Source: Papillibacter cinnamivorans DSM 12816
GTDB lineage: Bacteria; Bacillota; Clostridia; Oscillospirales; Oscillospiraceae
Length of the DNA stretch: 64,000 nucleotides
Reading direction: 5' to 3'
NCBI RefSeq assembly: GCF_900176335.1
Contig: NZ_FWXW01000002.1
Span: forward strand, 310,001 to 374,000
The notes under the pieces are model-generated. The model was given only the letters and a program-made list of their open reading frames with translations, had not been told where the DNA came from and did no database searches. Both the position numbers and the translations under genes were made by a program. Numbering within the stretch: the stretch's first letter is position 1; each line of letters opens with the position of its first letter. Positions 1-64,000 of this stretch are shown in pieces.

Positions 1-736
1 TGGCGCGGGAGGAAGAAATCTCCCCGCCCAGCACGTCCGCCAGGTCCTTGAGCATCTCAAACTTGTCGGCCTTGCCGATTCCGCGGCCGCCGGAAATCAG
101 GATCTTGCACTCGGTGATGTCGGTGGCCTTCTTTGCGGCCTTGACCACCTTGCGGATCTTCACATTCATGTCCTCGGCGGCAAAGGGTACCGTAAACTTC
201 GTGACCTTGCCCTTGACCTTGGTGTCCATGGGGCAGCTCTGCATCACGCCCGGCCGGACGGTGGCCATCTGGGGCCGGAAATCGGGGCACACGATGGTGG
301 CCATGATGTTTCCGCCGAAAGCGGGGCGGGTCATGAGAAGGTTCTTGGTCTCCGGGTCGATGGCAAGCCCTGTGCAGTCGGCGGTAAGTCCCGTGTGGAT
401 CCGGGCCGACACTCTGGGCGCCAAGTCCCGCCCGATGGCGGTGGCGCCGTACAGCACGATCTCGGGATCAAATTCATGAATCACGGCCGCGATCGCTTTG
501 GCGTAAGGCTCGGTGACGTATTCGGCAAGCATTTTGTCGTCCACGAGGATCACTTCGTCCGCCCCGTAGGCGACGAGACGCTCGGCCTGTCCCTCCACCT
601 TGTGGCCCAGGAGGATCGCAACCACTTTTTCGCCCAAAGTATTTGCCAGCTCCCTGGCTTTGCCGATCAGCTCAAAGGAGACCTTCTGGATCTCGCCGTC
701 CCTCTGCTCGGCAAACACAAATACGTTTTTACTCAT
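1..736 (-). CDS. etfA: Electron transfer flavoprotein alpha subunit (partial, runs off the left edge)
   Basis: EtfA carries FAD and, with EtfB, passes electrons to or from acyl-CoA dehydrogenase. About 245 N-terminal residues are visible; the C-terminal FAD-binding domain is mostly beyond the edge. The start is the ATG at 736, with GGAGGG eight bases upstream. The protein opens MSKNVFVFAEQRDGEIQKVS and contains the family segments GATAIGRDLAPRVSARIHTG and TRPAFGGNIMAT; near the edge ILISGGRGIG marks the start of the FAD domain. It is the last visible gene of a crt-hbd-bcd-etfB-etfA operon, 17 bases after etfB. The pairing with a butyryl-CoA dehydrogenase suggests the electron-bifurcating Bcd-Etf type; that part is inference. 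Confidence 0.95.
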   Translation of the reverse strand, partial: MSKNVFVFAEQRDGEIQKVSFELIGKARELANTLGEKVVAILLGHKVEGQAERLVAYGADEVILVDDKMLAEYVTEPYAKAIAAVIHEFDPEIVLYGATAIGRDLAPRVSARIHTGLTADCTGLAIDPETKNLLMTRPAFGGNIMATIVCPDFRPQMATVRPGVMQSCPMDTKVKGKVTKFTVPFAAEDMNVKIRKVVKAAKKATDITECKILISGGRGIGKADKFEMLKDLADVLGGEISSSRA

Positions 737-753
737 TTTCGTCGCCCTCCAGC

Positions 754-1545
754 CTATATAATGAATTTCTCTGCCAGCTTGGTCATGATGATGTTGACGG
801 CTTCGTCCGCCCCAACCTCATACTTGCTGCCAGCGCCCTTCGCCTGCTTGGTGAAGGACTTCTTGACCTTTGTGGGAGAGCCGGCAAGGCCGACGTTTGC
901 CATATCGATGGTGTCTTTGATCGTATCCAGGCTCCACACCTGGACCGTCTTTTCCCTGTAGGCGTCGAAGATCCCGCCCACGGACATGTACCGGGGAGGA
1001 TTGAGCTCCGCCAGGGTGGTGATCAGGCAGGGATATTTCACCTCTACGATGTGATACCTGTCTTCAAACTGCCTTTTGAGCACGATCTTCTTGTTCGTGA
1101 CCTCTTCGATGCCCTCCACATAACTCACCTGGGGGATTCCCAGATGCTCGGCGATCTGGGGACCCACCTGAGCGGTGTCTCCGTCGATGGCCTGACGCCC
1201 TGCGATTACAAGGTCGAAGTCCAGTTTCTTCAGGGCCGCGGCAATGGTGGAAGAGGTTGCCCAGGTGTCCGCGCCGGCAAAAGCCCGGTCGGTGAGCAGA
1301 ATCGCCTCGTCGGCGCCCATGGCCAGGGCTTCCCGCAGGGCAACGTCCGCCTGGGGCGGGCCCATGGAAAGGATGGTGACCATTCCGCCCACCTGATCCT
1401 TAATCCGAAGCGCCGCTTCGATTCCCGCCTTGTCGTCGGGATTGATGATGCTGGGAACGCCGTCCCGGATGAGAGTACCCGTTACCGGATCCAGTTTGAC
1501 CTCGGTCGTATCGGGGACCTGTTTGACACATACGACTATTTTCAT
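754..1545 (-). CDS. etfB: Electron transfer flavoprotein beta subunit
   Basis: EtfB, 263 aa, is the usual family length. The start MKIVVCVKQVPDTTEVKLDP at 1545 is chosen over an in-frame upstream ATG because GGAGG lies nine bases before it and the family begins this way. The segment AGRQAIDGDTAQVGPQIAEH is the conserved nucleotide-binding stretch seen in EtfB of clostridial Bcd-Etf complexes. It forms a heterodimer with the downstream EtfA and works with the acyl-CoA dehydrogenase encoded just upstream. A gap of 100 bases separates it from bcd, the longest gap in this operon. Confidence 0.96.
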   Translation of the reverse strand: MKIVVCVKQVPDTTEVKLDPVTGTLIRDGVPSIINPDDKAGIEAALRIKDQVGGMVTILSMGPPQADVALREALAMGADEAILLTDRAFAGADTWATSSTIAAALKKLDFDLVIAGRQAIDGDTAQVGPQIAEHLGIPQVSYVEGIEEVTNKKIVLKRQFEDRYHIVEVKYPCLITTLAELNPPRYMSVGGIFDAYREKTVQVWSLDTIKDTIDMANVGLAGSPTKVKKSFTKQAKGAGSKYEVGADEAVNIIMTKLAEKFII

Positions 1546-1645
1546 ATCGTTTTTTACCTCCAAGCGCATCGCACAAATTTGTATGAGCTTCCGCAGTATG
1601 GAAGCCTCCGGTTGCCGCGGCTTTTCAGCGGACCGGTTCCGGGGT

Positions 1646-2788
1646 TCAGTTCACCTTCAGGAAGCCGGAAATAACCATTCTCTGCACTTCGCTGGTGCCC
1701 TCGTAAATCTCGGTGATCTTGGCGTCCCGCATCATGCGCTCCAGAGGATATTCCCGCGTGTATCCGTATCCGCCCAGAAGCTGGACGGCTCTGCGGGTCA
1801 CGTCGCTGGCCATTTCCGCGCAGTACAGCTTCGCCATGGCGGCAAGGTGCCCGTAGGGCTCCTTGTCCTGCTTGGCGCAGGCGGCCTTGTATACCAGCAT
1901 CTGACCGGCCTGGGCCTTAGTGTACATGTCGGCCAGCTGGAACTGGGTGTTCTGGAACTGGGAAATCCTCTTCCCGAACTGCTTGCGCTCCTTGACGTAC
2001 TTGACGGCCTCGTCGATGGCTCCCTCTGCGATGCCCAGCGCCTGGGCCGCGATGCCGATCCGGCCGCCGTCCAGCGTCTTCATGGCGATGCCGAAGCCCT
2101 GTCCCTCTTTGCCGATGAGGTTCTCCTTGGGGATAACGCAGTTTTCAAAGATGAGCTCGCAGGTGGAAGAGCCGCGGATGCCCATCTTCTTTTCCTTCTT
2201 GCCCACGGTGAAGCCCGGGGTGTCCTTTTCCACGATGAAGGCGGAAATTCCCTTGGTCCCCTTGGACTTGTCGGTCATTGCGATGATGATATAGACATCG
2301 GCGTAACCGGAATTTGTGATGAATATCTTGGTTCCGTTGAGGATATACTTGTCGCCGTCCAGGACCGCCTTGGTCTGCTGCATGGAGGCGTCCGTGCCCG
2401 CGTTGGGCTCGGTGAGTCCGAAAGCGCCCAGTTTCTCGCCCTTGAGCAGAGAGGGGAGGTACTTTTTCTTCTGCTCCTCGGTGCCGAACTCATAGATGGG
2501 CGCGCAGCACAGCGACACGTGAGCCGACAGGACGACGCCGGTGGTGGCGCAGACCTTGGAAATCTCTTCGATGGCCATGGCGTACGACAGATAGTCTCCG
2601 CCCTGGCCGCCGTATTCCTTCGGGAAAGGAAGGCCCAAAAAGCCGTACCGGGCCAGTTTCGGGACCGTCTCCACAGGGAAACGCTCCTCCTCGTCCAGTT
2701 CCTCCGCCAGAGGTTTTACTTCCTTCTCGGCAAATTCCCTGTACATCTCCTGTAAAAGAAGATGCTCGCGCGAAAGCTTGAAATCCAT
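1646..2788 (-). CDS. bcd: Short-chain (butyryl-CoA type) acyl-CoA dehydrogenase
   Basis: A 380-aa FAD enzyme that interconverts butyryl-CoA and crotonyl-CoA. Start MDFKLSREHLLLQEMYREFA at 2788 follows GGAGGG; an ATG five codons upstream lacks this spacing. The three acyl-CoA dehydrogenase domains are present in order: the N-terminal helical domain, the middle beta domain with GAFGLTEPNAGTDAS, and the C-terminal helical domain with GGYGYTREYPLERMMRDAKI. The catalytic base is the Glu of IYEGTSEVQRM, near residue 365. It sits 17 bases after hbd and upstream of etfB/etfA, the arrangement expected for the Bcd-Etf complex, which in clostridia couples crotonyl-CoA reduction to ferredoxin reduction. 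Substrate length is inferred from context. Confidence 0.93.
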   Translation of the reverse strand: MDFKLSREHLLLQEMYREFAEKEVKPLAEELDEEERFPVETVPKLARYGFLGLPFPKEYGGQGGDYLSYAMAIEEISKVCATTGVVLSAHVSLCCAPIYEFGTEEQKKKYLPSLLKGEKLGAFGLTEPNAGTDASMQQTKAVLDGDKYILNGTKIFITNSGYADVYIIIAMTDKSKGTKGISAFIVEKDTPGFTVGKKEKKMGIRGSSTCELIFENCVIPKENLIGKEGQGFGIAMKTLDGGRIGIAAQALGIAEGAIDEAVKYVKERKQFGKRISQFQNTQFQLADMYTKAQAGQMLVYKAACAKQDKEPYGHLAAMAKLYCAEMASDVTRRAVQLLGGYGYTREYPLERMMRDAKITEIYEGTSEVQRMVISGFLKVN

Positions 2789-2805
2789 AACATTTCCCTC
2801 CAAAT

Positions 2806-3654
2806 TTACTTTGAATAATCGTAGAAGCCCTTGCCGCTCTTTTTGCCCAGGATTCCGCCTCTGACCATCTTCCGGAGCAGCGGGTGCGCAGCGTATCTGG
2901 GATCACCGGTTTCACTGTAGATCGTGTCCAGAACGTGCAGAACGATATCCAACCCGACAAAATCTGCCAGGGTCAGAGGGCCCATGGGATGGTTCGCGCC
3001 CAGCATCATCGCTTTGTCGATGTCTGCCACCGAGGCGGTTCCCTGCGCGTACAGCGCGATTGCTTCGTTTATCATCGGAATGAGGATCCGGTTGACCACA
3101 AAGGCGGGAGCCTCCTGTACTTCCACAGGCTCCTTTCCGATATAGGAGGACAGATCGTAAACCTTTTTGAAGGTCTCGTCCGTGGTGTGCGCTCCCCGGA
3201 TCACTTCGATGAGCTTCATCACCGTGGCGGGATTAAAGAAGTGCATTCCGATAAACCGATCGGGCCGTTTGGTAGCCGAGGCGATTTCCGTGATGGAGAT
3301 GGAGGAGGTGTTGGATGCGAAAATGGTTTCCGGCTTGCAGATGCCGTCCAGCTCCTTAAAGAGGGATTTCTTGACATCCAGGACTTCCAGGACGGCTTCC
3401 ACCACCAGGTCCACATCCGCCGCAGCCTTCAGGTCGGTGGTGAAGGTGATGTGTTTCAGGACGCCGGTTCTTGCCTCTTCCGTCATCCTGCCCTTTTCCA
3501 CCAGCTTCGCCATGCCTTTTTCCAGCTTGTCCTTGGCTCTGACAAGAATCTCGTCGGAAATGTCGCGGACCGTAACGTCCAGGTCCTTCTTTGCGAAGAC
3601 CTGTGCGATGTCAAGTCCCATAGTGCCGGCGCCTACAACGAGTATTTTTTTCAT
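2806..3654 (-). CDS. hbd: 3-hydroxybutyryl-CoA dehydrogenase
   Basis: A 282-aa NAD(P)-dependent enzyme converting acetoacetyl-CoA to 3-hydroxybutyryl-CoA. The N-terminal Rossmann motif is VVGAGTMGLDIAQVFA (GxGxxG). The catalytic region SNTSSISITEIASATKRPDR followed by GMHFFNPATVMKLIEV holds the His of the HFFNP motif. The C-terminal helical domain ends GILGKKSGKGFYDYSK, typical of the family. Start ATG at 3654 has GGAGGG seven bases upstream. It lies 12 bases after the crotonase gene and 17 bases before bcd, so the three are surely co-transcribed. No thiolase is encoded in the window, so the source of acetoacetyl-CoA is elsewhere, or the pathway enters at crotonyl-CoA. Confidence 0.95.
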   Translation of the reverse strand: MKKILVVGAGTMGLDIAQVFAKKDLDVTVRDISDEILVRAKDKLEKGMAKLVEKGRMTEEARTGVLKHITFTTDLKAAADVDLVVEAVLEVLDVKKSLFKELDGICKPETIFASNTSSISITEIASATKRPDRFIGMHFFNPATVMKLIEVIRGAHTTDETFKKVYDLSSYIGKEPVEVQEAPAFVVNRILIPMINEAIALYAQGTASVADIDKAMMLGANHPMGPLTLADFVGLDIVLHVLDTIYSETGDPRYAAHPLLRKMVRGGILGKKSGKGFYDYSK

Positions 3655-3666
3655 AATGCCCTCCTG

Positions 3667-4440
3667 TTATCTGTTCTTGAATCCGTTGAGCTTTCTCTTC
3701 TCAACGAATGCCTGCATTGCGTCCTTCTGATCCTCGGTGGCAAAGCACAGGGCGACCGCTTCCGCTTCGTATGCAAGACCCGTCTTGATGTCGCACTGCA
3801 TGCCCCTGTTGGCCGCGGCCTTGCACTGGCGGACCGCCACCTGGGCGTTTGCCGCGATGGCCTTTGCAAGCTCCATGGCTGTGTTCATGAGTTCCTCGGC
3901 GGGGACCACTTTGCTAACCAGGCCGATCTCCAGCGCTTCCTGTGCGCCGATAATCCGGCAGGTCCACATGAGTTCCTTGGCCTTTGCCAATCCCACGATC
4001 CGAGGAAGCCTCTGGGTTCCGCCGAAGCCCGGAGTAATGCCCAGGCCTGCCTCCGGCTGCCCGAACTTGGCCTTTTCGCTGGCGATCCGGATGTCGCAGC
4101 ACATGGCAAGCTCGCATCCGCCGCCCAGAGCGAAACCGTTCACCGCCGCGATGACGGGCTTGCCCATATCCTCAAGCCTTGTGAGGATCCTCTGTCCCTC
4201 CGTAATAAATACTTTTGCCGGGGCCACCGACAGATCCTTCATCATGGCGATGTCGGCGCCGGCGATGAACGATTTTCCTCCGCCGGTCACGATGACGACA
4301 TAGATTTCCTCATCCTGCTCGATGGTGTTAAGGGCGGCGTCCAGGTCCTTAAGAACGTCGGCGTTGATGGCATTGAGCGCCTCCGGGCGGTTCATAGTGA
4401 GAATTCCGATGTTTCCCTGTTTTTCCAGATTGACGTACAT
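3667..4440 (-). CDS. crt: Enoyl-CoA hydratase (crotonase), first gene of the butyryl-CoA operon
   Basis: A 257-aa crotonase that hydrates crotonyl-CoA to 3-hydroxybutyryl-CoA. The oxyanion-hole segment SFIAGADIAMMKDLS and both catalytic Glu residues are present, one in GGGCELAMCCDIRIAS and one in GQPEAGLGITPGFGGTQRLP. Start MYVNLEKQGNIGILTMNRPE has GGGAGG ten bases upstream. It is closely similar to the next crotonase at 4975-5748, especially in the first 25 residues, so the two look like a duplication. It heads the operon crt-hbd-bcd-etfB-etfA. Upstream, TATAAT at 4467-4472 (minus strand) is a possible -10, but no good -35 is visible. Confidence 0.94.
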   Translation of the reverse strand: MYVNLEKQGNIGILTMNRPEALNAINADVLKDLDAALNTIEQDEEIYVVIVTGGGKSFIAGADIAMMKDLSVAPAKVFITEGQRILTRLEDMGKPVIAAVNGFALGGGCELAMCCDIRIASEKAKFGQPEAGLGITPGFGGTQRLPRIVGLAKAKELMWTCRIIGAQEALEIGLVSKVVPAEELMNTAMELAKAIAANAQVAVRQCKAAANRGMQCDIKTGLAYEAEAVALCFATEDQKDAMQAFVEKRKLNGFKNR

Positions 4441-4857
4441 TTGTAATCCTCCCTTTACTGATTTGGATTATATGATAAATGGTAATCCATGCGCTGATTG
4501 AATAAAATCCGCCTTTTTACCGGCCGTAAAAACTGAACACGCTCATGTGATTGTTAATTTTTTAACTAATTCATTCCATTGAAAACCGCACCAAATAATC
4601 AGGTACGGCGAATAGTTCTCTGTTCCGTTTTTTATCCATTTCACACACTCTAAAAACCCAAACCCGGCTTTCTGCAGGCGCGGACATGCTGCGCCCTTTA
4701 TAAAAACAGTATACATCCTTACCCCCCCGGAATCAAGCATTTTGTTTTTAGTAAAATACACGAAATATGGGCTGTCGTTTTTACCGATTCATACATTTGA
4801 GGTCGTTTCTCCCGACTTTTTTGTTTATATTCTGCTTTCAGTTCATGATTGTCAATC
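4441..4857. other. Intergenic region upstream of crt
   Basis: No convincing gene is seen. A minus-strand TATAAT at 4467-4472 is a candidate -10 for crt without a clear -35. The AT-rich stretch 4700-4860 has no strong hairpin. Short frames here have no ribosome binding site and no recognisable protein. Confidence 0.4.
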
Positions 4858-4904
4858 AAAACATGAATCGGAGGCGGACCTGCCGTCTCCGATTCGTCAT
4901 GTTT
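4858..4904 (-). terminator. Hairpin after the second crotonase gene
   Basis: The arms AAACATGAATCGGAG and CTCCGATTC..CATGTTT form a long, slightly interrupted stem. Read on the minus strand it follows the stop of the 4975-5748 crotonase and ends in CATGTTTTGATTG, so it could terminate that gene. The T tract is short. Confidence 0.5.
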
Positions 4905-4974
4905 CCATTTGCGGCGCCATGCGCCGGTATGCGTTTTGCAGCCTTCCGCCGTGCGGATTTTCCGATGCCTTCCC

Positions 4975-5748
4975 CTATTTGTTTTTAAAAGGCTCGGGCT
5001 TCCTTTTTTCCAGAAAAGCTCCCATGGCGTTTTTCTGATCCTCGGAGGAATAGCACAGGGCCAGCGCCGAAATCTCCAATTCAATTCCGCTCTGAAGATC
5101 GCACTGGGCTCCCCGGCGAATCACCGTCTTGTCTAAACGTACCGGAACCTGAGGTTTTGATGCGATGGTCCGGGCAAGGCCCAGGGCGGCCTCCATCAGT
5201 TCCTCATGGGGCACCACCCGGTTCACGAGCCCGATCGCCAGCGCTTCTCCCGCGTCCAGCACAGTTCCGGTCCAGATGAGCTCCATGGCTTTGGGCATTC
5301 CCACGATCCGCTGCAGCCGCTGGGTTCCTCCCGCGGCCGGAGTGATCCCGAAATTGACTTCCGGTTGGCCCAGCTTGGCTTTATCGCTGGCGATCCGGAT
5401 ATCGCAGCTCATGGCCAGCTCGCAGCCGCCCCCCAGAGCGACGCCGTTGACTGCCGCGATCACCGGCTGCGGCAGACTCTCCAGTCTCGAAAAGACCCGG
5501 TTGGCCTCAAAGGAAAATTCTCTGGCTTCCAGAACGGTCCAGTCCTTCATGGACGACAGGTCCCCTCCCGCCGCGAACGCCCTTCCGGCTCCCGTGAGAA
5601 TAACGGCGTAGATGGTCTCGTCCGTCTCCAGCGCCGAGATGGCGGCGTCCAGATCCCGGGTGACCTCCGGACTGATGGTGTTGAGCGCTTCGGGACGGTT
5701 GAGTGTCAGGATCCCTATGTTCCCCTGCTTTTCCAGTTTTACAAACAT
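4975..5748 (-). CDS. Enoyl-CoA hydratase/isomerase family protein (crotonase paralogue)
   Basis: A 257-aa crotonase with both catalytic Glu positions kept, in GGGCELAMSCDIRIAS and GQPEVNFGITPAAGGTQRLQ. It is a close relative of the crt at 3667-4440 (same length, same opening VKLEKQGNIGILTLNRPEAL). It starts at 5748 with GGGAGGG upstream. It appears to be a single-gene unit, with its own promoter (5835-5862), an operator over the transcription start (5797-5827) and a hairpin after its stop. The substrate cannot be told from sequence; hydration of a short-chain or branched enoyl-CoA is likely. Confidence 0.9.
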   Translation of the reverse strand: MFVKLEKQGNIGILTLNRPEALNTISPEVTRDLDAAISALETDETIYAVILTGAGRAFAAGGDLSSMKDWTVLEAREFSFEANRVFSRLESLPQPVIAAVNGVALGGGCELAMSCDIRIASDKAKLGQPEVNFGITPAAGGTQRLQRIVGMPKAMELIWTGTVLDAGEALAIGLVNRVVPHEELMEAALGLARTIASKPQVPVRLDKTVIRRGAQCDLQSGIELEISALALCYSSEDQKNAMGAFLEKRKPEPFKNK

Positions 5749-5796
5749 ACGTTGCCCTCCCTGAATTTAAAATGATGCTTTCCTTTTCGTTTTCCG

Positions 5797-5827
5797 CACG
5801 AGTGTAATTACACTCGTGTATATACAC
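5797..5827. promoter_or_regulatory. Palindromic operator upstream of the crotonase paralogue
   Basis: A perfect 22-base palindrome (5797-5818, half-site CACGAGTGTAA) overlaps a second perfect 12-base palindrome GTGTATATACAC (5816-5827). Both lie just downstream of the predicted -10, so a bound repressor would cover the transcription start. Size and symmetry suit a TetR-family dimer. No candidate regulator gene lies beside it and the site was not seen elsewhere in the window. Confidence 0.75.
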
Positions 5828-5834
5828 ATTTATA

Positions 5835-5862
5835 AGTATACATCATTTTTCCTTGAGTGCAA
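5835..5862 (-). promoter_or_regulatory. SigmaA-type promoter for the crotonase paralogue
   Basis: On the minus strand, -35 TTGCAC and -10 TATACT are separated by 16 bases. Transcription would start at about 5828, inside the operator palindromes. Confidence 0.7.
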
Positions 5863-5882
5863 GAGTCATTTTGAATGAAAAA

Positions 5883-5911
5883 CGGTTTTTCCGGAATGTC
5901 CGGAAAAACCG
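5883..5911 (-). terminator. Hairpin terminator after the DUF554 gene
   Basis: A perfect 13-base-pair stem (arm CGGTTTTTCCGGA) with a three-base loop. Reading minus strand it is followed by TTTTTCATT, fitting a terminator for the transcript that comes from 6260-6967. Confidence 0.65.
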
Positions 5912-5949
5912 CTGTTTATACTATTATCCAATGCAGGATTAAAAAAGAC

Positions 5950-6199
5950 AGTATGGTTGTCGAAAAAGCCTCGCAGAATTTTGCCGCCGGAGCGGCGAAA
6001 TAAAATCGGATTATTTTCGGGCGCGGCATGTACGTGCCCGAAAATACTTCTCAGGCTGCAAGCATCGAACCGTCCGCCTATGGCGGACGGCGAGGCGTGC
6101 GGCAGACTGCAAGCCCTTTTGTCGAAAAGGCGGAACGCCTTTTCGACAAGCTCAAGACGTATGGTTGTCCTCCGCCGATGGCGGGGGACAACCATACGG
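5950..6199 (+). repeat. Hairpin-rich intergenic element, possible diverged member of the 200-bp repeat family
   Basis: Four strong hairpins lie side by side: 6012-6046 (arm TATTTTCGGGC), 6070-6090 (CCGTCCGCC), 6119-6149 (14-bp stem, loop GAA) and 6158-6198 (19-bp stem with one G-T pair). GTATGGTTGTC occurs at the left end (about 5952) and again in the last hairpin, so the block is bracketed by a repeated flank. The segment CTTTTCGACAAGCTCA just before the last hairpin resembles the CTTTTCGACAAGCTGA that ends the 35-kb repeat on its minus strand. No gene is seen. Confidence 0.5.
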
Positions 6200-6259
6200 T
6201 TCCACTTGTTGTATCAGCATTTTTATTGAAGTCTGCTATTGAGCATATGCGCAAAGCTT

Positions 6260-6967
6260 CTAGAACAGGGAAACGAGCCAGCTGGCAAAGGGTATGTATG
6301 CAATGGGAAGAAAAATGGCGGGCAGCATATTCCCCACCCGGATCCTGTTCTTCCCGATTCCCAGCATGTTCAGGCCGATCCCGATGATGATGGCTCCCCC
6401 CACCGCCGACATTTCCGTCACCACGCTCTCGCTGAGCAGCGGCCCCACCCAGCCCGCCAGCAGCGTCAGAGCGCCCTGGTAAATGAGAATGGGAAGGGCG
6501 GAAAAGGCAACGCCGATCCCCATGGCGGCCGCGAAAGTGATGGAAGTGACTCCGTCGATCACTCCCTTGGAGATGATGATGCTGTAATTGTGGTTGATAC
6601 CCGCCTCCAGGCTCCCCATCACCGCCATGGAACCCACGCAGAAAAGGACGGATGCGGTCACAAACCCCTCGGTAAACCGGCTGTTTTCCCCCCGCCCGGC
6701 CAGTCTGCTCCTCAAGAATTCCCCGATGCCGTCCAGCCGGTCTTCGATCCGGGCGGCTTCCCCGATGAGGGTCCCCAGCACCATGCAGATAATTACCGTG
6801 AGGATGTTCTCCGTTCGGATCGCGCTGATGATGCCGATGGTGATGACGCAAAGGCCCAGTCCCATTACCAGGCTGGAGGAAAACCGTTCGTGGATCCTGT
6901 TTTTGAACAGAATCCCGATCAGGCTGCCGGCCAGTACCAGCACGGCGTTGATAACGGTGGCAATCAT
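6260..6967 (-). CDS. DUF554 family membrane protein
   Basis: A 235-aa integral membrane protein of the DUF554 (YqgA/YdfK) family, role unproven. The start MIATVINAVLVLAGSLIGIL at 6967 is chosen because GGAG lies seven bases upstream and the family begins with this hydrophobic segment; an upstream ATG would add a basic, non-conserved tail. About six to seven membrane segments are visible. Family landmarks are GLGLCVITIGI, FVTASVLFCVGSMAVMGSLE and SKGVIDGVTSITFAA. It is a single-gene unit, with a terminator at 5883-5911 after a long structured 3' region. Confidence 0.88.
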   Translation of the reverse strand: MIATVINAVLVLAGSLIGILFKNRIHERFSSSLVMGLGLCVITIGIISAIRTENILTVIICMVLGTLIGEAARIEDRLDGIGEFLRSRLAGRGENSRFTEGFVTASVLFCVGSMAVMGSLEAGINHNYSIIISKGVIDGVTSITFAAAMGIGVAFSALPILIYQGALTLLAGWVGPLLSESVVTEMSAVGGAIIIGIGLNMLGIGKNRIRVGNMLPAIFLPIAYIPFASWLVSLF

Positions 6968-7281
6968 GGTAAGGCTCCGTAAGCCTGCCCGGCGGGTTGG
7001 GAGCGTGTCTCCCGGCGCCGTGCGCGGCTGCCGCTTTTCCGGCATTCGGCTTGCCGATTTTCTGTCCGCTCCGCTGCCGGACGCATCGCGTTTTGCTCCT
7101 CGCCTCCATGGTTCGTCGGAGTACGCAGAAAAACGCCCGGCGGCGTCTTTTTAGGTCGAAATTCCATGAGGGAAAAGAGAATTAGCATTATCATACATGT
7201 TTTGTCCCGGCTTGTAAAGAGTCCGCGCCGCCTTCCCCGCTGCCCGGCGCTTCCCTCTCCCGGGTTTCCTGCGGCTCCTTC
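6968..7281. other. Divergent intergenic region between the DUF554 gene and trmB
   Basis: No gene is seen. The region is C-rich, with short frames lacking ribosome binding sites. The trmB promoter lies at its right end. Confidence 0.4.
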
Positions 7282-7311
7282 TTTACAGGCTCCGTTTCCC
7301 TGTGCTATGAT
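7282..7311 (+). promoter_or_regulatory. Promoter of trmB
   Basis: -35 TTTACA and -10 TATGAT with an 18-base spacer, about 70 bases upstream of the trmB start. Confidence 0.6.
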
Positions 7312-7381
7312 AGGCCTGATTCATATCCCCCGCCGGAGCGGCCCGCCGCTTCCCGGGGCATCGACAGGCCGGGTGAGCATA

Positions 7382-8065
7382 ATGCGAATGCGGAAAAAGA
7401 AAAATCTGATCCCCCGTATGGATAAATGCCGGCATCTGCTGGCGGAAGCCCCCGCGGAGCACAAGGGTTCCTGGCGGGACCTTCTCCGCCCCGGGTGCCA
7501 GCTTCGCTTGGAGCTGGGCTGCGGCAAGGGCCGCTTCACCGTGGCTTCCGCCGAGGCCGAACCCGGCGTGCTTTTTATCGCCGTGGAAAAGGTGGCCGAC
7601 GCCATGATCATCGCCATGGAGCGGGCAAAGGAGGCGGGGCTGGAGAACGTCCGTTTTATCCACGGAGATGTCTCTCTCCTGCCCGAGATCTTCGCCCCCG
7701 GCGAGGTGGACCTCATTTATATCAATTTCTGCGATCCCTGGCCCTCCAGCCGGCACATCCGGCGGCGCCTGACCTCGGAGGGCTTTCTGCAAAGCTATCG
7801 GAAGGTCCTGCGGCCCGGCGGTTCCCTGCGCTTTAAAACCGACAACCGGCCCCTCTTCGAGTTTTCTCTGTCCCAGCTGCCAAAAAACGGCTTTGCCCTT
7901 GCGGATGTTTCCTATCATCTTCACGAAAAAGGTCCCGCGGAGATTATGACCGATTACGAGGCGAAGTTTTACGAGCAGGGGCTCCCCATATGCCGCTGCT
8001 CGGCGGTGATGGAACCGATGCCGCCGGATCCCGGGCGAACGGAGCTCTCCTCTCCCGGTCTCTGA
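7382..8065 (+). CDS. trmB: tRNA (guanine-N7-)-methyltransferase
   Basis: TrmB places m7G at position 46 of tRNA using S-adenosylmethionine. The start at 7382 gives 227 aa, the normal length; GGGTGAG lies upstream, and the long in-frame extension further upstream is low-complexity. The SAM-binding motif is LRLELGCGKGRFTVASA and the family signature YINFCDPWPSSRHIRRRL is intact, followed by LRPGGSLRFKTDN. It is followed after 72 bases by the spore photoproduct lyase, possibly in the same transcript. Confidence 0.93.
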   Translation: MRMRKKKNLIPRMDKCRHLLAEAPAEHKGSWRDLLRPGCQLRLELGCGKGRFTVASAEAEPGVLFIAVEKVADAMIIAMERAKEAGLENVRFIHGDVSLLPEIFAPGEVDLIYINFCDPWPSSRHIRRRLTSEGFLQSYRKVLRPGGSLRFKTDNRPLFEFSLSQLPKNGFALADVSYHLHEKGPAEIMTDYEAKFYEQGLPICRCSAVMEPMPPDPGRTELSSPGL

Positions 8066-8137
8066 ACGGTTTCCCGGCGCCGCCCGCTGAAATAGAATCC
8101 GCGTTTTGCGGCACAATAGGCCCGGGAGGGTTGCAGT

Positions 8138-9139
8138 TTGGATATCCGCTTCGACGGGGTATATTACGAGCCTGCCGCGCTTACCTATGAGCTTGGACGA
8201 ATCTTGAGAAAAAAGTACGCGGATCTTCCCTGGACAGAGATCGCAAGCCACAACCGCATTCCGGAGTTCAGCGCTCTGGGCAACAAGGAATTTCCCAGGC
8301 TCAAGCGGCACCTTGTCGTCGGAGTGCGCAAGACCCATAAATACGTGCCCAACCGAAAGGTGTCCGACTGGCTGGTGCCCTACACCTCCTCCGGCTGCTA
8401 TGCCATGTGTCTCTATTGTTATCTGGTGTGCAACTACAACAAGTGCTCCTATCTCCGCCTGTTCGTCAACCGGGAGGAGATGCTGGACCGGCTTTTGCAG
8501 AAAGACGCCGGCGCTCCGGCGCCCCAGACCTTTGAAATCGGCAGCAACAGCGACCTGGTGCTGGAAAACGCGGTCACGGGGAACCTCCCCTGGACCATTG
8601 AACGCTTTGCTCGGGAAGGCCGGGGCCGCCTTACCTTTCCCACGAAGTTCGAAATGGTGCAGCCGCTGCTGGATATAAACCACGGGGGAAAGACCGTCTT
8701 CCGAATGAGCGTGAACCCGCCGGAGATCATACGCCGGATCGAGATCGGCACCTCGCCCCTGGACGCCCGTATCCGCGCCCTTAATACGATGTGCGCGGCG
8801 GGATACCCCGTGGGCCTTCTGCTGGCCCCGGTCATCCTTCTGCCGGACTGGAAAAGGCTTTACGGGGATCTCATCGATACCCTGGCGGACTCTCTGGACG
8901 CCGGGGTGAAACGCCGCGGGTTCATCGAAATTATCCTCATGACCTACAGTTACGTCCAGAACGCCATCAACACGGAGGCCTTCCCCGGGGCCCTCCAGCC
9001 CTACGATCCCGCCCTCATGACGGGGCGCGGCCGGGGCAAATACTGCTATCGTCCCGAGGTCCGCCGGGAGGCCGAGGCCTTTCTTCGGGAAAAGCTGGCC
9101 CGGAGCCTGGGGGAAATGCCCGTCCTGTATATCGCCTAG
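8138..9139 (+). CDS. splB: Spore photoproduct lyase (radical SAM)
   Basis: A 333-aa radical-SAM DNA repair enzyme that reverses the thymine dimer called spore photoproduct during germination. It starts at TTG 8138; GGGAGGG seven bases upstream fixes this. The [4Fe-4S]-binding cysteines are Cys87, Cys91 and Cys94 in SSGCYAMCLYCYLVCNYN. Other conserved blocks are GVRKTHKYVPN, FPTKFEMVQPLLD and GTSPLDARIRA. The family segment FEASCTSD of Bacillus subtilis (with hydrogen-donor Cys141) reads FEIGSNSD here, so that Cys is replaced by Ser136. Two extra cysteines follow the cluster motif (Cys98, Cys103). Confidence 0.93.
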   Translation: MDIRFDGVYYEPAALTYELGRILRKKYADLPWTEIASHNRIPEFSALGNKEFPRLKRHLVVGVRKTHKYVPNRKVSDWLVPYTSSGCYAMCLYCYLVCNYNKCSYLRLFVNREEMLDRLLQKDAGAPAPQTFEIGSNSDLVLENAVTGNLPWTIERFAREGRGRLTFPTKFEMVQPLLDINHGGKTVFRMSVNPPEIIRRIEIGTSPLDARIRALNTMCAAGYPVGLLLAPVILLPDWKRLYGDLIDTLADSLDAGVKRRGFIEIILMTYSYVQNAINTEAFPGALQPYDPALMTGRGRGKYCYRPEVRREAEAFLREKLARSLGEMPVLYIA

Positions 9140-9197
9140 CCGGGCGGCCTACGCGCACGGTCTCCGTTTTTTTCTTGCGGTTTCCGCCCCCTGTAAA

Positions 9198-9470
9198 AAA
9201 AACCCCCGCCGCCTTTCGGCGGCGAGGCTCTGGCTGTCAAGGAAGTCATCCTGCCCTTTTCGCCACGGGCGAAAAGCTTTTTCGGATTTTGTGTTGCGAT
9301 CCGTGACCAAAATCCGAAAAAATTTAATCTCAATGCCTTGCGGGAATTCACTTCCCGCAAGGCATACTTTGCACGCCTTCGCAAAAGCGCGGTTCTTCCC
9401 CCGTACCCGTCGGAAAACAGAGTTTCCGACGACTCAAAAACCCCCGCCGCCTTTTGGCGGCAGGGGGTTT
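9198..9470. repeat. Hairpin-rich dispersed repeat, copy 1 (between spl and rplT)
   Basis: A core of about 200 bases (9234-9430) shares its order of hairpins with copies at 21.1 and 35.2 kb: a CTTTTCGCC/GGCGAAAAG stem, CGGATTTTG/CAAAATCCG (9283-9316), a 12-bp stem around 9333-9365 with GAATTC in the loop, and a final GTCGGAAA/TTTCCGAC stem. It is bracketed by two hairpins that share CCCCCGCCGCCTTT and GGCGGC (9198-9223 and 9436-9461). No gene is convincing within it. Confidence 0.85.
9436..9470 (-). terminator. Terminator of infC-rpmI-rplT
   Basis: On the minus strand, directly after the rplT stop, a GC-rich stem (AAACCCCC..GCCGCC paired with GGCGGCGGGGGTTT) ends in TTTTT. A second version of the same hairpin lies beyond the repeat core at 9198-9223. 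Confidence 0.85.
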
Positions 9471-9474
9471 AAAT

Positions 9475-9834
9475 TCACGCGGTCAGCTTGCTTTTTGCGG
9501 TTTCCACCAGGGCGGTGAAAGCGGCTTTATCGTTGACGGCCATCTCGGCCAGCATTTTCCGGTTGATGGAAATGTCCGCGAGCTTGAGCCCGTGCATCAG
9601 CCTGGAATAGTTGATTCCGTTGATCTTCGCCGCGGCGTTGATCCGGGTGATCCACAGCTGGCGGAAATCGCGCTTTTTCAGGCGGCGGCCCGTATACGCA
9701 TAGGTGAGAGACTTCATAACCGCCTGGTTGGCCATTTTAAAATGCCTGGACTTGGCTCCCCAATATCCTTTGGCTAATCCGATAATCTTTTTTCTTCTCT
9801 TGCGCGACATCATCGCGCCCTTCACTCTTGCCAT
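9475..9834 (-). CDS. rplT: 50S ribosomal protein L20
   Basis: L20 binds 23S rRNA early in 50S assembly and represses its own operon in bacteria. The 119 aa, opening [20 protein letters not shown] and very basic with [18 protein letters not shown], match the family throughout. It is the last gene of infC-rpmI-rplT, 35 bases after rpmI, with the terminator at 9436-9470 immediately downstream. Confidence 0.98.
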
Positions 9835-9869
9835 GATTGCAGCCTCCTATTTGTTGTAGCGGTTCATTC

Positions 9870-10073
9870 TCATTTGTAAGGGATCATGCGCTTTATGGCG
9901 GCCACGTTGGTGACGTCCGCATAGGTAGCCGTACGGAGGCCTCTCTTGCGCTTGGTGTCTTTCTTGGTCAGTATATGGCTTTTATACGCTTTGGCCCGTT
10001 TTACCTTCCCGGTTTTGGTCAGGTTAAATCTCTTTTTTGCCCCGCTGTGTGTTTTGATCTTGATCTTAGGCAT
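9870..10073 (-). CDS. rpmI: 50S ribosomal protein L35
   Basis: A 67-aa basic protein opening [20 protein letters not shown], the standard L35 sequence. It is the middle gene of infC-rpmI-rplT. Confidence 0.98.
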
Positions 10074-10118
10074 GGTGGTGTTACTCCTTCCGTATATTGC
10101 GCTCGTCTGTTGCAGAAA

Positions 10119-10643
10119 TCACTGCGGTTTGGCAGCCTTGGGCGACAGGAACATGGTCATGTGCCGCCCGTCAAGCTTCGGGTTCTTGTCCACGGCGGCC
10201 ACCTCTTTGCACTGTTCCGCAAAGCGCAGAAGCAGCTGCTCCCCTATGTTGGTGTGGGCCATCTCACGGCCCCGGAACCGGACGGCCACCTTCACTCTGT
10301 CGCCCTCGGTCAAAAACTTCTGCGCCATCTTCAGTTTGACGTTGAAATCGTTGATGTCGATGCCCGGCGACATGCGAACTTCCTTGACCTCCACAATACG
10401 CTGGTTCTTTTTCGCCTCTTTATCCCGCTTGGCCTGTTCAAAGCGAAATTTCCCGTAATCCATGATCTTGCATACGGGAGGATTGGCATTGGGCGAAATC
10501 TTGACCAGGTCCAGATTTTTCTCAATGGCAATTTCCATGGCGGCCCTGACGGACATAATCCCCAGCTGCTGCCCGTCCGTGCCGATCAGGCGGATCTCCT
10601 TATCGCGGATGTCTTCGTTGATTTGATGACCTAAATTGCTAAT
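10119..10643 (-). CDS. infC: Translation initiation factor IF-3
   Basis: IF3 controls start-codon selection on the 30S subunit. The start is placed at ATT 10643 (ISNLGHQINEDIRDKEIRLI), with GGAGGTG seven bases upstream. An AUU start is the known autoregulatory feature of infC, since IF3 discriminates against it. This gives 174 aa, the family length; in-frame ATGs further upstream lie in the leader. The N domain runs to about residue 80, with DYGKFRFEQAKRDKEAKKNQ as the linker helix, and the C domain holds RFRGREMAHTNIGEQLL. It heads infC-rpmI-rplT. Confidence 0.96.
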   Translation of the reverse strand: MSNLGHQINEDIRDKEIRLIGTDGQQLGIMSVRAAMEIAIEKNLDLVKISPNANPPVCKIMDYGKFRFEQAKRDKEAKKNQRIVEVKEVRMSPGIDINDFNVKLKMAQKFLTEGDRVKVAVRFRGREMAHTNIGEQLLLRFAEQCKEVAAVDKNPKLDGRHMTMFLSPKAAKPQ

Positions 10644-10800
10644 TCTAAAACACCTCCACTGCTGCAAAACGCGGATACCGTTTAGGCACCCGCGTAAAAT
10701 AACTGGCGAAAAACCGAATTTTTCGGTTTCTTCTTCCATGTTAACCCACACACTGTAAGTGCCAGGTGAGGACGGGGCCACCGATCCTGCTTTGTTGTAC
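10644..10800 (-). promoter_or_regulatory. infC leader (probable L20-type regulatory leader)
   Basis: About 157 transcribed bases precede infC. On the minus strand they contain CCGAAAAATTCGG followed by TTTTT, a short terminator-like hairpin, and a second stem GCGGGTGCC..GGTATCCGC close to the ribosome binding site. L20-responsive leaders are known upstream of infC in Firmicutes. Assignment rests on position and these hairpins, not on a match to a covariance model. Confidence 0.5.
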
Positions 10801-10806
10801 GAAAGG

Positions 10807-10835
10807 ATTATATCAGCCCTGTCTGCTCCTGTCAA
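10807..10835 (-). promoter_or_regulatory. Promoter of infC-rpmI-rplT
   Basis: On the minus strand, consensus TTGACA and TATAAT are separated by 17 bases. Confidence 0.9.
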
Positions 10836-10933
10836 TCATTTTTCTGATGAAAATCTTCTCTCCCACTGTTAAATCCGGCTCTTTTCTGGTAGAATACACA
10901 TGGTAGAGGCTACTTTGGTGGGAGGCGCCGTTT

Positions 10934-11155
10934 ATGGCAAAGAAAATCGTGGCTCCGGTTGTGATTACGGTTCTTCTGGTGGTATATTTCATCTTTTGGC
11001 TCTGGCTGTGCGTCACGATGCCGGGCATCCCCCTGGCTTTGAAAATCATCGGGGCCGTCATCCCCTGCGCTCTCATCGGCGTGTCTGTTTTTGTTCTCAT
11101 GGAGCGAATCAAAGAAGTAAGGAGCGGTGAAGAAGATGATCTTGGTAAATACTGA
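10934..11155 (+). CDS. Small membrane protein upstream of a YbjQ-family gene
   Basis: A 73-aa protein with two hydrophobic segments (VVITVLLVVYFIFWLWLCVT and IIGAVIPCALIGVSVFVLM) and a charged C-terminus. The start at 10934 has GGGAGG eight bases upstream. Its end overlaps the start of the next gene, so translation is coupled. I do not recognise a family; a membrane partner or anchor for the YbjQ-type protein is a plausible guess from the overlap. Confidence 0.75.
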   Translation: MAKKIVAPVVITVLLVVYFIFWLWLCVTMPGIPLALKIIGAVIPCALIGVSVFVLMERIKEVRSGEEDDLGKY

Positions 11156-11447
11156 TTACATCACGGGAAAAGAGCTTGAAATGCTGGGTCTCGTCAAGGG
11201 CAGCACCATTCAGTCGAAGAACATCGGCCGCGATATCACTCAGGGCTTCAAAACCCTGGTGGGCGGAGAACTGAAGGCCTACAACGAAATGATGAACGAA
11301 GCCCGCGCCATCGCCACCAAGAGGATGGTCGCGGAGGCGGAGGAACTGAAAGCCGACGCCGTGGTCAACATCCGGTACGCCTCCGCCGCCATCATGCAGG
11401 GCGCGGCGGAAGTCATCGCCTACGGCACGGCGGTAAAATTTAAATAA
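11136..11447 (+). CDS. YbjQ/UPF0145 family heavy-metal-binding-like protein
   Basis: A 103-aa protein of the YbjQ (DUF74/UPF0145) family, which forms small oligomers of unknown role. ATG 11136 is preferred over GTG 11127 because AGGAG ends 11 bases upstream and the family begins MILVNTDYITGKE. Conserved segments are KGSTIQSKNIGRDITQGFKT, EARAIATKRMVAEAEELKAD and AVVNIRYASA. It overlaps the small membrane protein upstream and is followed by a strong terminator. Confidence 0.88.
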   Translation: MILVNTDYITGKELEMLGLVKGSTIQSKNIGRDITQGFKTLVGGELKAYNEMMNEARAIATKRMVAEAEELKADAVVNIRYASAAIMQGAAEVIAYGTAVKFK

Positions 11448-11463
11448 ACGCAAGTCCGGCCCG

Positions 11464-11497
11464 ATATCGCCGCTCCGCCCGGAGCGGCGATATTTTT
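11464..11497 (+). terminator. Rho-independent terminator
   Basis: A perfect 13-bp stem (arm ATATCGCCGCTCC), loop GCCC, then TTTTT. It ends the 10934-11447 unit. Confidence 0.9.
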
Positions 11498-11510
11498 ACT
11501 GTATTCGGGC

Positions 11511-11539
11511 TTGACACTTTCGTGTTCCATCGTTACAAT
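11511..11539 (+). promoter_or_regulatory. Promoter of the HTH/MFS operon
   Basis: TTGACA and TACAAT with a 17-base spacer, 38 bases before the GTG start of the regulator. Confidence 0.85.
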
Positions 11540-11576
11540 TATTATTATGATTTATTATTTGTAAGGAGATGTTGCC

Positions 11577-12170
11577 GTGAAAACCGTCGTACTTTCCGGG
11601 GAAAAGGAGCTGCGGATCTTTTCTCTGCCCCTGCGGCAGCGCATTTTGCGGGAGATGAGCAGGCTGGGGACCCCGGTTACCGCGAAGGAAATCGCCGACC
11701 GGCTGGGCATCACGCCCTCCTCCGCCCAGCACCATATGACGAAGCTCGCTTCCATCGGGCTTCTGGAACAGGACCACACTGAGCTGATCCACGGCATTCA
11801 GGCAAAATTCATGCGCCTCACAAATGTCACCGTAAGCATCGGCCAGCAGTATGCCGACGATCTCTCCTCTTCCCGGGATGCCGTAATGCGCAGGCTTCTC
11901 CTGGACGCTTACGACGGATACCTGAAAGCGGTGGAAAAAGCCCGCGCGCGGGGCATTTCGGAACAACCCGGCGCCGAAAAATATGCCGACGTTATGTCGT
12001 CCGTCGTCCACCTCACCGACGAGCAGGCAAACTCTCTCCGCGATTTGGTTTCCGATTATCTGAAAAACTGCGGTCGGGCGGGAGAGAACACCCACCCTTG
12101 GGAGGCGGCTTTCCTGTTCTACCGTATGGATCTCGTGGAAAGCGCGGGCGAAGGACAGGAAAATAAATGA
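11577..12170 (+). CDS. Winged-helix (ArsR/HTH_20-like) transcriptional regulator
   Basis: A 197-aa protein with an N-terminal winged helix, roughly residues 10-80: LPLRQRILREMSRL, TAKEIADRLGITPSSAQHHM as the recognition helix region, and KLASIGLLEQ. The remainder is helical and may sense a ligand. It starts at GTG 11577 with AAGGAG upstream. The stop overlaps the ATG of the MFS transporter (ATGA), so the two are co-translated. The likely job is control of that transporter. The inducer is unknown. Confidence 0.85.
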   Translation: MKTVVLSGEKELRIFSLPLRQRILREMSRLGTPVTAKEIADRLGITPSSAQHHMTKLASIGLLEQDHTELIHGIQAKFMRLTNVTVSIGQQYADDLSSSRDAVMRRLLLDAYDGYLKAVEKARARGISEQPGAEKYADVMSSVVHLTDEQANSLRDLVSDYLKNCGRAGENTHPWEAAFLFYRMDLVESAGEGQENK

Positions 12171-13423
12171 ATATGCACCGCTATACCGCTGTCCTTCTTC
12201 TTTCCTGGTTTTCTCAGGGGCTTCTGGTCCCCGTTCTGAGCCTGGTCTTTATGGAAAAAGGTCTTTCTCTGTCAAACCTTACCCTCGGCATCGGGGTCTA
12301 TTCCGCGGTTGTGGTCCTCCTGGAGATCCCCACGGGCGTCGCGGCGGACCTGCTGGGCAAACGGAACATCTTTCTCCTGTCCCAGCTCACGGGAGCGGCC
12401 GCTTTTCTCCTGCTCCTCATGGGATCCGGCGTCCTTCGTATCCTCGCCGCCGCCGGACTCCTCGGCGCGGCAAGAGCTTTGTCCTCCGGCAGCTTTGAAG
12501 CTCTCGTGATCGAACGGTACCGGCAGGACGGCGGGCCGGACCGGCTTCCCTCGGCGATCCGCCTTTTATCAGTCTCCGAGTCGGTGGGGCTTTCCGCCGG
12601 TTCTCTCGCGGGGGGCCTTCTCCCTCTTTTTTCCCGCCGGTTCCCTGTATTCTCCGGCGCCTATGATCTGAACCTTCTTCTTCGGCTTCTCCTTTCCCTC
12701 GTGCTGGTCCTCCTGCTTCTGCTGCTCATCCCCCGGGATTTGCCTGCGGGCACCGAAAAAAGAACGCCGCTGGGAGCGCATCTGCGGCAAAGCACCTCCC
12801 TCCTTCGCGGCAGCATGCTTTTAAGGCGCATCCTACTGGCCGGGATGGGGATCGGCCTGGTCCTTTGCGTCCTGGAATCCTACTGGCAGCCGAAGTTTCT
12901 GGGCATGCTGGATACGCCGGAAGCCGAAACGTTCCTCCTTGGCGTTTTGTCTTTGCTCTATATGGCGTCCGTCGCCGGAGGAAACCTGCTTTCGGAAAAA
13001 CTTGTGAGGAGCTCTCGGATCGGTTTCAAGTCCGTCTTCATCGGGGCCCGGCTGGCCATGCTCTCTTTTGTGGCCCTGGCCGCCGTATCCCTCCGGCCGC
13101 TGTCCTTTGCCCTGTGCTACTGTCTTCTCTATTTCTGCTTCGGCATATCCAATATCGCCGAGGGTACGATGATAAACGCCGCGGTGCCCGACGAAAATCG
13201 GGCCACCTTTCTCTCCCTTCAGTCCTTTGCCCTTCAGCTGGGAGCAATCGCCGCGGCATTCGGAAGCTCTTTGCTGGGCGTGCGGTCCGTCGGAACGCTC
13301 TGGCTCTTAGCGTCCGGAATGGCGCTGGTCCTGCTGCTTCCGTCCTTGAAAATCAGGCTCCCTTCCGCCCGGGAAAAAACCGGCGGTGCGGTGCCGCCGG
13401 TTCAGGAAAAAACCTCGGGCTGA
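12167..13423 (+). CDS. Major facilitator superfamily transporter
   Basis: A 418-aa protein with about 12 membrane segments. The loop between segments 2 and 3 reads PTGVAADLLGKRNIF, close to the MFS motif A, G-x3-D-x2-G-(R/K). It is translationally coupled to the winged-helix regulator. The stop codon lies inside the stem of the terminator that follows. Function is likely drug or metabolite efflux; the substrate cannot be read from sequence. Confidence 0.88.
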   Translation: MNMHRYTAVLLLSWFSQGLLVPVLSLVFMEKGLSLSNLTLGIGVYSAVVVLLEIPTGVAADLLGKRNIFLLSQLTGAAAFLLLLMGSGVLRILAAAGLLGAARALSSGSFEALVIERYRQDGGPDRLPSAIRLLSVSESVGLSAGSLAGGLLPLFSRRFPVFSGAYDLNLLLRLLLSLVLVLLLLLLIPRDLPAGTEKRTPLGAHLRQSTSLLRGSMLLRRILLAGMGIGLVLCVLESYWQPKFLGMLDTPEAETFLLGVLSLLYMASVAGGNLLSEKLVRSSRIGFKSVFIGARLAMLSFVALAAVSLRPLSFALCYCLLYFCFGISNIAEGTMINAAVPDENRATFLSLQSFALQLGAIAAAFGSSLLGVRSVGTLWLLASGMALVLLLPSLKIRLPSAREKTGGAVPPVQEKTSG

Positions 13424-13447
13424 GCGAATCGCTCAGCCCGAGGTTTT
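13409..13447. terminator. Bidirectional terminator between the MFS gene and pspA
   Basis: A perfect 18-bp stem (arm begins AAAACCTCGGGC) with loop AAT. A and T tracts on both sides make it work for the plus-strand MFS gene and the minus-strand pspA. Confidence 0.9.
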
Positions 13448-13472
13448 AGTTATCGTGTAAAGTACATTTTCC

Positions 13473-14150
13473 TTACAGTCCCAGCTCGCTCTTCAATTTG
13501 GCAAGCTCGTCATCCACGGCGCTGGGTCCCTGGGAGGCATACTTCTCCTCCAAGGCCTTGGCCTCATCCACCGGCGCTGTGTTCAGCTCGGACATGGCGT
13601 TGGCCTCGTCCAGCATCCGGTTGGCCTTCTCCTCCATGCGGCCGAAAGCATTCATGGCGCTCTCGGTCTTGCCAACGGAAGCGGAGGCCTGGTTGAGGGT
13701 CTGCTGGGTCTTGGCGACGGCCACCTTGGCGTGGATCATCGCTCTGCGGGCCTTCAGCGACTCGATATCCGCCACCAGCTTGTCGTGCATCTGGCGCATC
13801 TTCAGCGCGTTTTCATGGGCGGTGGCGTAGGCCGTCATCAGGCCGGCGCCCGCGTTTTCCAGCTCCTGTTTCTTGGCGATGAACGTCCGGGCGTCTCCGT
13901 CGTTTTTGGCCAGCAGCGCCTTTTTCGCAAGCTCGGCGTACCGGGCTACCTCCGCGTGGTTTTCGTCCACCAGGCGCTTTGTGCGGGTTTCTTCCGCCAT
14001 CACTCCCGCCGTGCTCTGCTTCACCTCGGCCAGATCCTCCATCATGTCCCGGAGATACTGGTCGATCATTTTCGACGGGTCTTCCATTTTATCCAACACG
14101 GCGTTGATGTTCGCTTTGATGATGTCGTTGAACCTGTCCAGAATTGCCAT
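13473..14150 (-). CDS. pspA: PspA/IM30 family protein
   Basis: A 225-aa, almost entirely helical coiled-coil protein of the phage-shock PspA/Vipp1 family, which assembles on and protects stressed membranes. It opens MAILDRFNDIIKANINAVLD with the conserved EDPSKMIDQYLRDMMEDLAE. It is the second gene of an operon with the glycine-rich membrane protein 18 bases upstream, which may recruit it to the membrane. Confidence 0.93.
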   Translation of the reverse strand: MAILDRFNDIIKANINAVLDKMEDPSKMIDQYLRDMMEDLAEVKQSTAGVMAEETRTKRLVDENHAEVARYAELAKKALLAKNDGDARTFIAKKQELENAGAGLMTAYATAHENALKMRQMHDKLVADIESLKARRAMIHAKVAVAKTQQTLNQASASVGKTESAMNAFGRMEEKANRMLDEANAMSELNTAPVDEAKALEEKYASQGPSAVDDELAKLKSELGL

Positions 14151-14168
14151 TACATTTCCTCCTTTGTG

Positions 14169-15251
14169 TTATTCCCTGTCTCTTTCGTCGTCTTCATATT
14201 TTTTTGCGGCTTCTTCCGCCTCCGTGTCCCCGAATTTTTCCAGGGGCGTATTGAGCATGTCCTCCGTCTGTTTTGCCTCCAGGTTCTTCTGCTTCACCCG
14301 GTGCCTCCACCAGACGAAGAGAACGATCACCACCGCGGCCACGCCCAGAACGATGAGCACCGGGATCCACGGGGATGTGGTCACGGTCATGATCCGGTCC
14401 GCCGTGTCCGAGAAAACCTTGCTGAACATCTCGGAATCCGACAGACTCCCGTAGTAATACCGGTCCACATAGTCCAGCAGAATGTCCGCCGCTTCCTGGT
14501 CGATTACGGTCTTGGCCTGGGTGCCGCAGATGTACCAGTCCATATACTGGCTGTTGCTGTTGTATTCAAAAAACACCAGCAGGATATGCGCCTCGTCTGT
14601 GAACAGCTGGTCGTACAGTCCCTCGGCAAAGCTTTGCAGCTCCGCGGACGTAGGGGAATGAGAGCCGTTCACCGTGTCGGTGATATACAGGTAAGGCTGC
14701 ACGCCGGTCTCCTGATAAAAGTGCTTCATTCCGTTTAAAAGTGTGGTCTTGTTGTCGATCCAGCCCAGCTCGTCCGTATAATACCCGGTCTCGTTCACCG
14801 ATCCTGCCGGCAGGGGTTCCCGCGCGATGGTGGACGCAGTGATTCCGGAGCTGCCGGAGCTTGAAAAGCCCGTCCCGGACGAAAACCCGATGATCAGCGC
14901 AAACACGACCGCGATAATGATAACCGCCGCGATCGCCGTGCCGCATCCGCAGCCGCCGGGGCCGCCGTAGTATCGCCTGCGAGGCCAACCGAAAACCGGT
15001 CCGAAAAAGATCGGCCCCCGAAACCCGCCTCCGAAACCGCCCGGTCCCGGTCCCGGACCGCCGAAACCGCCGGGGCCGCCCATGGAACCGCCGCCGCGCC
15101 CGGTGCCGAAACCGCCGGTGCGGCCGCCGCCGCTCCGGTTTCCGCCGAAGGATCCGCCGCCGCTTCTGCCGCCGAAACCGCCCCCGAAGCTGCCGCCTCC
15201 GAAACCGCCGCCTCCGAAGCCGCCGCCTCCGCCGCCTCCGCCTCTGCCCAT
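14169..15251 (-). CDS. Glycine-rich two-segment membrane protein paired with PspA
   Basis: A 360-aa protein. Residues 1-105 are an extreme Gly-rich region of GGGGFGG and GGSFGG units. A membrane segment follows (CGTAIAAVIIIAVVFALIIG, about 102-124). The middle domain, about 145-290, resembles TPM-type domains (YYTDELGWIDNKTTLLNGMK, LLVFFEYNSNSQYMDWYICG). A second membrane segment near 300 and an acidic tail end the protein. It heads the operon with pspA and has a good promoter. Function is unproven; an envelope-stress partner of PspA is inferred from the neighbour. The repeat DNA makes long artefactual frames on both strands. Confidence 0.85.
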   Translation of the reverse strand: MGRGGGGGGGGFGGGGFGGGSFGGGFGGRSGGGSFGGNRSGGGRTGGFGTGRGGGSMGGPGGFGGPGPGPGGFGGGFRGPIFFGPVFGWPRRRYYGGPGGCGCGTAIAAVIIIAVVFALIIGFSSGTGFSSSGSSGITASTIAREPLPAGSVNETGYYTDELGWIDNKTTLLNGMKHFYQETGVQPYLYITDTVNGSHSPTSAELQSFAEGLYDQLFTDEAHILLVFFEYNSNSQYMDWYICGTQAKTVIDQEAADILLDYVDRYYYGSLSDSEMFSKVFSDTADRIMTVTTSPWIPVLIVLGVAAVVIVLFVWWRHRVKQKNLEAKQTEDMLNTPLEKFGDTEAEEAAKKYEDDERDRE

Positions 15252-15287
15252 TGCCTATCATCTCCTTTGAAGGAAAAACCTATATAA

Positions 15288-15316
15288 AATCTAGCATACG
15301 TGTCCTGCTATGTCAA
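15288..15316 (-). promoter_or_regulatory. Promoter of the glycine-rich protein/pspA operon
   Basis: On the minus strand, TTGACA and TAGATT are separated by 17 bases, about 40 bases before the start; AAAGGAG precedes the ATG. Confidence 0.65.
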
Positions 15317-15343
15317 ATTAAATAAAGGTTAAATAATGGTAAA

Positions 15344-15381
15344 GGCGTCCGCCGAAAAGCGCTGTTTTGTCGGCGGACGCC
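15344..15381 (-). terminator. Terminator of the second CoA-ester operon
   Basis: A 12-bp stem (GGCGTCCGCCGA/TCGGCGGACGCC) with a 14-base loop, about 65 bases after the stop of the 15446-16222 gene. The T tract is weak (CTTTACC). Confidence 0.55.
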
Positions 15382-15445
15382 CTCCCCTGCGCGTTTTAAT
15401 CCGGCTTTCGGAAATGTCCGCCGGCGCCCGTCCCTGCCGGCGGGC

Positions 15446-16222
15446 TCATCTGCCGGTAAAAGGCTTCGGCGGCCGTTTTTCCAGGTACGCCGTATATGCT
15501 TCCCGGAGGTCCTCCGTGGCATACAGCTGCGCAAAAAGATTTGCCTCCAGCCGGATTCCCCGTGTAATGTCGCACTGCATGCCTTCGTTTACGGAGATTT
15601 TAACGGCGCTCACCGCGATCGGCGGCCGGCCCGCGATGGTCCCTGCCAGCTTCAGCGCCTCGTCCATCAGCTCCTCCGCCCTGACTACCCTGTCCGCCAG
15701 CCCGATCCGGAGCGCCTCCTGGGCGCTGATCTTTTCGCAGGTCATCATCAGTTCTTTGGCCCTGGAGGCGCCCACGATTCTGGGAAGGCGCTGCGTTCCG
15801 CCCCACCCGGGATAAGTCCCCAGCGACACCTCCGGCGAACCCAGCACGGCGCTGTCGGCGGCCAGGCGTATGTCGCACGCCATGGCGAATTCCAGCCCTC
15901 CGCCCAGGCAGTAACCGTTGATCGCCGCGATAATGGGCACCCGCAGCCGTTCCATTTTCTCCATCAGCCGGTCTCCCGTCACGGCAAATTCAAAGGCGGC
16001 CTGCACGCCCTTGCCGCTCTCCTCGTCGATGTCTCCTCCGGCGCAAAAGGCCCTGCCCTCTCCCGTGAGGACCGCGCACCGCACCTCCCGGTCGGCCTCG
16101 ATCTCGTCCAGCAGCCGGGAGAACTCCCCGGCGGTTTCCGTGTCAACAGCGTTTAAAACCTTGGGCCGGTTGAACCGGATGATTCCTACGTTTCCTCTTT
16201 TCTCGTACAGCAGCCCGTTCAC
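15446..16222 (-). CDS. Enoyl-CoA hydratase/isomerase family protein
   Basis: A 258-aa crotonase-fold protein. Both catalytic Glu positions are kept, in GGGLEFAMACDIRLAA and GSPEVSLGTYPGWGGTQRLP. The oxyanion-hole segment is AFCAGGDIDEES. It is the last gene of the operon CoA-transferase, crotonase, permease, acyl-CoA dehydrogenase, crotonase, 29 bases after the dehydrogenase. It differs from the other crotonase of this operon, so the two may act on different intermediates or as hydratase and isomerase. Confidence 0.9.
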   Translation of the reverse strand: MNGLLYEKRGNVGIIRFNRPKVLNAVDTETAGEFSRLLDEIEADREVRCAVLTGEGRAFCAGGDIDEESGKGVQAAFEFAVTGDRLMEKMERLRVPIIAAINGYCLGGGLEFAMACDIRLAADSAVLGSPEVSLGTYPGWGGTQRLPRIVGASRAKELMMTCEKISAQEALRIGLADRVVRAEELMDEALKLAGTIAGRPPIAVSAVKISVNEGMQCDITRGIRLEANLFAQLYATEDLREAYTAYLEKRPPKPFTGR

Positions 16223-16251
16223 CGCTCATCGCCCCCTGTCCGGCCGGTTTC

Positions 16252-17385
16252 TCATCTGGCCATTTCCTTCAGAATGACGAGCCGCTGGATCTGGTTCGTC
16301 CCCTCGAAGATCTGGAAAATCTTTGCGTCCCGCATGAGTTTTTCCACCGGATACTCCTTGCTGTATCCGTATCCGCCCATGATCTGCACGGCGTCGGTTG
16401 TCACCTTCATGGCGGCGTCCGCGCAGAAGCACTTGCAGATGGCGGCCTCCTTGGTAATCTTTTTCCCCTCGTCCGCCATGCTCATGGCGTTGTAAGCCAG
16501 CTGCCGCGCCGCCTCCGTATAGATTTCCATGTCCGCCAGCATCATGCCCACCGCCTGGTGCTGGATGATGGGCACCCCGAAGGTCCGCCGCTCCTTGGCG
16601 TATCTGACGCAGGCGTCCACCGCCCCCTGGCAGATCCCCACGGCGATGGAACCGTTGTACGCCCTGCCCTCGTCCAGGCCCTCCATGGCGATTTTGAATC
16701 CCTCGCCTTCTTTTCCCAGAAGATTTTTGGCCGGCACCCTCACGTCCTGGAAAATCACGTCGCAGGTGTTGGAAAGGCGCAGGCCCATCTTGTTCTCGTG
16801 CTTGCCCACCGAAAGACCGGGAGTGCCCTTTTCCACGATGAAGGCGCAGATTCCTTTCGCCCCCAGCTTTCGGTCCAAAGTCGCAAATACGATGTAGACG
16901 TCGGCATACCCCCCGTTGGTGGAAAAGCACTTGCTGCCGTTTAGCACATAGTCGTCCCCGTCTTTTACAACACTGGTTCTCAAAGACGCGGCGTCAGAGC
17001 CGGAGTCCGGCTCGGTGAGGCAGAACGCTCCGAACCCACCCGGCATCAGGATGTCGGCCACCCGCTGGATCTGCTCCTGGTTCTTCCCCACCAGTACGCA
17101 CTTCATCGCCAGAGAGGTGCACAGCATGGTAATCGCCATGGCCGGCTCCACCTTCCCGATTTCCTCCAGGATGACGCACATGGTCTTGTTGTCAAGCCCG
17201 ATCCCGCCGTTTCCCTCGGGGATATCCAGGCAGTGAAACCCCAGCTCGAAAGATTTCCGGTAGATTTCCAGCGGAAATTCTCCTTTTTCGTCAAACTCCG
17301 AAATATAGGGTTTCACCTCTCCGGCCATAAAGTCCCGCACCAGGTCTCTTAGCTGGATCTGCTCTTCCGTCAGTACGATAGCCAT
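16252..17385 (-). CDS. Acyl-CoA dehydrogenase (second paralogue)
   Basis: A 377-aa FAD acyl-CoA dehydrogenase. Conserved blocks are AFCLTEPDSGSDAASLRTS, GYSKEYPVEKLMRDAKIFQI and FEGTNQIQRLVI, whose Glu is the catalytic base. Its ETF partner is probably the EtfAB at the left end of the window, because none is encoded in this operon. The substrate is unknown. The pathway context of a CoA-transferase and two hydratases suggests reduction or oxidation of an enoyl-/acyl-CoA derived from a carboxylic acid imported by the adjacent permease. Confidence 0.92.
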   Translation of the reverse strand: MAIVLTEEQIQLRDLVRDFMAGEVKPYISEFDEKGEFPLEIYRKSFELGFHCLDIPEGNGGIGLDNKTMCVILEEIGKVEPAMAITMLCTSLAMKCVLVGKNQEQIQRVADILMPGGFGAFCLTEPDSGSDAASLRTSVVKDGDDYVLNGSKCFSTNGGYADVYIVFATLDRKLGAKGICAFIVEKGTPGLSVGKHENKMGLRLSNTCDVIFQDVRVPAKNLLGKEGEGFKIAMEGLDEGRAYNGSIAVGICQGAVDACVRYAKERRTFGVPIIQHQAVGMMLADMEIYTEAARQLAYNAMSMADEGKKITKEAAICKCFCADAAMKVTTDAVQIMGGYGYSKEYPVEKLMRDAKIFQIFEGTNQIQRLVILKEMAR

Positions 17386-17415
17386 TTTTGGCCCTCCTTT
17401 ATATTCAGCAATTGT

Positions 17416-18711
17416 TTATGCCCAGGTCATTCCCATGGCGCTGATGAGAATCAGCAGCAAAATAGTCTGCAGCAGGGTGATCACCACGGATACGATGAAG
17501 ATGTCGAAGTACCCCTCCTTGTGGGTTGTCTTGGAGAAATTCAGGAAGGTTACGACGCCGCCGTTATGGGGCATGGAGTCCAGTCCGCTGCTGGCCACCG
17601 TAAGCACCCGGTGCAGCGCCTGGGCGTTGACTCCCAAGGGAAGGAAGATCTGCCCGATGAGGGGCGTGGCGATTCCCAGGCCCCCGGAGGAGGAACCGCT
17701 GATTCCGGCAAGGCACGTGGTGGCGACGGCGGCCGCGACGAGAGGATTTCCCCCCAGGTTGGTGACGGCCGGGATCAGGCCCGCGAACGCGGCGGTGGAG
17801 GCCACTACCTTGCCGAAGCCTACGGTGGTGCCCGTGTTGGTGATCGCCATGGTGGCGTCCGTGATCGCCTGGTAGAAGCTCTTCACCAGGAATTTAAAAT
17901 CCTTCGGTATGTACGGGAAATACAGGACGATCCCGGAGATCACTCCTGCCAGCAGGGCTCCCTCGATGGGGAACTTCAGAACGTTCAGGGTGAAGATCAG
18001 GATCACCAGCGGGAGGATCGACAGAATAAAATTCGGCCGCTTCGCGTCCTCCTGGATGACGACGTCCTCGGTTAAAGAGACAAAGTGCTCCCCCGCGAGC
18101 CTGACCTTTTTCACCCGCCACTGCATGTACAGGATTCCCAGCACGGCGCAGAAGACGGCCGTAATGACGCCGGGCACCGCCGCGGCGGCCACGGTGGTCC
18201 CCAGGTAGGTGGTGGGGATCACGTTCTGGATCGCCGGCGAAAACGGCCCCGTCATGGTGAACGTGCCCGCGCCGCACATGTAGCACGCCGCAAAGAGCCG
18301 CCGGGGCATATCCGCCTGCTTGAAAAGGCTCATGGAAATGGGATACAGGGCGAAAAGCGCCACATAGACGGACACGCCCCCCATGGTGAGGATCGCCGCC
18401 GCGATGATGACCCCCGCCGCTACGTATTTTTCTCCGAACCTACCGGTAATCGTCCGGGAAATGGTTTCCGCGGCGCCGCTGAGCTCCACGATCTTCCCGA
18501 AGAAGGCGCCCAGTAGGAAGATGATGAAGTAGTTGGTGATAAACGCCGTCATCCCGGGCATGAAGACCGTTTTGAACGTGGTCAGCACATCCAGCCCCGA
18601 AAGCAGCATGACAATGAGAGACGAGAGAAACGCTGCGATTACGATTGGGATCCCTTTCAGGGCAAACAGGCTCAGGCACACAAGGCCCAGTATCAATACC
18701 GCTACTCCCAC
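17416..18711 (-). CDS. GntP-family carboxylate permease
   Basis: A 431-aa protein with about 12 membrane segments, resembling the GntP/gluconate-type permeases. Features include NYFIIFLLGAFFGKIVELSG, ATTCLAGISGSSSGGLGIAT and SSGLDSMPHNGGVVTFL. Related permeases move hydroxy- or short-chain carboxylates. It lies between two crotonase genes in an operon whose first gene is a CoA-transferase, so it may supply the carboxylate that is activated to a CoA ester. The substrate is inferred only from context. Confidence 0.85.
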   Translation of the reverse strand: MGVAVLILGLVCLSLFALKGIPIVIAAFLSSLIVMLLSGLDVLTTFKTVFMPGMTAFITNYFIIFLLGAFFGKIVELSGAAETISRTITGRFGEKYVAAGVIIAAAILTMGGVSVYVALFALYPISMSLFKQADMPRRLFAACYMCGAGTFTMTGPFSPAIQNVIPTTYLGTTVAAAAVPGVITAVFCAVLGILYMQWRVKKVRLAGEHFVSLTEDVVIQEDAKRPNFILSILPLVILIFTLNVLKFPIEGALLAGVISGIVLYFPYIPKDFKFLVKSFYQAITDATMAITNTGTTVGFGKVVASTAAFAGLIPAVTNLGGNPLVAAAVATTCLAGISGSSSGGLGIATPLIGQIFLPLGVNAQALHRVLTVASSGLDSMPHNGGVVTFLNFSKTTHKEGYFDIFIVSVVITLLQTILLLILISAMGMTWA

Positions 18712-18735
18712 GTGACTCCCTCCAGCTTTATAAAA

Positions 18736-19530
<795 letters not shown>

Positions 19531-19634
19531 GTTCTCCTTCTTCCTTCCATGGATTTGACGTCTGTTTTAATGCGGTTTCATACCCGCTGAACAAAACAAA
19601 ACCAAGTCATATCAATTCATTAAATCAGCGGACA

Positions 19635-20840
19635 TTATTTTATGATTCCTCCGGCTCTGAACCCCTTGATTTCCTCCGGGGTATATCCGTGTCTCTTCAG
19701 CACCTCCGCCGTGTCGCGTCCGATGGCGCCGGAGGCTCTTGACTCCGGCAACCCCATGTTCTTCATCAGGACCGGTGTCCGGACGATAGTGACCTCGTCC
19801 CCCGTGGGATACTTCATCTTTTGAAGGATATCGTTTTCCCACGCCTGCTCGTCTTTCAGAATCTCCTCGAACTCATATGCCTTCTCGCAGGGCAGCTGGT
19901 TTTCCTTAAAAATTGCGACCCACTCGTCCACGGTCTTTTCCTTCATTTTCTCCTCGATGATGGCGATCAGTTCCCCGTTGGTGCCCAGCCTGGTAAGAGT
20001 GGCGATCTTGTCGAACCTTTCGTCCTTTGCCAGATCCCCCCGTCCGATGAGCGTGATGAATTTGCTGTAATACCGGTCGTATTCCGGCACGCAAAGCTGC
20101 ATCCACCTGCCGTTCGAGCCCTGATAGGTGTTGATGGTGGGGCAGTTCACCGATCTGCGGTTCTTGGGATAGTGGTTGCCGAATGCCGCCGCCATGATCG
20201 CCCAGTTGAACATGTACACCGCCGTGTGGTGGAGGCTCACGGTGACCTTTTCTCCCATCCCCGTCTTCTGCCTGCCGATATATGCCCCCAGGATGCCTGC
20301 CGCAAGTGTGATCGACGCCTGAAAGTCCCCGTAGGCGGTGATGGCGTTGATCGGCTCGCCCCCCGCCTGATGCAGCGACCCGATGAGTCCGCCCCGGGCC
20401 CCGTAGGCCGTGTAGTCATACCCCGGCGTGTCCTTTTCGCTTCCCGCCTCGCCGTAGCCCAGGATCTGCGCGAAAATCAGCCGTGGAAACCGCTCGCTGA
20501 GGATCTCATAGGTGAGGCCCATTTTTTTCAGCGCGTCGGTCCGGAAATTGGTGAGAACCGCGTCGGCCTCCTCCAGGAGCCGGAACAAAATCGCCTTGGC
20601 TTCCGCTTTTTTCAGGTCCAGGGATATGAGCTTCTTGTTCATCGCCGTTGTGTCGAAGGTGGGATTGGCCCCGTCCTCGCCGGGCATCCGGTTGAGCGTG
20701 CCCATGAACCGGTTGGGGTCTCCCCCCGGCGCTTCGATCTTGATCACCTCCGCCCCCCAGTCCGCCAGCAGCCGCGAAGATGCCGGCGCCGCCACGAAGT
20801 TTGCAATCTCCACGATTTTGATTCCTTCCAGCGGTTTCAA
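19635..20840 (-). CDS. Class III CoA-transferase (CaiB/BaiF; HadA/FldA-like)
   Basis: A 401-aa family III CoA-transferase. TTG 20840 is taken as the start because AAAGGAG lies eight bases upstream; an in-frame ATG at 20873 has no such site. It opens LKPLEGIKIVEIANFVAAPA with ADWGAEVIKIEAPGGDPNRF. The catalytic Asp is likely the one in AYGDFQASITLAAG. Segments DYTAYGARGGLIGSL and KTVDEWVAIFKENQLPCEKA are those of the Clostridium (R)-2-hydroxyisocaproate (HadA) and phenyllactate (FldA) CoA-transferases, from memory. No 2-hydroxyacyl-CoA dehydratase subunits lie nearby. It heads the 15.4-20.8 kb operon. Confidence 0.88.
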   Translation of the reverse strand: MKPLEGIKIVEIANFVAAPASSRLLADWGAEVIKIEAPGGDPNRFMGTLNRMPGEDGANPTFDTTAMNKKLISLDLKKAEAKAILFRLLEEADAVLTNFRTDALKKMGLTYEILSERFPRLIFAQILGYGEAGSEKDTPGYDYTAYGARGGLIGSLHQAGGEPINAITAYGDFQASITLAAGILGAYIGRQKTGMGEKVTVSLHHTAVYMFNWAIMAAAFGNHYPKNRRSVNCPTINTYQGSNGRWMQLCVPEYDRYYSKFITLIGRGDLAKDERFDKIATLTRLGTNGELIAIIEEKMKEKTVDEWVAIFKENQLPCEKAYEFEEILKDEQAWENDILQKMKYPTGDEVTIVRTPVLMKNMGLPESRASGAIGRDTAEVLKRHGYTPEEIKGFRAGGIIK

Positions 20841-20950
20841 TATACATTCTCCTTTCTTTTGTCCCGTCTGCACCGGGTATTCCTCCGGGCCGTCCTGCCC
20901 GCCGCGGCCCCGCTGCTCTTCTCCGCGTCCTCGTTTCGGGACGGGTTTGT

Positions 20951-20979
20951 CTTATATAAATATGAAGAAAATCGGACAA
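20951..20979 (-). promoter_or_regulatory. Candidate promoter of the CoA-transferase operon
   Basis: On the minus strand, TTGTCC and TATAAG are separated by 17 bases. The direct repeat AATCGGAC occurs at about 20970 and 20989 (plus strand), 19 bases apart, one copy at the -35; it could be a regulator site. Confidence 0.5.
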
Positions 20980-21065
20980 TTAGCATTCAATCGGACGGTT
21001 CATTGACAAATCTTTCACATGGTAAACAAACGCTGCATCATGCCCGCCGGAAATAAAACGGCAAA

Positions 21066-21346
21066 GACCCCGGGCGCCGGATATCATCCGGGGCCCGGGG
21101 TCAGCCTGTCAAAGCAGTCCCATCGTCCTTTTCGCCACCGCCGAAAAGCTTTTTGGGATTTTGCGTTGCGCTCCGTGACCAATATCCCAAAAAAACGAAA
21201 TCCCAATGCCCTGCGGGAATTCACTTCCCGCAGGGCATACTTTGCGCGACTTCGCAAAGGCGCGGTCCTTCCCCCGTTTTTGTCGGAAAACAGAGTTTTC
21301 CGACAAAAATAAGTCCGGGCGCCGGATATCATCCGGGGCCCGGGCT
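21066..21346. repeat. Hairpin-rich dispersed repeat, copy 2
   Basis: The core (21105-21306) matches copies 1 and 3. The stem at 21206-21238 (ATGCCCTGCGGG/CCCGCAGGGCAT) differs from copy 1 by a compensatory C-G for T-A change. The bracketing hairpins at 21066-21102 and about 21314-21346 share an identical 30-base sequence (21070-21099 and 21315-21344) not found at the other copies. No gene is supported inside. Confidence 0.85.
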
Positions 21347-21406
21347 CTTTGAATCCGTATTAGATTGGAAAGCATGTTTTCCGTCCCCGCCAAAGCCTGT
21401 ATTCTC

Positions 21407-21631
21407 CTATTCGGCGCGGTCTCCGGTCCTTCTGCGGAAAACCGCCGCCAGAATAAAAGATGCGGTCATGATTGCCAGATAGGCGGCATAGACCGGATAC
21501 GCCGCTGCGTTTCCTCCGGGAAACGACTGCTCCGGGTGATTCAGGGCATACCATACGAAGCCCAGCGCAAAAAGGAGCATCGCGCTTCCCAGCATCGCCA
21601 GACAGAACGAATATTTCCCTCGTTTTCTCAT
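21407..21631 (-). CDS. Small two-segment membrane protein
   Basis: A 74-aa hypothetical protein starting at 21631 (MRKRGKYSFCLAMLGSAMLL), with GAGG upstream. Two hydrophobic segments (about 8-27 and 46-65) and a basic C-terminus RRRTGDRAE are visible. The start overlaps the stop of a 43-aa frame upstream (ATGA). No family recognised. Confidence 0.6.
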   Translation of the reverse strand: MRKRGKYSFCLAMLGSAMLLFALGFVWYALNHPEQSFPGGNAAAYPVYAAYLAIMTASFILAAVFRRRTGDRAE

Positions 21632-21759
21632 GCTTTTCCTCTCTTCCCGAAGCGGAACCGGCCGGTGCGTATGTACTTGTCGTAGACAAAAAGGTTGAGC
21701 AAAGATTTCCGATAGGGCAGATTCCCCGGTTCGATCAGCCGTACCTTCTTGATTTCCAT
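21628..21759 (-). pseudogene. 43-aa frame resembling the N-terminus of a B12-binding radical SAM protein
   Basis: The frame reads MEIKKVRLIEPGNLPYRKSL then LNLFVYDKYIRTGRFRFGKR and stops after three more residues. The pattern IEPGN-x-PYR followed by FVYDKYIRT recalls the opening of cobalamin-binding radical SAM proteins of Clostridia, which continue for about 400 more residues. Here it stops at TGA overlapping the next ATG. It may be a truncated remnant or a small coupled protein. The ribosome binding site is weak. Recognition is from memory. Confidence 0.45.
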
Positions 21760-21910
21760 GGAGCCCAACCGCCGTTCGTTTCTCGTTGTTATACAGTATA
21801 TCAATTAAATGGAAGCTTAGCAATGCACATCCATCCGGACCTCTCCGCTCAATCCCGGATATGAAACGCGCCGTGTTGTATGTAAACCGTAGGGAGGCCT
21901 CCGCACACCG

Positions 21911-21956
21911 GCAAAAAATGATAGCCGCCGCCCGTTGATCTTTCCCGGGCGGCGGC
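21911..21956 (-). terminator. Terminator of the secreted repeat-protein gene
   Basis: An 11-bp GC-rich stem (GCCGCCGCCCG/CGGGCGGCGGC) with a T tract (CATTTTTT) on the minus strand, 49 bases after the stop of 22005-24143. Confidence 0.85.
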
Positions 21957-22004
21957 CGCTTGCTTATTTTATCAGCTTGGGCCGGACAATCGTTCCCCGG
22001 TCCT

Positions 22005-24143
22005 TCAGTCCTTTGCCTCGATGATGACCGTCTGCGTATCTCCGTCCCAGCTTACCTCACAGTTCAGGCTTTCCGCGATAAACCGGGCCGGAACCATTGT
22101 CCTCCCGTCGATCGCAGTCGCCGGAACGTCCAGGGTCAGGCTCTTCCCGTTGACGGTCGCCTGGCTGCTTCCCAGGGTCAGTTGGATAACGGTGTCGTCC
22201 TTCCTGCCGGTGACGGTCTGCGTCGCCTGATCCCACTCCACTTCGGCGCCCAGCGCATTGAAGATGGCGCGCAGCGGCACCAGCGTCCTTCCGCTGATTG
22301 CGGCAGGCGCCACGTCGAAGGAAACGGGGATCCCGTCCACCGTGACCTTGATAATATCCCGCGGCACAGCCGTGATCACCGTGCCGCTGTATCCCGCCGC
22401 CACATACCGGTATCCGTTCCAGGAGACGGCGTTAATCAAATCGTCGCGGCCGGTTTCGATTTCCGTCCAGGTCTCCGCGTCGGCGGAAACCAGCGCCTTT
22501 CCGCCGTATGCCACGGCTATATATGCCTTCCCGTTCCAGGTAATATCCTTGATTTCATATTCGGAGGGAGACGCGGTCGCTTTCCATTTGACGCCGTCCG
22601 ATGAAACCGCGATGGTTTTCCAGCTTCCCACCGCGACAAAACGGGAATCGGCCCAGATCACCGCATTCAGGTTGTTCCTGGTATAAGAATTCTGAGTTGT
22701 CCAGTTCACTGCGTCAGGCGAGGTAATGATGACGCCGAACATACCTACGACCACATAACTCTTTCCGTTCCACGCAATGGAGTTAAGCCAATCGTCTTCA
22801 GAGGTATAATCCCATGTCTGCTGGGTCCAGTTCTCCCCGTCCGGCGAGGTAAGAATCAGATTATGGCGTCCCACGATCACATATTGGCTGCCCGACCATA
22901 CGATCTGCGACGGTTCCACGATCTGGCTGTAGACCTTTTTTGTCCACTGAATCCCGTCGTCGGAGGTCAGAAACGTCCCCGCGTCCCCGATGGCGATAAA
23001 CCGGCTGCCGTCCCAGAGGACGTCCCGCAGCGTATCGGAAGTCAGCGGCGTCTGTTCTTCCCACGAGATTCCGTCCGTCGAAGTGAGAATCAGTCCGGAG
23101 CCTCCCACCGCAACGAACAGCCTGCCGTTATTGGTGACGCTGGTGATAAAATAGTCGGGGGGTTTTTCCACCGTCTGCGTCCAGTATGAAAGGTCGCCCG
23201 ATACCAGCAGGATCTCTCCGAAGCCCGATATGAAATATTTCCCGTTCAGACAGGTAAGATCGCTTAAATAGTTGTCGGTTGGCAGGTACCACGCGCCCCA
23301 GTTGATTCCGTTGGAAGAGGCTATGTAAATCCCCTCCTCCGACAAAGCGATAAATCTGCTACCGTCCCAGACAACGCTGACGAAAAACGGTTGGAGCGTC
23401 AGCTCTTGTTTGGTCCAGGTCTGCCCGTCGGAAGAAGTAAGGATCAGCCCGTCGCCTCCCACTGCGGTAAATTTCGACCCGTTCCACGCAATGCTGGAGA
23501 TCCAGCCGGAAGTATATCCTGTTTCCAGGACCGACCAGTTGAGGCCGTCGCCGGACCAATAGAATTTGCCGCTGTCACAGGGTATGAGATACAGTTCCCC
23601 ATTGGTGCAGATACCGTTGAAAACCAGCTGGGGATCAGCGGATACTGTTTCCCAGGTGATCGCGTCCGCGGAGTGCAGGATTGCATTGTGAAGGGTGGCA
23701 TAGGCTTCCTCTCTGGCCAGATAGCTCCATCCCACGGCAATGTATTGTGTTCCGTCCCATAAGATGTCGTTCAGACTGATCTCCGTGCCGGAAGCGGAAG
23801 CGGACCAGTTTGCCCCGTCCGATGAAGTCAGGATCGTACCGTCCGTACCCACCGCTACGTATTGGTCTGCGCCCCAGATGACCTTCTTCAGGGTCTCGGT
23901 GGTACCCGAATATTGTCTTGACCAGTTCGTTCCATTGGAAGAGGTTCGGATATTTCCGCCCGTTCCCACCACCACATACTGGTCTTTTCCGTTGTAAGCC
24001 GTGCTTGTAAAATTGCAGCTTTCGGATATGACCGTGCTCCATTCAAGTTTGCTGTCGGAAGCGGCCGTGCCGCAAACCGGCAGCATGAGCAGCGCCGCCA
24101 GAAGACATACCGCTGTTTTTACAAACTTAACCTTCCTGCCCAT
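22005..24143 (-). CDS. Secreted beta-propeller-like repeat protein with copper amine oxidase N-like domains
   Basis: A 712-aa exported protein. Residues 1-28 are a signal peptide (FVKTAVCLLAALLMLPVCGT). Residues about 30-590 hold about 13 repeats of roughly 42 aa with the pattern W-x-G-x2-Y/F-x-AVG-x2-G-x-I-x-TS-x-DG-x2-W (for example GADQYVAVGTDGTILTSSDG), typical of BNR or propeller folds. The C-terminus, about 600-712, has two Cu_amine_oxidN1-type units (ISGRTLVPLRAIFNALGAEV and IDGRTMVPARFIAESLNCEV), common in clostridial cell-surface proteins. It is a single gene with its own terminator. Role: surface binding or sensing, unknown. Confidence 0.85.
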   Translation of the reverse strand: MGRKVKFVKTAVCLLAALLMLPVCGTAASDSKLEWSTVISESCNFTSTAYNGKDQYVVVGTGGNIRTSSNGTNWSRQYSGTTETLKKVIWGADQYVAVGTDGTILTSSDGANWSASASGTEISLNDILWDGTQYIAVGWSYLAREEAYATLHNAILHSADAITWETVSADPQLVFNGICTNGELYLIPCDSGKFYWSGDGLNWSVLETGYTSGWISSIAWNGSKFTAVGGDGLILTSSDGQTWTKQELTLQPFFVSVVWDGSRFIALSEEGIYIASSNGINWGAWYLPTDNYLSDLTCLNGKYFISGFGEILLVSGDLSYWTQTVEKPPDYFITSVTNNGRLFVAVGGSGLILTSTDGISWEEQTPLTSDTLRDVLWDGSRFIAIGDAGTFLTSDDGIQWTKKVYSQIVEPSQIVWSGSQYVIVGRHNLILTSPDGENWTQQTWDYTSEDDWLNSIAWNGKSYVVVGMFGVIITSPDAVNWTTQNSYTRNNLNAVIWADSRFVAVGSWKTIAVSSDGVKWKATASPSEYEIKDITWNGKAYIAVAYGGKALVSADAETWTEIETGRDDLINAVSWNGYRYVAAGYSGTVITAVPRDIIKVTVDGIPVSFDVAPAAISGRTLVPLRAIFNALGAEVEWDQATQTVTGRKDDTVIQLTLGSSQATVNGKSLTLDVPATAIDGRTMVPARFIAESLNCEVSWDGDTQTVIIEAKD

Positions 24144-24247
24144 TTAACCATTCCCTTCGTAATTCCGTTTCTTCTTTTTTCATCAGCCTTTCCCATATTT
24201 TATCATATTAAATCATTTATGGCAACTGTTTCCAGCCCCTGCCGCCC

Positions 24248-24280
24248 AAAAATCAGGCGCCTGCCATTGGCGCCTGATTT
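24248..24280 (-). terminator. Terminator of the cupin gene
   Basis: A perfect 12-bp stem (AAATCAGGCGCC/GGCGCCTGATTT) with TTTTTGGG after it on the minus strand. Confidence 0.8.
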
Positions 24281-24303
24281 GGCCGGTACCGCCTCCGTAA
24301 TTT

Positions 24304-24786
24304 CTATCCGTGCTCCGCCGCGTCGGAATCGGCCTTTGTGAGGTGCACGGTCCCCTGCGGATGGTGGGGCGGCGCGTAAATGGAATAGAGCTTCAGCGGG
24401 CAGCGCCCCGTGTTGAGCAGGTTGTGCCATTTTCCCGCCGGAATCAGTATGGCGTAGCCGTCGCAGACGATCCTCTGGAAGCCCAGATCGTCTCTGCTGT
24501 TTCCCATCTGGACCAGGCCCCTGCCCGTTTCCACGCGGATAAACTGGTCGGTGCAGGGGTGCATCTCCAGCCCCACCTCTCCCCCCGCCGGAATGCACAT
24601 CAACGTCACCTGCAGGTGCTCACCCGTCCAGACGGTGGTGCGGAAGGTCCCGTTCTGCTCCGCCGCCCGGGATATGTTCAGAGTAAAAGGCTCCGGCCCG
24701 TTATCGGCGGACATGCGCCCGCGGTAAGCTCCGGCGGGGATGAAATCCGCCTCGCCGCCGCGGCCTGTGTTTTTGGATCGGTACAT
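24304..24786 (-). CDS. Cupin-domain protein
   Basis: A 160-aa protein with one cupin barrel. The first motif region is GGEVGLEMHPCTDQFIRVET and the second is GYAILIPAGKWHNLLNTG, giving His and Glu metal ligands. It starts at 24786 with AAAGGGG upstream. Such small cupins are often sugar- or metal-binding proteins of unknown role. It is a single gene with its own terminator. Confidence 0.85.
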   Translation of the reverse strand: MYRSKNTGRGGEADFIPAGAYRGRMSADNGPEPFTLNISRAAEQNGTFRTTVWTGEHLQVTLMCIPAGGEVGLEMHPCTDQFIRVETGRGLVQMGNSRDDLGFQRIVCDGYAILIPAGKWHNLLNTGRCPLKLYSIYAPPHHPQGTVHLTKADSDAAEHG

Positions 24787-24839
24787 AGAATTCCCCTTTC
24801 AAAGAATCTGTTTCCTGGCAGGCATGCGTATCCGTTAAA

Positions 24840-24959
24840 TCAATTCGGTCCCGCGGTGTTTTCCTCTCCCGGTTCCTCGTTGGAGCCGCCGGCGGGATGG
24901 ATGTCCTCCGCGAAAACGTACACATTGGGCTCCACGGTAATGAAATATCCCAATTCCAT
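24840..24959 (-). pseudogene. Truncated alpha/beta-hydrolase N-terminus (39 aa)
   Basis: The frame opens MELGYFITVEPNVYVFAEDI with a good GAGGAGG upstream and stops after 39 residues. The pattern GYFITVEPNV..AEDI-x-P-x-G is how many Firmicutes alpha/beta hydrolases begin, normally followed at once by the LHGWPG oxyanion region. Here the remainder is unrelated Gly/Glu-rich sequence. A gene remnant is the likeliest reading; a real short protein cannot be excluded. Confidence 0.5.
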
Positions 24960-25145
24960 GCCTCCTCACCTTCAGACTCGATACAGAATACTCAGAAAGG
25001 GGCCCGGAAGTGACGATTTTGAGAAAAAACGTAAAAAGCGGTCGTCCGCTCCTCGGATTTTTCATTTTTTGCCTGGCCTGCGCAGCCCGCGGCCCAAAAG
25101 GAGAGCCGAAGCTTCCGCTCCGGCTCTGCGCTTTCGTGTTGCTCC
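24960..25145. other. Intergenic region after the DUF11 protein gene
   Basis: No gene is seen. On the minus strand, GGAGCGGAAGCTTCGGCTCTCC lies about 40 bases after the stop of 25146-27245 and forms a hairpin, but no strong T tract follows. Confidence 0.35.
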
Positions 25146-27245
25146 TCAGCATTCGTCTTCCGGAGTGCCGGGAACCAAAACGTCGTCTTTATTGAAAAGG
25201 TACGCGATAAACCTCAGATGCGCTACATTGTATACCAGGTTCTCTTCCTTGCAGAAGTCCACATGCTTCACCTGGACATAGCACTTTTTATCCGAACATT
25301 TCCCGTCCTGCCTAAGGGGGAAGCAAAGGGAAAACATCCTCTCGTCGTAGGTGAAATACTTGCTTTGGTTCAGACGGTACACCAGGTTCTTTTCCAGGTT
25401 CACCGCCAGCCGCAGTTTCGCTCCGCAGAGCACGGCGGACGAAAAGCTGTCGATAACGTCGTTGAGGCACTCCACCCGCGCCGTGCTGTTCACGCAAATG
25501 AGACTGCTGTAAACGATTTCGGCGTCGATCTTTTGGCACAGGATACCTGCGAACAGATCCAGCTCTCTGATCCCGCCGTCCCCGTCGGCTTGGGCGGGTA
25601 ACGCGGGGGTCTCGGGTGCCATTTCGACGTCGGTCTGGATATCGGCGTCCGACTGCAGCACCAGAGCTAAAAATTTATCTCTGTATCCTTCCTTTTCAAA
25701 CAGCACGGTGTAAGTGCCTGCGGGCAAATGGAGCTCGTACTGTCCGCTGAAAGTATCTGTTCCTATGATTTTGCATCTGGAATTATATATCGTCGCCGAA
25801 ACGTCTTCCAGCGGTTCGCCGGTTTGGCAGTCCCGGATCTCTCCGCTGACCTTGATCGGATGTGGTATCGCCGCGGGCAGCACGTCGATGCCCGTATCCT
25901 GGAATGTGACCGTTTCCATGCACTGGTCGAAAATGGACCCTGTGTCGAAAGTGAAGTGTCCCTCGCCGGAGAAAAATCCCGTTACGGTGATGAGAAGCGT
26001 CTCCGAGGAATTGCCCGCCAGGTTGCTGATGGTCCATGTGATTTCCTTCCCGAGAATACTCACGGTGCCCGCGCTGGCGGTGAACTGCGGGCCCGATTCG
26101 ATGGTGAAGGCGCTGCTGAACTGGTCGATGACGATGACATTCGGGATATCGCTCTCGCCGGTATTGGTAACGGTGATGCGGAGCGTCCAGGTGGATATCT
26201 TGCAGCTTTCCACGGTGAGCGGGCCCGAAACGATCTCCTTGTCGGCTGTCAGTTGATCCTGCCCGTAAACCAGAATGCCGTGGTCCCCGAATATAATCGG
26301 CGTGAGGTCCGTCCCGGTTACGGTTCCTGAATTCAGTATATAGTGGCCCGGCATTACGAAGGAGCCGCTAATAATGATGGTGAGGGCGACGGTATCTCCC
26401 GGATTGATGGTGCCGACGTTCCATGTGGCTGTGCGCGGAACGTAGACGACATTTGCGCTGGGTATGAACACCGGAGGGGAGGATAAGACAATATCGCTGC
26501 TGATCGTATCCGTCAATACCACGTTTGTAACCGGGACCGTGCCGCAGTTATATAAGGTGATTACCAAAACCCATGTATGGATATCGTCCGTGCATACGGT
26601 GGTGGGGCCTGACACGATCTGCTTGGTTACACAGAGGACCGGGGTCCCCGCCGGCGGGTTGAGGATCATTCCGCAGACGAATTCCTTGTTGATGACAATG
26701 TCCTGCGTGGAGGTGAAGTAGCACAGCCGGTAGGTGGAGGACACGAAGTTGAATCCGGCGAATGCGCTGGTGGGAAGCGTGAAATCCAGAAAATAGTCCT
26801 CGTCGGGCATGACAGGGCTGGCGCACGGGAAATGTGCTCCCGCGTCGGCCACCCTCACGTTATCCGACGGCTGGGATGGGCTGTTCAGCGCGATGGGCTC
26901 GTTGTAAACCAGAGTGGATGTGGAGTCCCTCACCTGCAGCCTGTAAACGCTCCCGCTTGCGTTTACGAGAATGGTGAAAAGAACTGCGTTGAAGTGGCTG
27001 CGGATCACCACGCCCCATACGAATTCCTTCAGCTTGTACTCCAGCGGGTTCAGGCTCAGCGGGTTCCCGTTGAGCCGCATCCGGAACGCGACTTCCGTGG
27101 GGTTGGGGTCCGGGGTGGGAGAAAGATAATAATACGCGGCCGGATACTGCGTGTCGCCTACGATGTCGACCCAGCAGGGTTGCTCATTATTTGGCACTGC
27201 GGTTTGTATATAAGTAATCCAATCGTTGTCGTTGGGCGGAAACAT
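25146..27245 (-). CDS. Large surface-type protein with DUF11 repeats and a carboxypeptidase-regulatory-like domain
   Basis: A 699-aa protein without a signal peptide. Residues 1-200 form a unique beta-rich domain. Two DUF11-type repeats follow, about 205-320 (KQIVSGPTTVCTDDIHTWVL) and 330-445 (KEIVSGPLTVESCKISTWTL). A carboxypeptidase regulatory-like unit spans about 462-545 (SGEIRDCQTGEPLEDVSATI, LPAGTYTVLFEKEGY). The C-terminus, about 560-699, is cysteine-rich (LCFPLRQDGKCSDKKCYVQV). AAGGAG precedes the start. The lack of a signal peptide with Cys-rich ends suggests a spore-coat or exosporium protein made in the mother cell; this is inference. Confidence 0.8.
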   Translation of the reverse strand: MFPPNDNDWITYIQTAVPNNEQPCWVDIVGDTQYPAAYYYLSPTPDPNPTEVAFRMRLNGNPLSLNPLEYKLKEFVWGVVIRSHFNAVLFTILVNASGSVYRLQVRDSTSTLVYNEPIALNSPSQPSDNVRVADAGAHFPCASPVMPDEDYFLDFTLPTSAFAGFNFVSSTYRLCYFTSTQDIVINKEFVCGMILNPPAGTPVLCVTKQIVSGPTTVCTDDIHTWVLVITLYNCGTVPVTNVVLTDTISSDIVLSSPPVFIPSANVVYVPRTATWNVGTINPGDTVALTIIISGSFVMPGHYILNSGTVTGTDLTPIIFGDHGILVYGQDQLTADKEIVSGPLTVESCKISTWTLRITVTNTGESDIPNVIVIDQFSSAFTIESGPQFTASAGTVSILGKEITWTISNLAGNSSETLLITVTGFFSGEGHFTFDTGSIFDQCMETVTFQDTGIDVLPAAIPHPIKVSGEIRDCQTGEPLEDVSATIYNSRCKIIGTDTFSGQYELHLPAGTYTVLFEKEGYRDKFLALVLQSDADIQTDVEMAPETPALPAQADGDGGIRELDLFAGILCQKIDAEIVYSSLICVNSTARVECLNDVIDSFSSAVLCGAKLRLAVNLEKNLVYRLNQSKYFTYDERMFSLCFPLRQDGKCSDKKCYVQVKHVDFCKEENLVYNVAHLRFIAYLFNKDDVLVPGTPEDEC

Positions 27246-27354
27246 ACTTTCACTCCTTGTGTTTTATAGATTGTATTACCATTTTATTTTGGAATATGGA
27301 ATCTGCTACAGCCGCTCTCCGTCTCGGGTCGAATTTGCTCTCGGTCAGGGGCGA

Positions 27355-27383
27355 TTGCTTTTTGCTTCCGTCTTATTTATAAT
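27355..27383 (+). promoter_or_regulatory. Promoter of the ABC exporter operon
   Basis: TTGCTT and TATAAT with a 17-base spacer, 40 bases upstream of the first ABC gene. Confidence 0.75.
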
Positions 27384-27422
27384 GATGTCTGCAAGTGATT
27401 GCCTCGGGAAGTGGGAGAATAT

Positions 27423-29156
27423 ATGAACATATACGGCAAATATTTCGCCAGATATCGGTTCCTCTTTATCATGGCCGTCCTCTGCGTGCTTTTGGAGGCG
27501 GCGTGCGATCTTCTGCAGCCCACCGTCATGGCCCGTATCATCGACGACGGCATAAAGTACGGAAGTGTCGGCACCGTGATTAGATACGGGCTGCTGATGC
27601 TGTCCGTCACGGCCCTGGGAGCCTGCTTCGCCGCCGTCCGGAACATTCTGGCCAGCCGCGTGTCTCAGAGCGTGGGGGCTGATCTTCGCGGCGACGTTTT
27701 TGAGAAGATCCTGCGGTTTTCGGAAGCCGGCGCAGATAAAATTGAAAGCGGCTCGCTCATCACCCGCATGACCAACGACACCTCCCAGGTGACCCAGTTT
27801 GTAAACGGCCTTATGCGGATCTATGTAAAGGCGCCCATCACCTGCGCCGGCAGCATTGTGCTGGCGGTGCTCCTCAGCCCCAGTCTGAGCACGGTTCTGT
27901 GGGCCGTGGTGGCCGTGGTGGCCCTTTGGATCGTCATCAGCATGAAGCTCAGCTACGTCCGCTTTGCCAGGATGCAGGCCGCCATCGATAAGGTCAATAC
28001 CGTGGTTCAGGAATACCTCATGGGAGTGCGCCTCGTGAAGGCCTTCGGGCGCTTCGAAAGCGAGGAGGAGCGGTTTGAAGAGGCAAACGGGAACCTGGCG
28101 GATCGGTCCGTCTCCTCCCAGCTGGTCTTCTCTTACTTTTCCCCCCTGATGTCCCTGTCCGTCAACGTCGGCATCGTGATGATTCTATATTTCGGCAGTC
28201 TCCTCTTTCAGGCCGGCAGTATCGAGGTCGGCAGAATTTCGGCCTTCATCAGCTATATGGCCCAGATTCTTCTGTCCCTCATCATGATTACGAATATATT
28301 CAACACTCTGGTGCGCACCAAGGCTTCCACCGGGAGGATCCGGGAAATCCTCGACAGCGGGGAGGATTTCCCGGCGGATGGGGAAACCTTCGTCTACGGC
28401 GAGGAAGCCGGAGTCGGACTGGAATTTGAAAATGTGACCTTCTCCTATCCCGGCGGCAGCGGGATCCCTGCTGTCAAAAACCTGTCTTTTTCGGTGAATC
28501 CCGGGGAAACCCTGGCGGTCATAGGGCCCACCGGCTCCGGAAAATCCACCCTTGCCTGGCTGTGCCTGCGCTTTTACGACGTCGATTCCGGCTCCATCCG
28601 AATAAACGGCCGTGATATCCGCTCCGTGGGCAGCGGAGCGCTCCGGAAAAGCATCGCCCTGGCTCCCCAGAAGAGCATGCTCTTTTCCGGCACGGTCTCC
28701 CAGAATATCGCCTGGGGCAATCCGGAAGCCTCCCCGGAAGAAATCAGTAAGGCCGCGAAAGCCGCCCAGGCGGACGGTTTCATCAACGAGATGCCGCAGA
28801 AATACGAGAGCCTTCTCGGCCAGGGCGCCATCAACCTCTCCGGCGGCCAGAAGCAGCGTCTTTCCATCGCCAGGGCTCTTGTGAGCAGAGCGCCTGTGCT
28901 GATCCTGGACGACTGCACCAGCGCCCTGGACGCGGTCACGGAGGCAAAGGTCCGGCGCGCCGTCTCGGAAGAAAGCGCTCGGGATAAACGGACGGTGATC
29001 CTCATTACCCAGCGGATCGGGACGGCCGTCGGCGCGGACAGGATTCTGGTGCTGGAAAACGGCGAGAGGGTGGGCTTCGGGAGCCACCGGGAACTCATGG
29101 ACTCGTGCCGGGTCTACAGGGAAATTTACGATTCGCAGATTGGCGGCGACAGATAG
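27423..29156 (+). CDS. ABC exporter half-transporter, subunit with degenerate catalytic site
   Basis: A 577-aa half-transporter: a membrane domain with six segments (about 10-300), then an ATPase domain (about 335-570). Walker A is GPTGSGKST, the signature is NLSGGQKQR, and Walker B VLILDDCTSALD has Asp in place of the catalytic Glu. That is the pattern of the inactive site in heterodimeric exporters such as BmrCD or TM287/288. It starts at ATG 27423 after GGGAG. The partner gene begins five bases after its stop. Confidence 0.93.
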   Translation: MNIYGKYFARYRFLFIMAVLCVLLEAACDLLQPTVMARIIDDGIKYGSVGTVIRYGLLMLSVTALGACFAAVRNILASRVSQSVGADLRGDVFEKILRFSEAGADKIESGSLITRMTNDTSQVTQFVNGLMRIYVKAPITCAGSIVLAVLLSPSLSTVLWAVVAVVALWIVISMKLSYVRFARMQAAIDKVNTVVQEYLMGVRLVKAFGRFESEEERFEEANGNLADRSVSSQLVFSYFSPLMSLSVNVGIVMILYFGSLLFQAGSIEVGRISAFISYMAQILLSLIMITNIFNTLVRTKASTGRIREILDSGEDFPADGETFVYGEEAGVGLEFENVTFSYPGGSGIPAVKNLSFSVNPGETLAVIGPTGSGKSTLAWLCLRFYDVDSGSIRINGRDIRSVGSGALRKSIALAPQKSMLFSGTVSQNIAWGNPEASPEEISKAAKAAQADGFINEMPQKYESLLGQGAINLSGGQKQRLSIARALVSRAPVLILDDCTSALDAVTEAKVRRAVSEESARDKRTVILITQRIGTAVGADRILVLENGERVGFGSHRELMDSCRVYREIYDSQIGGDR

Positions 29157-29161
29157 AGCGT

Positions 29162-31009
29162 ATGGCGGAGATAAACAGCAGTTATGAAAAAATGCCGGGT
29201 CTGGGCCGTCCCGGCGCCGGGGCGCAGCGCTTTGCCCCCGGAGAAAAACCGAAGAATGCCAGGGAAGTCCTCAGGCGGCTGCTGTCGCTTCTGCTGGACT
29301 TCCGCAAATCTTTGATCCTGGCGGTGTTCCTCGCCGGGATCTCCTCAGCCGTTGCCATTACGGCTCCGTTTTTGATCGGAAAGGCCGTCAACACCTTCGA
29401 CCCTTTCACCGGCGGCGTGGATTCGCAGCTTCTCTCGGTGGTGCTCATTTCCCTTGCCGCCTGCTACTGCACCGCCTGGATCGTCGATACGGTAAACGGC
29501 GTCATTATGGCGAAGGTAACCCAGAGGCTTGTTAAAAGGCTTCGCCGGGACTTCTTTGCAAAGCTCCAGAAGCTGCCTCTCCGCTTTTTTGACACCCGTT
29601 CCCACGGGGATACCATGAGCCGCGTTACCAACGATGTGGATAACATCAGCAGCACCATCGCCCAGGCGGTCACACAGCTTATCGCCGGCGTTTTCACCAT
29701 CGGCGGGACCCTGGTCATGATGCTGCTTTTAAGTCCGCCTCTCACTGCCGTGGCGCTGGTTTCCATCCCCCTTTTCGCCCTTCTGTCCGGGACGATTGCG
29801 GTCAGAAGCCGGCAGTATTTTCTGGAGCAGCAGCGCAGGCTCGGCGCCCTCAACGCCATGGTGGAAGAAAACATCGTGGGGCTTAAAATGGTGAAGGCCT
29901 TCAACCGCCGGCCGGAGGTTCTGTCCGATTTCAGCGTCGTCAACCGGGAGCTGCAGGGCTATTCCACCAAAGCCCAGACCTGGGCGGGCTTTATGATGCC
30001 TTTTATGAACGTCATCAACAACCTGAGCTTTGCTCTCATCGCCTGCGTCGGCGGCATCCTCACCGTAAAGGGAATGGCGACGGTGGGCCTGGTGGTGAGT
30101 TTTCTTACCTATTCCAAGCAGTTCGGGATGCCCCTGAACAATCTGGCCGGCATGTTCAATAACATCCAGTCCGCCCTGGCCGGTGCCGAGCGGGTCTTTG
30201 AAATTCTGGACGAAGCTGAGGAAATCCCGGACCGCGAGGGTGCCAAAGAGCTGCGCGATGTAAAAGGCGCGGTGGAATTTCAGAACGTCTCCTTTTCCTA
30301 CGTGCCCGGAAAGCCCGTTTTGAAGAACGTCAGCTTCTCCGTGCGGCCCGGCGAAGTGGTGGCCCTGGTGGGGGAAACGGGAGCGGGCAAAACCACCGTC
30401 GTCAATCTGCTCACGCGCTTTTACGAGCTGGAAAGCGGCAGGATTTTGGTGGACGGGACCGATATCGTCGACATCACCCGTCAGTCGCTTCACAGCTGCT
30501 TTTCGGTTGTCCTCCAGGATACCTGCCTGTTTTCCGGGACGATTTTCGACAATATCAGATACTCCCGGCCCGATGCTTCGGAGGAGGAGGTCGTCCGGGC
30601 CGCAAAGCTTGCCCGGGCGGACGGCTTTATCTCCCGCCTGCCTCAGGGATACCGCACGGCCGTCACCGGCAGCGCCGATACTTTGAGCCTCGGCCAGCGC
30701 CAGCTCATCGCCATTGCCCGGGCGATCTTATGCGACGCGCCCATACTGATTCTGGACGAGGCTACCAGCAGCGTGGATACCAAGACGGAAAAAGAGATCC
30801 AGCGGGCGCTTCTGACCCTGATGCGCAGCCGCACCAGCTTTCTCATTGCCCACCGCCTTTCCACCATCCGCGACGCCGACAAGATCATGGTCATCGAGCG
30901 CGGCGAAATCGTGGAAATGGGGACCCATGATGAGCTGATGGACAAAAAGTGCCTGTATTCCGAAATGGTGAAGAGCCAGCTGGGCCTGAACCCCGCCGCC
31001 TTCGGATAA
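29162..31009 (+). CDS. ABC exporter half-transporter, catalytically complete subunit
   Basis: A 615-aa partner of the preceding subunit. An N-terminal extension of about 45 residues precedes the six-segment membrane domain. The ATPase has Walker A GETGAGKTT, signature LSLGQRQL (SLGQ instead of SGGQ) and a normal Walker B ILILDEATSSVD with Glu. Together the two form a heterodimeric type IV exporter with one active ATP site. The likely job is drug, peptide or lipid export. The start at 29162 has a weak ribosome binding site and probably relies on coupling to the upstream gene. Confidence 0.93.
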   Translation: MAEINSSYEKMPGLGRPGAGAQRFAPGEKPKNAREVLRRLLSLLLDFRKSLILAVFLAGISSAVAITAPFLIGKAVNTFDPFTGGVDSQLLSVVLISLAACYCTAWIVDTVNGVIMAKVTQRLVKRLRRDFFAKLQKLPLRFFDTRSHGDTMSRVTNDVDNISSTIAQAVTQLIAGVFTIGGTLVMMLLLSPPLTAVALVSIPLFALLSGTIAVRSRQYFLEQQRRLGALNAMVEENIVGLKMVKAFNRRPEVLSDFSVVNRELQGYSTKAQTWAGFMMPFMNVINNLSFALIACVGGILTVKGMATVGLVVSFLTYSKQFGMPLNNLAGMFNNIQSALAGAERVFEILDEAEEIPDREGAKELRDVKGAVEFQNVSFSYVPGKPVLKNVSFSVRPGEVVALVGETGAGKTTVVNLLTRFYELESGRILVDGTDIVDITRQSLHSCFSVVLQDTCLFSGTIFDNIRYSRPDASEEEVVRAAKLARADGFISRLPQGYRTAVTGSADTLSLGQRQLIAIARAILCDAPILILDEATSSVDTKTEKEIQRALLTLMRSRTSFLIAHRLSTIRDADKIMVIERGEIVEMGTHDELMDKKCLYSEMVKSQLGLNPAAFG

Positions 31010-31040
31010 TGATACTATTTCCGAATTAAATAGATTAAAC

Positions 31041-31090
31041 AAGAAGTAAGGTTGCTCCCCGCCTTCGGCGGGGGGGCAGCCTTACTTCTT
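31041..31090. terminator. Terminator after the ABC operon
   Basis: A very long, slightly interrupted stem (AAGAAGTAAGG..CCTTACTTCTT enclosing CCCCGCC/GGCGGGG) with loop TTCG, about 30 bases after the operon. Confidence 0.85.
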
Positions 31091-31144
31091 CATTTGTTTT
31101 ATCTATATTTTTATTGAGGTTTAGTATGAATCGTGAATCCGGAC

Positions 31145-31186
31145 AGAACAAAAAACCGGAACAGGTGCTTGCATCTGTTCCGGTTT
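31145..31186 (-). terminator. Terminator of the QueG-like/NIF3-like operon
   Basis: A perfect 12-bp stem (AAACCGGAACAG/CTGTTCCGGTTT) followed on the minus strand by TTTTTTGTTC. Confidence 0.8.
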
Positions 31187-31326
31187 CATTTTGGAAAAAA
31201 CGAAAATGTTTCTGTCTCCGCAGCCTGCGTTAAGAAGATTTTCCGGTAGTACGGCGTATTCCCCTCCGTCTGTGGAAGCGTTCCGTTTCCATGGAGTCTC
31301 GGGATAGGATGCCTTTTTGCGCAGCG

Positions 31327-31659
31327 CTAAAAGCTTGTCCTGTACAGGGGGATCACATGGATGACCGGTACCTCATAGGGATGCACCTTTTTGACGGCCT
31401 CCACCGTGATGTCGGCCTTCTCCCGCAGGCAGACGACCTCCACCTTCAGCTCGGGCTGCGAACTGAGGGCCCCCTCCTCCCCGATATAGGGGCTGCTCCC
31501 CTCCAGCGGGCGCCAGCAGCCCGTGACCTGGCTGTAGGACAGGCAGCTGTCGTAGCTTCCGATATGGCCCGCGTCCACGCTCCGCAGAGCGTCCTGCAGG
31601 ACGGCCAGGTGGGTCTCGGGAATAAAGATCTCAATTTTGCAATATAGAAAGTGATTCAT
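31327..31659 (-). CDS. Stand-alone YqfO/NIF3 insertion-type domain protein
   Basis: A 110-aa protein that resembles the PII/CutA-like domain inserted in YqfO (NIF3 family) proteins, here alone. It opens MNHFLYCKIEIFIPETHLAV and ends HPYEVPVIHVIPLYRTSF, the HPYE-x-P motif being the hallmark. The start at 31659 has GGAG eight bases upstream. It is 20 bases downstream of the QueG-like gene. The role is unknown. Confidence 0.82.
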   Translation of the reverse strand: MNHFLYCKIEIFIPETHLAVLQDALRSVDAGHIGSYDSCLSYSQVTGCWRPLEGSSPYIGEEGALSSQPELKVEVVCLREKADITVEAVKKVHPYEVPVIHVIPLYRTSF

Positions 31660-31679
31660 AATTACTTCTCCGGACGGTT

Positions 31680-32390
31680 TTATGTGGTTGTTGCCTGATA
31701 CGGCGGGGTGTTCTCCAGGTATCTTCTTGTGTAAGGGCAGATCTCGATGCATTTCCCGCAAAGCGTGATTTCCTCGTGGATCGCTTCCGCCGCCAGCTCT
31801 CTTGCCTTCTTCCTGCATTTGAGCGGGTCGAACAGCTCTTCCCGTTCCAGGCCGGGTACCCATTCTCTCCCTTGGATCGCCTCTCCCGGGCATGCCCGGG
31901 TGCAGAGCATGCACTTGCCGCACCGGCTCTGGGTAACCGGCGTTCCGGTCTGAAGCGGCGTGTCGGTGAGAAGGGAGGAGATCCGCACCGCGGGTCCGTA
32001 CTCCTCGGTCACCAGCAGCGCGCTCTTTCCGATCCAGCCCAGCCCCGCCCGGACGGCCACCGTTTTGTGGGGCATCCTCGTCCGGTAAACCCCGAATTCC
32101 CGGACGGCGTTCGTCGTCTGGGCAAACGCGTTGTAGCCGCACTCCCGTATATACTCCGCTCCCGCCGTAACGATTTCGTTCAGCCTGGCGTTTCTCTCGT
32201 GATACGCCTCGAAGTAAGCCCGGCTGGGTCCGTCGTGGATGGACGCGATCACTTCCCCCGGCAGCCTCACGGCCACGGAAACTCCGTATGGCTCCTCCGG
32301 CGGCAGCATCCCGGACAGATCGGCGTATCCGACCAGGTCCGCTCCGTGCTCGCGCAGCACCTTCTCCAGTTTGCTCTGCATAAACTTCAT
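31680..32390 (-). CDS. QueG-like double [4Fe-4S] cluster protein
   Basis: A 236-aa protein of the COG1600/QueG group. Two ferredoxin-type motifs, CGKCMLCTRACP and CGKCIEICP, bind two [4Fe-4S] clusters. The segment MPHKTVAVRAGLGWIGKSAL is shared with epoxyqueuosine reductases. It is shorter than true QueG (about 350 aa) and lacks its C-terminal helical repeats, so it may be a paralogue with another role. GGAG lies ten bases before ATG 32390. Confidence 0.8.
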   Translation of the reverse strand: MKFMQSKLEKVLREHGADLVGYADLSGMLPPEEPYGVSVAVRLPGEVIASIHDGPSRAYFEAYHERNARLNEIVTAGAEYIRECGYNAFAQTTNAVREFGVYRTRMPHKTVAVRAGLGWIGKSALLVTEEYGPAVRISSLLTDTPLQTGTPVTQSRCGKCMLCTRACPGEAIQGREWVPGLEREELFDPLKCRKKARELAAEAIHEEITLCGKCIEICPYTRRYLENTPPYQATTT

Positions 32391-32490
32391 TACCGTTCAT
32401 CTCCGAAACCAGGTTTTACTGATGATAGCACAAAAGGAAGAAAAAAACCAGCTTACGCAGTTTCCCGAATATGCTCCGCTCTGTTTGTCC

Positions 32491-32519
32491 TTGTCTGGCC
32501 TTTTTATCTTTGATACAAT
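32491..32519 (+). promoter_or_regulatory. Promoter of the GGDEF gene
   Basis: TTGTCT and TACAAT with a 17-base spacer, about 90 bases before the start codon. Confidence 0.65.
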
Positions 32520-32610
32520 TTAAATAACGGCAAGTGCAGATAAATGCTCGTTGCATCAGGATAAAGAGCGGCTTGTGGGTCGATATCTGACGTAAGGGGA
32601 AGGGTATTCT

Positions 32611-33633
32611 ATGAAGCATTTAGGAACTGTATTTATGCAGAATGATAGCCCGATCTTGCAGAACAGCACGCCCTTTAAAATGCTGATTGCATGCTTTTTA
32701 TCATGCGTCGTGGGCGTTGTCCTCATGGCGGCAACGTCCAACTTTTTACTTATGGGTGTGTTTATAGGCATCCTTCTGTGCATCGTTGTGGCCGCCCGGT
32801 TGTTCTCTGCGGGTAAAATCAGCATTGAGACGGCGTGCCTTGCTCCGATGCTGCTCCTTTGCTTTGCATACACGCCTCTCAGCTGGTTTGCGTATAACGG
32901 TCTGCTGGGCTGCACGCCTTATCTTTCCATCCTTTTTATAGCGGTGATTGTCCTTACGTATTACAGTAAAATCCAGCTGTTTATGCTTTCTCTGTATACC
33001 GCTCTTTTGCTGGGGCTTACAGTTCACTGGTTTGTAACCTGGCCGGGCGAAAAGGACACGAACCAGATCGTCAACATTTTGGTGGCCTATGTCCTGACCG
33101 CTTCGGTGATTGTTTTTTTAGTGGAGGGCATCAAGCGTAAAAATCGTGAAATCAACCGGCGCATGACGGACCTTTCCATGCGCGACGATCTTACGGGGCT
33201 TCTAAACCGCCGGTCTATTCAACAGGTGCTTGACAGGATGGAACGTATTTTTATAAAAGAAGGCTCCGAATATGGAATCGTTATGATGGACATCGATCAT
33301 TTTAAAAGCATAAACGATCTTTATGGACATAATTGGGGCGATTCGGCGCTTAAAAGTCTGGCGGCGTGCATTCTGAAAAGTATTCGTTCGTTGGATTATG
33401 CCTTTCGTTTCGGCGGCGATGAGTTCTTGCTCATTCTCCCCGATGTGGACCGGGAGACCTTATGGCAGATATGCGCCCGTATCGAAGAGGCCTCGCGCGG
33501 GATGCATGGGTTTGACTTCCCGGTCGCAATGAGCACCGGTTGCGCCTTGCGCTCGGAAAGCTCAGATTCCGCAGCGGTATTGGAGCTGGCTGACAGTCGT
33601 ATGTATGCCGCCAAAGAGAGCCAGAGTAAATAA
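32611..33633 (+). CDS. Membrane-bound diguanylate cyclase (GGDEF)
   Basis: A 340-aa protein with about six membrane segments (residues 22-170), then a GGDEF domain (about 188-335) opening DDLTGLLNRRSIQQVLDRM. The active loop is intact: RFGGDEFLLIL. RSLD lies five residues before GGDEF, matching the product-inhibition I-site RxxD. It should make cyclic di-GMP in response to a membrane or envelope signal. GGGGAAGGG lies upstream of ATG 32611. It is monocistronic. Confidence 0.93.
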   Translation: MKHLGTVFMQNDSPILQNSTPFKMLIACFLSCVVGVVLMAATSNFLLMGVFIGILLCIVVAARLFSAGKISIETACLAPMLLLCFAYTPLSWFAYNGLLGCTPYLSILFIAVIVLTYYSKIQLFMLSLYTALLLGLTVHWFVTWPGEKDTNQIVNILVAYVLTASVIVFLVEGIKRKNREINRRMTDLSMRDDLTGLLNRRSIQQVLDRMERIFIKEGSEYGIVMMDIDHFKSINDLYGHNWGDSALKSLAACILKSIRSLDYAFRFGGDEFLLILPDVDRETLWQICARIEEASRGMHGFDFPVAMSTGCALRSESSDSAAVLELADSRMYAAKESQSK

Positions 33634-33723
33634 TTTTATGATCCGCTGAGGGCGTTTCGTGAAAAGAAACGCCCTTTTGACATTTCAGAATGGATCGGAT
33701 CCGGTCCCGGCTCTCCGGAGCTC

Positions 33724-34071
33724 TTATTCCTCATACAGATCGCCGCTGTTTTCCTTGTTCAGCGTTTCTTCCAGCTCGATCATGAGGAATTTTGTCAGGG
33801 CTTTGACCACGGGTCTGTGTCTCGTGCCTTTTGGAACAATGATGCATTCGCCTTCCTCGACCCTGATGCAGTTTTCTTCCGTTTCCAGCTCAAAGCCGCC
33901 TTCAATTACATAAAACAGCTCGTCGGAAGAATCGTGAACATGAAAATCCAATGTGCGGTTTTCTACCCTGACCACGCTGAGCACATGTCCGTTCAGCCGC
34001 CCCACCTTTTGGTATACGTACAGTTTTTCCAGGGCGTCGACTTCCGTTTTGAGATTTATTTTGTCAATCAT
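33724..34071 (-). CDS. Small cupin protein divergent from a LysR regulator
   Basis: A 115-aa single cupin. Motif 1 is FHVHDSSDELFYVIEGGFEL with His, His and Glu ligands; motif 2 is EGECIIVPKGTRHRPVV. It is divergent from the LysR gene at 34186 with a shared regulatory region carrying two LysR-type sites, so it is probably the regulated target. Confidence 0.88.
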   Translation of the reverse strand: MIDKINLKTEVDALEKLYVYQKVGRLNGHVLSVVRVENRTLDFHVHDSSDELFYVIEGGFELETEENCIRVEEGECIIVPKGTRHRPVVKALTKFLMIELEETLNKENSGDLYEE

Positions 34072-34121
34072 GTCCGCTCCCCCTTTACAATATCATGCCG
34101 ATAGAATAACATGGGTTATAT

Positions 34122-34171
34122 CAATCTGTAAAACTGATTGTTTTTATTATTGCAATCGAATATTTAGATTG
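34122..34171. promoter_or_regulatory. Paired LysR-type operator sites
   Basis: Two 19-base interrupted palindromes CAATC-N9-GATTG lie at 34122-34140 and 34153-34171. Their centres are 31 bases apart, close to three helix turns, so bound dimers would face the same side. They sit between the divergent cupin and lysR genes; the second overlaps the lysR 5' region. Confidence 0.8.
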
Positions 34172-34185
34172 CTGTGGAGGAGCCT

Positions 34186-35076
34186 ATGGACATTCGGCAG
34201 CTAAGCGCCTTCTGTCAATTGTGTCGGCTGAAAAACTTTACGAAGACAGCCGGTGCGCTCGGATATGCTCAGTCCAGTATCACCTTCCAGATTAAGCAGC
34301 TGGAGGCCGAGCTGGGGACAAAGCTTTTTGAGAGGATTGGGAAATCCGTGTACCTCACAGAAAGCGGGCGAAGGATTCTTCCCCACGCCCAGAAAATGCT
34401 CTTTCTTGCCAAGGATATTAAGGAAGCGGCAAATGGGGACGCTTCTTTTAAAGGTACCATTGCCATAGGCGCGGCCGAATCCATCTGCACATATCGCCTG
34501 CCCTATCTGCTCAAAACGTATAAGGCGGCTCATCCGGATGTGGAAGTCTGTCTCCGGCTTATGGATTATGATGATTTTCTCCCGGCGCTCAATGAGAACA
34601 GGATCGATATTGCATTTTCAATAGGAGTTCCGCTCAACGCCCCGTCTGTGGATATTCTGTTGGAACATCCGGAGTCCATCGCCGTTCTTTCTGCGCCCGG
34701 CCACCCGCTTGCCGGGAAAGAATGTATCTCGGCGCAGGATTTTTCCGGAGAAAAATTTCTCCTTACAAGTGTGGAATGTCAATATCATAAGGCCTTTATG
34801 AACGATATGTCGGAAAAAGGTGTGACCGTCTGTCCGGTACTGGAAACCGAAAGCCTGCAGGCCATTAAAAAAATGACCGCAATAGGGTTTGGGCTGTGCG
34901 TCCTTCCCGAAGTAGCCGTCCTCGACGAAATTGGCGGTCAATCGCTTTTCAGGCTTCCTTATAAAACGGAGTATCGTATTGTCTCTCAGGTGCTCGTTCA
35001 TAAAGACAAGTGGATTTCTCCCCTGCTGGACGAGTTCGTCCATACGGTGCTGGACGAATACGCCAAATCGGAATAA
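34186..35076 (+). CDS. LysR-family transcriptional regulator
   Basis: A 296-aa regulator. The N-terminal winged HTH runs from MDIRQLSAFCQLCRLKNFTK through AQSSITFQIKQLEAELGTKL to LTESGRRIL. The effector domain, about 90-290, has the usual periplasmic-binding fold landmarks (IAIGAAESICTYRLP, IDIAFSIG). ATG 34186 follows TGGAGG. It probably controls itself and the divergent cupin through the paired sites in between. Confidence 0.93.
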   Translation: MDIRQLSAFCQLCRLKNFTKTAGALGYAQSSITFQIKQLEAELGTKLFERIGKSVYLTESGRRILPHAQKMLFLAKDIKEAANGDASFKGTIAIGAAESICTYRLPYLLKTYKAAHPDVEVCLRLMDYDDFLPALNENRIDIAFSIGVPLNAPSVDILLEHPESIAVLSAPGHPLAGKECISAQDFSGEKFLLTSVECQYHKAFMNDMSEKGVTVCPVLETESLQAIKKMTAIGFGLCVLPEVAVLDEIGGQSLFRLPYKTEYRIVSQVLVHKDKWISPLLDEFVHTVLDEYAKSE

Positions 35077-35155
35077 GAAGCAAAGCAGGAATTGGAGAAA
35101 GACTTTGCGGATTTGCCAAGGGCGCAAAGGAGCGGACCATGCCGTTCAACAAAAA

Positions 35156-35421
35156 GAGCGTCGGAGCAAACTTTGCCCCGACGCTCAGCTTGTCGAAAAG
35201 TCCCATCGTCCTTTTCGCCGTCGGCGAAAAGCTTTTGTGGATTTCGTGTTGCGTTCCGTGACCGAAATCCGCAAAAGATAAAATCTCAATGCCCTGCGGG
35301 AATTCACTTCTCGCAAGGCATACATTGCGCGCCTTCGCAAAGACGCGATCCTTCTCCCGCTTCCGTCGGAAAACGGAGTTTTTCGATGGTCTCAGCGTCG
35401 GAGCAAACTTTGCTCCGATGC
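35156..35421. repeat. Hairpin-rich dispersed repeat, copy 3 (between lysR and the acetyltransferase gene)
   Basis: The core (35188-35389) matches copies 1 and 2. It is bracketed by two hairpins, 35156-35186 and 35395-35421, that share the 19-mer GCGTCGGAGCAAACTTTGC, absent from the other copies. The stem TGGATTTCG/CGAAATCCG (35238-35271) carries a paired T-to-C and A-to-G change relative to copy 1. The neighbouring genes converge on it. Confidence 0.85.
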
Positions 35422-35454
35422 GAAAGACCGGGACGGAAAAGATGTAAATGCGTA

Positions 35455-36090
35455 TTATGCCGATTGCAGCAGTCCGCTGAGATTGCCGCTGGTGATGTCG
35501 GATAAATGCCGCAGTATTTTTTCATAGGGCCAGTCCCACCAGCACAGCTGCAATAACGCCTTGACGACGTCATGCCCGAACCTTTTTCTGATTTCTTTCG
35601 CCGGAATGCCTCCCACGATGGTATAGGGCGGAACGTCCCTTGTAACGACCGTCCTTGTCCCGATGATTGCGCCGTCTCCGATGTGTACTCCCTGCGTAAT
35701 GACCGCCTCGTACCCGATCCAGACGTCGTTGCCGATTACAATATTCCCTTTGTTGTCCCATGCGTCGGTTACATGATTCCAGTCTAAATTCCATGCGTCG
35801 GCAAAAATCGGAAAAGGATAGGTTGACAGGGATCTCAGCGTATGGTTCGCGCTTGTGAATATAAACTTGGCCCCGCAGGCTATGGAACAGAATTTGCCGA
35901 TGACCAGCTTGTCATGATTGACAGGATAATGGTAAAGGACATTGTTCTTTTCAAACCGTGTGGGATCATTGATAAAATCGTTATAGAACGTGTAGTCGCC
36001 GACGAGAATATTGGGGTCCGTAATCACATTCTTGAGATAAACGGTTTCATGGTCGTTGCGCGGATATATTTCTTTTCCCGGAACAGTCAT
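35455..36090 (-). CDS. Xenobiotic acetyltransferase (Vat/CatB-like, hexapeptide repeat)
   Basis: A 211-aa left-handed beta-helix acetyltransferase. Hexapeptide turns are seen in IVIGNDVWIGYEAVITQGVH and IGDGAIIGTRTVVTRDV. The catalytic His lies in FTSANHTLRSLSTYPF, as in Vat and CatB enzymes that acetylate streptogramin A or chloramphenicol. GAGG precedes ATG 36090. Whether it gives antibiotic resistance cannot be said, since many chromosomal members have other substrates. Confidence 0.88.
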   Translation of the reverse strand: MTVPGKEIYPRNDHETVYLKNVITDPNILVGDYTFYNDFINDPTRFEKNNVLYHYPVNHDKLVIGKFCSIACGAKFIFTSANHTLRSLSTYPFPIFADAWNLDWNHVTDAWDNKGNIVIGNDVWIGYEAVITQGVHIGDGAIIGTRTVVTRDVPPYTIVGGIPAKEIRKRFGHDVVKALLQLCWWDWPYEKILRHLSDITSGNLSGLLQSA

Positions 36091-36221
36091 TTCGATTTTC
36101 CTCGCTTTACTTCATATTTTGGCTGACTATTCCGGCAGATACAATGCAGAGTTTCACGGCTTCACCGCCTTGTGCAATTTCGGTAACCGATTGTAAGTAT
36201 ATCACAAAGCTCATCATGTGT

Positions 36222-36262
36222 AAAAATCCATGTGCGGGTTAAAACCGGACACATGGATTTTT
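36222..36262 (-). terminator. Terminator of the DUF1697 gene
   Basis: A 13-bp stem (AAAAATCCATGTG/CACATGGATTTTT) just after the stop, T-rich on the minus strand. Confidence 0.8.
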
Positions 36263-36268
36263 AGCAGA

Positions 36269-36832
36269 TTAGCGGATATCGTCTGCGCCTAGCAGCTCAT
36301 GGATTTTAAGCAGTGTCTTCCGGTTCCGGAAGGTCATCGGAGCTCCGGGTTTTGAAAGCGAAGCCGCCAGTTTTGAATCCCGCACGCCGTGAGAACAAAG
36401 CAGATGAAGCTCGCGTTTCCTGACAAACAGCATATCCTCCCCGCCATAAGCCAGACGCAGTGTCTCTGCGGCGGCTGGGTCGATATTGCCGTCCGACAAA
36501 AAAACATACAAATGCTCAACTTCAGGGTTTTTCGCTTCGGCTTGCTCGATATCCTCTTTCGCAAACGGCTCCGCCGACAGTATTTCGGATATTTCATCGC
36601 CGGAGCGCAAAACGACAGGGCTCTTAAAACCGAACCGCTCCGTGAAGGCATGTGAAATCAGATCAGGCAGCAAATGCTCCGCTTCATCGGATTCGAAAAG
36701 CACATTTCCGCTTTGAATATACGTCTGCACCCTGCCAAAGCCGCAATCTTGGAAGAGCTGTTTTAAGTCGGCCATTTTCACTTTATTTTTTCCGCCGACA
36801 TTGATTCCGCGGAAAAAAGCCGCATATTTCAT
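36269..36832 (-). CDS. DUF1697 family protein
   Basis: A 187-aa protein of the DUF1697 family, of unknown function. The start MKYAAFFRGINVGGKNKVKM at 36832 matches the family opening (FLRGINVGG). Other conserved points are VQTYIQSGNVLFES and the ending TFRNRKTLLKIHELL. An in-frame ATG six codons earlier is less likely. Confidence 0.88.
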   Translation of the reverse strand: MKYAAFFRGINVGGKNKVKMADLKQLFQDCGFGRVQTYIQSGNVLFESDEAEHLLPDLISHAFTERFGFKSPVVLRSGDEISEILSAEPFAKEDIEQAEAKNPEVEHLYVFLSDGNIDPAAAETLRLAYGGEDMLFVRKRELHLLCSHGVRDSKLAASLSKPGAPMTFRNRKTLLKIHELLGADDIR

Positions 36833-36867
36833 ATAACACTCACCGTTCATTTATCAAAATGGATTGA

Positions 36868-37629
36868 CTAAACCCATATAGCAAAATCGCCGTATTCGAA
36901 AATCCCGCCGCCGTGGTGCAGCTTGTTTTCCGCTTTCAGCTGCCGGAAAGCATCCTGCATTCTTAAGAGGATTTCCGGATGAATATCCAAGCTGTGATGC
37001 GCCGGGAAAACCCGCTTTACCGGAAGCGCGGCGACGCGCTCGATTGATTTCAGATAGGCTTCCGGATCCGTGGATGGATAATAAGCGAACAGGGTATCTT
37101 TATAAACCAGATCGCCGGTAAAAAGCCAGCCCCGTTCCTTTTCATAAAAGCACATGTGCCCCGGCGAATGGCCGGGTGTATGCAGCACCTGCAGAACGCG
37201 CCCGCCGATGCCGATCGCGTCCTTGTCTTTCAGCACCCTTGAGGGTGTCCCCTGAAAGAATTCATAGCGGTCCACGTCATATCCTTCCGGCAGATCGCAG
37301 CGGTCCGCCACCATGCCCTTGATCTGTTCCATAGTCAGCGGGAACTCTCCGCCGAGCCAATCCAGCTCATTCTCATGTGCGTAAAAATCCGGGAAGTACT
37401 TGTGACCGCCGATGTGATCCCAGTGAATATGTGTTGCAACGGCGGTGACGGGCTTATCGGTCAGTTTCCTCACTTCGTCGTAAATATTGCAGATGCCGAG
37501 TCCGGTGTCGATCAGGAGCGCTTTTTCTGTGCCGATGAGCAAATAGCTGTGCGTTTCCTCCCAATGCCGGTACTCACTGATGATATGGGTATCCTCACTG
37601 ATATGGTTTACCGTGAACCAATCGCTCAT
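36868..37629 (-). CDS. Metallo-beta-lactamase fold hydrolase
   Basis: A 253-aa MBL-fold enzyme with all metal ligands: THIHWDHIGGH (HxHxDH), LHTPGHSPGHMCFYE, TGDLVYKD and FPAHHSLDIH. It resembles glyoxalase II-like hydrolases; the substrate is unknown. It is in line with the DUF1697 gene 35 bases downstream, probably one transcript. The accessory content of this stretch suggests acquisition. Confidence 0.88.
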   Translation of the reverse strand: MSDWFTVNHISEDTHIISEYRHWEETHSYLLIGTEKALLIDTGLGICNIYDEVRKLTDKPVTAVATHIHWDHIGGHKYFPDFYAHENELDWLGGEFPLTMEQIKGMVADRCDLPEGYDVDRYEFFQGTPSRVLKDKDAIGIGGRVLQVLHTPGHSPGHMCFYEKERGWLFTGDLVYKDTLFAYYPSTDPEAYLKSIERVAALPVKRVFPAHHSLDIHPEILLRMQDAFRQLKAENKLHHGGGIFEYGDFAIWV

Positions 37630-37740
37630 TTGAATATGTCCTTTTACACTTGTCTGCAGACAAGCCTTTCGAATTCATGTTTTTCCGGGAGCGATTCCCA
37701 CTAGATTATAGCAGAGCGGAAAACAAAAAGAAACGTGCGA

Positions 37741-37814
37741 AACAAAAGCAGGCCGATTTATTGTCGGCCTGCTTTTGTCGTTATAAACACTTAAGGTCCA
37801 TTTAAGGTGGTGTG
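37741..37814. repeat. Direct repeat of the tRNA-Leu 3' flank (left copy)
   Basis: Positions 37767-37814 match 42272-42319 at 43 of 48 positions. Both copies include a hairpin upstream (ACAAAAGCAGGCCGA here, ACAAAAACAGGCTGG there). In the right copy this sequence runs into the CCA end of tRNA-Leu; here the tRNA body is missing. The two repeats bracket about 4.5 kb. The hairpin here (37742-37777) could also act as a terminator. Confidence 0.8.
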
Positions 37815-37884
37815 AATTTTCTTACCGCATTTATACGAAAAAACCAGTAATATCAACGGTATTACGGCAGTCAATGAGCGGTGT

Positions 37885-38556
37885 TTACACTAAAAATTCG
37901 AATAATAGCTTGGCAAAGTCGATGACAAATTGCGCATCTTTTATTCCGAGTTTGGCATTGTAATAATGCCCGACTGAATTTGTCTCCGATATTCGGTTCA
38001 GCAGGTCTCCGGGGTCTGCATGGGCAATTTCCTCTATGTTCTTATATCCGCTTTCATACAAGGTTCTTGCTGCGGCGGCCCCGACGCCGTTTATCCTGAC
38101 AAGGTTGCACAAGGAGTACAATTCGTTAAGCGCGATTTCGCCGACACCGGTTTTAGAGCTTATCGCTTCGTCCCCTCCCGCTGCCATAAACATGTTATAA
38201 AAATCCTTCGATGTTTTAATACTGTGTTCCAACAACCTGTGGACGGTCTGTTCGTTTACGCCTGGAAAATCAGAGATGGGAACAGGTTTTTGATCGAAGC
38301 TGCTAAGCTCTCTTTTCAGAATGACCAGGTAGTCCTCCGGAATCTTTGTTTTTGCCGACAATGCCGAAAGCTTCTGAGGAGTCGACAGGTTGTTTTTCAA
38401 TTCAAACAGGTTGCCGATACCTGCATCTGCCATTCTCCTGAACCTCTCTTCGAGCGCATTAAGCAGGCTCCTGCGGCCCGGCAGCAGATTCTGATTTTTC
38501 AGAATTCCCCTGTACACCTGAATCGATATTCGCTTCAAATCGATTGTATAACTCAT
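37885..38556 (-). CDS. Helix-hairpin-helix (DUF4332-like) protein
   Basis: A 223-aa protein with helix-hairpin-helix-like segments (ISDFPGVNEQTVHRLLEHSI, LVRINGVGAAAARTLYESGY), like DUF4332 proteins thought to bind DNA. The start MSYTIDLKRISIQVYRGILK at 38556 is preferred over GTG or ATG codons upstream. It is the first gene inside the tRNA-Leu-bracketed block. Role unknown. Confidence 0.75.
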   Translation of the reverse strand: MSYTIDLKRISIQVYRGILKNQNLLPGRRSLLNALEERFRRMADAGIGNLFELKNNLSTPQKLSALSAKTKIPEDYLVILKRELSSFDQKPVPISDFPGVNEQTVHRLLEHSIKTSKDFYNMFMAAGGDEAISSKTGVGEIALNELYSLCNLVRINGVGAAAARTLYESGYKNIEEIAHADPGDLLNRISETNSVGHYYNAKLGIKDAQFVIDFAKLLFEFLV

Positions 38557-38602
38557 ACGAACGGGCACCCCCGGCATTTTCTTTTTATCCTATTATAAAC
38601 CG

Positions 38603-39082
38603 TCATTCCGGAAAATTGAACTCCCGGCTCCAGTCAAACCCCTCGTTCGCTTCGAGACAATCGGGCCAGTGCTTGCACCAATCAGGCATTCTGACGTCGC
38701 GCACCTTGTCTATGGATGGCTCGTACGGTTTGATATCCAGAACTGGAGTGCCGTCTTCGGCGTCGATGTATCCGACCTCAAGCCTCGATGCTTTCCCGTC
38801 AAGCGCGATAAGGGCGCAGGCCGTGACCGCTATGGGATTCGGCCGGACCGGAGATCTGCTGGCCAGCACTCCGACTTTCTCCGGACCGTTCTTATAAGGC
38901 TGATCCATTACAAAGTAGTTTCTTGACTCTTCGCTGTCATACAAATTGAACCACCATATTACCTCGATATGGCTGTATTCCTGTAGCCCCAGCGTCGCTT
39001 CAAAATACTTCTCTTCAAGCTCGATATAATAGCGGTTGCTTTCGACTTTTACCTTTCCGATAGGATTAAATATTACCGACAT
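38603..39082 (-). CDS. TrmO/YaeB-like SAM-dependent methyltransferase
   Basis: A 159-aa protein of the UPF0066/TrmO family, whose E. coli member methylates t6A37 in tRNA-Thr. It opens MSVIFNPIGKVKVESNRYYI. The segment RSPVRPNPIAVTACALIALD matches the SAM-binding signature (RSP-x-RPNPI), and VLDIKPYEPSID is the second conserved block. The start at 39082 has GGAGG upstream. It lacks the C-terminal domain of E. coli TrmO, so it may act on another substrate. Confidence 0.82.
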   Translation of the reverse strand: MSVIFNPIGKVKVESNRYYIELEEKYFEATLGLQEYSHIEVIWWFNLYDSEESRNYFVMDQPYKNGPEKVGVLASRSPVRPNPIAVTACALIALDGKASRLEVGYIDAEDGTPVLDIKPYEPSIDKVRDVRMPDWCKHWPDCLEANEGFDWSREFNFPE

Positions 39083-39223
39083 ACGAATTCCTCCATTCAA
39101 TATAATTCATTCTTGATTATAGCGTCAGTTCGTTCTGTTATCTTGATGATTATTGCTTCAATATGGCCGCATTCTGTGATAAAATGCAAGCAGTTTGATG
39201 ATTTGTGCTCAAGGAGAAATCGT

Positions 39224-39724
39224 ATGAAAACAGAATTGATTCATCTGAATTCCCTGCTACTGGGAGGTGTCAGTTTTTACGGAGACCCCTTCAGCAGGAA
39301 GGGCTGCTGGGACTCTGAAAATGAGATTGGAAAGACGTGGAGTCGGTTTATGAGCCATATCTCCGCAAACCCCGAACGGCCATACTCCCGCAATGAGCCG
39401 TATTTGTATGAGATTCATATTTACGGAAGCGAAACGGCTGCCAAAGGCTATTTTGAAGTGTTTGTGGGTGAAGAGGTAAATACCGCGAAGCTGCCATACT
39501 CATTGAGTTCAAAGTTTTTTCCCGAATCGGATTACCTGAAAGTAACGCTCTATGGACAGGAAATTACGGGCGACTGGTGGCAGACACTTGACACGGACAT
39601 CATACCCGAATGCGGCGTGAGTCGGAACGCTTCTTTTATTATTCAGGCCTATGACGAGCGATTTATGGGAATGGATCATTTGGACGACTCTGTGTTGGAC
39701 GCGTATATTCCGGTAAAAGTATGA
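39224..39724 (+). CDS. GyrI-like/effector-binding domain protein
   Basis: A 166-aa protein resembling the effector-binding domain found at the C-terminus of AraC-family regulators (GyrI-like fold). Features are GVSFYGDPFSRKGCWDSENE, YEIHIYGSETAAKGYFEVFV and a C-terminal IPVKV. The start at 39224 has AAGGAG upstream. Its stop overlaps the ATG of the following AraC regulator, so sensor and DNA-binding protein appear split into two coupled genes. Confidence 0.75.
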   Translation: MKTELIHLNSLLLGGVSFYGDPFSRKGCWDSENEIGKTWSRFMSHISANPERPYSRNEPYLYEIHIYGSETAAKGYFEVFVGEEVNTAKLPYSLSSKFFPESDYLKVTLYGQEITGDWWQTLDTDIIPECGVSRNASFIIQAYDERFMGMDHLDDSVLDAYIPVKV

Positions 39725-40464
39725 GCCTGACTATGCTTGAATCTGTAATGCAAAGCATCGCTTTCATTGAATCCAACCTTCATAACGACATAGGCGTGTG
39801 CGATGTCGCAAACGCTGTTTCCTACTCCCAGTTTTATTTTTCGAGGGAGTTTTCAAAGCATACCCATATTTCCGTCTATGACTATATCCTGAGAAGAAAA
39901 ATATCTGAATCATATAAAGACCTTTTTAATAAGAAGATTAAAATCGTTGACCTTGCATTCCGGTATGGCTTTCAGTCACACGAGGTATATACGAGGGCAT
40001 TCAGGAAGGTGTTCGGAGAGAATCCCAGCGAAGCGACCGTATATAAACCCCTTGCCGTATATGAGCCGATTGATGAACCTTATTTAAATTTTCTAAGCGG
40101 GCTGCGCGTCGAAATAATTGACAAGCTCAGCGAGGATTGCTTCTTTGAAGTAAACCGCGTATCTTCGGTATCCGAAGTGAATTCTGGAGGCAGTTATCTC
40201 ATACTCTTGTCAAAAAAGAATTTGTTTAACTTAAATTGCGTTTTTCAGGGAAATCCGAGTCGCAGCGAAAATGAAATTCTGTCCTTCAGGCTAAGTCCCC
40301 TGAGACAAAAATTCCGGATTTATCATACCGATGCAAAGCTTGCTTTCAGGTATTTTATTGATTACTTCTATGATGTCGACGAAATGAGCAGTAATTTCTT
40401 TATGATTCAAAAAGAGGAAGACCATATAGATATACTTGTACCATATGTGTCTTTGCTTTCTTGA
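39721..40464 (+). CDS. AraC-family transcriptional regulator (N-terminal HTH)
   Basis: A 247-aa protein with the AraC double HTH at the N-terminus (residues about 8-105): NDIGVCDVANAVSYSQFYFS and IVDLAFRYGFQSHEVYTRAF. The rest (110-247) is AT-rich-coded sequence without a recognised family. It is translationally coupled (ATGA) to the effector-binding protein upstream. Targets are unknown, and no structural gene lies in the same transcript. Confidence 0.88.
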   Translation: MSLTMLESVMQSIAFIESNLHNDIGVCDVANAVSYSQFYFSREFSKHTHISVYDYILRRKISESYKDLFNKKIKIVDLAFRYGFQSHEVYTRAFRKVFGENPSEATVYKPLAVYEPIDEPYLNFLSGLRVEIIDKLSEDCFFEVNRVSSVSEVNSGGSYLILLSKKNLFNLNCVFQGNPSRSENEILSFRLSPLRQKFRIYHTDAKLAFRYFIDYFYDVDEMSSNFFMIQKEEDHIDILVPYVSLLS

Positions 40465-40641
40465 AAAATAATATTGATTGATGAATGAACTTGACATCAA
40501 AGAATCAGTTCCTTCTATTCTGTGCGATAGCAAAACAAAATAGGTTCTATCACCAACACCTCAAATGCGAGTGTTCTTACAGCATTTCTTCGTCAGATAA
40601 GATAGCATAGCGGGTAAATCGAAAAAGACAAGGAAAAAGAG
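40465..40641. other. AT-rich intergenic region after the AraC gene
   Basis: No gene or clear site is seen in this stretch. Confidence 0.4.
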
Positions 40642-40671
40642 AGCAGAGCCGTCAGATTTGGCGGCTCTGCT
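40642..40671 (-). terminator. Hairpin between convergent genes
   Basis: AGCAGAGCCG/CGGCTCTGCT with a T-rich tail (CTCTTTTTCC) on the minus strand. It lies about 125 bases after the 40796-41386 gene. Confidence 0.65.
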
Positions 40672-40795
40672 GCTGGTCTGAGTGTTCATAACGATAAACT
40701 CGGGAACCTGCATAAAATAAAGATTTTTTTGGCATTGCGCAAACAACTATTAAAAAAGCGGATAATGGTGAAGATTTAGCAGGCGTTTGATAAAA

Positions 40796-41386
40796 TTAAC
40801 CTTTAGCCCTTATTTGTTTCAGCATTTCATACAGACCTATACTGAGCCCTATGCCAATACCAAAAAATACTATGAACGGAAGACTACCCAAATGGGGTAC
40901 ACCAAGGACGTTCAAGAAATTGTCCAGCCGCCCCGAATTCAGAGCATCTACAAAAAATCCCAACGGTATGGACAAAATGCCGCCAACAGCGGCAAACAAC
41001 CAGACGGATTTACGGCCATAGGTAATTGCCCCGAATAATCCGCCGACCAAGGCTCCCATCAGAATGAAGGCGAGCACATCCGGAACGCGAGTATCCGCAA
41101 TGAAAGGAATTTCGGAAAATACATATCCCGAAAAGAAACTTACCCAAAAACCCACCGGCACTGCCACGACCCCGGCAATGGTCATTGTCCCTATTTTTTG
41201 TTGCATTCGAAGGAATACGCCAAGTAAAAGTCCGCCTATTGCTCCGGCAATAATCGTATCTAAAATAACTATATCCATGCGTAATGATATGATGAAAACG
41301 ATTACTCCGCCGATAAAAAATGAGATTGCCCCTGCCAAAGTTGACCAAAGTATATAAGCTATTGGGGAATTATTGATTTTAGGCAT
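40796..41386 (-). CDS. Glycine-rich multi-segment membrane protein
   Basis: A 196-aa hydrophobic protein with about five to six membrane segments, several glycine-zipper-like (FFIGGVIVFIISLRM, GAIGGLLLGVFLRM, LMGALVGGLFGAITYG). ATG 41386 is chosen because AAGGGG lies nine bases upstream; a GTG at 41395 overlaps that site. It is 52 bases downstream of the XRE regulator, so it is likely the operon's effector. Family not recognised. Confidence 0.7.
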   Translation of the reverse strand: MPKINNSPIAYILWSTLAGAISFFIGGVIVFIISLRMDIVILDTIIAGAIGGLLLGVFLRMQQKIGTMTIAGVVAVPVGFWVSFFSGYVFSEIPFIADTRVPDVLAFILMGALVGGLFGAITYGRKSVWLFAAVGGILSIPLGFFVDALNSGRLDNFLNVLGVPHLGSLPFIVFFGIGIGLSIGLYEMLKQIRAKG

Positions 41387-41438
41387 CTTCTTCACCCCTT
41401 ATATAAAAATTTGCGGGCATTAAGTTATTATCGGGAAA

Positions 41439-41891
41439 TCATGAATGGAATATCTTTTCCATGATCTCTTCAGTTTCCTTTAGACTAAAAGAGACATACA
41501 TTCTATGGTTTTCCTGATCTAATAGCCGATAATGCCGCGAAAACAGATTCTGTTGAATACGGTAGCCTTTTTTTTCGCTGATTGTTTTCCACCAAACCTT
41601 GCCTCCCCAAGTTTTTGGGTAGTCAACCTCTATATTCTTAAATGCCATGGCAATGATAAAGCCGGATATATCTCCTCCTATTGCATCATGAAGTATCGTA
41701 CTGTCTGAAAATATGCTTCCCAAGGCAACCGAATTCGTCCAACCCAGACTTTTTCTGTTCTTTTCTATTTCGATCAATGTCTTTTTCGAAATACCCAATA
41801 TAGCTGCCATTTTATCCTGTGTTAATCCGTATTCCGTTCGAATCAGTTTAAGTTTTTCATCCATTAAATTAACAAATTGCTTTTTTTCCAT
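41439..41891 (-). CDS. XRE-family HTH regulator
   Basis: A 150-aa protein with an N-terminal XRE-type HTH: LKLIRTEYGLTQDKMAAILG followed by ISKKTLIEIEKNRKSLG. The remainder (70-150) may form a small effector domain. GAGGG precedes ATG 41891. A palindrome over its own -10 (41921-41940) suggests autorepression. It shares a transcript with the membrane protein. Confidence 0.82.
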   Translation of the reverse strand: MEKKQFVNLMDEKLKLIRTEYGLTQDKMAAILGISKKTLIEIEKNRKSLGWTNSVALGSIFSDSTILHDAIGGDISGFIIAMAFKNIEVDYPKTWGGKVWWKTISEKKGYRIQQNLFSRHYRLLDQENHRMYVSFSLKETEEIMEKIFHS

Positions 41892-41920
41892 ATTTCTACC
41901 CTCAATTTTAGCTGTGCTTT

Positions 41921-41957
41921 ATAGTGTAATTATACACTATATGGTCACATATTTCAA
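41921..41957 (-). promoter_or_regulatory. Autoregulated promoter of the XRE operon
   Basis: On the minus strand, TTGAAA (41952-41957) and TATAAT (41929-41934) are separated by 17 bases. The inverted repeat ATAGTGTA-N4-TACACTAT (41921-41940) covers the -10, a natural site for the XRE repressor. Confidence 0.8.
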
Positions 41958-42248
41958 TATTAAAAAAGTCTGCACATAAAGTTTTTTGATATCATATATC
42001 CGAAAAAGCTCTGTATTTCAAACGGTAAACCACGACTCGTTTTGCGCACCCCGATTTGCAGCGTGTATTTTATGACTGCCTGATTCACAGGTTTGAGGGT
42101 GCGACGATTTTCGAGGTTATTAAAACCATTGCCATAGACTCCACCCATGCAGAGTCAGCGCCGACAATAGCAAATATGGAACTGTCTTGCCGTCGTGGAA
42201 TCACGGGAGTATCTGGGCAGGCTGAAACGACAAAACTATCATTGCATA
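41958..42248. other. Unassigned stretch beside tRNA-Leu
   Basis: No intact gene. Short frames on both strands have no ribosome binding site. Composition changes here from the AT-rich block to a more even base content, so decayed remnants of a mobile gene are possible, but none is recognised. Confidence 0.3.
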
Positions 42249-42312
42249 ACAAAAACAGGCTGGTTTAGCCAGCCTGTTTTTGTCGTTATGAACACTTGAG
42301 GTCCATTTAAGA
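42249..42312 (-). repeat. tRNA-Leu terminator and right copy of the direct repeat
   Basis: On the minus strand, just after the tRNA, lies the hairpin ACAAAAACAGGCTGG/CCAGCCTGTTTTTGT, the tRNA terminator. The sequence between tRNA and hairpin is the one repeated at 37741-37814. Confidence 0.8.
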
Positions 42313-42395
42313 TGGTGCGGGCGACAGGACTTGAACCTGCACGCTTGCGCAATGGCTCCTAAGACCATCGTGTCTGCCAGTTCCACCACGCCCGC
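42313..42395 (-). tRNA. tRNA-Leu (anticodon TAG)
   Basis: An 83-base class II tRNA with acceptor GCGGGCG/CGCCCGC, discriminator A and encoded CCA. The D-arm TGGTGGAACTGGCAGACACG, anticodon loop CTTAGGA, short variable arm and TTCAAGT T-loop are all in place. Confidence 0.96.
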
Positions 42396-42624
42396 ATATC
42401 CGGCCTCCCCGGCCGGCTCAGTATGTAGTATTATACCAAAGCGGTACGAAAAGTCAATCCGAAGCCGAAGCGCCCGTTCAGGCGTCTGCCTGTTTTGTCC
42501 CATTGCCCCTGCTCCCCTTCCCTGCCGGGCAAATCGTGTCCTTCCCCGGAGCGTCCGGGAATTTGCAATTGTCAGATGCGCTCTTCCGGTATATAATAGA
42601 AAAATTATAAAGGAGTGAGCGCCC

Positions 42625-43458
42625 ATGCCGTGTCCCCGCGTCGCCGCTATCCATGATATGTCGGGCTTCGGCCGCTGTTCCCTGACGGTGGCCCTGCCGG
42701 TCCTGTCCGCCATGGGGGTGCAGTGCTGTCCCCTGCCCACGGCCTTCCTGTCCACCCATACGGGCGGATTCGAGGGATATACCTTTCTGGACATGACGGA
42801 TGAGATGCCGAGAATCGCCGATCACTGGCGGAGCCTGGGCCTGAAGTTTGATGCCGTTTACAGCGGCTTTATGGGCTCGGAGCGGCAGATGGACATCGTG
42901 CGGCGTTTTATTGAGGATTTCAGGAGTGAAAATACCCTCGTCCTGGTGGACCCCGTCATGGGGGATCACGGCCGGATGTACCGGACCTACACTCCGGAAA
43001 TGTGCCGTAAAATGGGGGACCTGGCCCTCTCCGCAGGCCTCATTACCCCCAACCTTACGGAAGCCGCCTTCTTGCTCGGCCGCCCCTACGAAAGCCTTTC
43101 CCGGACAAAAGTAGGCGTCACGGAGCTTCTCTCCGCCCTGTCTTTGGGAAAAACCCGCTCGGTGGTGATAACCGGTGTCTCCTTTGACGACGGGCTTCTC
43201 GGCGCCGCGTGCTATGACGCCGACCTGGACGAGGTGAGCTTTGCCTTCTCTCCCCAGATCGGAGCGGAATTTCACGGCACGGGGGACCTCTTTGCCAGCG
43301 TCCTTCTGGGAGCGCGCCTCCGGGGAAAAAGTCTTGCGGAGGCGTCGAAGGCGGCGGTCTCCTTCGTGCACGCCTGCGCCCTGCGCACCTATAACGAGGG
43401 GCTCCCCCTTCGCGACGGCGTAGAATTCGAACCTCTCATGGGCAGCCTCATCCTGTGA
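42625..43458 (+). CDS. Pyridoxamine kinase (PdxY/PdxK-like)
   Basis: A 277-aa ribokinase-fold enzyme that phosphorylates pyridoxal or pyridoxamine to salvage vitamin B6. It opens VAAIHDMSGFGRCSLTVALP. Conserved blocks are PTAFLSTHTGGFEGYTF, VLVDPVMGDHGRMYRTYTPE and the catalytic FHGTGDLFASVLLGA, with the Asp base in GTGD. AAAGGAG precedes the start. It is a single gene between tRNA-Leu and a terminator. PLP made this way is the cofactor of the glycine decarboxylase encoded further on. Confidence 0.92.
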   Translation: MPCPRVAAIHDMSGFGRCSLTVALPVLSAMGVQCCPLPTAFLSTHTGGFEGYTFLDMTDEMPRIADHWRSLGLKFDAVYSGFMGSERQMDIVRRFIEDFRSENTLVLVDPVMGDHGRMYRTYTPEMCRKMGDLALSAGLITPNLTEAAFLLGRPYESLSRTKVGVTELLSALSLGKTRSVVITGVSFDDGLLGAACYDADLDEVSFAFSPQIGAEFHGTGDLFASVLLGARLRGKSLAEASKAAVSFVHACALRTYNEGLPLRDGVEFEPLMGSLIL

Positions 43459-43477
43459 TGCTTCCCTGTGCTGCGCA

Positions 43478-43513
43478 GGACCCGCCGGGGTTTCCGGCGG
43501 GTCCTGATTTTTT
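43478..43513. terminator. Terminator between pdxK-like and the flippase gene
   Basis: An 11-bp stem (GGACCCGCCGG/CCGGCGGGTCC), then TGATTTTTT; it serves the plus-strand kinase gene. Confidence 0.88.
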
Positions 43514-43516
43514 ATT

Positions 43517-45055
43517 TTATCCTTTCCGCCGCGGCACCCTGATGAACGGAACGGGCACCCCCAGAAGAAGCAGGATCATAAGGTAGGCCGCCCCGCCCCC
43601 CGCCGTGGCGGCGGCCCCCCGGAAGAGCTCTGCTCCCGGGAAGGGCAGAGCCCCCAGCAAAAACCGCAGGCTCAGAAACATCCCCGCCGCCGCCGCGCCC
43701 GGGGCCAGAAACCACCGTCTGAGCTCCATACGCAGACCGATGACTTTGGTAAGGCAGATGAGGTTCAGAAAAAACCCCAGCGCGGAGCTCACGGCGAGCC
43801 CCGCGATGAATCCCGACATCCCCACACCGGGAATGGCGGTAAAATACCAGGTGAACCCCAGCTGGACCACGTCGCTCAGGATGGAGATCACCGCCGTGGG
43901 CCTGTGGATTCCGATTCCGTTGAGGCAGCAGCCGGTGATCCCCTGGAGAAAAACAAAAAAGACGCCCGGGGCCATGGCCGGAAGCGCGGTCCCCGCCGAA
44001 GCTTCGTGGAACAGGGCGCTCCCCAGGTCTTCCCCGAAGAAAAGAAGGAACACCAGAGACGGCAGGATGAGAAGGACCGTCGCGGCGATCGCCTTGGATA
44101 TTCTCTGCCGGATCTCGTCCGTTTTCCCCAGGGCGCGGCCTTCCGCCAGCTTGGGCATCAGTGTCAGGCTCAAAGCGCCGAAGAAAGCCCCCGGCAGCAT
44201 CATCATGGGGATGGTCATCCCAAAGAGAATACCGAAGCTCTCCATGGCCTTTTCCGCCGGCATCCCGGATAAAATGAGCCTCCGGGGGATCAGGACGGCG
44301 TTTGCCGAGGTCATGATGCTCCCCAGCACGCTGGTGGCCCCCACGGGGAGCGCGATATCCCCGATGTTTTTCCGAAGCGTCTCCGCGGGCATCCCTCTGC
44401 CTCCCCTGCCCGGGCTCCCGCCGTATCTGCGGTACAAAACGGCGAGGGTGGAGGCGCTGAACACCTCGCAGATGGCCATGCCAGCCACTACGAGGCCCAC
44501 CATGGTCTCGTCGGAGCAGGGGCAGAATACGGCCAGGAGCGTCAGCACCGCCGCGGTCCGGATGACCTGCTCGGCAAGCTCCGTGAGGGCGGGGGGGCGA
44601 ATGCGCCCCGTCCCGTAAAAATAGTATTTGTACAGGTTCTCGATGCCGGTGAAAAAGATGCAGGGCAGCAAAATTAAAAGCCCCATCTGGGTCCTGGCGT
44701 CTCCCAGCAGCGTCACCGAGATGGGGTCGTTCAGCAGTATCACCACGGCCGCGAAAACGGAAAACATCAGAAAGAAAAAGAGGCGGCACTGCCGCAGCAC
44801 CTGGTATATCGCCCTCCCGTTGCCCACCGCATGGTATTCCGCCGAAAGCCGTGACACCGAAGCCGTGAGCCCTACGGAGAGGACCGCCATGGCCGCCGAA
44901 TACACCGGCATCAGGAGCTGGAAAAGCCCCATGTTTTCCGCGCCGATGGCCCGGCTTAAAAAAATACGGTAGACGAACGCCACCGCCTGGGACGCGACGC
45001 TGGTTCCCGTCAGGATCAGCGCGTTCCGTGTCAGCGAGTCCCGGTTCTGCTTCAA
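43517..45055 (-). CDS. SpoVB/MurJ-like polysaccharide or lipid flippase
   Basis: A 512-aa MOP-superfamily membrane protein with about 14 membrane segments, most like the SpoVB (stage V sporulation) group that moves lipid-linked cortex precursors. TTG 45055 is the likely start: GGGGG lies seven bases upstream, and the protein then opens LKQNRDSLTRNALILTGTSV. Landmarks are YRIFLSRAIGAENMGLFQLL, IALPVGATSVLGSIMTSANA and GITGCCLNGIGIHRPTAVIS. It may equally be a general exporter. The DNA is very GC-rich, giving long spurious frames on it. Confidence 0.85.
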   Translation of the reverse strand: MKQNRDSLTRNALILTGTSVASQAVAFVYRIFLSRAIGAENMGLFQLLMPVYSAAMAVLSVGLTASVSRLSAEYHAVGNGRAIYQVLRQCRLFFFLMFSVFAAVVILLNDPISVTLLGDARTQMGLLILLPCIFFTGIENLYKYYFYGTGRIRPPALTELAEQVIRTAAVLTLLAVFCPCSDETMVGLVVAGMAICEVFSASTLAVLYRRYGGSPGRGGRGMPAETLRKNIGDIALPVGATSVLGSIMTSANAVLIPRRLILSGMPAEKAMESFGILFGMTIPMMMLPGAFFGALSLTLMPKLAEGRALGKTDEIRQRISKAIAATVLLILPSLVFLLFFGEDLGSALFHEASAGTALPAMAPGVFFVFLQGITGCCLNGIGIHRPTAVISILSDVVQLGFTWYFTAIPGVGMSGFIAGLAVSSALGFFLNLICLTKVIGLRMELRRWFLAPGAAAAGMFLSLRFLLGALPFPGAELFRGAAATAGGGAAYLMILLLLGVPVPFIRVPRRKG

Positions 45056-45349
45056 GGCCAATCCCCCTTTCCAAAAGGATATGCCCTTTGAAACCAAAGC
45101 AGAACCCCGCTCCTTCTGTCTGCGCCGACGTCCTGTATCCCCTCCGGTTTATGTCCCGATTCCTTAGCGTCCGCCTCTTGCCCCCGTCCCCCCGTCCTTT
45201 CCTCGCCCCGCTTCGCTTCTTGTTCTTCGCCTGCCGCCCCAGCTCTCGCGCTCCCGCTCTTCGTCCCCCGCCGTCCCGCCCGTACCATGTCGCCGTCGTA
45301 CGCTCTTTCCCGCTCCCCCGCGGACCGCTCCCGTCCCGCCAGAAATCCC
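45056..45349. other. Pyrimidine-rich intergenic stretch upstream of tRNA-Pro
   Basis: From about 45160 to 45340 the plus strand is dominated by C and T runs. No ribosome binding site, no recognisable protein and no strong hairpin are seen. A 104-codon minus-strand frame across it is Arg/Gly/Glu-rich, as expected for a polypurine strand, and is not accepted as a gene. Confidence 0.5.
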
Positions 45350-45378
45350 TTGCAAGCCCCCGGCAAATACGGTATACT
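45350..45378 (+). promoter_or_regulatory. Promoter of tRNA-Pro
   Basis: TTGCAA and TATACT with a 17-base spacer, about 100 bases before the tRNA. Confidence 0.75.
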
Positions 45379-45477
45379 ATCCTATGTTCCGCCGGTTCCG
45401 GCGCGGATCGTCAGCGGCATAAATGCCCCGCGGGCCTTCCGTCGCCCCTCCGTTGTCTTCGGAACAAAACGAAATAT

Positions 45478-45553
45478 CCGGGTGTAGCGCAGCTGGTAGC
45501 GCGGGTGGTTTGGGACCATCAGGCCGCAGGTTCGAATCCTGTCACTCGGACCA
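45478..45553 (+). tRNA. tRNA-Pro (anticodon TGG)
   Basis: A 76-base tRNA with acceptor CCGGGTG/CACTCGG (one G-T pair), anticodon loop TTTGGGA, T-loop TTCGAAT and encoded CCA. Confidence 0.96.
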
Positions 45554-45601
45554 AAATCGTTTCTATGGGATTTGAGAAATCCTCCTGTAGAAACGATTTT
45601 T
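45553..45601 (+). terminator. Terminator after tRNA-Pro
   Basis: A 13-bp stem AAAATCGTTTCTA/TAGAAACGATTTT directly follows the CCA end, enclosing a second small hairpin (GGATTT/AAATCC). Confidence 0.8.
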
Positions 45602-45680
45602 ACTTTATGTCGGTGTTTCTGGTAATGCAGAGTATGATACAATTGGAGTATGAGCACGACTTTCTTGGAGGAAAACCAGA

Positions 45681-46203
45681 ATGAAGAAAATCATCATTTT
45701 AAATATTGAAATGACATATGGGAACATTCATGACACAATCCATCCCGTTGTACTTTCCGATGAAAGTAATTGTGACGTCATCCATAGAAACGCCCTATAT
45801 TTCCGGGGCTCGGAAGTCGCTTCGGCTGGAACAGGCTGAGCAGTTGCAAAAAACTTTGCCGCCCGAGCAGCGGGCATTTGGAGAGGCATTTTGCGGCCTT
45901 TTACGTACTGTCGAACCCGTTCAAATTGACCGCCGGCTTTGCGGGGATGATTTGCTGCCCTTTTGCGGGGGCTGTCAGGTTATTGCAACGCCCGGTCATA
46001 CTCCGGGGCATATCTCGCTCTATCTCCCGGGATTTGATACTGTCATTTCCGGCGATGCAATGGCATTAGAAAACGGAAAACCTATAATAGCCAATCCTCA
46101 ATTTACATTAGATATGGAGGAAGCGATAGCTTCCATGGAGCGTTTACTCTCCTTCCCTGCAAAAAGAATGATTTGTTATCATGGGGGCGTGCTTGATTTA
46201 TAA
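45681..46203 (+). pseudogene. Broken metallo-beta-lactamase hydrolase gene
   Basis: GGAGG precedes ATG 45681, which opens MKKIIILNIEMTYGNIHDTI and HPVVLSDESN, the start of an MBL-fold protein. That frame stops at 45839. The C-terminal half continues in the +1 frame to 46203, with TPGHTPGHISLY, ISGDAMALENGKP and CYHGG as metal-ligand segments. The central HxHxDH region is missing, so the gene carries an internal deletion as well as a frame change and cannot make an active enzyme. Confidence 0.8.
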
Positions 46204-46291
46204 AAACGGTGCGTAAATATGCCTTTCCGGAAGAGGCGACAAGGTATGATACAATACATGGTATAAACTTGAATTTTTAAGGAGCCGGAAT

Positions 46292-46825
46292 ATGAGCAGG
46301 CCGCGAAAAATGCTGTCGGAATGGGATGCGCCATATATTCAGTCGCTGGTGAAACGAGTTGAGACGCAAAGTAAACCAACGCTTGCCAATTGGTGCGTTT
46401 CTTACTGCGAAACGCATATTCTGCCGATTTACGAAAAAAACCGTCCCGACGACGCCCGTCCTCGAAACGCGCTGATCGCCGCCCATGAATGGCTCGACGG
46501 CAAAATCAAGCTGCCGCAGGCAAAGGCAGCCATTCTGGAATGTCATGCCGCCGCCCGCGAACTTGAAACCAACCCGACCGGGCAGGCCTCGGCAAGGGCG
46601 ATCGGGCAATGCGCATCCACAGTACACTCGGCTTCGCATTGCTTGGGGTTGGCCTGTTACGGCGCGCTGGCGGTCGCCTATGACAAATTGGGTGTCAGTG
46701 CCCCGTGGGCGCAGCTCGAAGCCTGTGCCGCCGAGGAATGCGGACGCATGGAAGCGGCATTGCGTGCCATAGCGGTAGAAAACGAGCCGAATCCGGCGAA
46801 ATTTACGTGGCAGTGTAAGAGGTGA
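46292..46825 (+). CDS. Imm-5-like putative immunity protein
   Basis: A 177-aa helical protein resembling the Imm-5-like 'putative immunity protein' family (RPRNALIAAHEWLDGKIKLP, ARAIGQCASTVHSASHCLGL). GGAG precedes ATG 46292. No matching toxin is nearby, so the immunity role is only by family name. It is the first intact gene of the lower-GC block after tRNA-Pro. Confidence 0.75.
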   Translation: MSRPRKMLSEWDAPYIQSLVKRVETQSKPTLANWCVSYCETHILPIYEKNRPDDARPRNALIAAHEWLDGKIKLPQAKAAILECHAAARELETNPTGQASARAIGQCASTVHSASHCLGLACYGALAVAYDKLGVSAPWAQLEACAAEECGRMEAALRAIAVENEPNPAKFTWQCKR

Positions 46826-46829
46826 GTTT

Positions 46830-47240
46830 ATGAGCAATAAGAAATGCCCCCGGTGCGGACGGGAACTTGAAAGCACAAATCTGGATCATTGCTGCGATAA
46901 AGAAAACGCGATCGATGCGTATATCGCCGCACAGCCCTCCGGGGTGCAGCCCCTTCTGCAGAGGATCCGTGAAACCATACACGCTGCCGCCCCAAACGCC
47001 ATTGAGAAGATTTCATGGCGTATGCCGACCTTCTGGCAGGGCGAGAACCTTATCCACTTTGCGGCGTTTAAGAAGCATATCGGTCTTTACCCCGGCGGCG
47101 AGGCGGTCGGCGTGTTCGCGGAGCGTCTGGCAGGATACAAAACCTCCAAGGGAGCGATTCAGCTTCCTCTCGATAAGCCGATGGATCACAAGCTGATTGC
47201 CGACATTGTGCGCTGGAGAGTGGAGAACTTGAATGGATAG
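46830..47240 (+). CDS. DUF1801 family protein with an N-terminal zinc-ribbon-like tail
   Basis: A 136-aa protein. Residues 5-25 hold CPRCGRELESTNLDHCC, a possible zinc ribbon. The rest is a DUF1801 (YdhG-like) domain: IDAYIAAQPSGVQPLLQRIR, EKISWRMPTFWQGENLIHFA and KHIGLYPGGEAV. GAGGTG precedes the start. It sits four bases after the Imm-5-like gene and overlaps the next gene. Confidence 0.85.
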   Translation: MSNKKCPRCGRELESTNLDHCCDKENAIDAYIAAQPSGVQPLLQRIRETIHAAAPNAIEKISWRMPTFWQGENLIHFAAFKKHIGLYPGGEAVGVFAERLAGYKTSKGAIQLPLDKPMDHKLIADIVRWRVENLNG

Positions 47241-47418
47241 CTTTACGAAAGAAGATTTGGAAGAAGCTCTCCGGGCTATCGCTTCAACGATCAGCAAATG
47301 TGAGAAAGTACAGCCGAAATTGAAAGAGGGCTCTCCGCAGCACACGCTGCTCATACGCCGGATCAAGGCGCTCATCATCGCATCGGCACTCATAAAAAGA
47401 GAATTGGGCTTGGACTAA
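47233..47418 (+). CDS. Small helical hypothetical protein
   Basis: A 61-aa charged helical protein (MDSFTKEDLEEALRAIASTI, HTLLIRRIKALIIASALIKR). Its ATG overlaps the end of the DUF1801 gene, so it is co-translated. No function known. Confidence 0.7.
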   Translation: MDSFTKEDLEEALRAIASTISKCEKVQPKLKEGSPQHTLLIRRIKALIIASALIKRELGLD

Positions 47419-47543
47419 GCCGCCGGGTAAAGGCTTTATACTTTGTTGATTTCGTCTTGTTGATATATTCCCCACCACGTGGTGGAGCGGGGGCGGACAT
47501 AAATTGGCGATAATGTCTATACTAAAGATTAACTATTAAAAGT
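47419..47543. other. Short region before the IS110 element
   Basis: Contains a perfect 14-base palindrome CCACCACGTGGTGG (47472-47485) flanked by further C and G runs, a possible terminator or protein site after the small-protein gene. Nothing else is seen. Confidence 0.4.
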
Positions 47544-47643
47544 CAAGCCCTGAATTAAGGATTGTGGACAAAAACCAGATGGCTCAAAAAGGTATAGCAA
47601 AGCAGGGGCGCATTAAAGCCCCATGCCGGCTATTGAGTGAAAG

Positions 47644-48819
47644 CTACGCTGCCAAGCGATAAGGTTCTCCGGACTTTTCTAAGGCGTAAATGAGCCGTAC
47701 CAGCTTTTTGGCAGCATGAGAGATTGCGACGTTGTAGTGCTTGCCCTCCGCCCGTTTCTTAGCAAGGTAGGCAGAGAATGTCGGATCCCAGAGGCAGACA
47801 TACTTTGCGGCATTGAATATGGCGTAACGCAGGTATCTGGAGCCGCGCTTCTCCATATGGGCATAGCAATTCCTGAGTTGCCCGGATTGGTATGTTGAAG
47901 GTGAAAGCCCGGCGTAGGCCAGCAGCTTGTCCGGAGAATCAAACCGGGAGAAGTCGCCAGCCTCGGCAAGGATCATGGCCCCCATGCGGGTGCCAATACC
48001 CGGGATCGTCGTAATGGGCGAATGAAGCTCGTCCATGATGTGCCGGATGGCGGACTCGATTTCCGCAATCTCGGCATCCAGTTCCCGAATAAGCCGGATG
48101 GTGTGCCGCAGCTCCAGCGACTTCGCCGGCATTTCAGAACCGACGGAAGCTCTGGCAGTATCCCGAATATTCACGGCCAGGTCCCGTCCGTAGCGACCTC
48201 TGGAAGCGTCATGTAAAAGCGTTTTCAGCCGCGTCAGATGTGCCTGGGCAATCTGTTTGGCTCCGGGGAATTCCACCAGCAAGGCGTAAACGGAGACTAT
48301 GTGAAGCGTCGGCACCAGTTTTTCCAGTTCAGGGAACAGGATGCAGACCAGGCGGGCAATAGACTGCTTAAGCTTACCGCGCTCTTTCACCTTGTCAAAG
48401 CGGTATCTCGTGAGTGACTTTAGCTCCTCATTGTGGTAAGCTGTGTCTGTGTAGGGCTTGAGGCCCACATCGGACAAAAGCATAGCCGCAATCGTTCGCG
48501 CATCGACACGGTCTGTCTTCGTCTTTCTGAGGCTGAGGCTTTTCCGGTACATGTTCGTGTGCAAGGGGTTCAAGACATAGGTGGGAAGACCGTTGTCAAG
48601 AAGAAACCCAAGGATGTTGCAGCTGTAATGCCCGGTAGCCTCAAGTCCTACTTTTATCTTGTCTTGGGGCGAGGAGCAGTCTCGGATCCTTTGCAGCAGG
48701 CGGTGAAAGCCATCCATGCTGTTTGGAACGGTGAACACATCCGCAAGAACTTCCCCTTCCGAGTCGATGATGAAGCAATCGTGTTTGTCCTTGGCAACGT
48801 CGATTCCAACAGAAATCAT
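47644..48819 (-). CDS. IS110-family transposase/recombinase
   Basis: A 391-aa recombinase. The N-terminal RuvC-like DEDD domain begins MISVGIDVAKDKHDCFIIDS, with EATGHYSCNILGFLLDNG and KTKTDRVDARTIAAML supplying acidic residues. The C-terminal transposase_20 domain has ITTIPGIGTRMGAMILAEAG and LLAYAGLSPSTYQSGQL, including the catalytic Ser region. The start at 48819 has GGAGG upstream. It appears intact and full length. Confidence 0.95.
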   Translation of the reverse strand: MISVGIDVAKDKHDCFIIDSEGEVLADVFTVPNSMDGFHRLLQRIRDCSSPQDKIKVGLEATGHYSCNILGFLLDNGLPTYVLNPLHTNMYRKSLSLRKTKTDRVDARTIAAMLLSDVGLKPYTDTAYHNEELKSLTRYRFDKVKERGKLKQSIARLVCILFPELEKLVPTLHIVSVYALLVEFPGAKQIAQAHLTRLKTLLHDASRGRYGRDLAVNIRDTARASVGSEMPAKSLELRHTIRLIRELDAEIAEIESAIRHIMDELHSPITTIPGIGTRMGAMILAEAGDFSRFDSPDKLLAYAGLSPSTYQSGQLRNCYAHMEKRGSRYLRYAIFNAAKYVCLWDPTFSAYLAKKRAEGKHYNVAISHAAKKLVRLIYALEKSGEPYRLAA

Positions 48820-48879
48820 AGCAAAACCTCCGGCGGTAAAATTATGATGCTGCATCCACAGGACACTTTGCTCTTGTAA

Positions 48880-49013
48880 CCTTGTTCCACATAAACCGTC
48901 GGGCGGTATTTAACTGATTAACAAACCTGCAAAGGGCTGTGGTTGGAACCTTTCGTGAACCATCGCGTGGTAGGGGTTTCAAACCAATCCACAGCATCCC
49001 TTACAGTGTAGCA
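48880..49013 (-). ncRNA. Candidate IS110 bridge RNA
   Basis: The non-coding left end upstream of the transposase is where IS110 (as in IS621) encodes its bridge RNA. Here GCTGTGG (48936-48942) pairs with CCACAGC (48989-48995), extended by TTGG with CCAA, enclosing about 40 bases that hold an inner ACCA..TGGT stem. That makes a stem with internal loops as expected. Exact ends and guide segments cannot be fixed by eye. Confidence 0.5.
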
Positions 49014-49071
49014 CAAGCCCTTGGAGAGGGGCTCTAATAACTACTACTCTATAATACAAGGGGTAACAAAA

Positions 49072-50154
49072 ATGGAGCGGAAAACGCCGCTGTACGAATG
49101 TCATCTGGAGCGGGGCGGCAAGATTGTGCCCTTCGCGGGGTATCTTCTCCCCGTCCAGTACGAAACCGGGGTAATTAAGGAGCACCTGGCGGTGCGCACA
49201 GCCTGCGGTCTCTTCGACGTTTCTCACATGGGGGAGTTCACTCTTCGCGGAAAAGGCGCCCTTGACGTTTTGCAGCGTCTGCTCACCAACGATTTCCGGG
49301 GCATGGAGGACGGCCATGCCCGGTACAGCCCCATGTGCAATGAATCGGGGGGCACGGTGGACGATTTGCTGGTTTATCGCTTTTCCGGGGAACACTATAT
49401 GCTGGTGGTCAACGCCTCCAACCGGGACAAGGATTTTGCCTGGATCCGGGACCGTCTCTTCGGGGACTGCGTCCTGGAGGACATCTCCGATACCGTCGCC
49501 CAGCTCGCCCTTCAGGGTCCGGAAGCCGAAGCGATTTTAAAGCCCCTTGCGGATTCTCCTCTTCCCGAAAAATATTATACCTTCACTTTAAAAGCGGACG
49601 TGGGCGGCGTCTCCTGCCTGGTCTCCCGGACGGGCTACACCGGGGAGGACGGCTTTGAGCTCTACTGCGCTCCCGGGGACGCCCCCGCCCTCTGGAACCT
49701 GCTGCTCCGGGCGGGGGAGGGGAGAGGCGTCATCCCCTGCGGCCTGGGCGCCCGGGACACCCTGCGTCTGGAGGCCGCCATGCCTCTCTACGGCCACGAG
49801 CTCCGGGAGGACATCACTCCCCGGGAGGCGGGCCTGGGGATCTTCGTGAAGATGGATAAGCCGGACTTCGTGGGCCGTGCCGCCCTGGAAAAGGCGGGGA
49901 TCCCGTCCCGCAAACGGGTGGGCCTCCGGGTGACCGGAGGGATCGCACGGGAAAATTGTCCCGTATTTTCAGACGGCGCCCCCGTGGGCTTCACCACCTC
50001 CGGCACCCACTGCCCCTATCTGGGGTACGCCGTCGCCATGGCCCTGGTGCCCCGCGCCGTATCCGAGCCCGGCCGGGTTCTGGAGGTGGAGGTCCGGGGC
50101 CGCAGGCTCAGAGCCGAAATCGTCCCCCTGCCTTTTTACTCCAGAAAAAAATAA
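49072..50154 (+). CDS. gcvT: Glycine cleavage system T protein (aminomethyltransferase)
   Basis: GcvT moves the methylene group from aminomethyl-lipoyl GcvH to tetrahydrofolate and releases ammonia. It is 360 aa, start at 49072 after AAGGGG. Conserved segments are TPLYECHLERGGKIVPFAGY, ACGLFDVSHMGEF, SRTGYTGEDGFELYC, GLGARDTLRLEAAMPLYGHE and EAGLGIFVKMDKPDFVGR. It heads gcvT-gcvH-gcvPA-gcvPB-lplA-lpdA. The upstream region is cut by IS110, leaving about 50 bases with TATAAT at 49050-49055 but no good -35. Confidence 0.96.
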   Translation: MERKTPLYECHLERGGKIVPFAGYLLPVQYETGVIKEHLAVRTACGLFDVSHMGEFTLRGKGALDVLQRLLTNDFRGMEDGHARYSPMCNESGGTVDDLLVYRFSGEHYMLVVNASNRDKDFAWIRDRLFGDCVLEDISDTVAQLALQGPEAEAILKPLADSPLPEKYYTFTLKADVGGVSCLVSRTGYTGEDGFELYCAPGDAPALWNLLLRAGEGRGVIPCGLGARDTLRLEAAMPLYGHELREDITPREAGLGIFVKMDKPDFVGRAALEKAGIPSRKRVGLRVTGGIARENCPVFSDGAPVGFTTSGTHCPYLGYAVAMALVPRAVSEPGRVLEVEVRGRRLRAEIVPLPFYSRKK

Positions 50155-50189
50155 AAAGTCTGTCATGAATCATATAGGGAGGAATCGTC

Positions 50190-50567
50190 ATGCATTTTCC
50201 TGAAAATCTTCAGTATTCCGAATCCCACGAATGGGTCTCCTTTTCTGAGGACAAAACGGCTCTCGTCGGCCTCACCGACTACGCCCAGCACGAGCTGGGA
50301 GACCTGGTCTTCGTCACTCTCCCTGAAGAGGGAGACGGCGTTACGGCGGGGGACCCCTTCGGTGAGGTGGAGTCCGTCAAGGCGGTCTCCGAGGTGCTCA
50401 GTCCCGTCACCGGCGTCGTGTTGGAAATCAACGTGGCGCTCCAGGATTCTCCCGCCTCCATCAACGAATCCCCCTATGAAGCCTGGTTTGTCAGGGTGGG
50501 GGAGATCACCGGGAAGGTCCGCCTCATGAACGCTTCGGAGTATGAAGCCTTCGTGGAGGGAAAGTAA
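50190..50567 (+). CDS. gcvH: Glycine cleavage system H protein
   Basis: A 125-aa lipoyl carrier that shuttles the aminomethyl group between P, T and L proteins. The lipoylated Lys lies in [18 protein letters not shown] (near residue 66). It opens [21 protein letters not shown] good GGGAGG site precedes it, and the stop directly abuts gcvPA. Confidence 0.97.
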
Positions 50568-51887
50568 ATGGGCGGTTATATCCCCTCCCCGGATACCGAA
50601 CGCCGGGAGATGCTCGCCGCCCTGGGTCTTGAATCCGCTTCGGATCTGTTTTCTCATATTCCCGGCGGGGTGAAGCTCTCCGCCCCCCTGGATCTGCCCG
50701 GGGGAAAGAGCGAGCTGGAGGTACGGCGGGAGGTCTCCGCCCTGGCCGCCCGAAATACCGTCTTTCCCACCGTCCTGCGCGGAGCGGGGGCCTACCGGCA
50801 CTATATCCCCTCGGTGGTGAAGTATATCCCCGCCAAGGAGGAGTTTCTCACCGCCTATACCCCCTATCAGGCGGAGATCAGCCAGGGGATTCTCCAGGCC
50901 ATCTTCGAATATCAGACCATGATCTGTGAACTCACGGGCATGGACGTCTCCAACGCCTCGGTTTACGACGGAGCTTCCGCCGCCGCCGAGGCCGCCGCCA
51001 TGTGCCGGGAGCGGAAGCGGACGAAAACTCTTGTCTCCGCCGCCGCGAGTCCCGAAACCATAGCCACCCTGCGCACCTACTCCGAAGGCGCGGGCGCCGA
51101 AGTTGTTCTCATTCCGGCCCCGGAGGGCAAAACCGATCCGTCTGCCCTGGTCGCTCTTCTGGACGGGGAAACGGCCTGCGTCTATATCCAGCAGCCCAAC
51201 TTCTTCGGTCTTCTGGAGCCCTGTGAAGCCCTGGCCGCAGCTACCCATACTGCCGGGGCCAAATTCGTCATGGGTGTCAACCCCATCTCTCTGGGGCTTA
51301 TAAAATCTCCCTCCGAGTGCGGAGCCGACGTGGCCGTGGGGGAGGGCCAGCCCCTGGGCCTGCCTCTTTCCTGGGGAGGGCCCTATCTGGGCTTCATGGC
51401 GGCAAGCCGCGCCCTTATGCGCCGCCTTCCCGGCCGCCTGGTGGGCCAGACTCATGATGCCGAAGGAAACCGCGTCTTCGTCCTTACCCTCCAGGCCCGG
51501 GAACAGCACATCCGGAGAGAAAAGGCGGGAAGCAACATCTGCTCCAACGAGGCCCTCTGCGCCCTCACCGCCGCCGTATACATGGCCGCCATGGGCCCCG
51601 GCGGCGTCAAAGACGCCGCCTCCCAATCCGTGAGCAAGGCCCACTATCTGGCAGGTCGGCTCTGCCGGATCCCCGGCGTTTCTCTCGCCTATCCCGGCGA
51701 GTTTTTCCATGAATTCGTGACGACCCTCCCCGTTTCCCGGGAAACAGCCCTCGCCGCCCTGGAAAAAGGGGGAATCCTGGGAGGTCTCCCCGTGGACAGG
51801 GGACTTCTCTGGTGCGTCACCGAGGTGGTCTCCCGGGCCGAGCTGGATAAAACCGCCGAAATTCTGGAGGAGGTGTGCCGGAAATGA
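50568..51887 (+). CDS. gcvPA: Glycine dehydrogenase (decarboxylating) subunit 1
   Basis: A 439-aa N-terminal half of the split P protein, which with GcvPB decarboxylates glycine using PLP. It opens MGGYIPSPDTERREMLAALG. Conserved segments are YHRYIPS-like YRHYIPSVVKYIPAKEEFLT, AYTPYQAEISQGILQAIFEY and GMDVSNASVYDGASAAAEAA. It begins one base after the gcvH stop and overlaps gcvPB by four bases. Confidence 0.96.
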   Translation: MGGYIPSPDTERREMLAALGLESASDLFSHIPGGVKLSAPLDLPGGKSELEVRREVSALAARNTVFPTVLRGAGAYRHYIPSVVKYIPAKEEFLTAYTPYQAEISQGILQAIFEYQTMICELTGMDVSNASVYDGASAAAEAAAMCRERKRTKTLVSAAASPETIATLRTYSEGAGAEVVLIPAPEGKTDPSALVALLDGETACVYIQQPNFFGLLEPCEALAAATHTAGAKFVMGVNPISLGLIKSPSECGADVAVGEGQPLGLPLSWGGPYLGFMAASRALMRRLPGRLVGQTHDAEGNRVFVLTLQAREQHIRREKAGSNICSNEALCALTAAVYMAAMGPGGVKDAASQSVSKAHYLAGRLCRIPGVSLAYPGEFFHEFVTTLPVSRETALAALEKGGILGGLPVDRGLLWCVTEVVSRAELDKTAEILEEVCRK

Positions 51888-53311
51888 AGCTGCTTTTTGA
51901 AAAAAGCCTCCCCGGCTCCTGCGGAAGATATCTGCCGGACTCGGACGTCCCGGAATACGCCCTTCCGGAGGATGCCCTGCGGAAAACCCCTCCCGCTCTG
52001 CCGGAGCTTTCCGAAACCGAACTGAGCCGCCACTATTCCGCCCTGTCCCGCCGGACCTATGGCGTCAACTGCGGCTTCTATCCCCTGGGCTCCTGCACCA
52101 TGAAGTACAATCCCCGCATCAACGAGGAACTGGCCGCCCTTCCCGGCTTTACGGAGGTTCATCCCCTCCAGCCGGAACACACCGTTTCCGGCTGCCGGGC
52201 GGTCCTGGATCTGGCTGAGGACGCCCTCTGCCGCGTCACCGGGATGGACGCCATGAGCTTCCAGCCCGCCGCCGGCGCCCACGGGGAATTTACCGGCCTT
52301 CTTCTCATCCGGGCCTATCACCGCGCCCGGGGGGACTTCAAGCGCATGAAAATCCTGGTGCCCGACTCGGCCCACGGCACCAACCCCGCCAGCGCCGCCA
52401 TGGCCGGCTTCGACGTGGTGAATCTCCCCTCCCGGGAGGACGGCCTCGTGGACCTGGATGCCCTGCGCCGGGCGGCTGGGGAAGACACCGCCGGCCTCAT
52501 GCTCACCAATCCCAACACACTGGGGCTATTTGACACCGGCATCCGGGAGATCGCGGACATCGTCCACGAAGCGGGCGGTCTTCTCTATTACGACGGGGCC
52601 AACTTAAACGCCGTCCTTGGCGTCGCCCGTCCCGGGGACATGGGCTTCGACGTGGTGCATTTAAATCTCCACAAGACCTTCTCCACCCCTCACGGCGGGG
52701 GAGGCCCCGGCAGCGGCCCCGTGGGCTGCAAAGAGGCCCTGCGCCCTTATCTTCCCGCTTCCCGCCTTGCCGGCGCGGTTTCCCCGGAGAGCATCGGGCA
52801 GGTGCGGGCCTTTCACGGCAATTTCCTGGTGGTGGTCCGGGCCCTGGCGTATCTTCTCTCTCTGGGAAGCGACGGCCTGCTGGAGGCCTCCGAGACCGCG
52901 GTCTTAAACGCAAACTACCTGCTGCACAGGCTCTCGCCTAAATATAAGGCGGCCTATTCCGGCAGGTGCATGCACGAATTCGTCCTCACCCTGGAGGACC
53001 TGAAAAGCGAAACCGGCGTTTCCGCCCTGGACCTGGCCAAGGCCCTGGCCGACCGGGGCATCCATCCGCCCACCATGTATTTCCCCCTCATCGTCCACGA
53101 GGCCCTTATGCTGGAACCCACCGAGACCGAGACCAAGGAAACCCTGGACGAGGCGGCGGATCTCTTCCTTGAATTATATAAAGCCGCTCATGATCGGCCG
53201 GAACTTCTGAAAAACGCCCCCCTGAACACTCCCGTCCGCCGCCCCGACGAGGTAGCCGCCGCCCGCAATCCCGTCCTCCGGTATACCCCCGGCGAGGCGG
53301 CGCAGGAATGA
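51884..53311 (+). CDS. gcvPB: Glycine dehydrogenase (decarboxylating) subunit 2
   Basis: A 475-aa C-terminal half of the P protein. The PLP-binding Lys lies in HLNLHKTFSTPHGGGGPGSG. Other conserved parts are GFYPLGSCTMKYNPRINEEL, PDSAHGTNPASAAMAGFDVV and HEFVLTLEDL. ATG 51884 overlaps the gcvPA stop (ATGA) and is preferred over GTG 51875, which lies too close to the AGGAGG. Confidence 0.96.
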   Translation: MKLLFEKSLPGSCGRYLPDSDVPEYALPEDALRKTPPALPELSETELSRHYSALSRRTYGVNCGFYPLGSCTMKYNPRINEELAALPGFTEVHPLQPEHTVSGCRAVLDLAEDALCRVTGMDAMSFQPAAGAHGEFTGLLLIRAYHRARGDFKRMKILVPDSAHGTNPASAAMAGFDVVNLPSREDGLVDLDALRRAAGEDTAGLMLTNPNTLGLFDTGIREIADIVHEAGGLLYYDGANLNAVLGVARPGDMGFDVVHLNLHKTFSTPHGGGGPGSGPVGCKEALRPYLPASRLAGAVSPESIGQVRAFHGNFLVVVRALAYLLSLGSDGLLEASETAVLNANYLLHRLSPKYKAAYSGRCMHEFVLTLEDLKSETGVSALDLAKALADRGIHPPTMYFPLIVHEALMLEPTETETKETLDEAADLFLELYKAAHDRPELLKNAPLNTPVRRPDEVAAARNPVLRYTPGEAAQE

Positions 53312-53318
53312 GGTTTTT

Positions 53319-54299
53319 ATGATCTCCCAGCTTTTCACCTTCCGCAGCCCCGGAACGCATCCTTTCGAAAACCAGGCCCTGGAGTCCTTTTTCCTGGAGG
53401 CGGTTCCGGACGATGCCTGCGTTCTCTACCTCTGGCGCAACGACCGCACCGTGGTCATTGGCAAAAACCAGAACGCATGGAAGGAATGCCGGGTCTCCCG
53501 GCTGGAAGGGGAGGGAGGGCATCTGGCCCGCCGCATCTCCGGCGGCGGCGCCGTGTATCACGACCTGCACAATCTCAACTTCACCTTTCTTCTCCCCACC
53601 CGGGAGTACGACGAGGACCGGCAGCTGGAGGTGATCCTCCGCGCCGTGCGGGACCTGGGGATCGATGCCTCCAAGTCCGGGCGCAACGATCTGACCGCGG
53701 AAGGCCGAAAGTTTTCCGGCAGCGCCTACTGGCACGGCCGGGGCCGCTCGCTGCACCATGGGACTCTCCTGGTGGGCTCCGACCTGGATACCCTCACCCG
53801 GTATCTGAGCGTGTCCCCGGATAAGCTTAAATCCAAGGGCGTGGAGTCCGTGCGCTCCCGCGTGGTGAACCTGGCCCAGCTTTGTCCGGGCCTCACCGTG
53901 GAATCGCTGGTTCCGCGCCTGACGGAAGCCTTCGGCGAAGTCTGCGGCCTCCGCCCCCGCGCCTGGGAACTCACGGGGAAGGACAGAGAGCGGGTTTCGG
54001 AGCTCACGGGGCGCTTTTCCTCCCGGGAATGGCGCTTCGGGCAGAATGTTCCCTTTACCGCCGAACTGTCCCGGCGTTTTCCCTGGGGCGGCGTGGAGCT
54101 GTCCCTCCGCGTGGAGGGCGGCATCGTCCGCCAGGCCGCCGTCTATACCGACGCCATGGAAACCGAACTTTTTGACACTCTCTCCCGGAGCCTGGAGGGC
54201 GCCCCGTTTTCCTCCCGGGACCTTGTAAAGCATTTATCCTTTTCAGACTCTGCTCTTCTGGCCGACCTTCGCGCCTGGCTGGAAACCGAAGCGATGTAG
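53319..54299 (+). CDS. lplA: Lipoate-protein ligase
   Basis: A 326-aa enzyme that attaches free lipoate to GcvH using ATP. Motifs are VVIGKNQNAWKECR, HLARRISGGGAVYHDLHNLN (the RR-x-SGGGAV-x-HD lipoate-AMP signature) and KFSGSAYWHGRGRSLHHGTL. It lies in the gcv operon, so lipoate for GcvH is salvaged; no lipA or lipB is in the window. Confidence 0.95.
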   Translation: MISQLFTFRSPGTHPFENQALESFFLEAVPDDACVLYLWRNDRTVVIGKNQNAWKECRVSRLEGEGGHLARRISGGGAVYHDLHNLNFTFLLPTREYDEDRQLEVILRAVRDLGIDASKSGRNDLTAEGRKFSGSAYWHGRGRSLHHGTLLVGSDLDTLTRYLSVSPDKLKSKGVESVRSRVVNLAQLCPGLTVESLVPRLTEAFGEVCGLRPRAWELTGKDRERVSELTGRFSSREWRFGQNVPFTAELSRRFPWGGVELSLRVEGGIVRQAAVYTDAMETELFDTLSRSLEGAPFSSRDLVKHLSFSDSALLADLRAWLETEAM

Positions 54300-54311
54300 G
54301 AGGTGCCCCAA

Positions 54312-55700
54312 ATGGATTCTTTCGACCTGATCGTGGTGGGCGCGGGCCCGGGAGGGCTCGCCGCCGCCGTCCGCGCCGCCCGTCTGGGCATGAAAACCGC
54401 CCTGGTGGAATCCCGGGAGCTGGGAGGCACCTGCTTAAACCGCGGGTGCGTTCCCACCAAGGCCCTCCTGCGCAGCGCGGAGATCCTCCGGGGCGCCCGG
54501 GAGCTGGGGCTATCCGTTCCCGGTCCGGAAGAACTGGATTTCGGCGCCCTCCGCGCAAAAAAAGACGAGGCCGTGGAGCGCCTTCGCGCCGGGACGGAAG
54601 CCCTGGTGAAATCCTGGAAAATCTCCCTCTTTCGCGCCGAGGCCCGGGTGCTGGGCTCCGGCCGGGTGTCCGCGGGTGAGCTGCTGCTTACCGGGAAGCG
54701 CATTCTGGTTTCCCCCGGAGGACGGCCCGCGCTGCCTCCCATTCCCGGCATAAAGCTGCCCGGCGTCTATACCAGCGACGGGCTGCTGGAATCCGGCTCG
54801 CCGCTCTTTCAGAGCCTCGTGATCCTGGGCGGCGGGGTGGTGGGAGCGGAAATGGCGAGCCTTTATGCCGCCCTGGGCTGCCGCGTCACTCTCCTGGAGC
54901 TCACGGACAGACTGGTGCCCTCCATGGACCGGGAGCTTTCCCAGAGCCTGGCCCAGCTTCTGAAAAAGCAGGGGGTACAGATAATCCTCTCAGCCAAAGT
55001 GTCGGAAATCCGGAAGTCGGATGGCGGCCTTGCCTGCGTGTATGCCGCAGGGGAGCGGGAAGGTCTCGCGGAGGGTTCCGCCGTCCTCGTGGCCGCGGGT
55101 CGAAGGCCCGCTCTGGATCGCCTTTTCGATCCCGGTTTGGAGATAAAAACCGAGAAGGGCTATATTGCGGTAAACGGGGACTTCGAGACCTCGGTTCCCG
55201 GCGTCTTCGCCGTGGGGGACGCCGTGGGGGGCATGCAGCTGGCTCATAAGGCCGAAGCGGAGGGCGTCTTCTCCGTGGAGCGCATGGCGGGCCTTGCACC
55301 GGAGGCCGATCTTTCCCTGATTCCCTCCTGCGTCTATACCGAACCGGAGCTTGCCTCCGTGGGGCTGACGCCGGACGAAGCCAAACTCCGGGGAATCCCG
55401 GTGAAAACAGGAAAAAGCCTCATGACCAGTAACGCCCGGAACGTCATCGAGGGCGGCCAGCGGGGCTTTGTGCGCCTTGTCTTCCATGGGGAGACCGAGG
55501 TTTTGCTGGGGGCCCAGCTTCTCTGTCCCAAGGCCTCCGAGCTCATCGGCGGCCTGACCGCGGCCGCCGCCGCGAAGATGACGCGCACGCAGCTTCTGAA
55601 AGGTGTCCGCCCCCACCCCTCTTTCTCCGAGGGGATCTTCGAGGCCCTGGCAGCGGTGGACGGCCGCTCGGTTCACACCTCTCCCGGCCTGGGGCGCTGA
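54312..55700 (+). CDS. lpdA: Dihydrolipoamide dehydrogenase (L protein)
   Basis: A 462-aa FAD enzyme that reoxidises dihydrolipoyl-GcvH with NAD. ATG 54312 is preferred over GTG 54303 because AGGAGG ends eight bases upstream. The FAD motif is LIVVGAGPGGLAAAVRAARL, the redox disulfide GGTCLNRGCVPTKALL (C-x4-C), the NAD motif VILGGGVVGAEMASLYAALG and the C-terminal active site HPSFSEGIFEAL. It is the last gene of the operon. Confidence 0.96.
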   Translation: MDSFDLIVVGAGPGGLAAAVRAARLGMKTALVESRELGGTCLNRGCVPTKALLRSAEILRGARELGLSVPGPEELDFGALRAKKDEAVERLRAGTEALVKSWKISLFRAEARVLGSGRVSAGELLLTGKRILVSPGGRPALPPIPGIKLPGVYTSDGLLESGSPLFQSLVILGGGVVGAEMASLYAALGCRVTLLELTDRLVPSMDRELSQSLAQLLKKQGVQIILSAKVSEIRKSDGGLACVYAAGEREGLAEGSAVLVAAGRRPALDRLFDPGLEIKTEKGYIAVNGDFETSVPGVFAVGDAVGGMQLAHKAEAEGVFSVERMAGLAPEADLSLIPSCVYTEPELASVGLTPDEAKLRGIPVKTGKSLMTSNARNVIEGGQRGFVRLVFHGETEVLLGAQLLCPKASELIGGLTAAAAAKMTRTQLLKGVRPHPSFSEGIFEALAAVDGRSVHTSPGLGR

Positions 55701-55731
55701 AACTTTGTTTTCCCTCACCATTCTCTTTTTT

Positions 55732-55782
55732 AGACAAAACCCGGACCGCGATCATTCGCAGTCCGGGTTTTGTCTGTTTTTT
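55732..55782 (+). terminator. Terminator of the gcv operon
   Basis: A perfect 15-bp stem (AGACAAAACCCGGAC/GTCCGGGTTTTGTCT) followed by GTTTTTT. Confidence 0.92.
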
Positions 55783-55845
55783 CTGCTCGGCGCGGTTTCT
55801 ATTTGGGACAGGTCCGGCATATAGTTTCCCAAGGGGGGATTTGCC

Positions 55846-56028
55846 TTGGAAATCGATCGCCCGGGGCTGGAGCGGGTCAAGCGTGAATGGATGCTCTCGG
55901 CCCTGAAAAAGCTCCTGGAGGAACAAATCGTCACGGAAGAAGCGTACCGCCGGACAAGGTCCGCGCTTTTAAAAGAGCGCCCGCCCCATGCCGGCGCCGC
56001 CGGAAAATCTGATACCGGGAGGGGATAG
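55846..56028 (+). CDS. Small SHOCT-like protein upstream of the recombinase
   Basis: A 60-aa protein starting at TTG 55846, with AAGGGGGG seven bases upstream. Residues 17-44 (LSALKKLLEEQIVTEEAYRR TRSALLKE) look like a SHOCT-type short helical hairpin, often found next to recombinases in Clostridia. It ends eight bases before the recombinase start, so the two are one unit. Confidence 0.7.
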   Translation: MEIDRPGLERVKREWMLSALKKLLEEQIVTEEAYRRTRSALLKERPPHAGAAGKSDTGRG

Positions 56029-56036
56029 CGCAAAAC

Positions 56037-57665
56037 ATGGATCTCTACCGTCTGAAACAGGAACTGGAGGCAGGCAGGACGATTTACGACCTGCCCCTGC
56101 GCGTGTCCTATTACGCCAGGGTCTCCACCGAGAAGGACGAGCAGCTTCACTCTCTCAAAGCCCAGGTGGAATATTTCTCCGGCTTCATCCGGAGAAATCC
56201 CAACTGGGTCCTGGTGGGCGGCTACGTGGACGAAGGGCTCAGCGGCACCAGCGTTATAAAGCGGGAAAATTTCCTGCGGATGCTGGAGGACGCCCGCCTG
56301 GGCCGGTTTGACTTTCTGGTCACAAAAGAAATCTCCCGCTTTTCCCGCAGCACCCTGGACAGCATCCGGTACACCCGGGAGCTCCTGGGCTGCGGAGTGG
56401 GAGTCCTCTTTCAGTCGGACAACATCAACACCCTGGCCCCCGACGCGGAGCTCCGCCTGGCCATCCTCTCCAGCATTGCCCAGGACGAAGTGCGCAAAAT
56501 CTCCGAGCGGGTCACCTTCGGCTTCCGCCGGGCGGTGGAACGGGGCGTGGTCCTGGGAAACGGCAGCATCTGGGGCTACCGGAAGGAAGACGGCCGGCTC
56601 ATCGTGAAAGAGGACGAGGCGGTTCTGGTGCGGGAAATCTTCGAGCTCTATGCCGACCGGGGGATGAGTATCCGGGGCGTCTGCGCCCATCTGTCACAGC
56701 GGGGCCTGAAAAACTCCCGGGGAGGGGACTTTTCCTTCAGCACCATCCGCGGGATTCTTTCAAATCCCAAATACAAAGGCTACTACTGCGGCGGAAAATC
56801 CCGCAAGCTGGACTACAGGGAGGCCGCCCGCGCCCGCCTGGACCCCTCGGAGTGGGTCCTGTATAAGGACGAGGATACCGTGCCCCCCATCGTCTCCGAG
56901 GAGCTCTGGGACCGCGCGGGCCGCATGCTGGACGCCCGGGGCGGGAAAGGGAAGGGGAGCGCCCCCTGCCGCAGCCTTTACCCCTACAGCGGCAAGCTCT
57001 TTTGCTCGGTTCACGGCGCGCCCTTCTACCGCGCGGCCTACCGCGGTGCCGGCGGGCTCCGGGAGGTCTGGCAGTGCAGGGAATACGCCTCCGGGGGAAG
57101 GGCCGCCTGCTCCGTTCCCGTGGTATATACCGAGGAGCTGGATAGGCTTCTCCGGGAAGCCCTGGAGCTGGCGGGCGTCCGCCGGGAAGAGCTGGCCCGG
57201 GCTCTCGCGGACCTTCTTTCGGAACCCGCGGTCTCTCCCGTCCGGGAAAAGGAGCGCTCGTCCCTTCTCCGGGAGCGCGGCCGTTTGAGCGCCCGGAAGG
57301 ACCGTCTTTTGGACCTCTGCGTCCGGGGCTCCCTTTCGGAGGAGGAGTTCCGGGAGCGGAACGAGGGCTTCAACCGGGAGCTGGAAAGCCTCGCCGCCCG
57401 CCTGGAGGCCCTGGAGTCCTCCGTCCCGGAGGAAAAGCCACTTTCCGTGGAAACCCTGCTATCCGCCGCCGCGGCCGCCCTGGAGCTTTCCGGAGGCTTT
57501 GACAGGGCCCTTGCGGACACGCTCCTGGACAGGGCGGAAGTTTCGGCGGGGGAGGGGGGCGCGGTGCTCGTCACGGCGAAGCTCCGATTCCTGAAGGAAC
57601 CCCTGTCCTTTGTAATACGGCGCTGCCGGGGCAAGGCTTCCGTCTGCTCCGTGCAATACATATGA
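56037..57665 (+). CDS. Large serine recombinase ending inside spoIVA
   Basis: A 542-aa large serine recombinase. The resolvase domain (about 20-165) has the nucleophile Ser30 in YYARVSTEKDEQ, with KEISRFSRSTLDSIRYTREL and SSIAQDEVRKISERVTFGFR. A recombinase domain (about 180-300) and a zinc-ribbon region (KLFCSVHGAPFYR, WQCREYASGGRAACSVPVVY) follow. A coiled coil lies at about 400-465 (KERSSLLRERGRLSARKDRL). Its stop overlaps the ATG that opens the spoIVA 3' fragment. Size and domain order match SpoIVCA-type recombinases that excise the skin element from sigK. Base composition is like the host's, so it is not a very recent arrival. Confidence 0.93.
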   Translation: MDLYRLKQELEAGRTIYDLPLRVSYYARVSTEKDEQLHSLKAQVEYFSGFIRRNPNWVLVGGYVDEGLSGTSVIKRENFLRMLEDARLGRFDFLVTKEISRFSRSTLDSIRYTRELLGCGVGVLFQSDNINTLAPDAELRLAILSSIAQDEVRKISERVTFGFRRAVERGVVLGNGSIWGYRKEDGRLIVKEDEAVLVREIFELYADRGMSIRGVCAHLSQRGLKNSRGGDFSFSTIRGILSNPKYKGYYCGGKSRKLDYREAARARLDPSEWVLYKDEDTVPPIVSEELWDRAGRMLDARGGKGKGSAPCRSLYPYSGKLFCSVHGAPFYRAAYRGAGGLREVWQCREYASGGRAACSVPVVYTEELDRLLREALELAGVRREELARALADLLSEPAVSPVREKERSSLLRERGRLSARKDRLLDLCVRGSLSEEEFRERNEGFNRELESLAARLEALESSVPEEKPLSVETLLSAAAAALELSGGFDRALADTLLDRAEVSAGEGGAVLVTAKLRFLKEPLSFVIRRCRGKASVCSVQYI

Positions 57666-57937
57666 TCCGCGCCGATATCAAGACGGAGGTATCTCCCATC
57701 GTGGGCAGCGAAAAGCAGTCCGAAGATTTGATCAATTATCTCCTCCAGGAGTTTGAGGGAGACACCAGCAAGATCTGGAAGTCCAACATCTTCGGCAAAT
57801 CCTTCCACGAGCTGGTGAGCGAGGACCTCCATGCCAAGCTTAAGCGCATGCCCGAGGATGCCCGGGGCAAGCTCCGGGAGACCCTCCAGCGCATTATCAA
57901 CGAAGGCAGCGGCGGCCTCATCTGCATTATCCTGTAA
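57662..57937 (+). CDS. spoIVA: SpoIVA C-terminal fragment (interrupted stage IV sporulation gene)
   Basis: The 91 residues from MIRADIKTEVSPIVGSEKQS through LQEFEGDTSKIWKSNIFGKS to INEGSGGLICIIL match the C-terminus of SpoIVA, the ATPase that builds the basal layer of the spore coat. Normal SpoIVA is about 490 aa; the P-loop ATPase and middle domains are missing. Upstream, the same frame reads Ile-His-Met at 57656-57664, as in family members (IHMIRADI), so the breakpoint lies within the last codons of the recombinase gene. No ribosome binding site precedes the ATG. A strong terminator follows, as for a genuine gene end. Confidence 0.9.
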   Translation: MIRADIKTEVSPIVGSEKQSEDLINYLLQEFEGDTSKIWKSNIFGKSFHELVSEDLHAKLKRMPEDARGKLRETLQRIINEGSGGLICIIL

Positions 57938-58006
57938 ACCGCCTGAAATTGGGAATGCTGAATCGTCCTGCCGGACCGCAGTATAAAAACCGCTGATAAC
58001 AAACAT

Positions 58007-58049
58007 GGAAGCGGATCGAAAAATCCACAGGATTTTTCGATCCGCTTCC
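58007..58049 (+). terminator. Terminator of spoIVA
   Basis: A perfect 20-bp stem (arm GGAAGCGGATCGAAAAATCC, loop ACA) followed by GTTTTCT. Confidence 0.9.
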
Positions 58050-58143
58050 GTTTTCTCTGCCCCCTGGATAAATTTCGGCAATCGTGATATTCTTAGATCA
58101 TAGATCCGGAATAAAGAATTCCGCCGGATCTCCGGGAGGAATC

Positions 58144-58809
58144 ATGGGTACGGTTACGTTTGAAACCATCAAAAACTCGCCTGAGATTCAGGCCTATATC
58201 CGCCAGGCGGACGTGACGCTGGAAGCCCTGGGCTATACCGAGCACTCTTTGGCCCATGTGACAAAGTGCGCCGAGGTGGCCAGCGATATCCTGCAGCGTC
58301 TGGGCTATTCCCATCGGGAAATCGAGCTTTCCCGCATCGCCGCCTTCATGCACGACATCGGCAACATGGTAAACCGCGTGGACCACGCCCAGAGCGGCGC
58401 GGTGATCGCCTTTCAGATCCTCAGCCGCATGGGGATGGACCCCGAGGACATCACTGTGGTGGTCTCCTCCATCGGAAATCACGACGAGGCCTCCGCCATC
58501 CCGGTAAACGCCGCCTCCGCGGCCCTGATTCTGGCCGACAAGACCGACGTGCGCCGCAGCCGGGTGCGAAACCCGGACTCTTCGAAATTCGATATTCACG
58601 ACCGGGTCAACTACGCGGTGTACGACTCCTCTCTGGACCTGGATACCGAACAGAAAACCATAACTCTGAGCCTGCGAATCGACACCGAAATCAGCGCCGT
58701 CATGGACTATTTCGAGATTTTTTTAAACCGGATGCTCCTGTGCCGCCGGGCTGCCGACTACCTCGGCCTCCGCTTCCGCCTGGACATCAACGACGTCATC
58801 CTGCTGTAA
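58144..58809 (+). CDS. HD-domain phosphohydrolase
   Basis: A 221-aa protein with an HD domain: HSLAHVTKCAEVASDILQRL, AAFMHDIGNMVNRVDHAQSG and GNHDEASAIPVNAASAALIL carry the metal ligands (H..HD..D). The C-terminal part (about 150-221) is specific. The start at 58144 has GGGAGG upstream. Probably a nucleotide or signal-nucleotide phosphohydrolase. It is monocistronic. Confidence 0.88.
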   Translation: MGTVTFETIKNSPEIQAYIRQADVTLEALGYTEHSLAHVTKCAEVASDILQRLGYSHREIELSRIAAFMHDIGNMVNRVDHAQSGAVIAFQILSRMGMDPEDITVVVSSIGNHDEASAIPVNAASAALILADKTDVRRSRVRNPDSSKFDIHDRVNYAVYDSSLDLDTEQKTITLSLRIDTEISAVMDYFEIFLNRMLLCRRAADYLGLRFRLDINDVILL

Positions 58810-58826
58810 AAACTTATTGAAAAAGG

Positions 58827-58860
58827 GAGCTGCCCAAAAGCGCTTTTGGGCAGCTCTTTT
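58827..58860 (+). terminator. Terminator of the HD gene
   Basis: A 14-bp stem (GAGCTGCCCAAAAG/CTTTTGGGCAGCTC) followed by TTTT. Confidence 0.85.
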
Positions 58861-58871
58861 ACATTACTTAG

Positions 58872-58902
58872 TTTGGACGGGAGCTGCGCGCTCCCGTCCA
58901 AA
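58872..58902. repeat. Isolated hairpin
   Basis: A perfect 13-bp stem TTTGGACGGGAGC/GCTCCCGTCCAAA with a five-base loop, no T tract. It stands at the left of the long non-coding region. Confidence 0.6.
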
Positions 58903-58945
58903 GCTTTCGTAGGCGGTCTTTTCAAAAGGCTAAGATAACGAGTAT

Positions 58946-59033
58946 TACGCGCCTCCGGCGGGGGGCCATTTTCCCCCTCGCAGGGAAAAGTGGCCGAAAA
59001 AGGTGCGCCAAGAGGCTCCGGCCCCTTGGATCC
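58946..59033 (-). repeat. Structured repeat, inverted pair, left copy
   Basis: Read on the minus strand it has ATCCAAGGGGCCGGAGCC, TCTTGG, a CACTTTTCCC/GGGGGAAAATG-type stem and CGCCGGAGGCGCGTAA. The same order occurs on the plus strand at 59498-59585. Sequence differs by roughly a third, but the stem pairing is kept. Confidence 0.6.
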
Positions 59034-59497
59034 CAAAGAAGAGTTTTGCGGCAAATGCGCCTCCGAAAGAACCCGGCCATCGGCAGGAAGAACCGCACGA
59101 ATAGCTCAAAAAACAGGAACTCCATTTTTCAGCCCGCGACAGGCCTTCCGAAAATCAGTCCCGACGGCTCAGAAAATCTGCTAAAACCTTCTGCCAGCAA
59201 CATCGAAGAAGATAGTAAAGCAATCCCCATATTGTTAACATAATACAAAAAGCAACAGTCGGAAGCTTTGAAATTCTGAAGTGTCCCATAGACCAGACGC
59301 TTTTAAAAAAGTTAATCCTCTCAATCGTCGTATAAACTCGGTTTTCGCAGACTCCTTGAGCCCCACAGTCCAAAACCTGGAGAGCTCCGATCGCGGGCTC
59401 AAAACAGACCTCTTGCCATAGAGCTGTCCGTGCGCTCGAAATTACCGATAGTCAATTACTCATTAAGAGCGTCTCAAGGAGCACCCGTCCCATGGAG
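59034..59497. other. Non-coding stretch between the inverted structured repeats
   Basis: No gene with a ribosome binding site is seen; frames are short and AT-richer than the surroundings. It may be the inside of a small non-autonomous element. Confidence 0.4.
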
Positions 59498-59585
59498 ATC
59501 CAAGAGGCCGGGGCCTCTTGGTCTGTTTTTGGTGACTTTTTGCAGAAACAAAAAGTTACCGCCAGCGGGGAGCGCGTAACTCCCA
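59498..59585 (+). repeat. Structured repeat, inverted pair, right copy
   Basis: Contains the palindrome CCAAGAGGCC/GGCCTCTTGG, the stem GGTGACTTTTTG/CAAAAAGTTACC with a six-base loop, and GCCAGCGGGGAGCGCGTAA. It is the inverted partner of 58946-59033. Confidence 0.6.
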
Positions 59586-59651
59586 TCCAAGCTTATAAAT
59601 ATCAATAATAAATGCTGAAAAGCCTTGCAACCGCCGAAAAACAAAAGCACC

Positions 59652-60305
59652 CTATATCCCCGCAAAATGCCTCAGTTCCTCCCGTTTGAGGATCCGTATC
59701 TTCCGGTACCCCGTATCGATCCAGCCCAGGCGTTCGAACTCCCCCAGCACCCGGCTCACCGTCACCCGGCTCACCCCGGCGGAGGAGCCCAGCTCCTCGT
59801 GGGTGCAGAAGATGTCCTCGTCCCTCTCCTGGAGGTTAACAAGCAGCCGCGCGATCCGCCGGTCGGCCTGGAGGAAGGTCATGTTGTCCACCTGGGCCGA
59901 GAGCATCCGTACCGTCCGTGCCAGGTACCGGAGCATGGAAAGGGCCAGAGAGGGATCCTGGGCAAACTGCTCGGCCACCACCTCCCGCGAGATGGAGACG
60001 ATCCGGGAGCGCGTCAGGGCTCTTGCCGAGGAGACCCGGGGCATCCCGTCGAAAAACGACGCCTCTCCGAAAATGTGCCCTGCCTGGTAGACCGTGAGGA
60101 TCTTTTCCTCCCCCTCGCCGGAGCTGATGAAGGTCTTGACCCGGCCTTCCGTGAGATAATAGAACCGTTCCGCCGTCTCCCCCTGCCAGTAGATCATCCG
60201 GTCCTTTTCATAGACCCGGGGCGGCAGGGCGGAGGCAAACCTATGCCACACGTCGGGAGCAAGCCCCAGCTCCCGGGTGTTGAAATACTCGTATCGGTAC
60301 TGCAT
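59652..60305 (-). CDS. Crp/Fnr-family transcriptional regulator
   Basis: A 217-aa regulator. The cyclic-nucleotide-binding-fold domain (about 20-140) has IYWQGETAERFYYLTEGRVK and GHIFGEASFFDGMPRVSSAR. The C-terminal HTH_Crp is CTHEELGSSAGVSRVTVSRV followed by LGEFERLGWID. No N-terminal cysteine cluster for an Fe-S centre is seen, so it is not an oxygen-sensing FNR. The start at 60305 follows AAAGGAGG. It is divergent from leuC. Confidence 0.92.
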   Translation of the reverse strand: MQYRYEYFNTRELGLAPDVWHRFASALPPRVYEKDRMIYWQGETAERFYYLTEGRVKTFISSGEGEEKILTVYQAGHIFGEASFFDGMPRVSSARALTRSRIVSISREVVAEQFAQDPSLALSMLRYLARTVRMLSAQVDNMTFLQADRRIARLLVNLQERDEDIFCTHEELGSSAGVSRVTVSRVLGEFERLGWIDTGYRKIRILKREELRHFAGI

Positions 60306-60356
60306 GCTTCCTCCTTTCCGGTCCGGATAATCCGTTCCGGAAATCTTCTTGGTAAG

Positions 60357-60386
60357 ATTGTATCACAGTTTACATTCTTGCGGCAA
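60357..60386 (-). promoter_or_regulatory. Promoter of the Crp-family gene
   Basis: On the minus strand, TTGCCG and TACAAT with an 18-base spacer. Confidence 0.6.
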
Positions 60387-60492
60387 GAGTCCTTTTATAC
60401 TGGAACTATCCTACCACCCCCATTATCAGGATTTTATCCCGGCTCCGGCAGGGCAGGGGAGGCGGACACACGAGTTTCGGAGCGTCCCCGCG

Positions 60493-60534
60493 TTGCAAAC
60501 AAAAACGGCCGGTGCTATAATACTGACACCGGCC
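60493..60534 (+). promoter_or_regulatory. Promoter and inverted repeat of the leu operon
   Basis: TTGCAA (60493-60498) and TATAAT (60516-60521) have a 17-base spacer. An inverted repeat GGCCGGTG-N12-CACCGGCC (60507-60534) straddles the -10 and the start site, a likely repressor site. Confidence 0.75.
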
Positions 60535-60552
60535 TGTAAAGGAGGAAAAGCC

Positions 60553-61812
60553 ATGGCAATGACGATGACCCAGAAAATCCTGGCCAAACACGCGGGCCTT
60601 CCCGAGGTGAAGGCCGGACAGCTCATCGAGGCGAAGCTGGACCTGGTCATGGGAAACGACATCACCGCCCCCGTGGCCATCAAGGAATTTGAAAAGGCGG
60701 GCTTTACCCGTGTCTTCGACAAGGACCGGGTCTGCATCGTCCTGGACCACTTCACCCCCAACAAGGACATCAAGGCCGCCCAGCAGAGCAGCGAGTCCCG
60801 CGCTTTTGCAAAAAAGCACGGCCTCACCAACTTTTTCGACGTGGGGAACATGGGTATCGAGCACGCCCTGCTTCCCGAAAAGGGTCTGGTGGCACCCGGC
60901 GAGACGGTCATCGGGGCCGACTCCCATACCTGCACCTACGGGGCCCTGGGCGCTTTTTCCACCGGCGTGGGCAGTACCGACATGGCGGCCGGCATGGCGG
61001 CCGGCGTTGCCTGGTTCAAGGTACCCTCCGCCATCCGCTTCAACCTGATTGGCAAACTGCGTCCCTGGGTGGGCGGCAAGGACGTCATCCTCCACATCAT
61101 CGGCAGAATCGGAGTGGACGGCGCTCTTTATAAATCCATGGAGTTTACCGGCCCCGGAGTTAAGGAGCTCACCATGGACGACCGGTTCACCATCGCCAAC
61201 ATGGCCATCGAGGCGGGGGCCAAAAACGGGATCTTCCCCGTGGACCAGGCCGTGCGGGACTATGTGAAAGACAGGGTCACCCGCCCCTGGGAGGCCTTCG
61301 AGGCCGACCCCGACGCGGAATACGACGAGGAGATCACCATCGACCTGTCCGAGATCGAACCCACGGTTTCACTGCCCCATCTGCCCTCCAACGCCCAGAA
61401 GGTCAGCCAGGTCCGCGGCCTTAAGATCGACCAGAGCGTCATCGGCTCCTGCACCAACGGGCGTCTGGGCGACCTGCGTATCGCCGCTTCCATCCTGAAG
61501 GGCCGCAAGGTGGCCCCCGGAGTCAGATGCATCGTCATCCCCGCCACCCAGCAGGTCTATCTGGACGCCCTGGCGGAAGGGCTCATCGAGATCTTCGTGA
61601 AAGCCGGCTGCGCCGTGAGCACCCCCACCTGCGGGCCCTGCATCGGCGGCCACATGGGCGTCCTCTACAAGGGCGAGCGGGCCGTAGCCACCACCAACCG
61701 CAATTTTGTCGGCCGCATGGGACATACGGAATCTGAAATTATTCTGGCAAGCCCGGCGGTCGCTGCGGCTTCCGCCGTGGCGGGGGTCGTTGCCTCCCCC
61801 GACGAACTGTGA
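60553..61812 (+). CDS. leuC: 3-isopropylmalate dehydratase large subunit
   Basis: A 419-aa aconitase-family large subunit, the short type shared with homoaconitase and related to archaeal LeuC. ATG 60553 follows GGAGG. The [4Fe-4S] ligands are in [15 protein letters not shown] and [36 protein letters not shown] is the substrate-binding signature. It is followed by leuD and leuB, so leucine synthesis is the natural assignment; leuA is not in the window. Confidence 0.93.
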
Positions 61813-61828
61813 GGAGGGAGAAAAGAAT

Positions 61829-62320
61829 ATGAAAACCACCGGAACCGTTTTCAGATACGGAGACAACGTGGATACCGACGTCATCATCCCCGCGAGGTAC
61901 TTGAACACCTCCGACCCCGCGGAGTTGGCTAAGCACTGCATGGAGGATATCGACGCCTCCTTTGTTGGCAAGGTACAAAAGAACGACCTGATCGTGGCCG
62001 GAGCCAATTTCGGCTGCGGCTCCTCCCGGGAACACGCGCCCATCGCCATCCGGGCCTGCGGCGTCTCCTGCGTCATCGCGGGCAGCTTTGCCCGGATCTT
62101 CTACAGAAACGCCATCAACATCGGCCTTCCCATCATGGAATCCCCCGAGGCGGCAGCGGACATTAAACCCGGGGATCAGGTGAGCGTGGACTTCGATACC
62201 GGACTCATTGTAAACGAGACCACGGGCCGCTCCTTTCAGTCGGCCCCCTTCCCGGAATTCGTGACCAATATCATCCGCGCCGGCGGCCTTCTCAATTCTC
62301 TCAAGGAAAGGGGCGTCTGA
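61829..62320 (+). CDS. leuD: 3-isopropylmalate dehydratase small subunit
   Basis: A 163-aa small subunit. It opens [20 protein letters not shown] and has the conserved [20 protein letters not shown] loop. GGAGGGAG lies upstream of ATG 61829. It pairs with LeuC, 16 bases upstream. Confidence 0.95.
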
Positions 62321-62322
62321 GG

Positions 62323-63393
62323 TTGAACTTCAAGATTGCTCTCATCCGGGGCGACGGCATCGGCCCCGAGGTGGTGGAAGAGGCCGTGGGCGTCCTGGAG
62401 ACCGTGGGAGCCCGCTTCGGCCACAGCTACGAATGGATCGACGTCCTCATGGGCGGCTGCGCTTACGACGCAAAGGGAACGCCCTATCCCGAGGGGACAA
62501 AGGAGGCCTGTCAGCGGGCCGACGCCGTTTTGCTGGGCGCCGTGGGCGGGCCCAAATGGGACAATCTGCCTCCCGCTCTCCGTCCGGAAAAGGCACTTTT
62601 GGCCATCCGTTCCGACCTGGGGCTTTACGCAAACCTCCGCCCGGCGGCCCTCCGCCCGGCTCTGAAGGCCGCCTGCCCTCTGAGGAGCGATATAGCGGAT
62701 AAGGGCTTCGATCTCATGCTCTTGAGGGAGCTCACCGGGGGAATCTACTTCGGAGAGCGGAAACGGTATCAGACCGAGGACAGGGGAGAGGAAGCCTCCG
62801 ATCTCATGAAGTACAGCGAGATGGAGATCGAGCGGATCGGCCGCCGCGCCTTCGAGCTGGCCCGCCTGCGCCGGAAAAAGGTCGTGAGCGTGGACAAGGC
62901 AAACGTCCTGGAAACCTCCCGCCTCTGGCGTGCCGTCATGCACCGGCTGGCCGCGGAGTACCCCGACGTGGCCTATTCCGACATGCTGGTGGACAACTGC
63001 GCCATGCAGCTGGTGCGGGACCCCTCCTTCTTCGACGTCCTGGTGACCGAGAACATGTTCGGGGACATCCTATCGGACGAAGCCAGCATGCTCACCGGCT
63101 CCATCGGCCTTCTGCCGTCGGCCTCCATAGGGGACAGGACCCCCGGCCTTTACGAGCCCATCCACGGCTCCGCCCCCGACATAGCCGGTCAGGACAAGGC
63201 AAATCCCGTGGCCGCCATCCTGTCCGCTGCCATGATGTTCCGCTATTCCTTCCGTCTCGCCGGGGAAGCCGCCGCCATTGAAAAGGCGGTGGATCTTGCC
63301 CTCTCTTCCGGCTGCCGGACCGCCGACATGGCGGGCTCCGGCGCTCCCCTGGGTACCCGGGAGATGGGAAAAATCATCCGAGGCAATATCTGA
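62323..63393 (+). CDS. leuB: 3-isopropylmalate dehydrogenase
   Basis: A 356-aa NAD-dependent enzyme that oxidatively decarboxylates 3-isopropylmalate. It starts at TTG 62323 two bases after the leuD stop, with AAGGAAAGGGG upstream. Signatures are [46 protein letters not shown] and the metal-binding [16 protein letters not shown], then [20 protein letters not shown]. Confidence 0.95.
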
Positions 63394-63472
63394 CGTCGTC
63401 TTTCGCCCTTTTACGTCCTGAACAATCCCCAGGGCTCTGCACGTTCGTTTTAGTAAATCAGAAAGGCTCAGA

Positions 63473-63494
63473 GCCGGCCGCGCCCGCGGCCGGC
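63473..63494. terminator. GC-rich hairpin after leuB
   Basis: A perfect palindromic stem GCCGGCCGCG/CGCGGCCGGC with a two-base loop. No T tract follows, so it may be a pausing site or a protein site in front of the nitroreductase gene. Confidence 0.5.
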
Positions 63495-63528
63495 TGAGCT
63501 CCCAAACAGCATGAATGGAGGTATCGCC

Positions 63529-64000
63529 GTGAACGTAACCGAAGCATTGTCGGCCCGCCGCTCCTGCCGGGCGTTTAAACCCGATCCCGTGAACCGCAGC
63601 GTCATTCTGCAGCTTCTGGAAGCCGCAGCCCGCACGCCCTCCTGGGCCAACACCCAGCCCTGGGAGGTTTACGTCGCAGCGGGCGACGTCCTTCAGGCAA
63701 TCAAGGACGGCTTCCTGGAACGGTTTGGCAGCGGGACGCCGCCGTGTCCCGATCTCCCGCGCCCGAAAAGCTGGCCGGAGGAACACAAAAAACGCACCCA
63801 GCAGCTCACGGCGGACATGGCCCTGGCCGCGGGGGAAGCGGTAAAACAGTTCGGGCAGCTGAACCTGAAGGGGTTTTACGCCCCCGCCGTCATCTATCTG
63901 TGCATGGACAAAACACTCACACCCTGGTCCATCTTCGACCTTGGGGCCTTCAGCCAGAGCATCATGCTGGAAGCGGCCCAGCGCGGCCTTTCCACCATTC
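63529..64000 (+). CDS. Nitroreductase family protein (partial, runs off the right edge)
   Basis: 157 residues are visible from GTG 63529, which has GGAGG seven bases upstream. It opens MNVTEALSARRSCRAFKPDP with the FMN-contacting Arg pair and TPSWANTQPWEVYVA, typical of nitroreductases. SIFDLGAFSQSIMLEAAQRG near the edge is the next conserved block. It is an FMN-dependent NAD(P)H oxidoreductase; the substrate is unknown. Confidence 0.9.
   Translation, partial: MNVTEALSARRSCRAFKPDPVNRSVILQLLEAAARTPSWANTQPWEVYVAAGDVLQAIKDGFLERFGSGTPPCPDLPRPKSWPEEHKKRTQQLTADMALAAGEAVKQFGQLNLKGFYAPAVIYLCMDKTLTPWSIFDLGAFSQSIMLEAAQRGLSTI

Follow-up and report, generated by a model that had tools for sequence, protein, structure and literature searches.

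The sporulation genes named as interrupted by intervening DNA elements in the available portions of the literature are sigK, spsM, spoVFB, spoVR, gerE and yabG (one paper gives spoIVFB, probably the same as spoVFB), and according to the accessible part of PMC6957869 the targets of nearly all such elements are mother-cell genes. The closest parallel to the locus described here is the sigK skin element (spoIVCA and skr in B. subtilis, CD1231 and CD1234 in C. difficile), in which, as far as the excerpts of the sources go, a mother-cell gene is likewise split by an element with its own large serine recombinase and a short core (PMC6957869, PMC5025042, PMC13141910). In contrast to sigK skin, the target here is spoIVA, the recombinase frame either overlaps the 3′ half of the gene or is fused with it, and two neighbouring target sites are used; the sigK-type recombinases found in this analysis form a separate clade, with SpoIVCA and CD1231 themselves lying outside the tree. 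The gin element in gerE of B. cereus ATCC10987 also resembles our locus, being a non-phage element located in a mother-cell gene and equipped with serine recombinases, but it carries three of them and is described for one strain in the text available (PMC5595907). In the excerpts of PMC4191935 and PMC10747680, vfbin (spoVFB), vrin (spoVR), SP-beta (spsM) and yin (yabG) are likewise sporulation-gene-intervening, but they are phage or phage-like and have other target genes. Excision of the cyanobacterial fdxN element (XisF; fdxN is named in PMC6957869) rebuilds a split gene as well, although that gene serves nitrogen fixation in different bacteria and a different programme; the XisF model matches the recombinase studied here with an E-value of 1.2e-21, below the model cut-off. 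No spoIVA-intervening element was recognised among the literature matches listed, a search with most subscription papers and bioRxiv preprints outside its scope, and within the literature searched the combination of spoIVA as target with an overlapping or fused recombinase is, as far as we can tell, new.

SpoIVA, the ATPase at the base of the spore coat, is an early product of the mother cell; with spoIVA split, a DNA rearrangement would therefore come into play before the step affected by sigK skin. From sequence comparisons, and with a probability of roughly 0.86, we read the locus as a spoIVA gene split by an element of the skin kind, one of a widespread spoIVA-intervening family, and the recombinase of this element would rebuild the gene. 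The same arrangement is found in many Clostridia and so has the look of a built-in switch, not of a gene that has broken, and the element is probably functional as a developmental switch.

The spoIVA halves and their junctions

The window is the whole 64,000-nucleotide stretch analysed, positions 310001-374000 of contig C10 in the 2.89-Mb genome of Papillibacter cinnamivorans (20 contigs, 99% complete). The features discussed are as follows, the names of the lpd-, crp- and leu-like genes (and of the gcv, ArnT-like and thiN-like genes below) having been read from translations and not from family searches.

54303..55700, + strand: lpd-like gene, left of the small ORF
55797..55825, + strand: predicted sigma-E-like boxes, TTCTATT - 14 nt - CATATAGT; best score within the 186 nt upstream of the small ORF
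55846..56028, + strand: 60-aa SHOCT-like ORF, immediately before the recombinase; candidate for a recombination directionality factor
56037..57665, + strand: large serine recombinase, 542 aa (Resolvase, Recombinase and Zn_ribbon_recom domains)
57632..57661, + strand: attR, from junction comparison; element arm 57632-57658 and probable core CA in the His codon 57659-57661
57654-57660, + strand: shared word CAATACA within attR, also at the 5′-half junction
57659..57937, + strand: spoIVA 3′ half, His codon to stop, from profile matches and joining; ORF from ATG 57662
59652-60305, - strand: crp-like gene, right flank
to 63393, + strand: leuC-, leuD- and leuB-like genes, right flank
C9:372059-373270, outside the window: spoIVA 5′ half, junction at about C9:373256, from a TIGR02836 search of the genome

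The first-pass annotation, made from the sequence alone, had recognised the last 91 codons of spoIVA behind a large serine recombinase, and both assignments were borne out. The 91 residues encoded at 57662-57934 match positions 402-492 of NCBIfam TIGR02836 (SpoIVA) with an E-value of 7.9e-40 and cover all 76 positions of Pfam SpoIVA_C (3.3e-37); by these profile matches the interrupted gene is spoIVA and not sigK. On its own this 3′ half reaches 137.2 bits against a TIGR02836 cut-off of 459.9. The SpoIVA frame reads Ala-Ile-His-Met-Ile-Arg over the junction, containing the Ile-His-Met noted earlier, and the recombinase stop (57663-57665) does overlap the ATG of the fragment (57662-57664), the two codons together spanning four bases. 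The annotation had further suggested a search for a 5′ fragment elsewhere in the genome, ending in about (S/A)-I-H and flanked by a matching core. A TIGR02836 search of the genome at E-values up to 1 returned two pieces only, that in the window (profile positions 399-492) and that on contig C9 (positions 2-405), and thus no intact spoIVA in this 99% complete assembly. The C9 piece runs to ASAPSI and then departs from SpoIVA, placing the break at Ser-Ile-(His), and the word CAATACA is common to both junctions. Joined at the CA of the His codon, a join point of our choosing, the halves read ASAPSIHMIRADIKTEVSPIVG with no stop, and the rebuilt protein of 492 aa scores 712.9 bits against the same model, covering positions 2-492 of 492. 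The attR arm repeats, in inverted orientation, the element arm next to the 5′ half, with an identity of 0.67 compared to 0.34 for shuffled sequence.

The domains of the recombinase itself are intact. Its catalytic domain resembles that of the solved conjugative-transposon recombinase 3g13 (E-value 7.2e-41), and serine 30 of the motif YYARVST, which we take to be the catalytic serine, is invariant in all five recombinases aligned. The next-best match in the same genome is 34% identical, and in a quick tree the window recombinase sits on a long branch (0.54) and has an odd composition.

Split spoIVA genes in relatives and their two target sites

A recombinase-alignment scan with one genome per species (GTDB r220) gave 79 loci from the best 80 of 531 relatives, and 41 of these loci hold a SpoIVA C-terminal segment, which in one (L161) is part of an intact gene. 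TIGR02836 searches of the 41 genomes behind them found both halves, with the expected break, in 37 by our classification. Among the other four, spoIVA is intact in G459, represented by its 3′ half only in G431 and by its 5′ half only in G442; G452 has a broken spoIVA copy plus a fused 3′ half. Within the 37, the 5′ piece is itself fragmented in three (G432, G445, G464) and the 3′ half of G457 is cut by contig ends. Together with G000, G037, G191, G346, G475 and G477, 43 genomes hold both halves of a spoIVA broken at one of two sites. Wherever the halves share a contig they are in direct orientation (25 of 25 pairs), at distances from 3.5 kb (G440) to 119 kb (G450), and this arrangement in relatives fits the skin-like geometry that had been proposed for the window, whose own halves lie on two contigs. 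The carriers include Ruminiclostridium papyrosolvens and R. sufflavum, in which the halves share a contig at distances of 6.3 and 39.4 kb, and Flavonifractor isolates. Since cultured strains are among them, the proposal can be put to experiment directly. The family is also a source of recombinases whose attachment sites, within coding sequence, are defined.

Across a sample of 394 genomes of the order at least six have a split spoIVA (G000, G037, G191, G202, G346 and G419, with G202 and G419 incomplete), a lower bound that follows re-examination of 19 genomes picked because they had two, weak or no matches. Nine further apparent splits (G052, G036, G023, G204, G399, G138, G197, G230 and G257) were discounted, since their pieces begin or stop at a contig end or close to one. 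In G292 two adjacent pieces overlap, as in a frameshift, and several spoIVA pieces were seen in G083.

The halves of relatives can be joined in the same way. Joining succeeded for 33 of 35 genomes, the pattern failing for G436 and G464, and none of the 33 products contains a stop; 30 are exactly 492 aa long, two are 490 and 491 aa, and one is cut by a contig end. Stops do occur in the 5′ pieces of G432, and the 5′ rows of G443 and G458 have one TGA each, that of G443 just past the junction. The four-base overlap of recombinase stop and matching SpoIVA codon recurs in 22 of 37 related loci, with a codon that is not always ATG. In the closest pair of genomes (G429 and G430) dN/dS is 0.036 in the 5′ half and 0 in the 3′ half, which has no amino-acid change; the next 13 pairs give 0.17-0.68 and 0-0.32, respectively, values in which dS is probably underestimated. 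Distances between recombinases correlate with distances between spoIVA 5′ halves (r 0.63, reached in 0 of 2000 permutations over 29 genomes, shared ancestry ignored), suggesting gene and recombinase have largely descended together.

For the site used in the window genome (site 1), the element arms resemble inverted repeats in 29 of 29 genomes, with a mean identity of 0.71 (lowest 0.59) against 0.36 for shuffled arms. Among 28 of these genomes (G461 excluded), arms are more alike within one genome than across genomes (0.708 against 0.633), a difference not reached in 5000 permutations that ignore shared ancestry, and arms of the same genome share 51 departures from the consensus where 27 are expected. 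Continued use by one recombinase would produce such covariation; shared ancestry contributes too.

Two target sites are used, site 1 in the codons for Ser-Ile-His-Met and site 2 in those for Thr-Glu-Val about 25 bp further on. At site 2, found in G037, G191, G202, G455 and G460, the recombinase frame continues in frame into the end of SpoIVA. In the quick tree the site-2 recombinases form a single clade (support 100), and those of site 1 fall mostly into one set of 40 rows (34 from site 1 and six with the label other; support 95), while four from Bacilli group apart. Four genomes of the 40-row set lack an adjacent 3′ half; spoIVA is split in two of them (G475 and G477), intact in G474 and without a match in G476, and the 3′ half of G475 lies inside an open frame of 624 residues, as in site-2 members. 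Both elements stand in tandem in L116 and L136, where the site-1 attR is followed by about ten spoIVA codons, a site-2-like junction and a second recombinase fused to the C-terminal piece, so that spoIVA is in three pieces. In 20 genomes with sister recombinases (sigK-, sigG- and carboxypeptidase-type or unassigned) spoIVA is never split at site 1 or 2: it is full-length in 16, without a match in two, partial in one and in two adjacent pieces in one.

The sigG product has its role in the forespore, not the dying mother cell, and split sigG genes, like genes in three pieces, run against the pattern of interruption in mother-cell genes. One tentative reading, to which we give rather less than even odds, is that serine recombinases of a single lineage, accompanied by a small partner gene, have time and again taken up positions within sporulation genes in Clostridia and in related Bacilli, at two neighbouring sites in spoIVA, in sigK, in the forespore gene sigG and perhaps in a D-Ala-D-Ala carboxypeptidase gene; that some of these genes (spoIVA or sigG in three pieces) would need two joinings; and that the window genome would split or flip a large part of the mother-cell chromosome, with at least 586 kb between the halves, or an inversion.

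Eighteen elements and the two element ends of the window genome mostly have in common the recombinase, the small ORF and the spoIVA halves; other frames listed in more than four elements seem, by eye, to be antisense or partial frames of those shared genes. None of 51 loci fetched from viral contigs contains a spoIVA half, and neither do the stretches fetched from 49 viral contigs with related recombinases. In phage records the best match to the recombinase has 47.8% identity across 67% of the query; among 411 matching records none covers 80% of it. Seven plasmid (2) or 'phage' (5) records carry the 91-aa segment; in all five fetched the two spoIVA parts lie together, and no matching recombinase was found in the stretches of those five. 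Neither excision nor a circle nor a rebuilt junction was observed. A scan of viral contigs with an attP pattern matched two of them, in both cases without the core and taken as chance; the match in one, L240, sits inside a transporter-like coding sequence.

Small ORF, predicted sigma-E-like promoters and the proposed rearrangement

The 60-aa ORF in front of the recombinase had been described as SHOCT-like. The ORF is present and similar ORFs stand upstream of many related recombinases, but its match to SHOCT_2 is weak, at 16.3 bits against a cut-off of 24. Counting by a loose pattern, with some matches doubtful by eye, recombinases with more than 300 bases of upstream sequence are preceded by such an ORF in 33 of 41 cases at site 1 and three of four at site 2, the window included. 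In the B. subtilis skin element the directionality gene skr stands just upstream of the recombinase (PMC6957869, in the portion available), and because its position matches that of skr the small ORF may be the directionality factor.

The -10 box of the predicted sigma-E-like promoter in the window precedes, with the same spacing, the spoIVA 5′ half in G428, G429 and G430. Scored with an assumed consensus, and with z-scores that come from block shuffles, ignore shared ancestry and include some doubtful ORFs, such boxes are over-represented ahead of the small ORF (z 6.4, 36 loci), and likewise ahead of split spoIVA 5′ halves (10.4, 35 loci), intact spoIVA (3.1, 25 loci) and the sigK-type equivalents (8.3, 10 loci). 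Directly upstream of recombinases there is little enrichment (2.0, 45 loci) and for sigG-type recombinases none (-0.9, six loci), and the spoIVA 5′ half of the window genome has no good match (score 2.0).

From these comparisons we infer the reaction, its crossover and timing, and the roles of small ORF and promoter. The recombinase would act on attL, which follows the 5′ half, and on attR, which overlaps its own 3′ end, with strand exchange probably at the CA dinucleotide in the His codon of Ser-Ile-His-Met, and the exchange would leave an uninterrupted spoIVA of 492 codons. It would take place in the mother cell, early in sporulation and under sigma-E, which also drives spoIVA in B. subtilis, and its directionality would come from the small ORF. 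The forespore chromosome would retain the split spoIVA, and the arrangement would therefore be inherited.

Decay is one alternative: an element inserted in spoIVA, a host that no longer sporulates, and halves that are degenerating. The two large contigs that hold the halves of the window genome and the broken pieces of relatives such as G432 and G452 would suit such a relic, an option the first-pass annotation had left standing. We consider it unlikely, as both halves are open and compatible in frame, the recombinase domains are intact, dN/dS is low in the closest pair of relatives, the element arms covary, and in 37 of 41 related genomes both halves persist with no intact copy beside them; the joined pairs, free of stops, point the same way. 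The halves might instead be separate polypeptides that assemble with the DNA unchanged, the SpoIVA end at site 2 being made as a recombinase fusion. Each half is indeed open, with a possible start of its own or a fusion, yet the 5′ frame continues into element codons that differ in sequence and length, and inverted arms and shared cores would have no role, so that this proposal seems highly improbable.

Separation of the halves in the window genome

Both junctions of the window genome are well away from the ends of their contigs (591 and 423 kb), with 218 kb of contig behind the 5′ half and 367 kb before the 3′ half. Should the two contigs stand in direct succession, the halves are at least 586 kb apart; should they face each other, recombination would invert the segment between. 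The intervening DNA looks like ordinary chromosome, and the reaction would therefore release or flip hundreds of kilobases. No join was found between the ends of C9 and C10, GC skew in 20 sampled stretches, L034 and the window does not distinguish direct from inverted halves, and the five stretches scanned contain no tRNA.

Gene order agrees with the C9 and window pieces being halves of one spoIVA. In L049 an intact spoIVA stands between a group of kinase-, rsgA- and DUF3794-like genes and a group of crp-, leuC- and leuB-like genes, L051 has thiN- and DUF3794-like genes together with crp, leuC and leuB nearby, and L053 only crp- and leuC-like genes (the queries for the right side covered crp, leuC and leuB). 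The left set of these intact relatives adjoins the 5′ half on C9 and the right set the 3′ half in the window. The right set is absent near spoIVA, within the stretch fetched, in the other 17 intact relatives compared.

The large separation could also be an assembly artefact peculiar to the window genome, the true element being of ordinary size, and we regard this as a distinct though minority possibility. Elements of relatives span the 3.5-119 kb given above, and the lpd-like gene that adjoins the small ORF and recombinase here, matched in five of nine relatives, has its best matches 0.5-1.3 Mb from spoIVA in G206, G217 and G363 (48-50% identity, putative orthologues) and on a contig other than that of spoIVA in G014 and G030; probably, therefore, either the chromosome has undergone a rearrangement at the element or the assembly contains an error at this place. 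Against an artefact, the genome holds no second close recombinase copy that would make for an obvious misjoin, and the junctions are far from contig ends. A misassembly or a disabled arrangement may still account for the window genome, a matter separate from the split genes of its relatives. Of nine relatives one has the ArnT-like gene that lies behind the 5′ half, which is uninformative, and gcv genes are present, by eye, among the ORFs of the window.

Sister recombinases at sigK, sigG and a carboxypeptidase-like gene

The locus L146 is a skin element in a sister clade made up of Oscillospiraceae loci, with the 3' part of sigK seen there (L146:11617-12072) after a recombinase that likewise has a small ORF upstream. 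Related recombinases also stand at a split sigG, which encodes the sigma factor of the forespore, at ten loci and in their genomes (L138, L141, L151, L155, L158, L160, L161, L164, L168 and L170; n = 10). At all ten, the last ~25 codons of sigG lie inside the recombinase open frame (564–701 residues), and none of the 10 genomes searched gave a sigG match above the curated cut-off. The gene is in three pieces in four of them (G459, G465, G466 and G467). Excision of a sigG element in the forespore would, in contrast to that of mother-cell elements, pass to the progeny.

Behind a related recombinase at L165 (L165:1848-2798) lies the 3' end of a gene resembling those for D-Ala-D-Ala carboxypeptidases, possibly another split gene. 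The recombinases at two further loci, L166 and L167, are the same as that of L165 in the tree.

Tandem elements and reversed recombinases at spoIVA

Two loci carry a tandem pair of spoIVA elements with about ten spoIVA codons between them (L116, 11600-11720; L136, about 11610-11720), leaving spoIVA in three pieces at both. Sister recombinases in two Oscillospiraceae MAGs (L122 and L125) are oriented the opposite way relative to spoIVA, and at L122 it is the end of the recombinase that faces the 5' half of the gene.

Genomic setting of spoIVA and genomes without a SpoIVA match

A SpoIVA match was absent from two near-complete genomes of the window organism's family (G374 and G008), for which loss of sporulation or gaps in the assembly are possible explanations. 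In Pusillibacter faecalis, spoIVA is found on a 504 kb record named a plasmid (NZ_AP023421.1, L291), which looks like a piece of chromosome because it also carries spoIIIAA-AH-like genes, rsgA and nusB.
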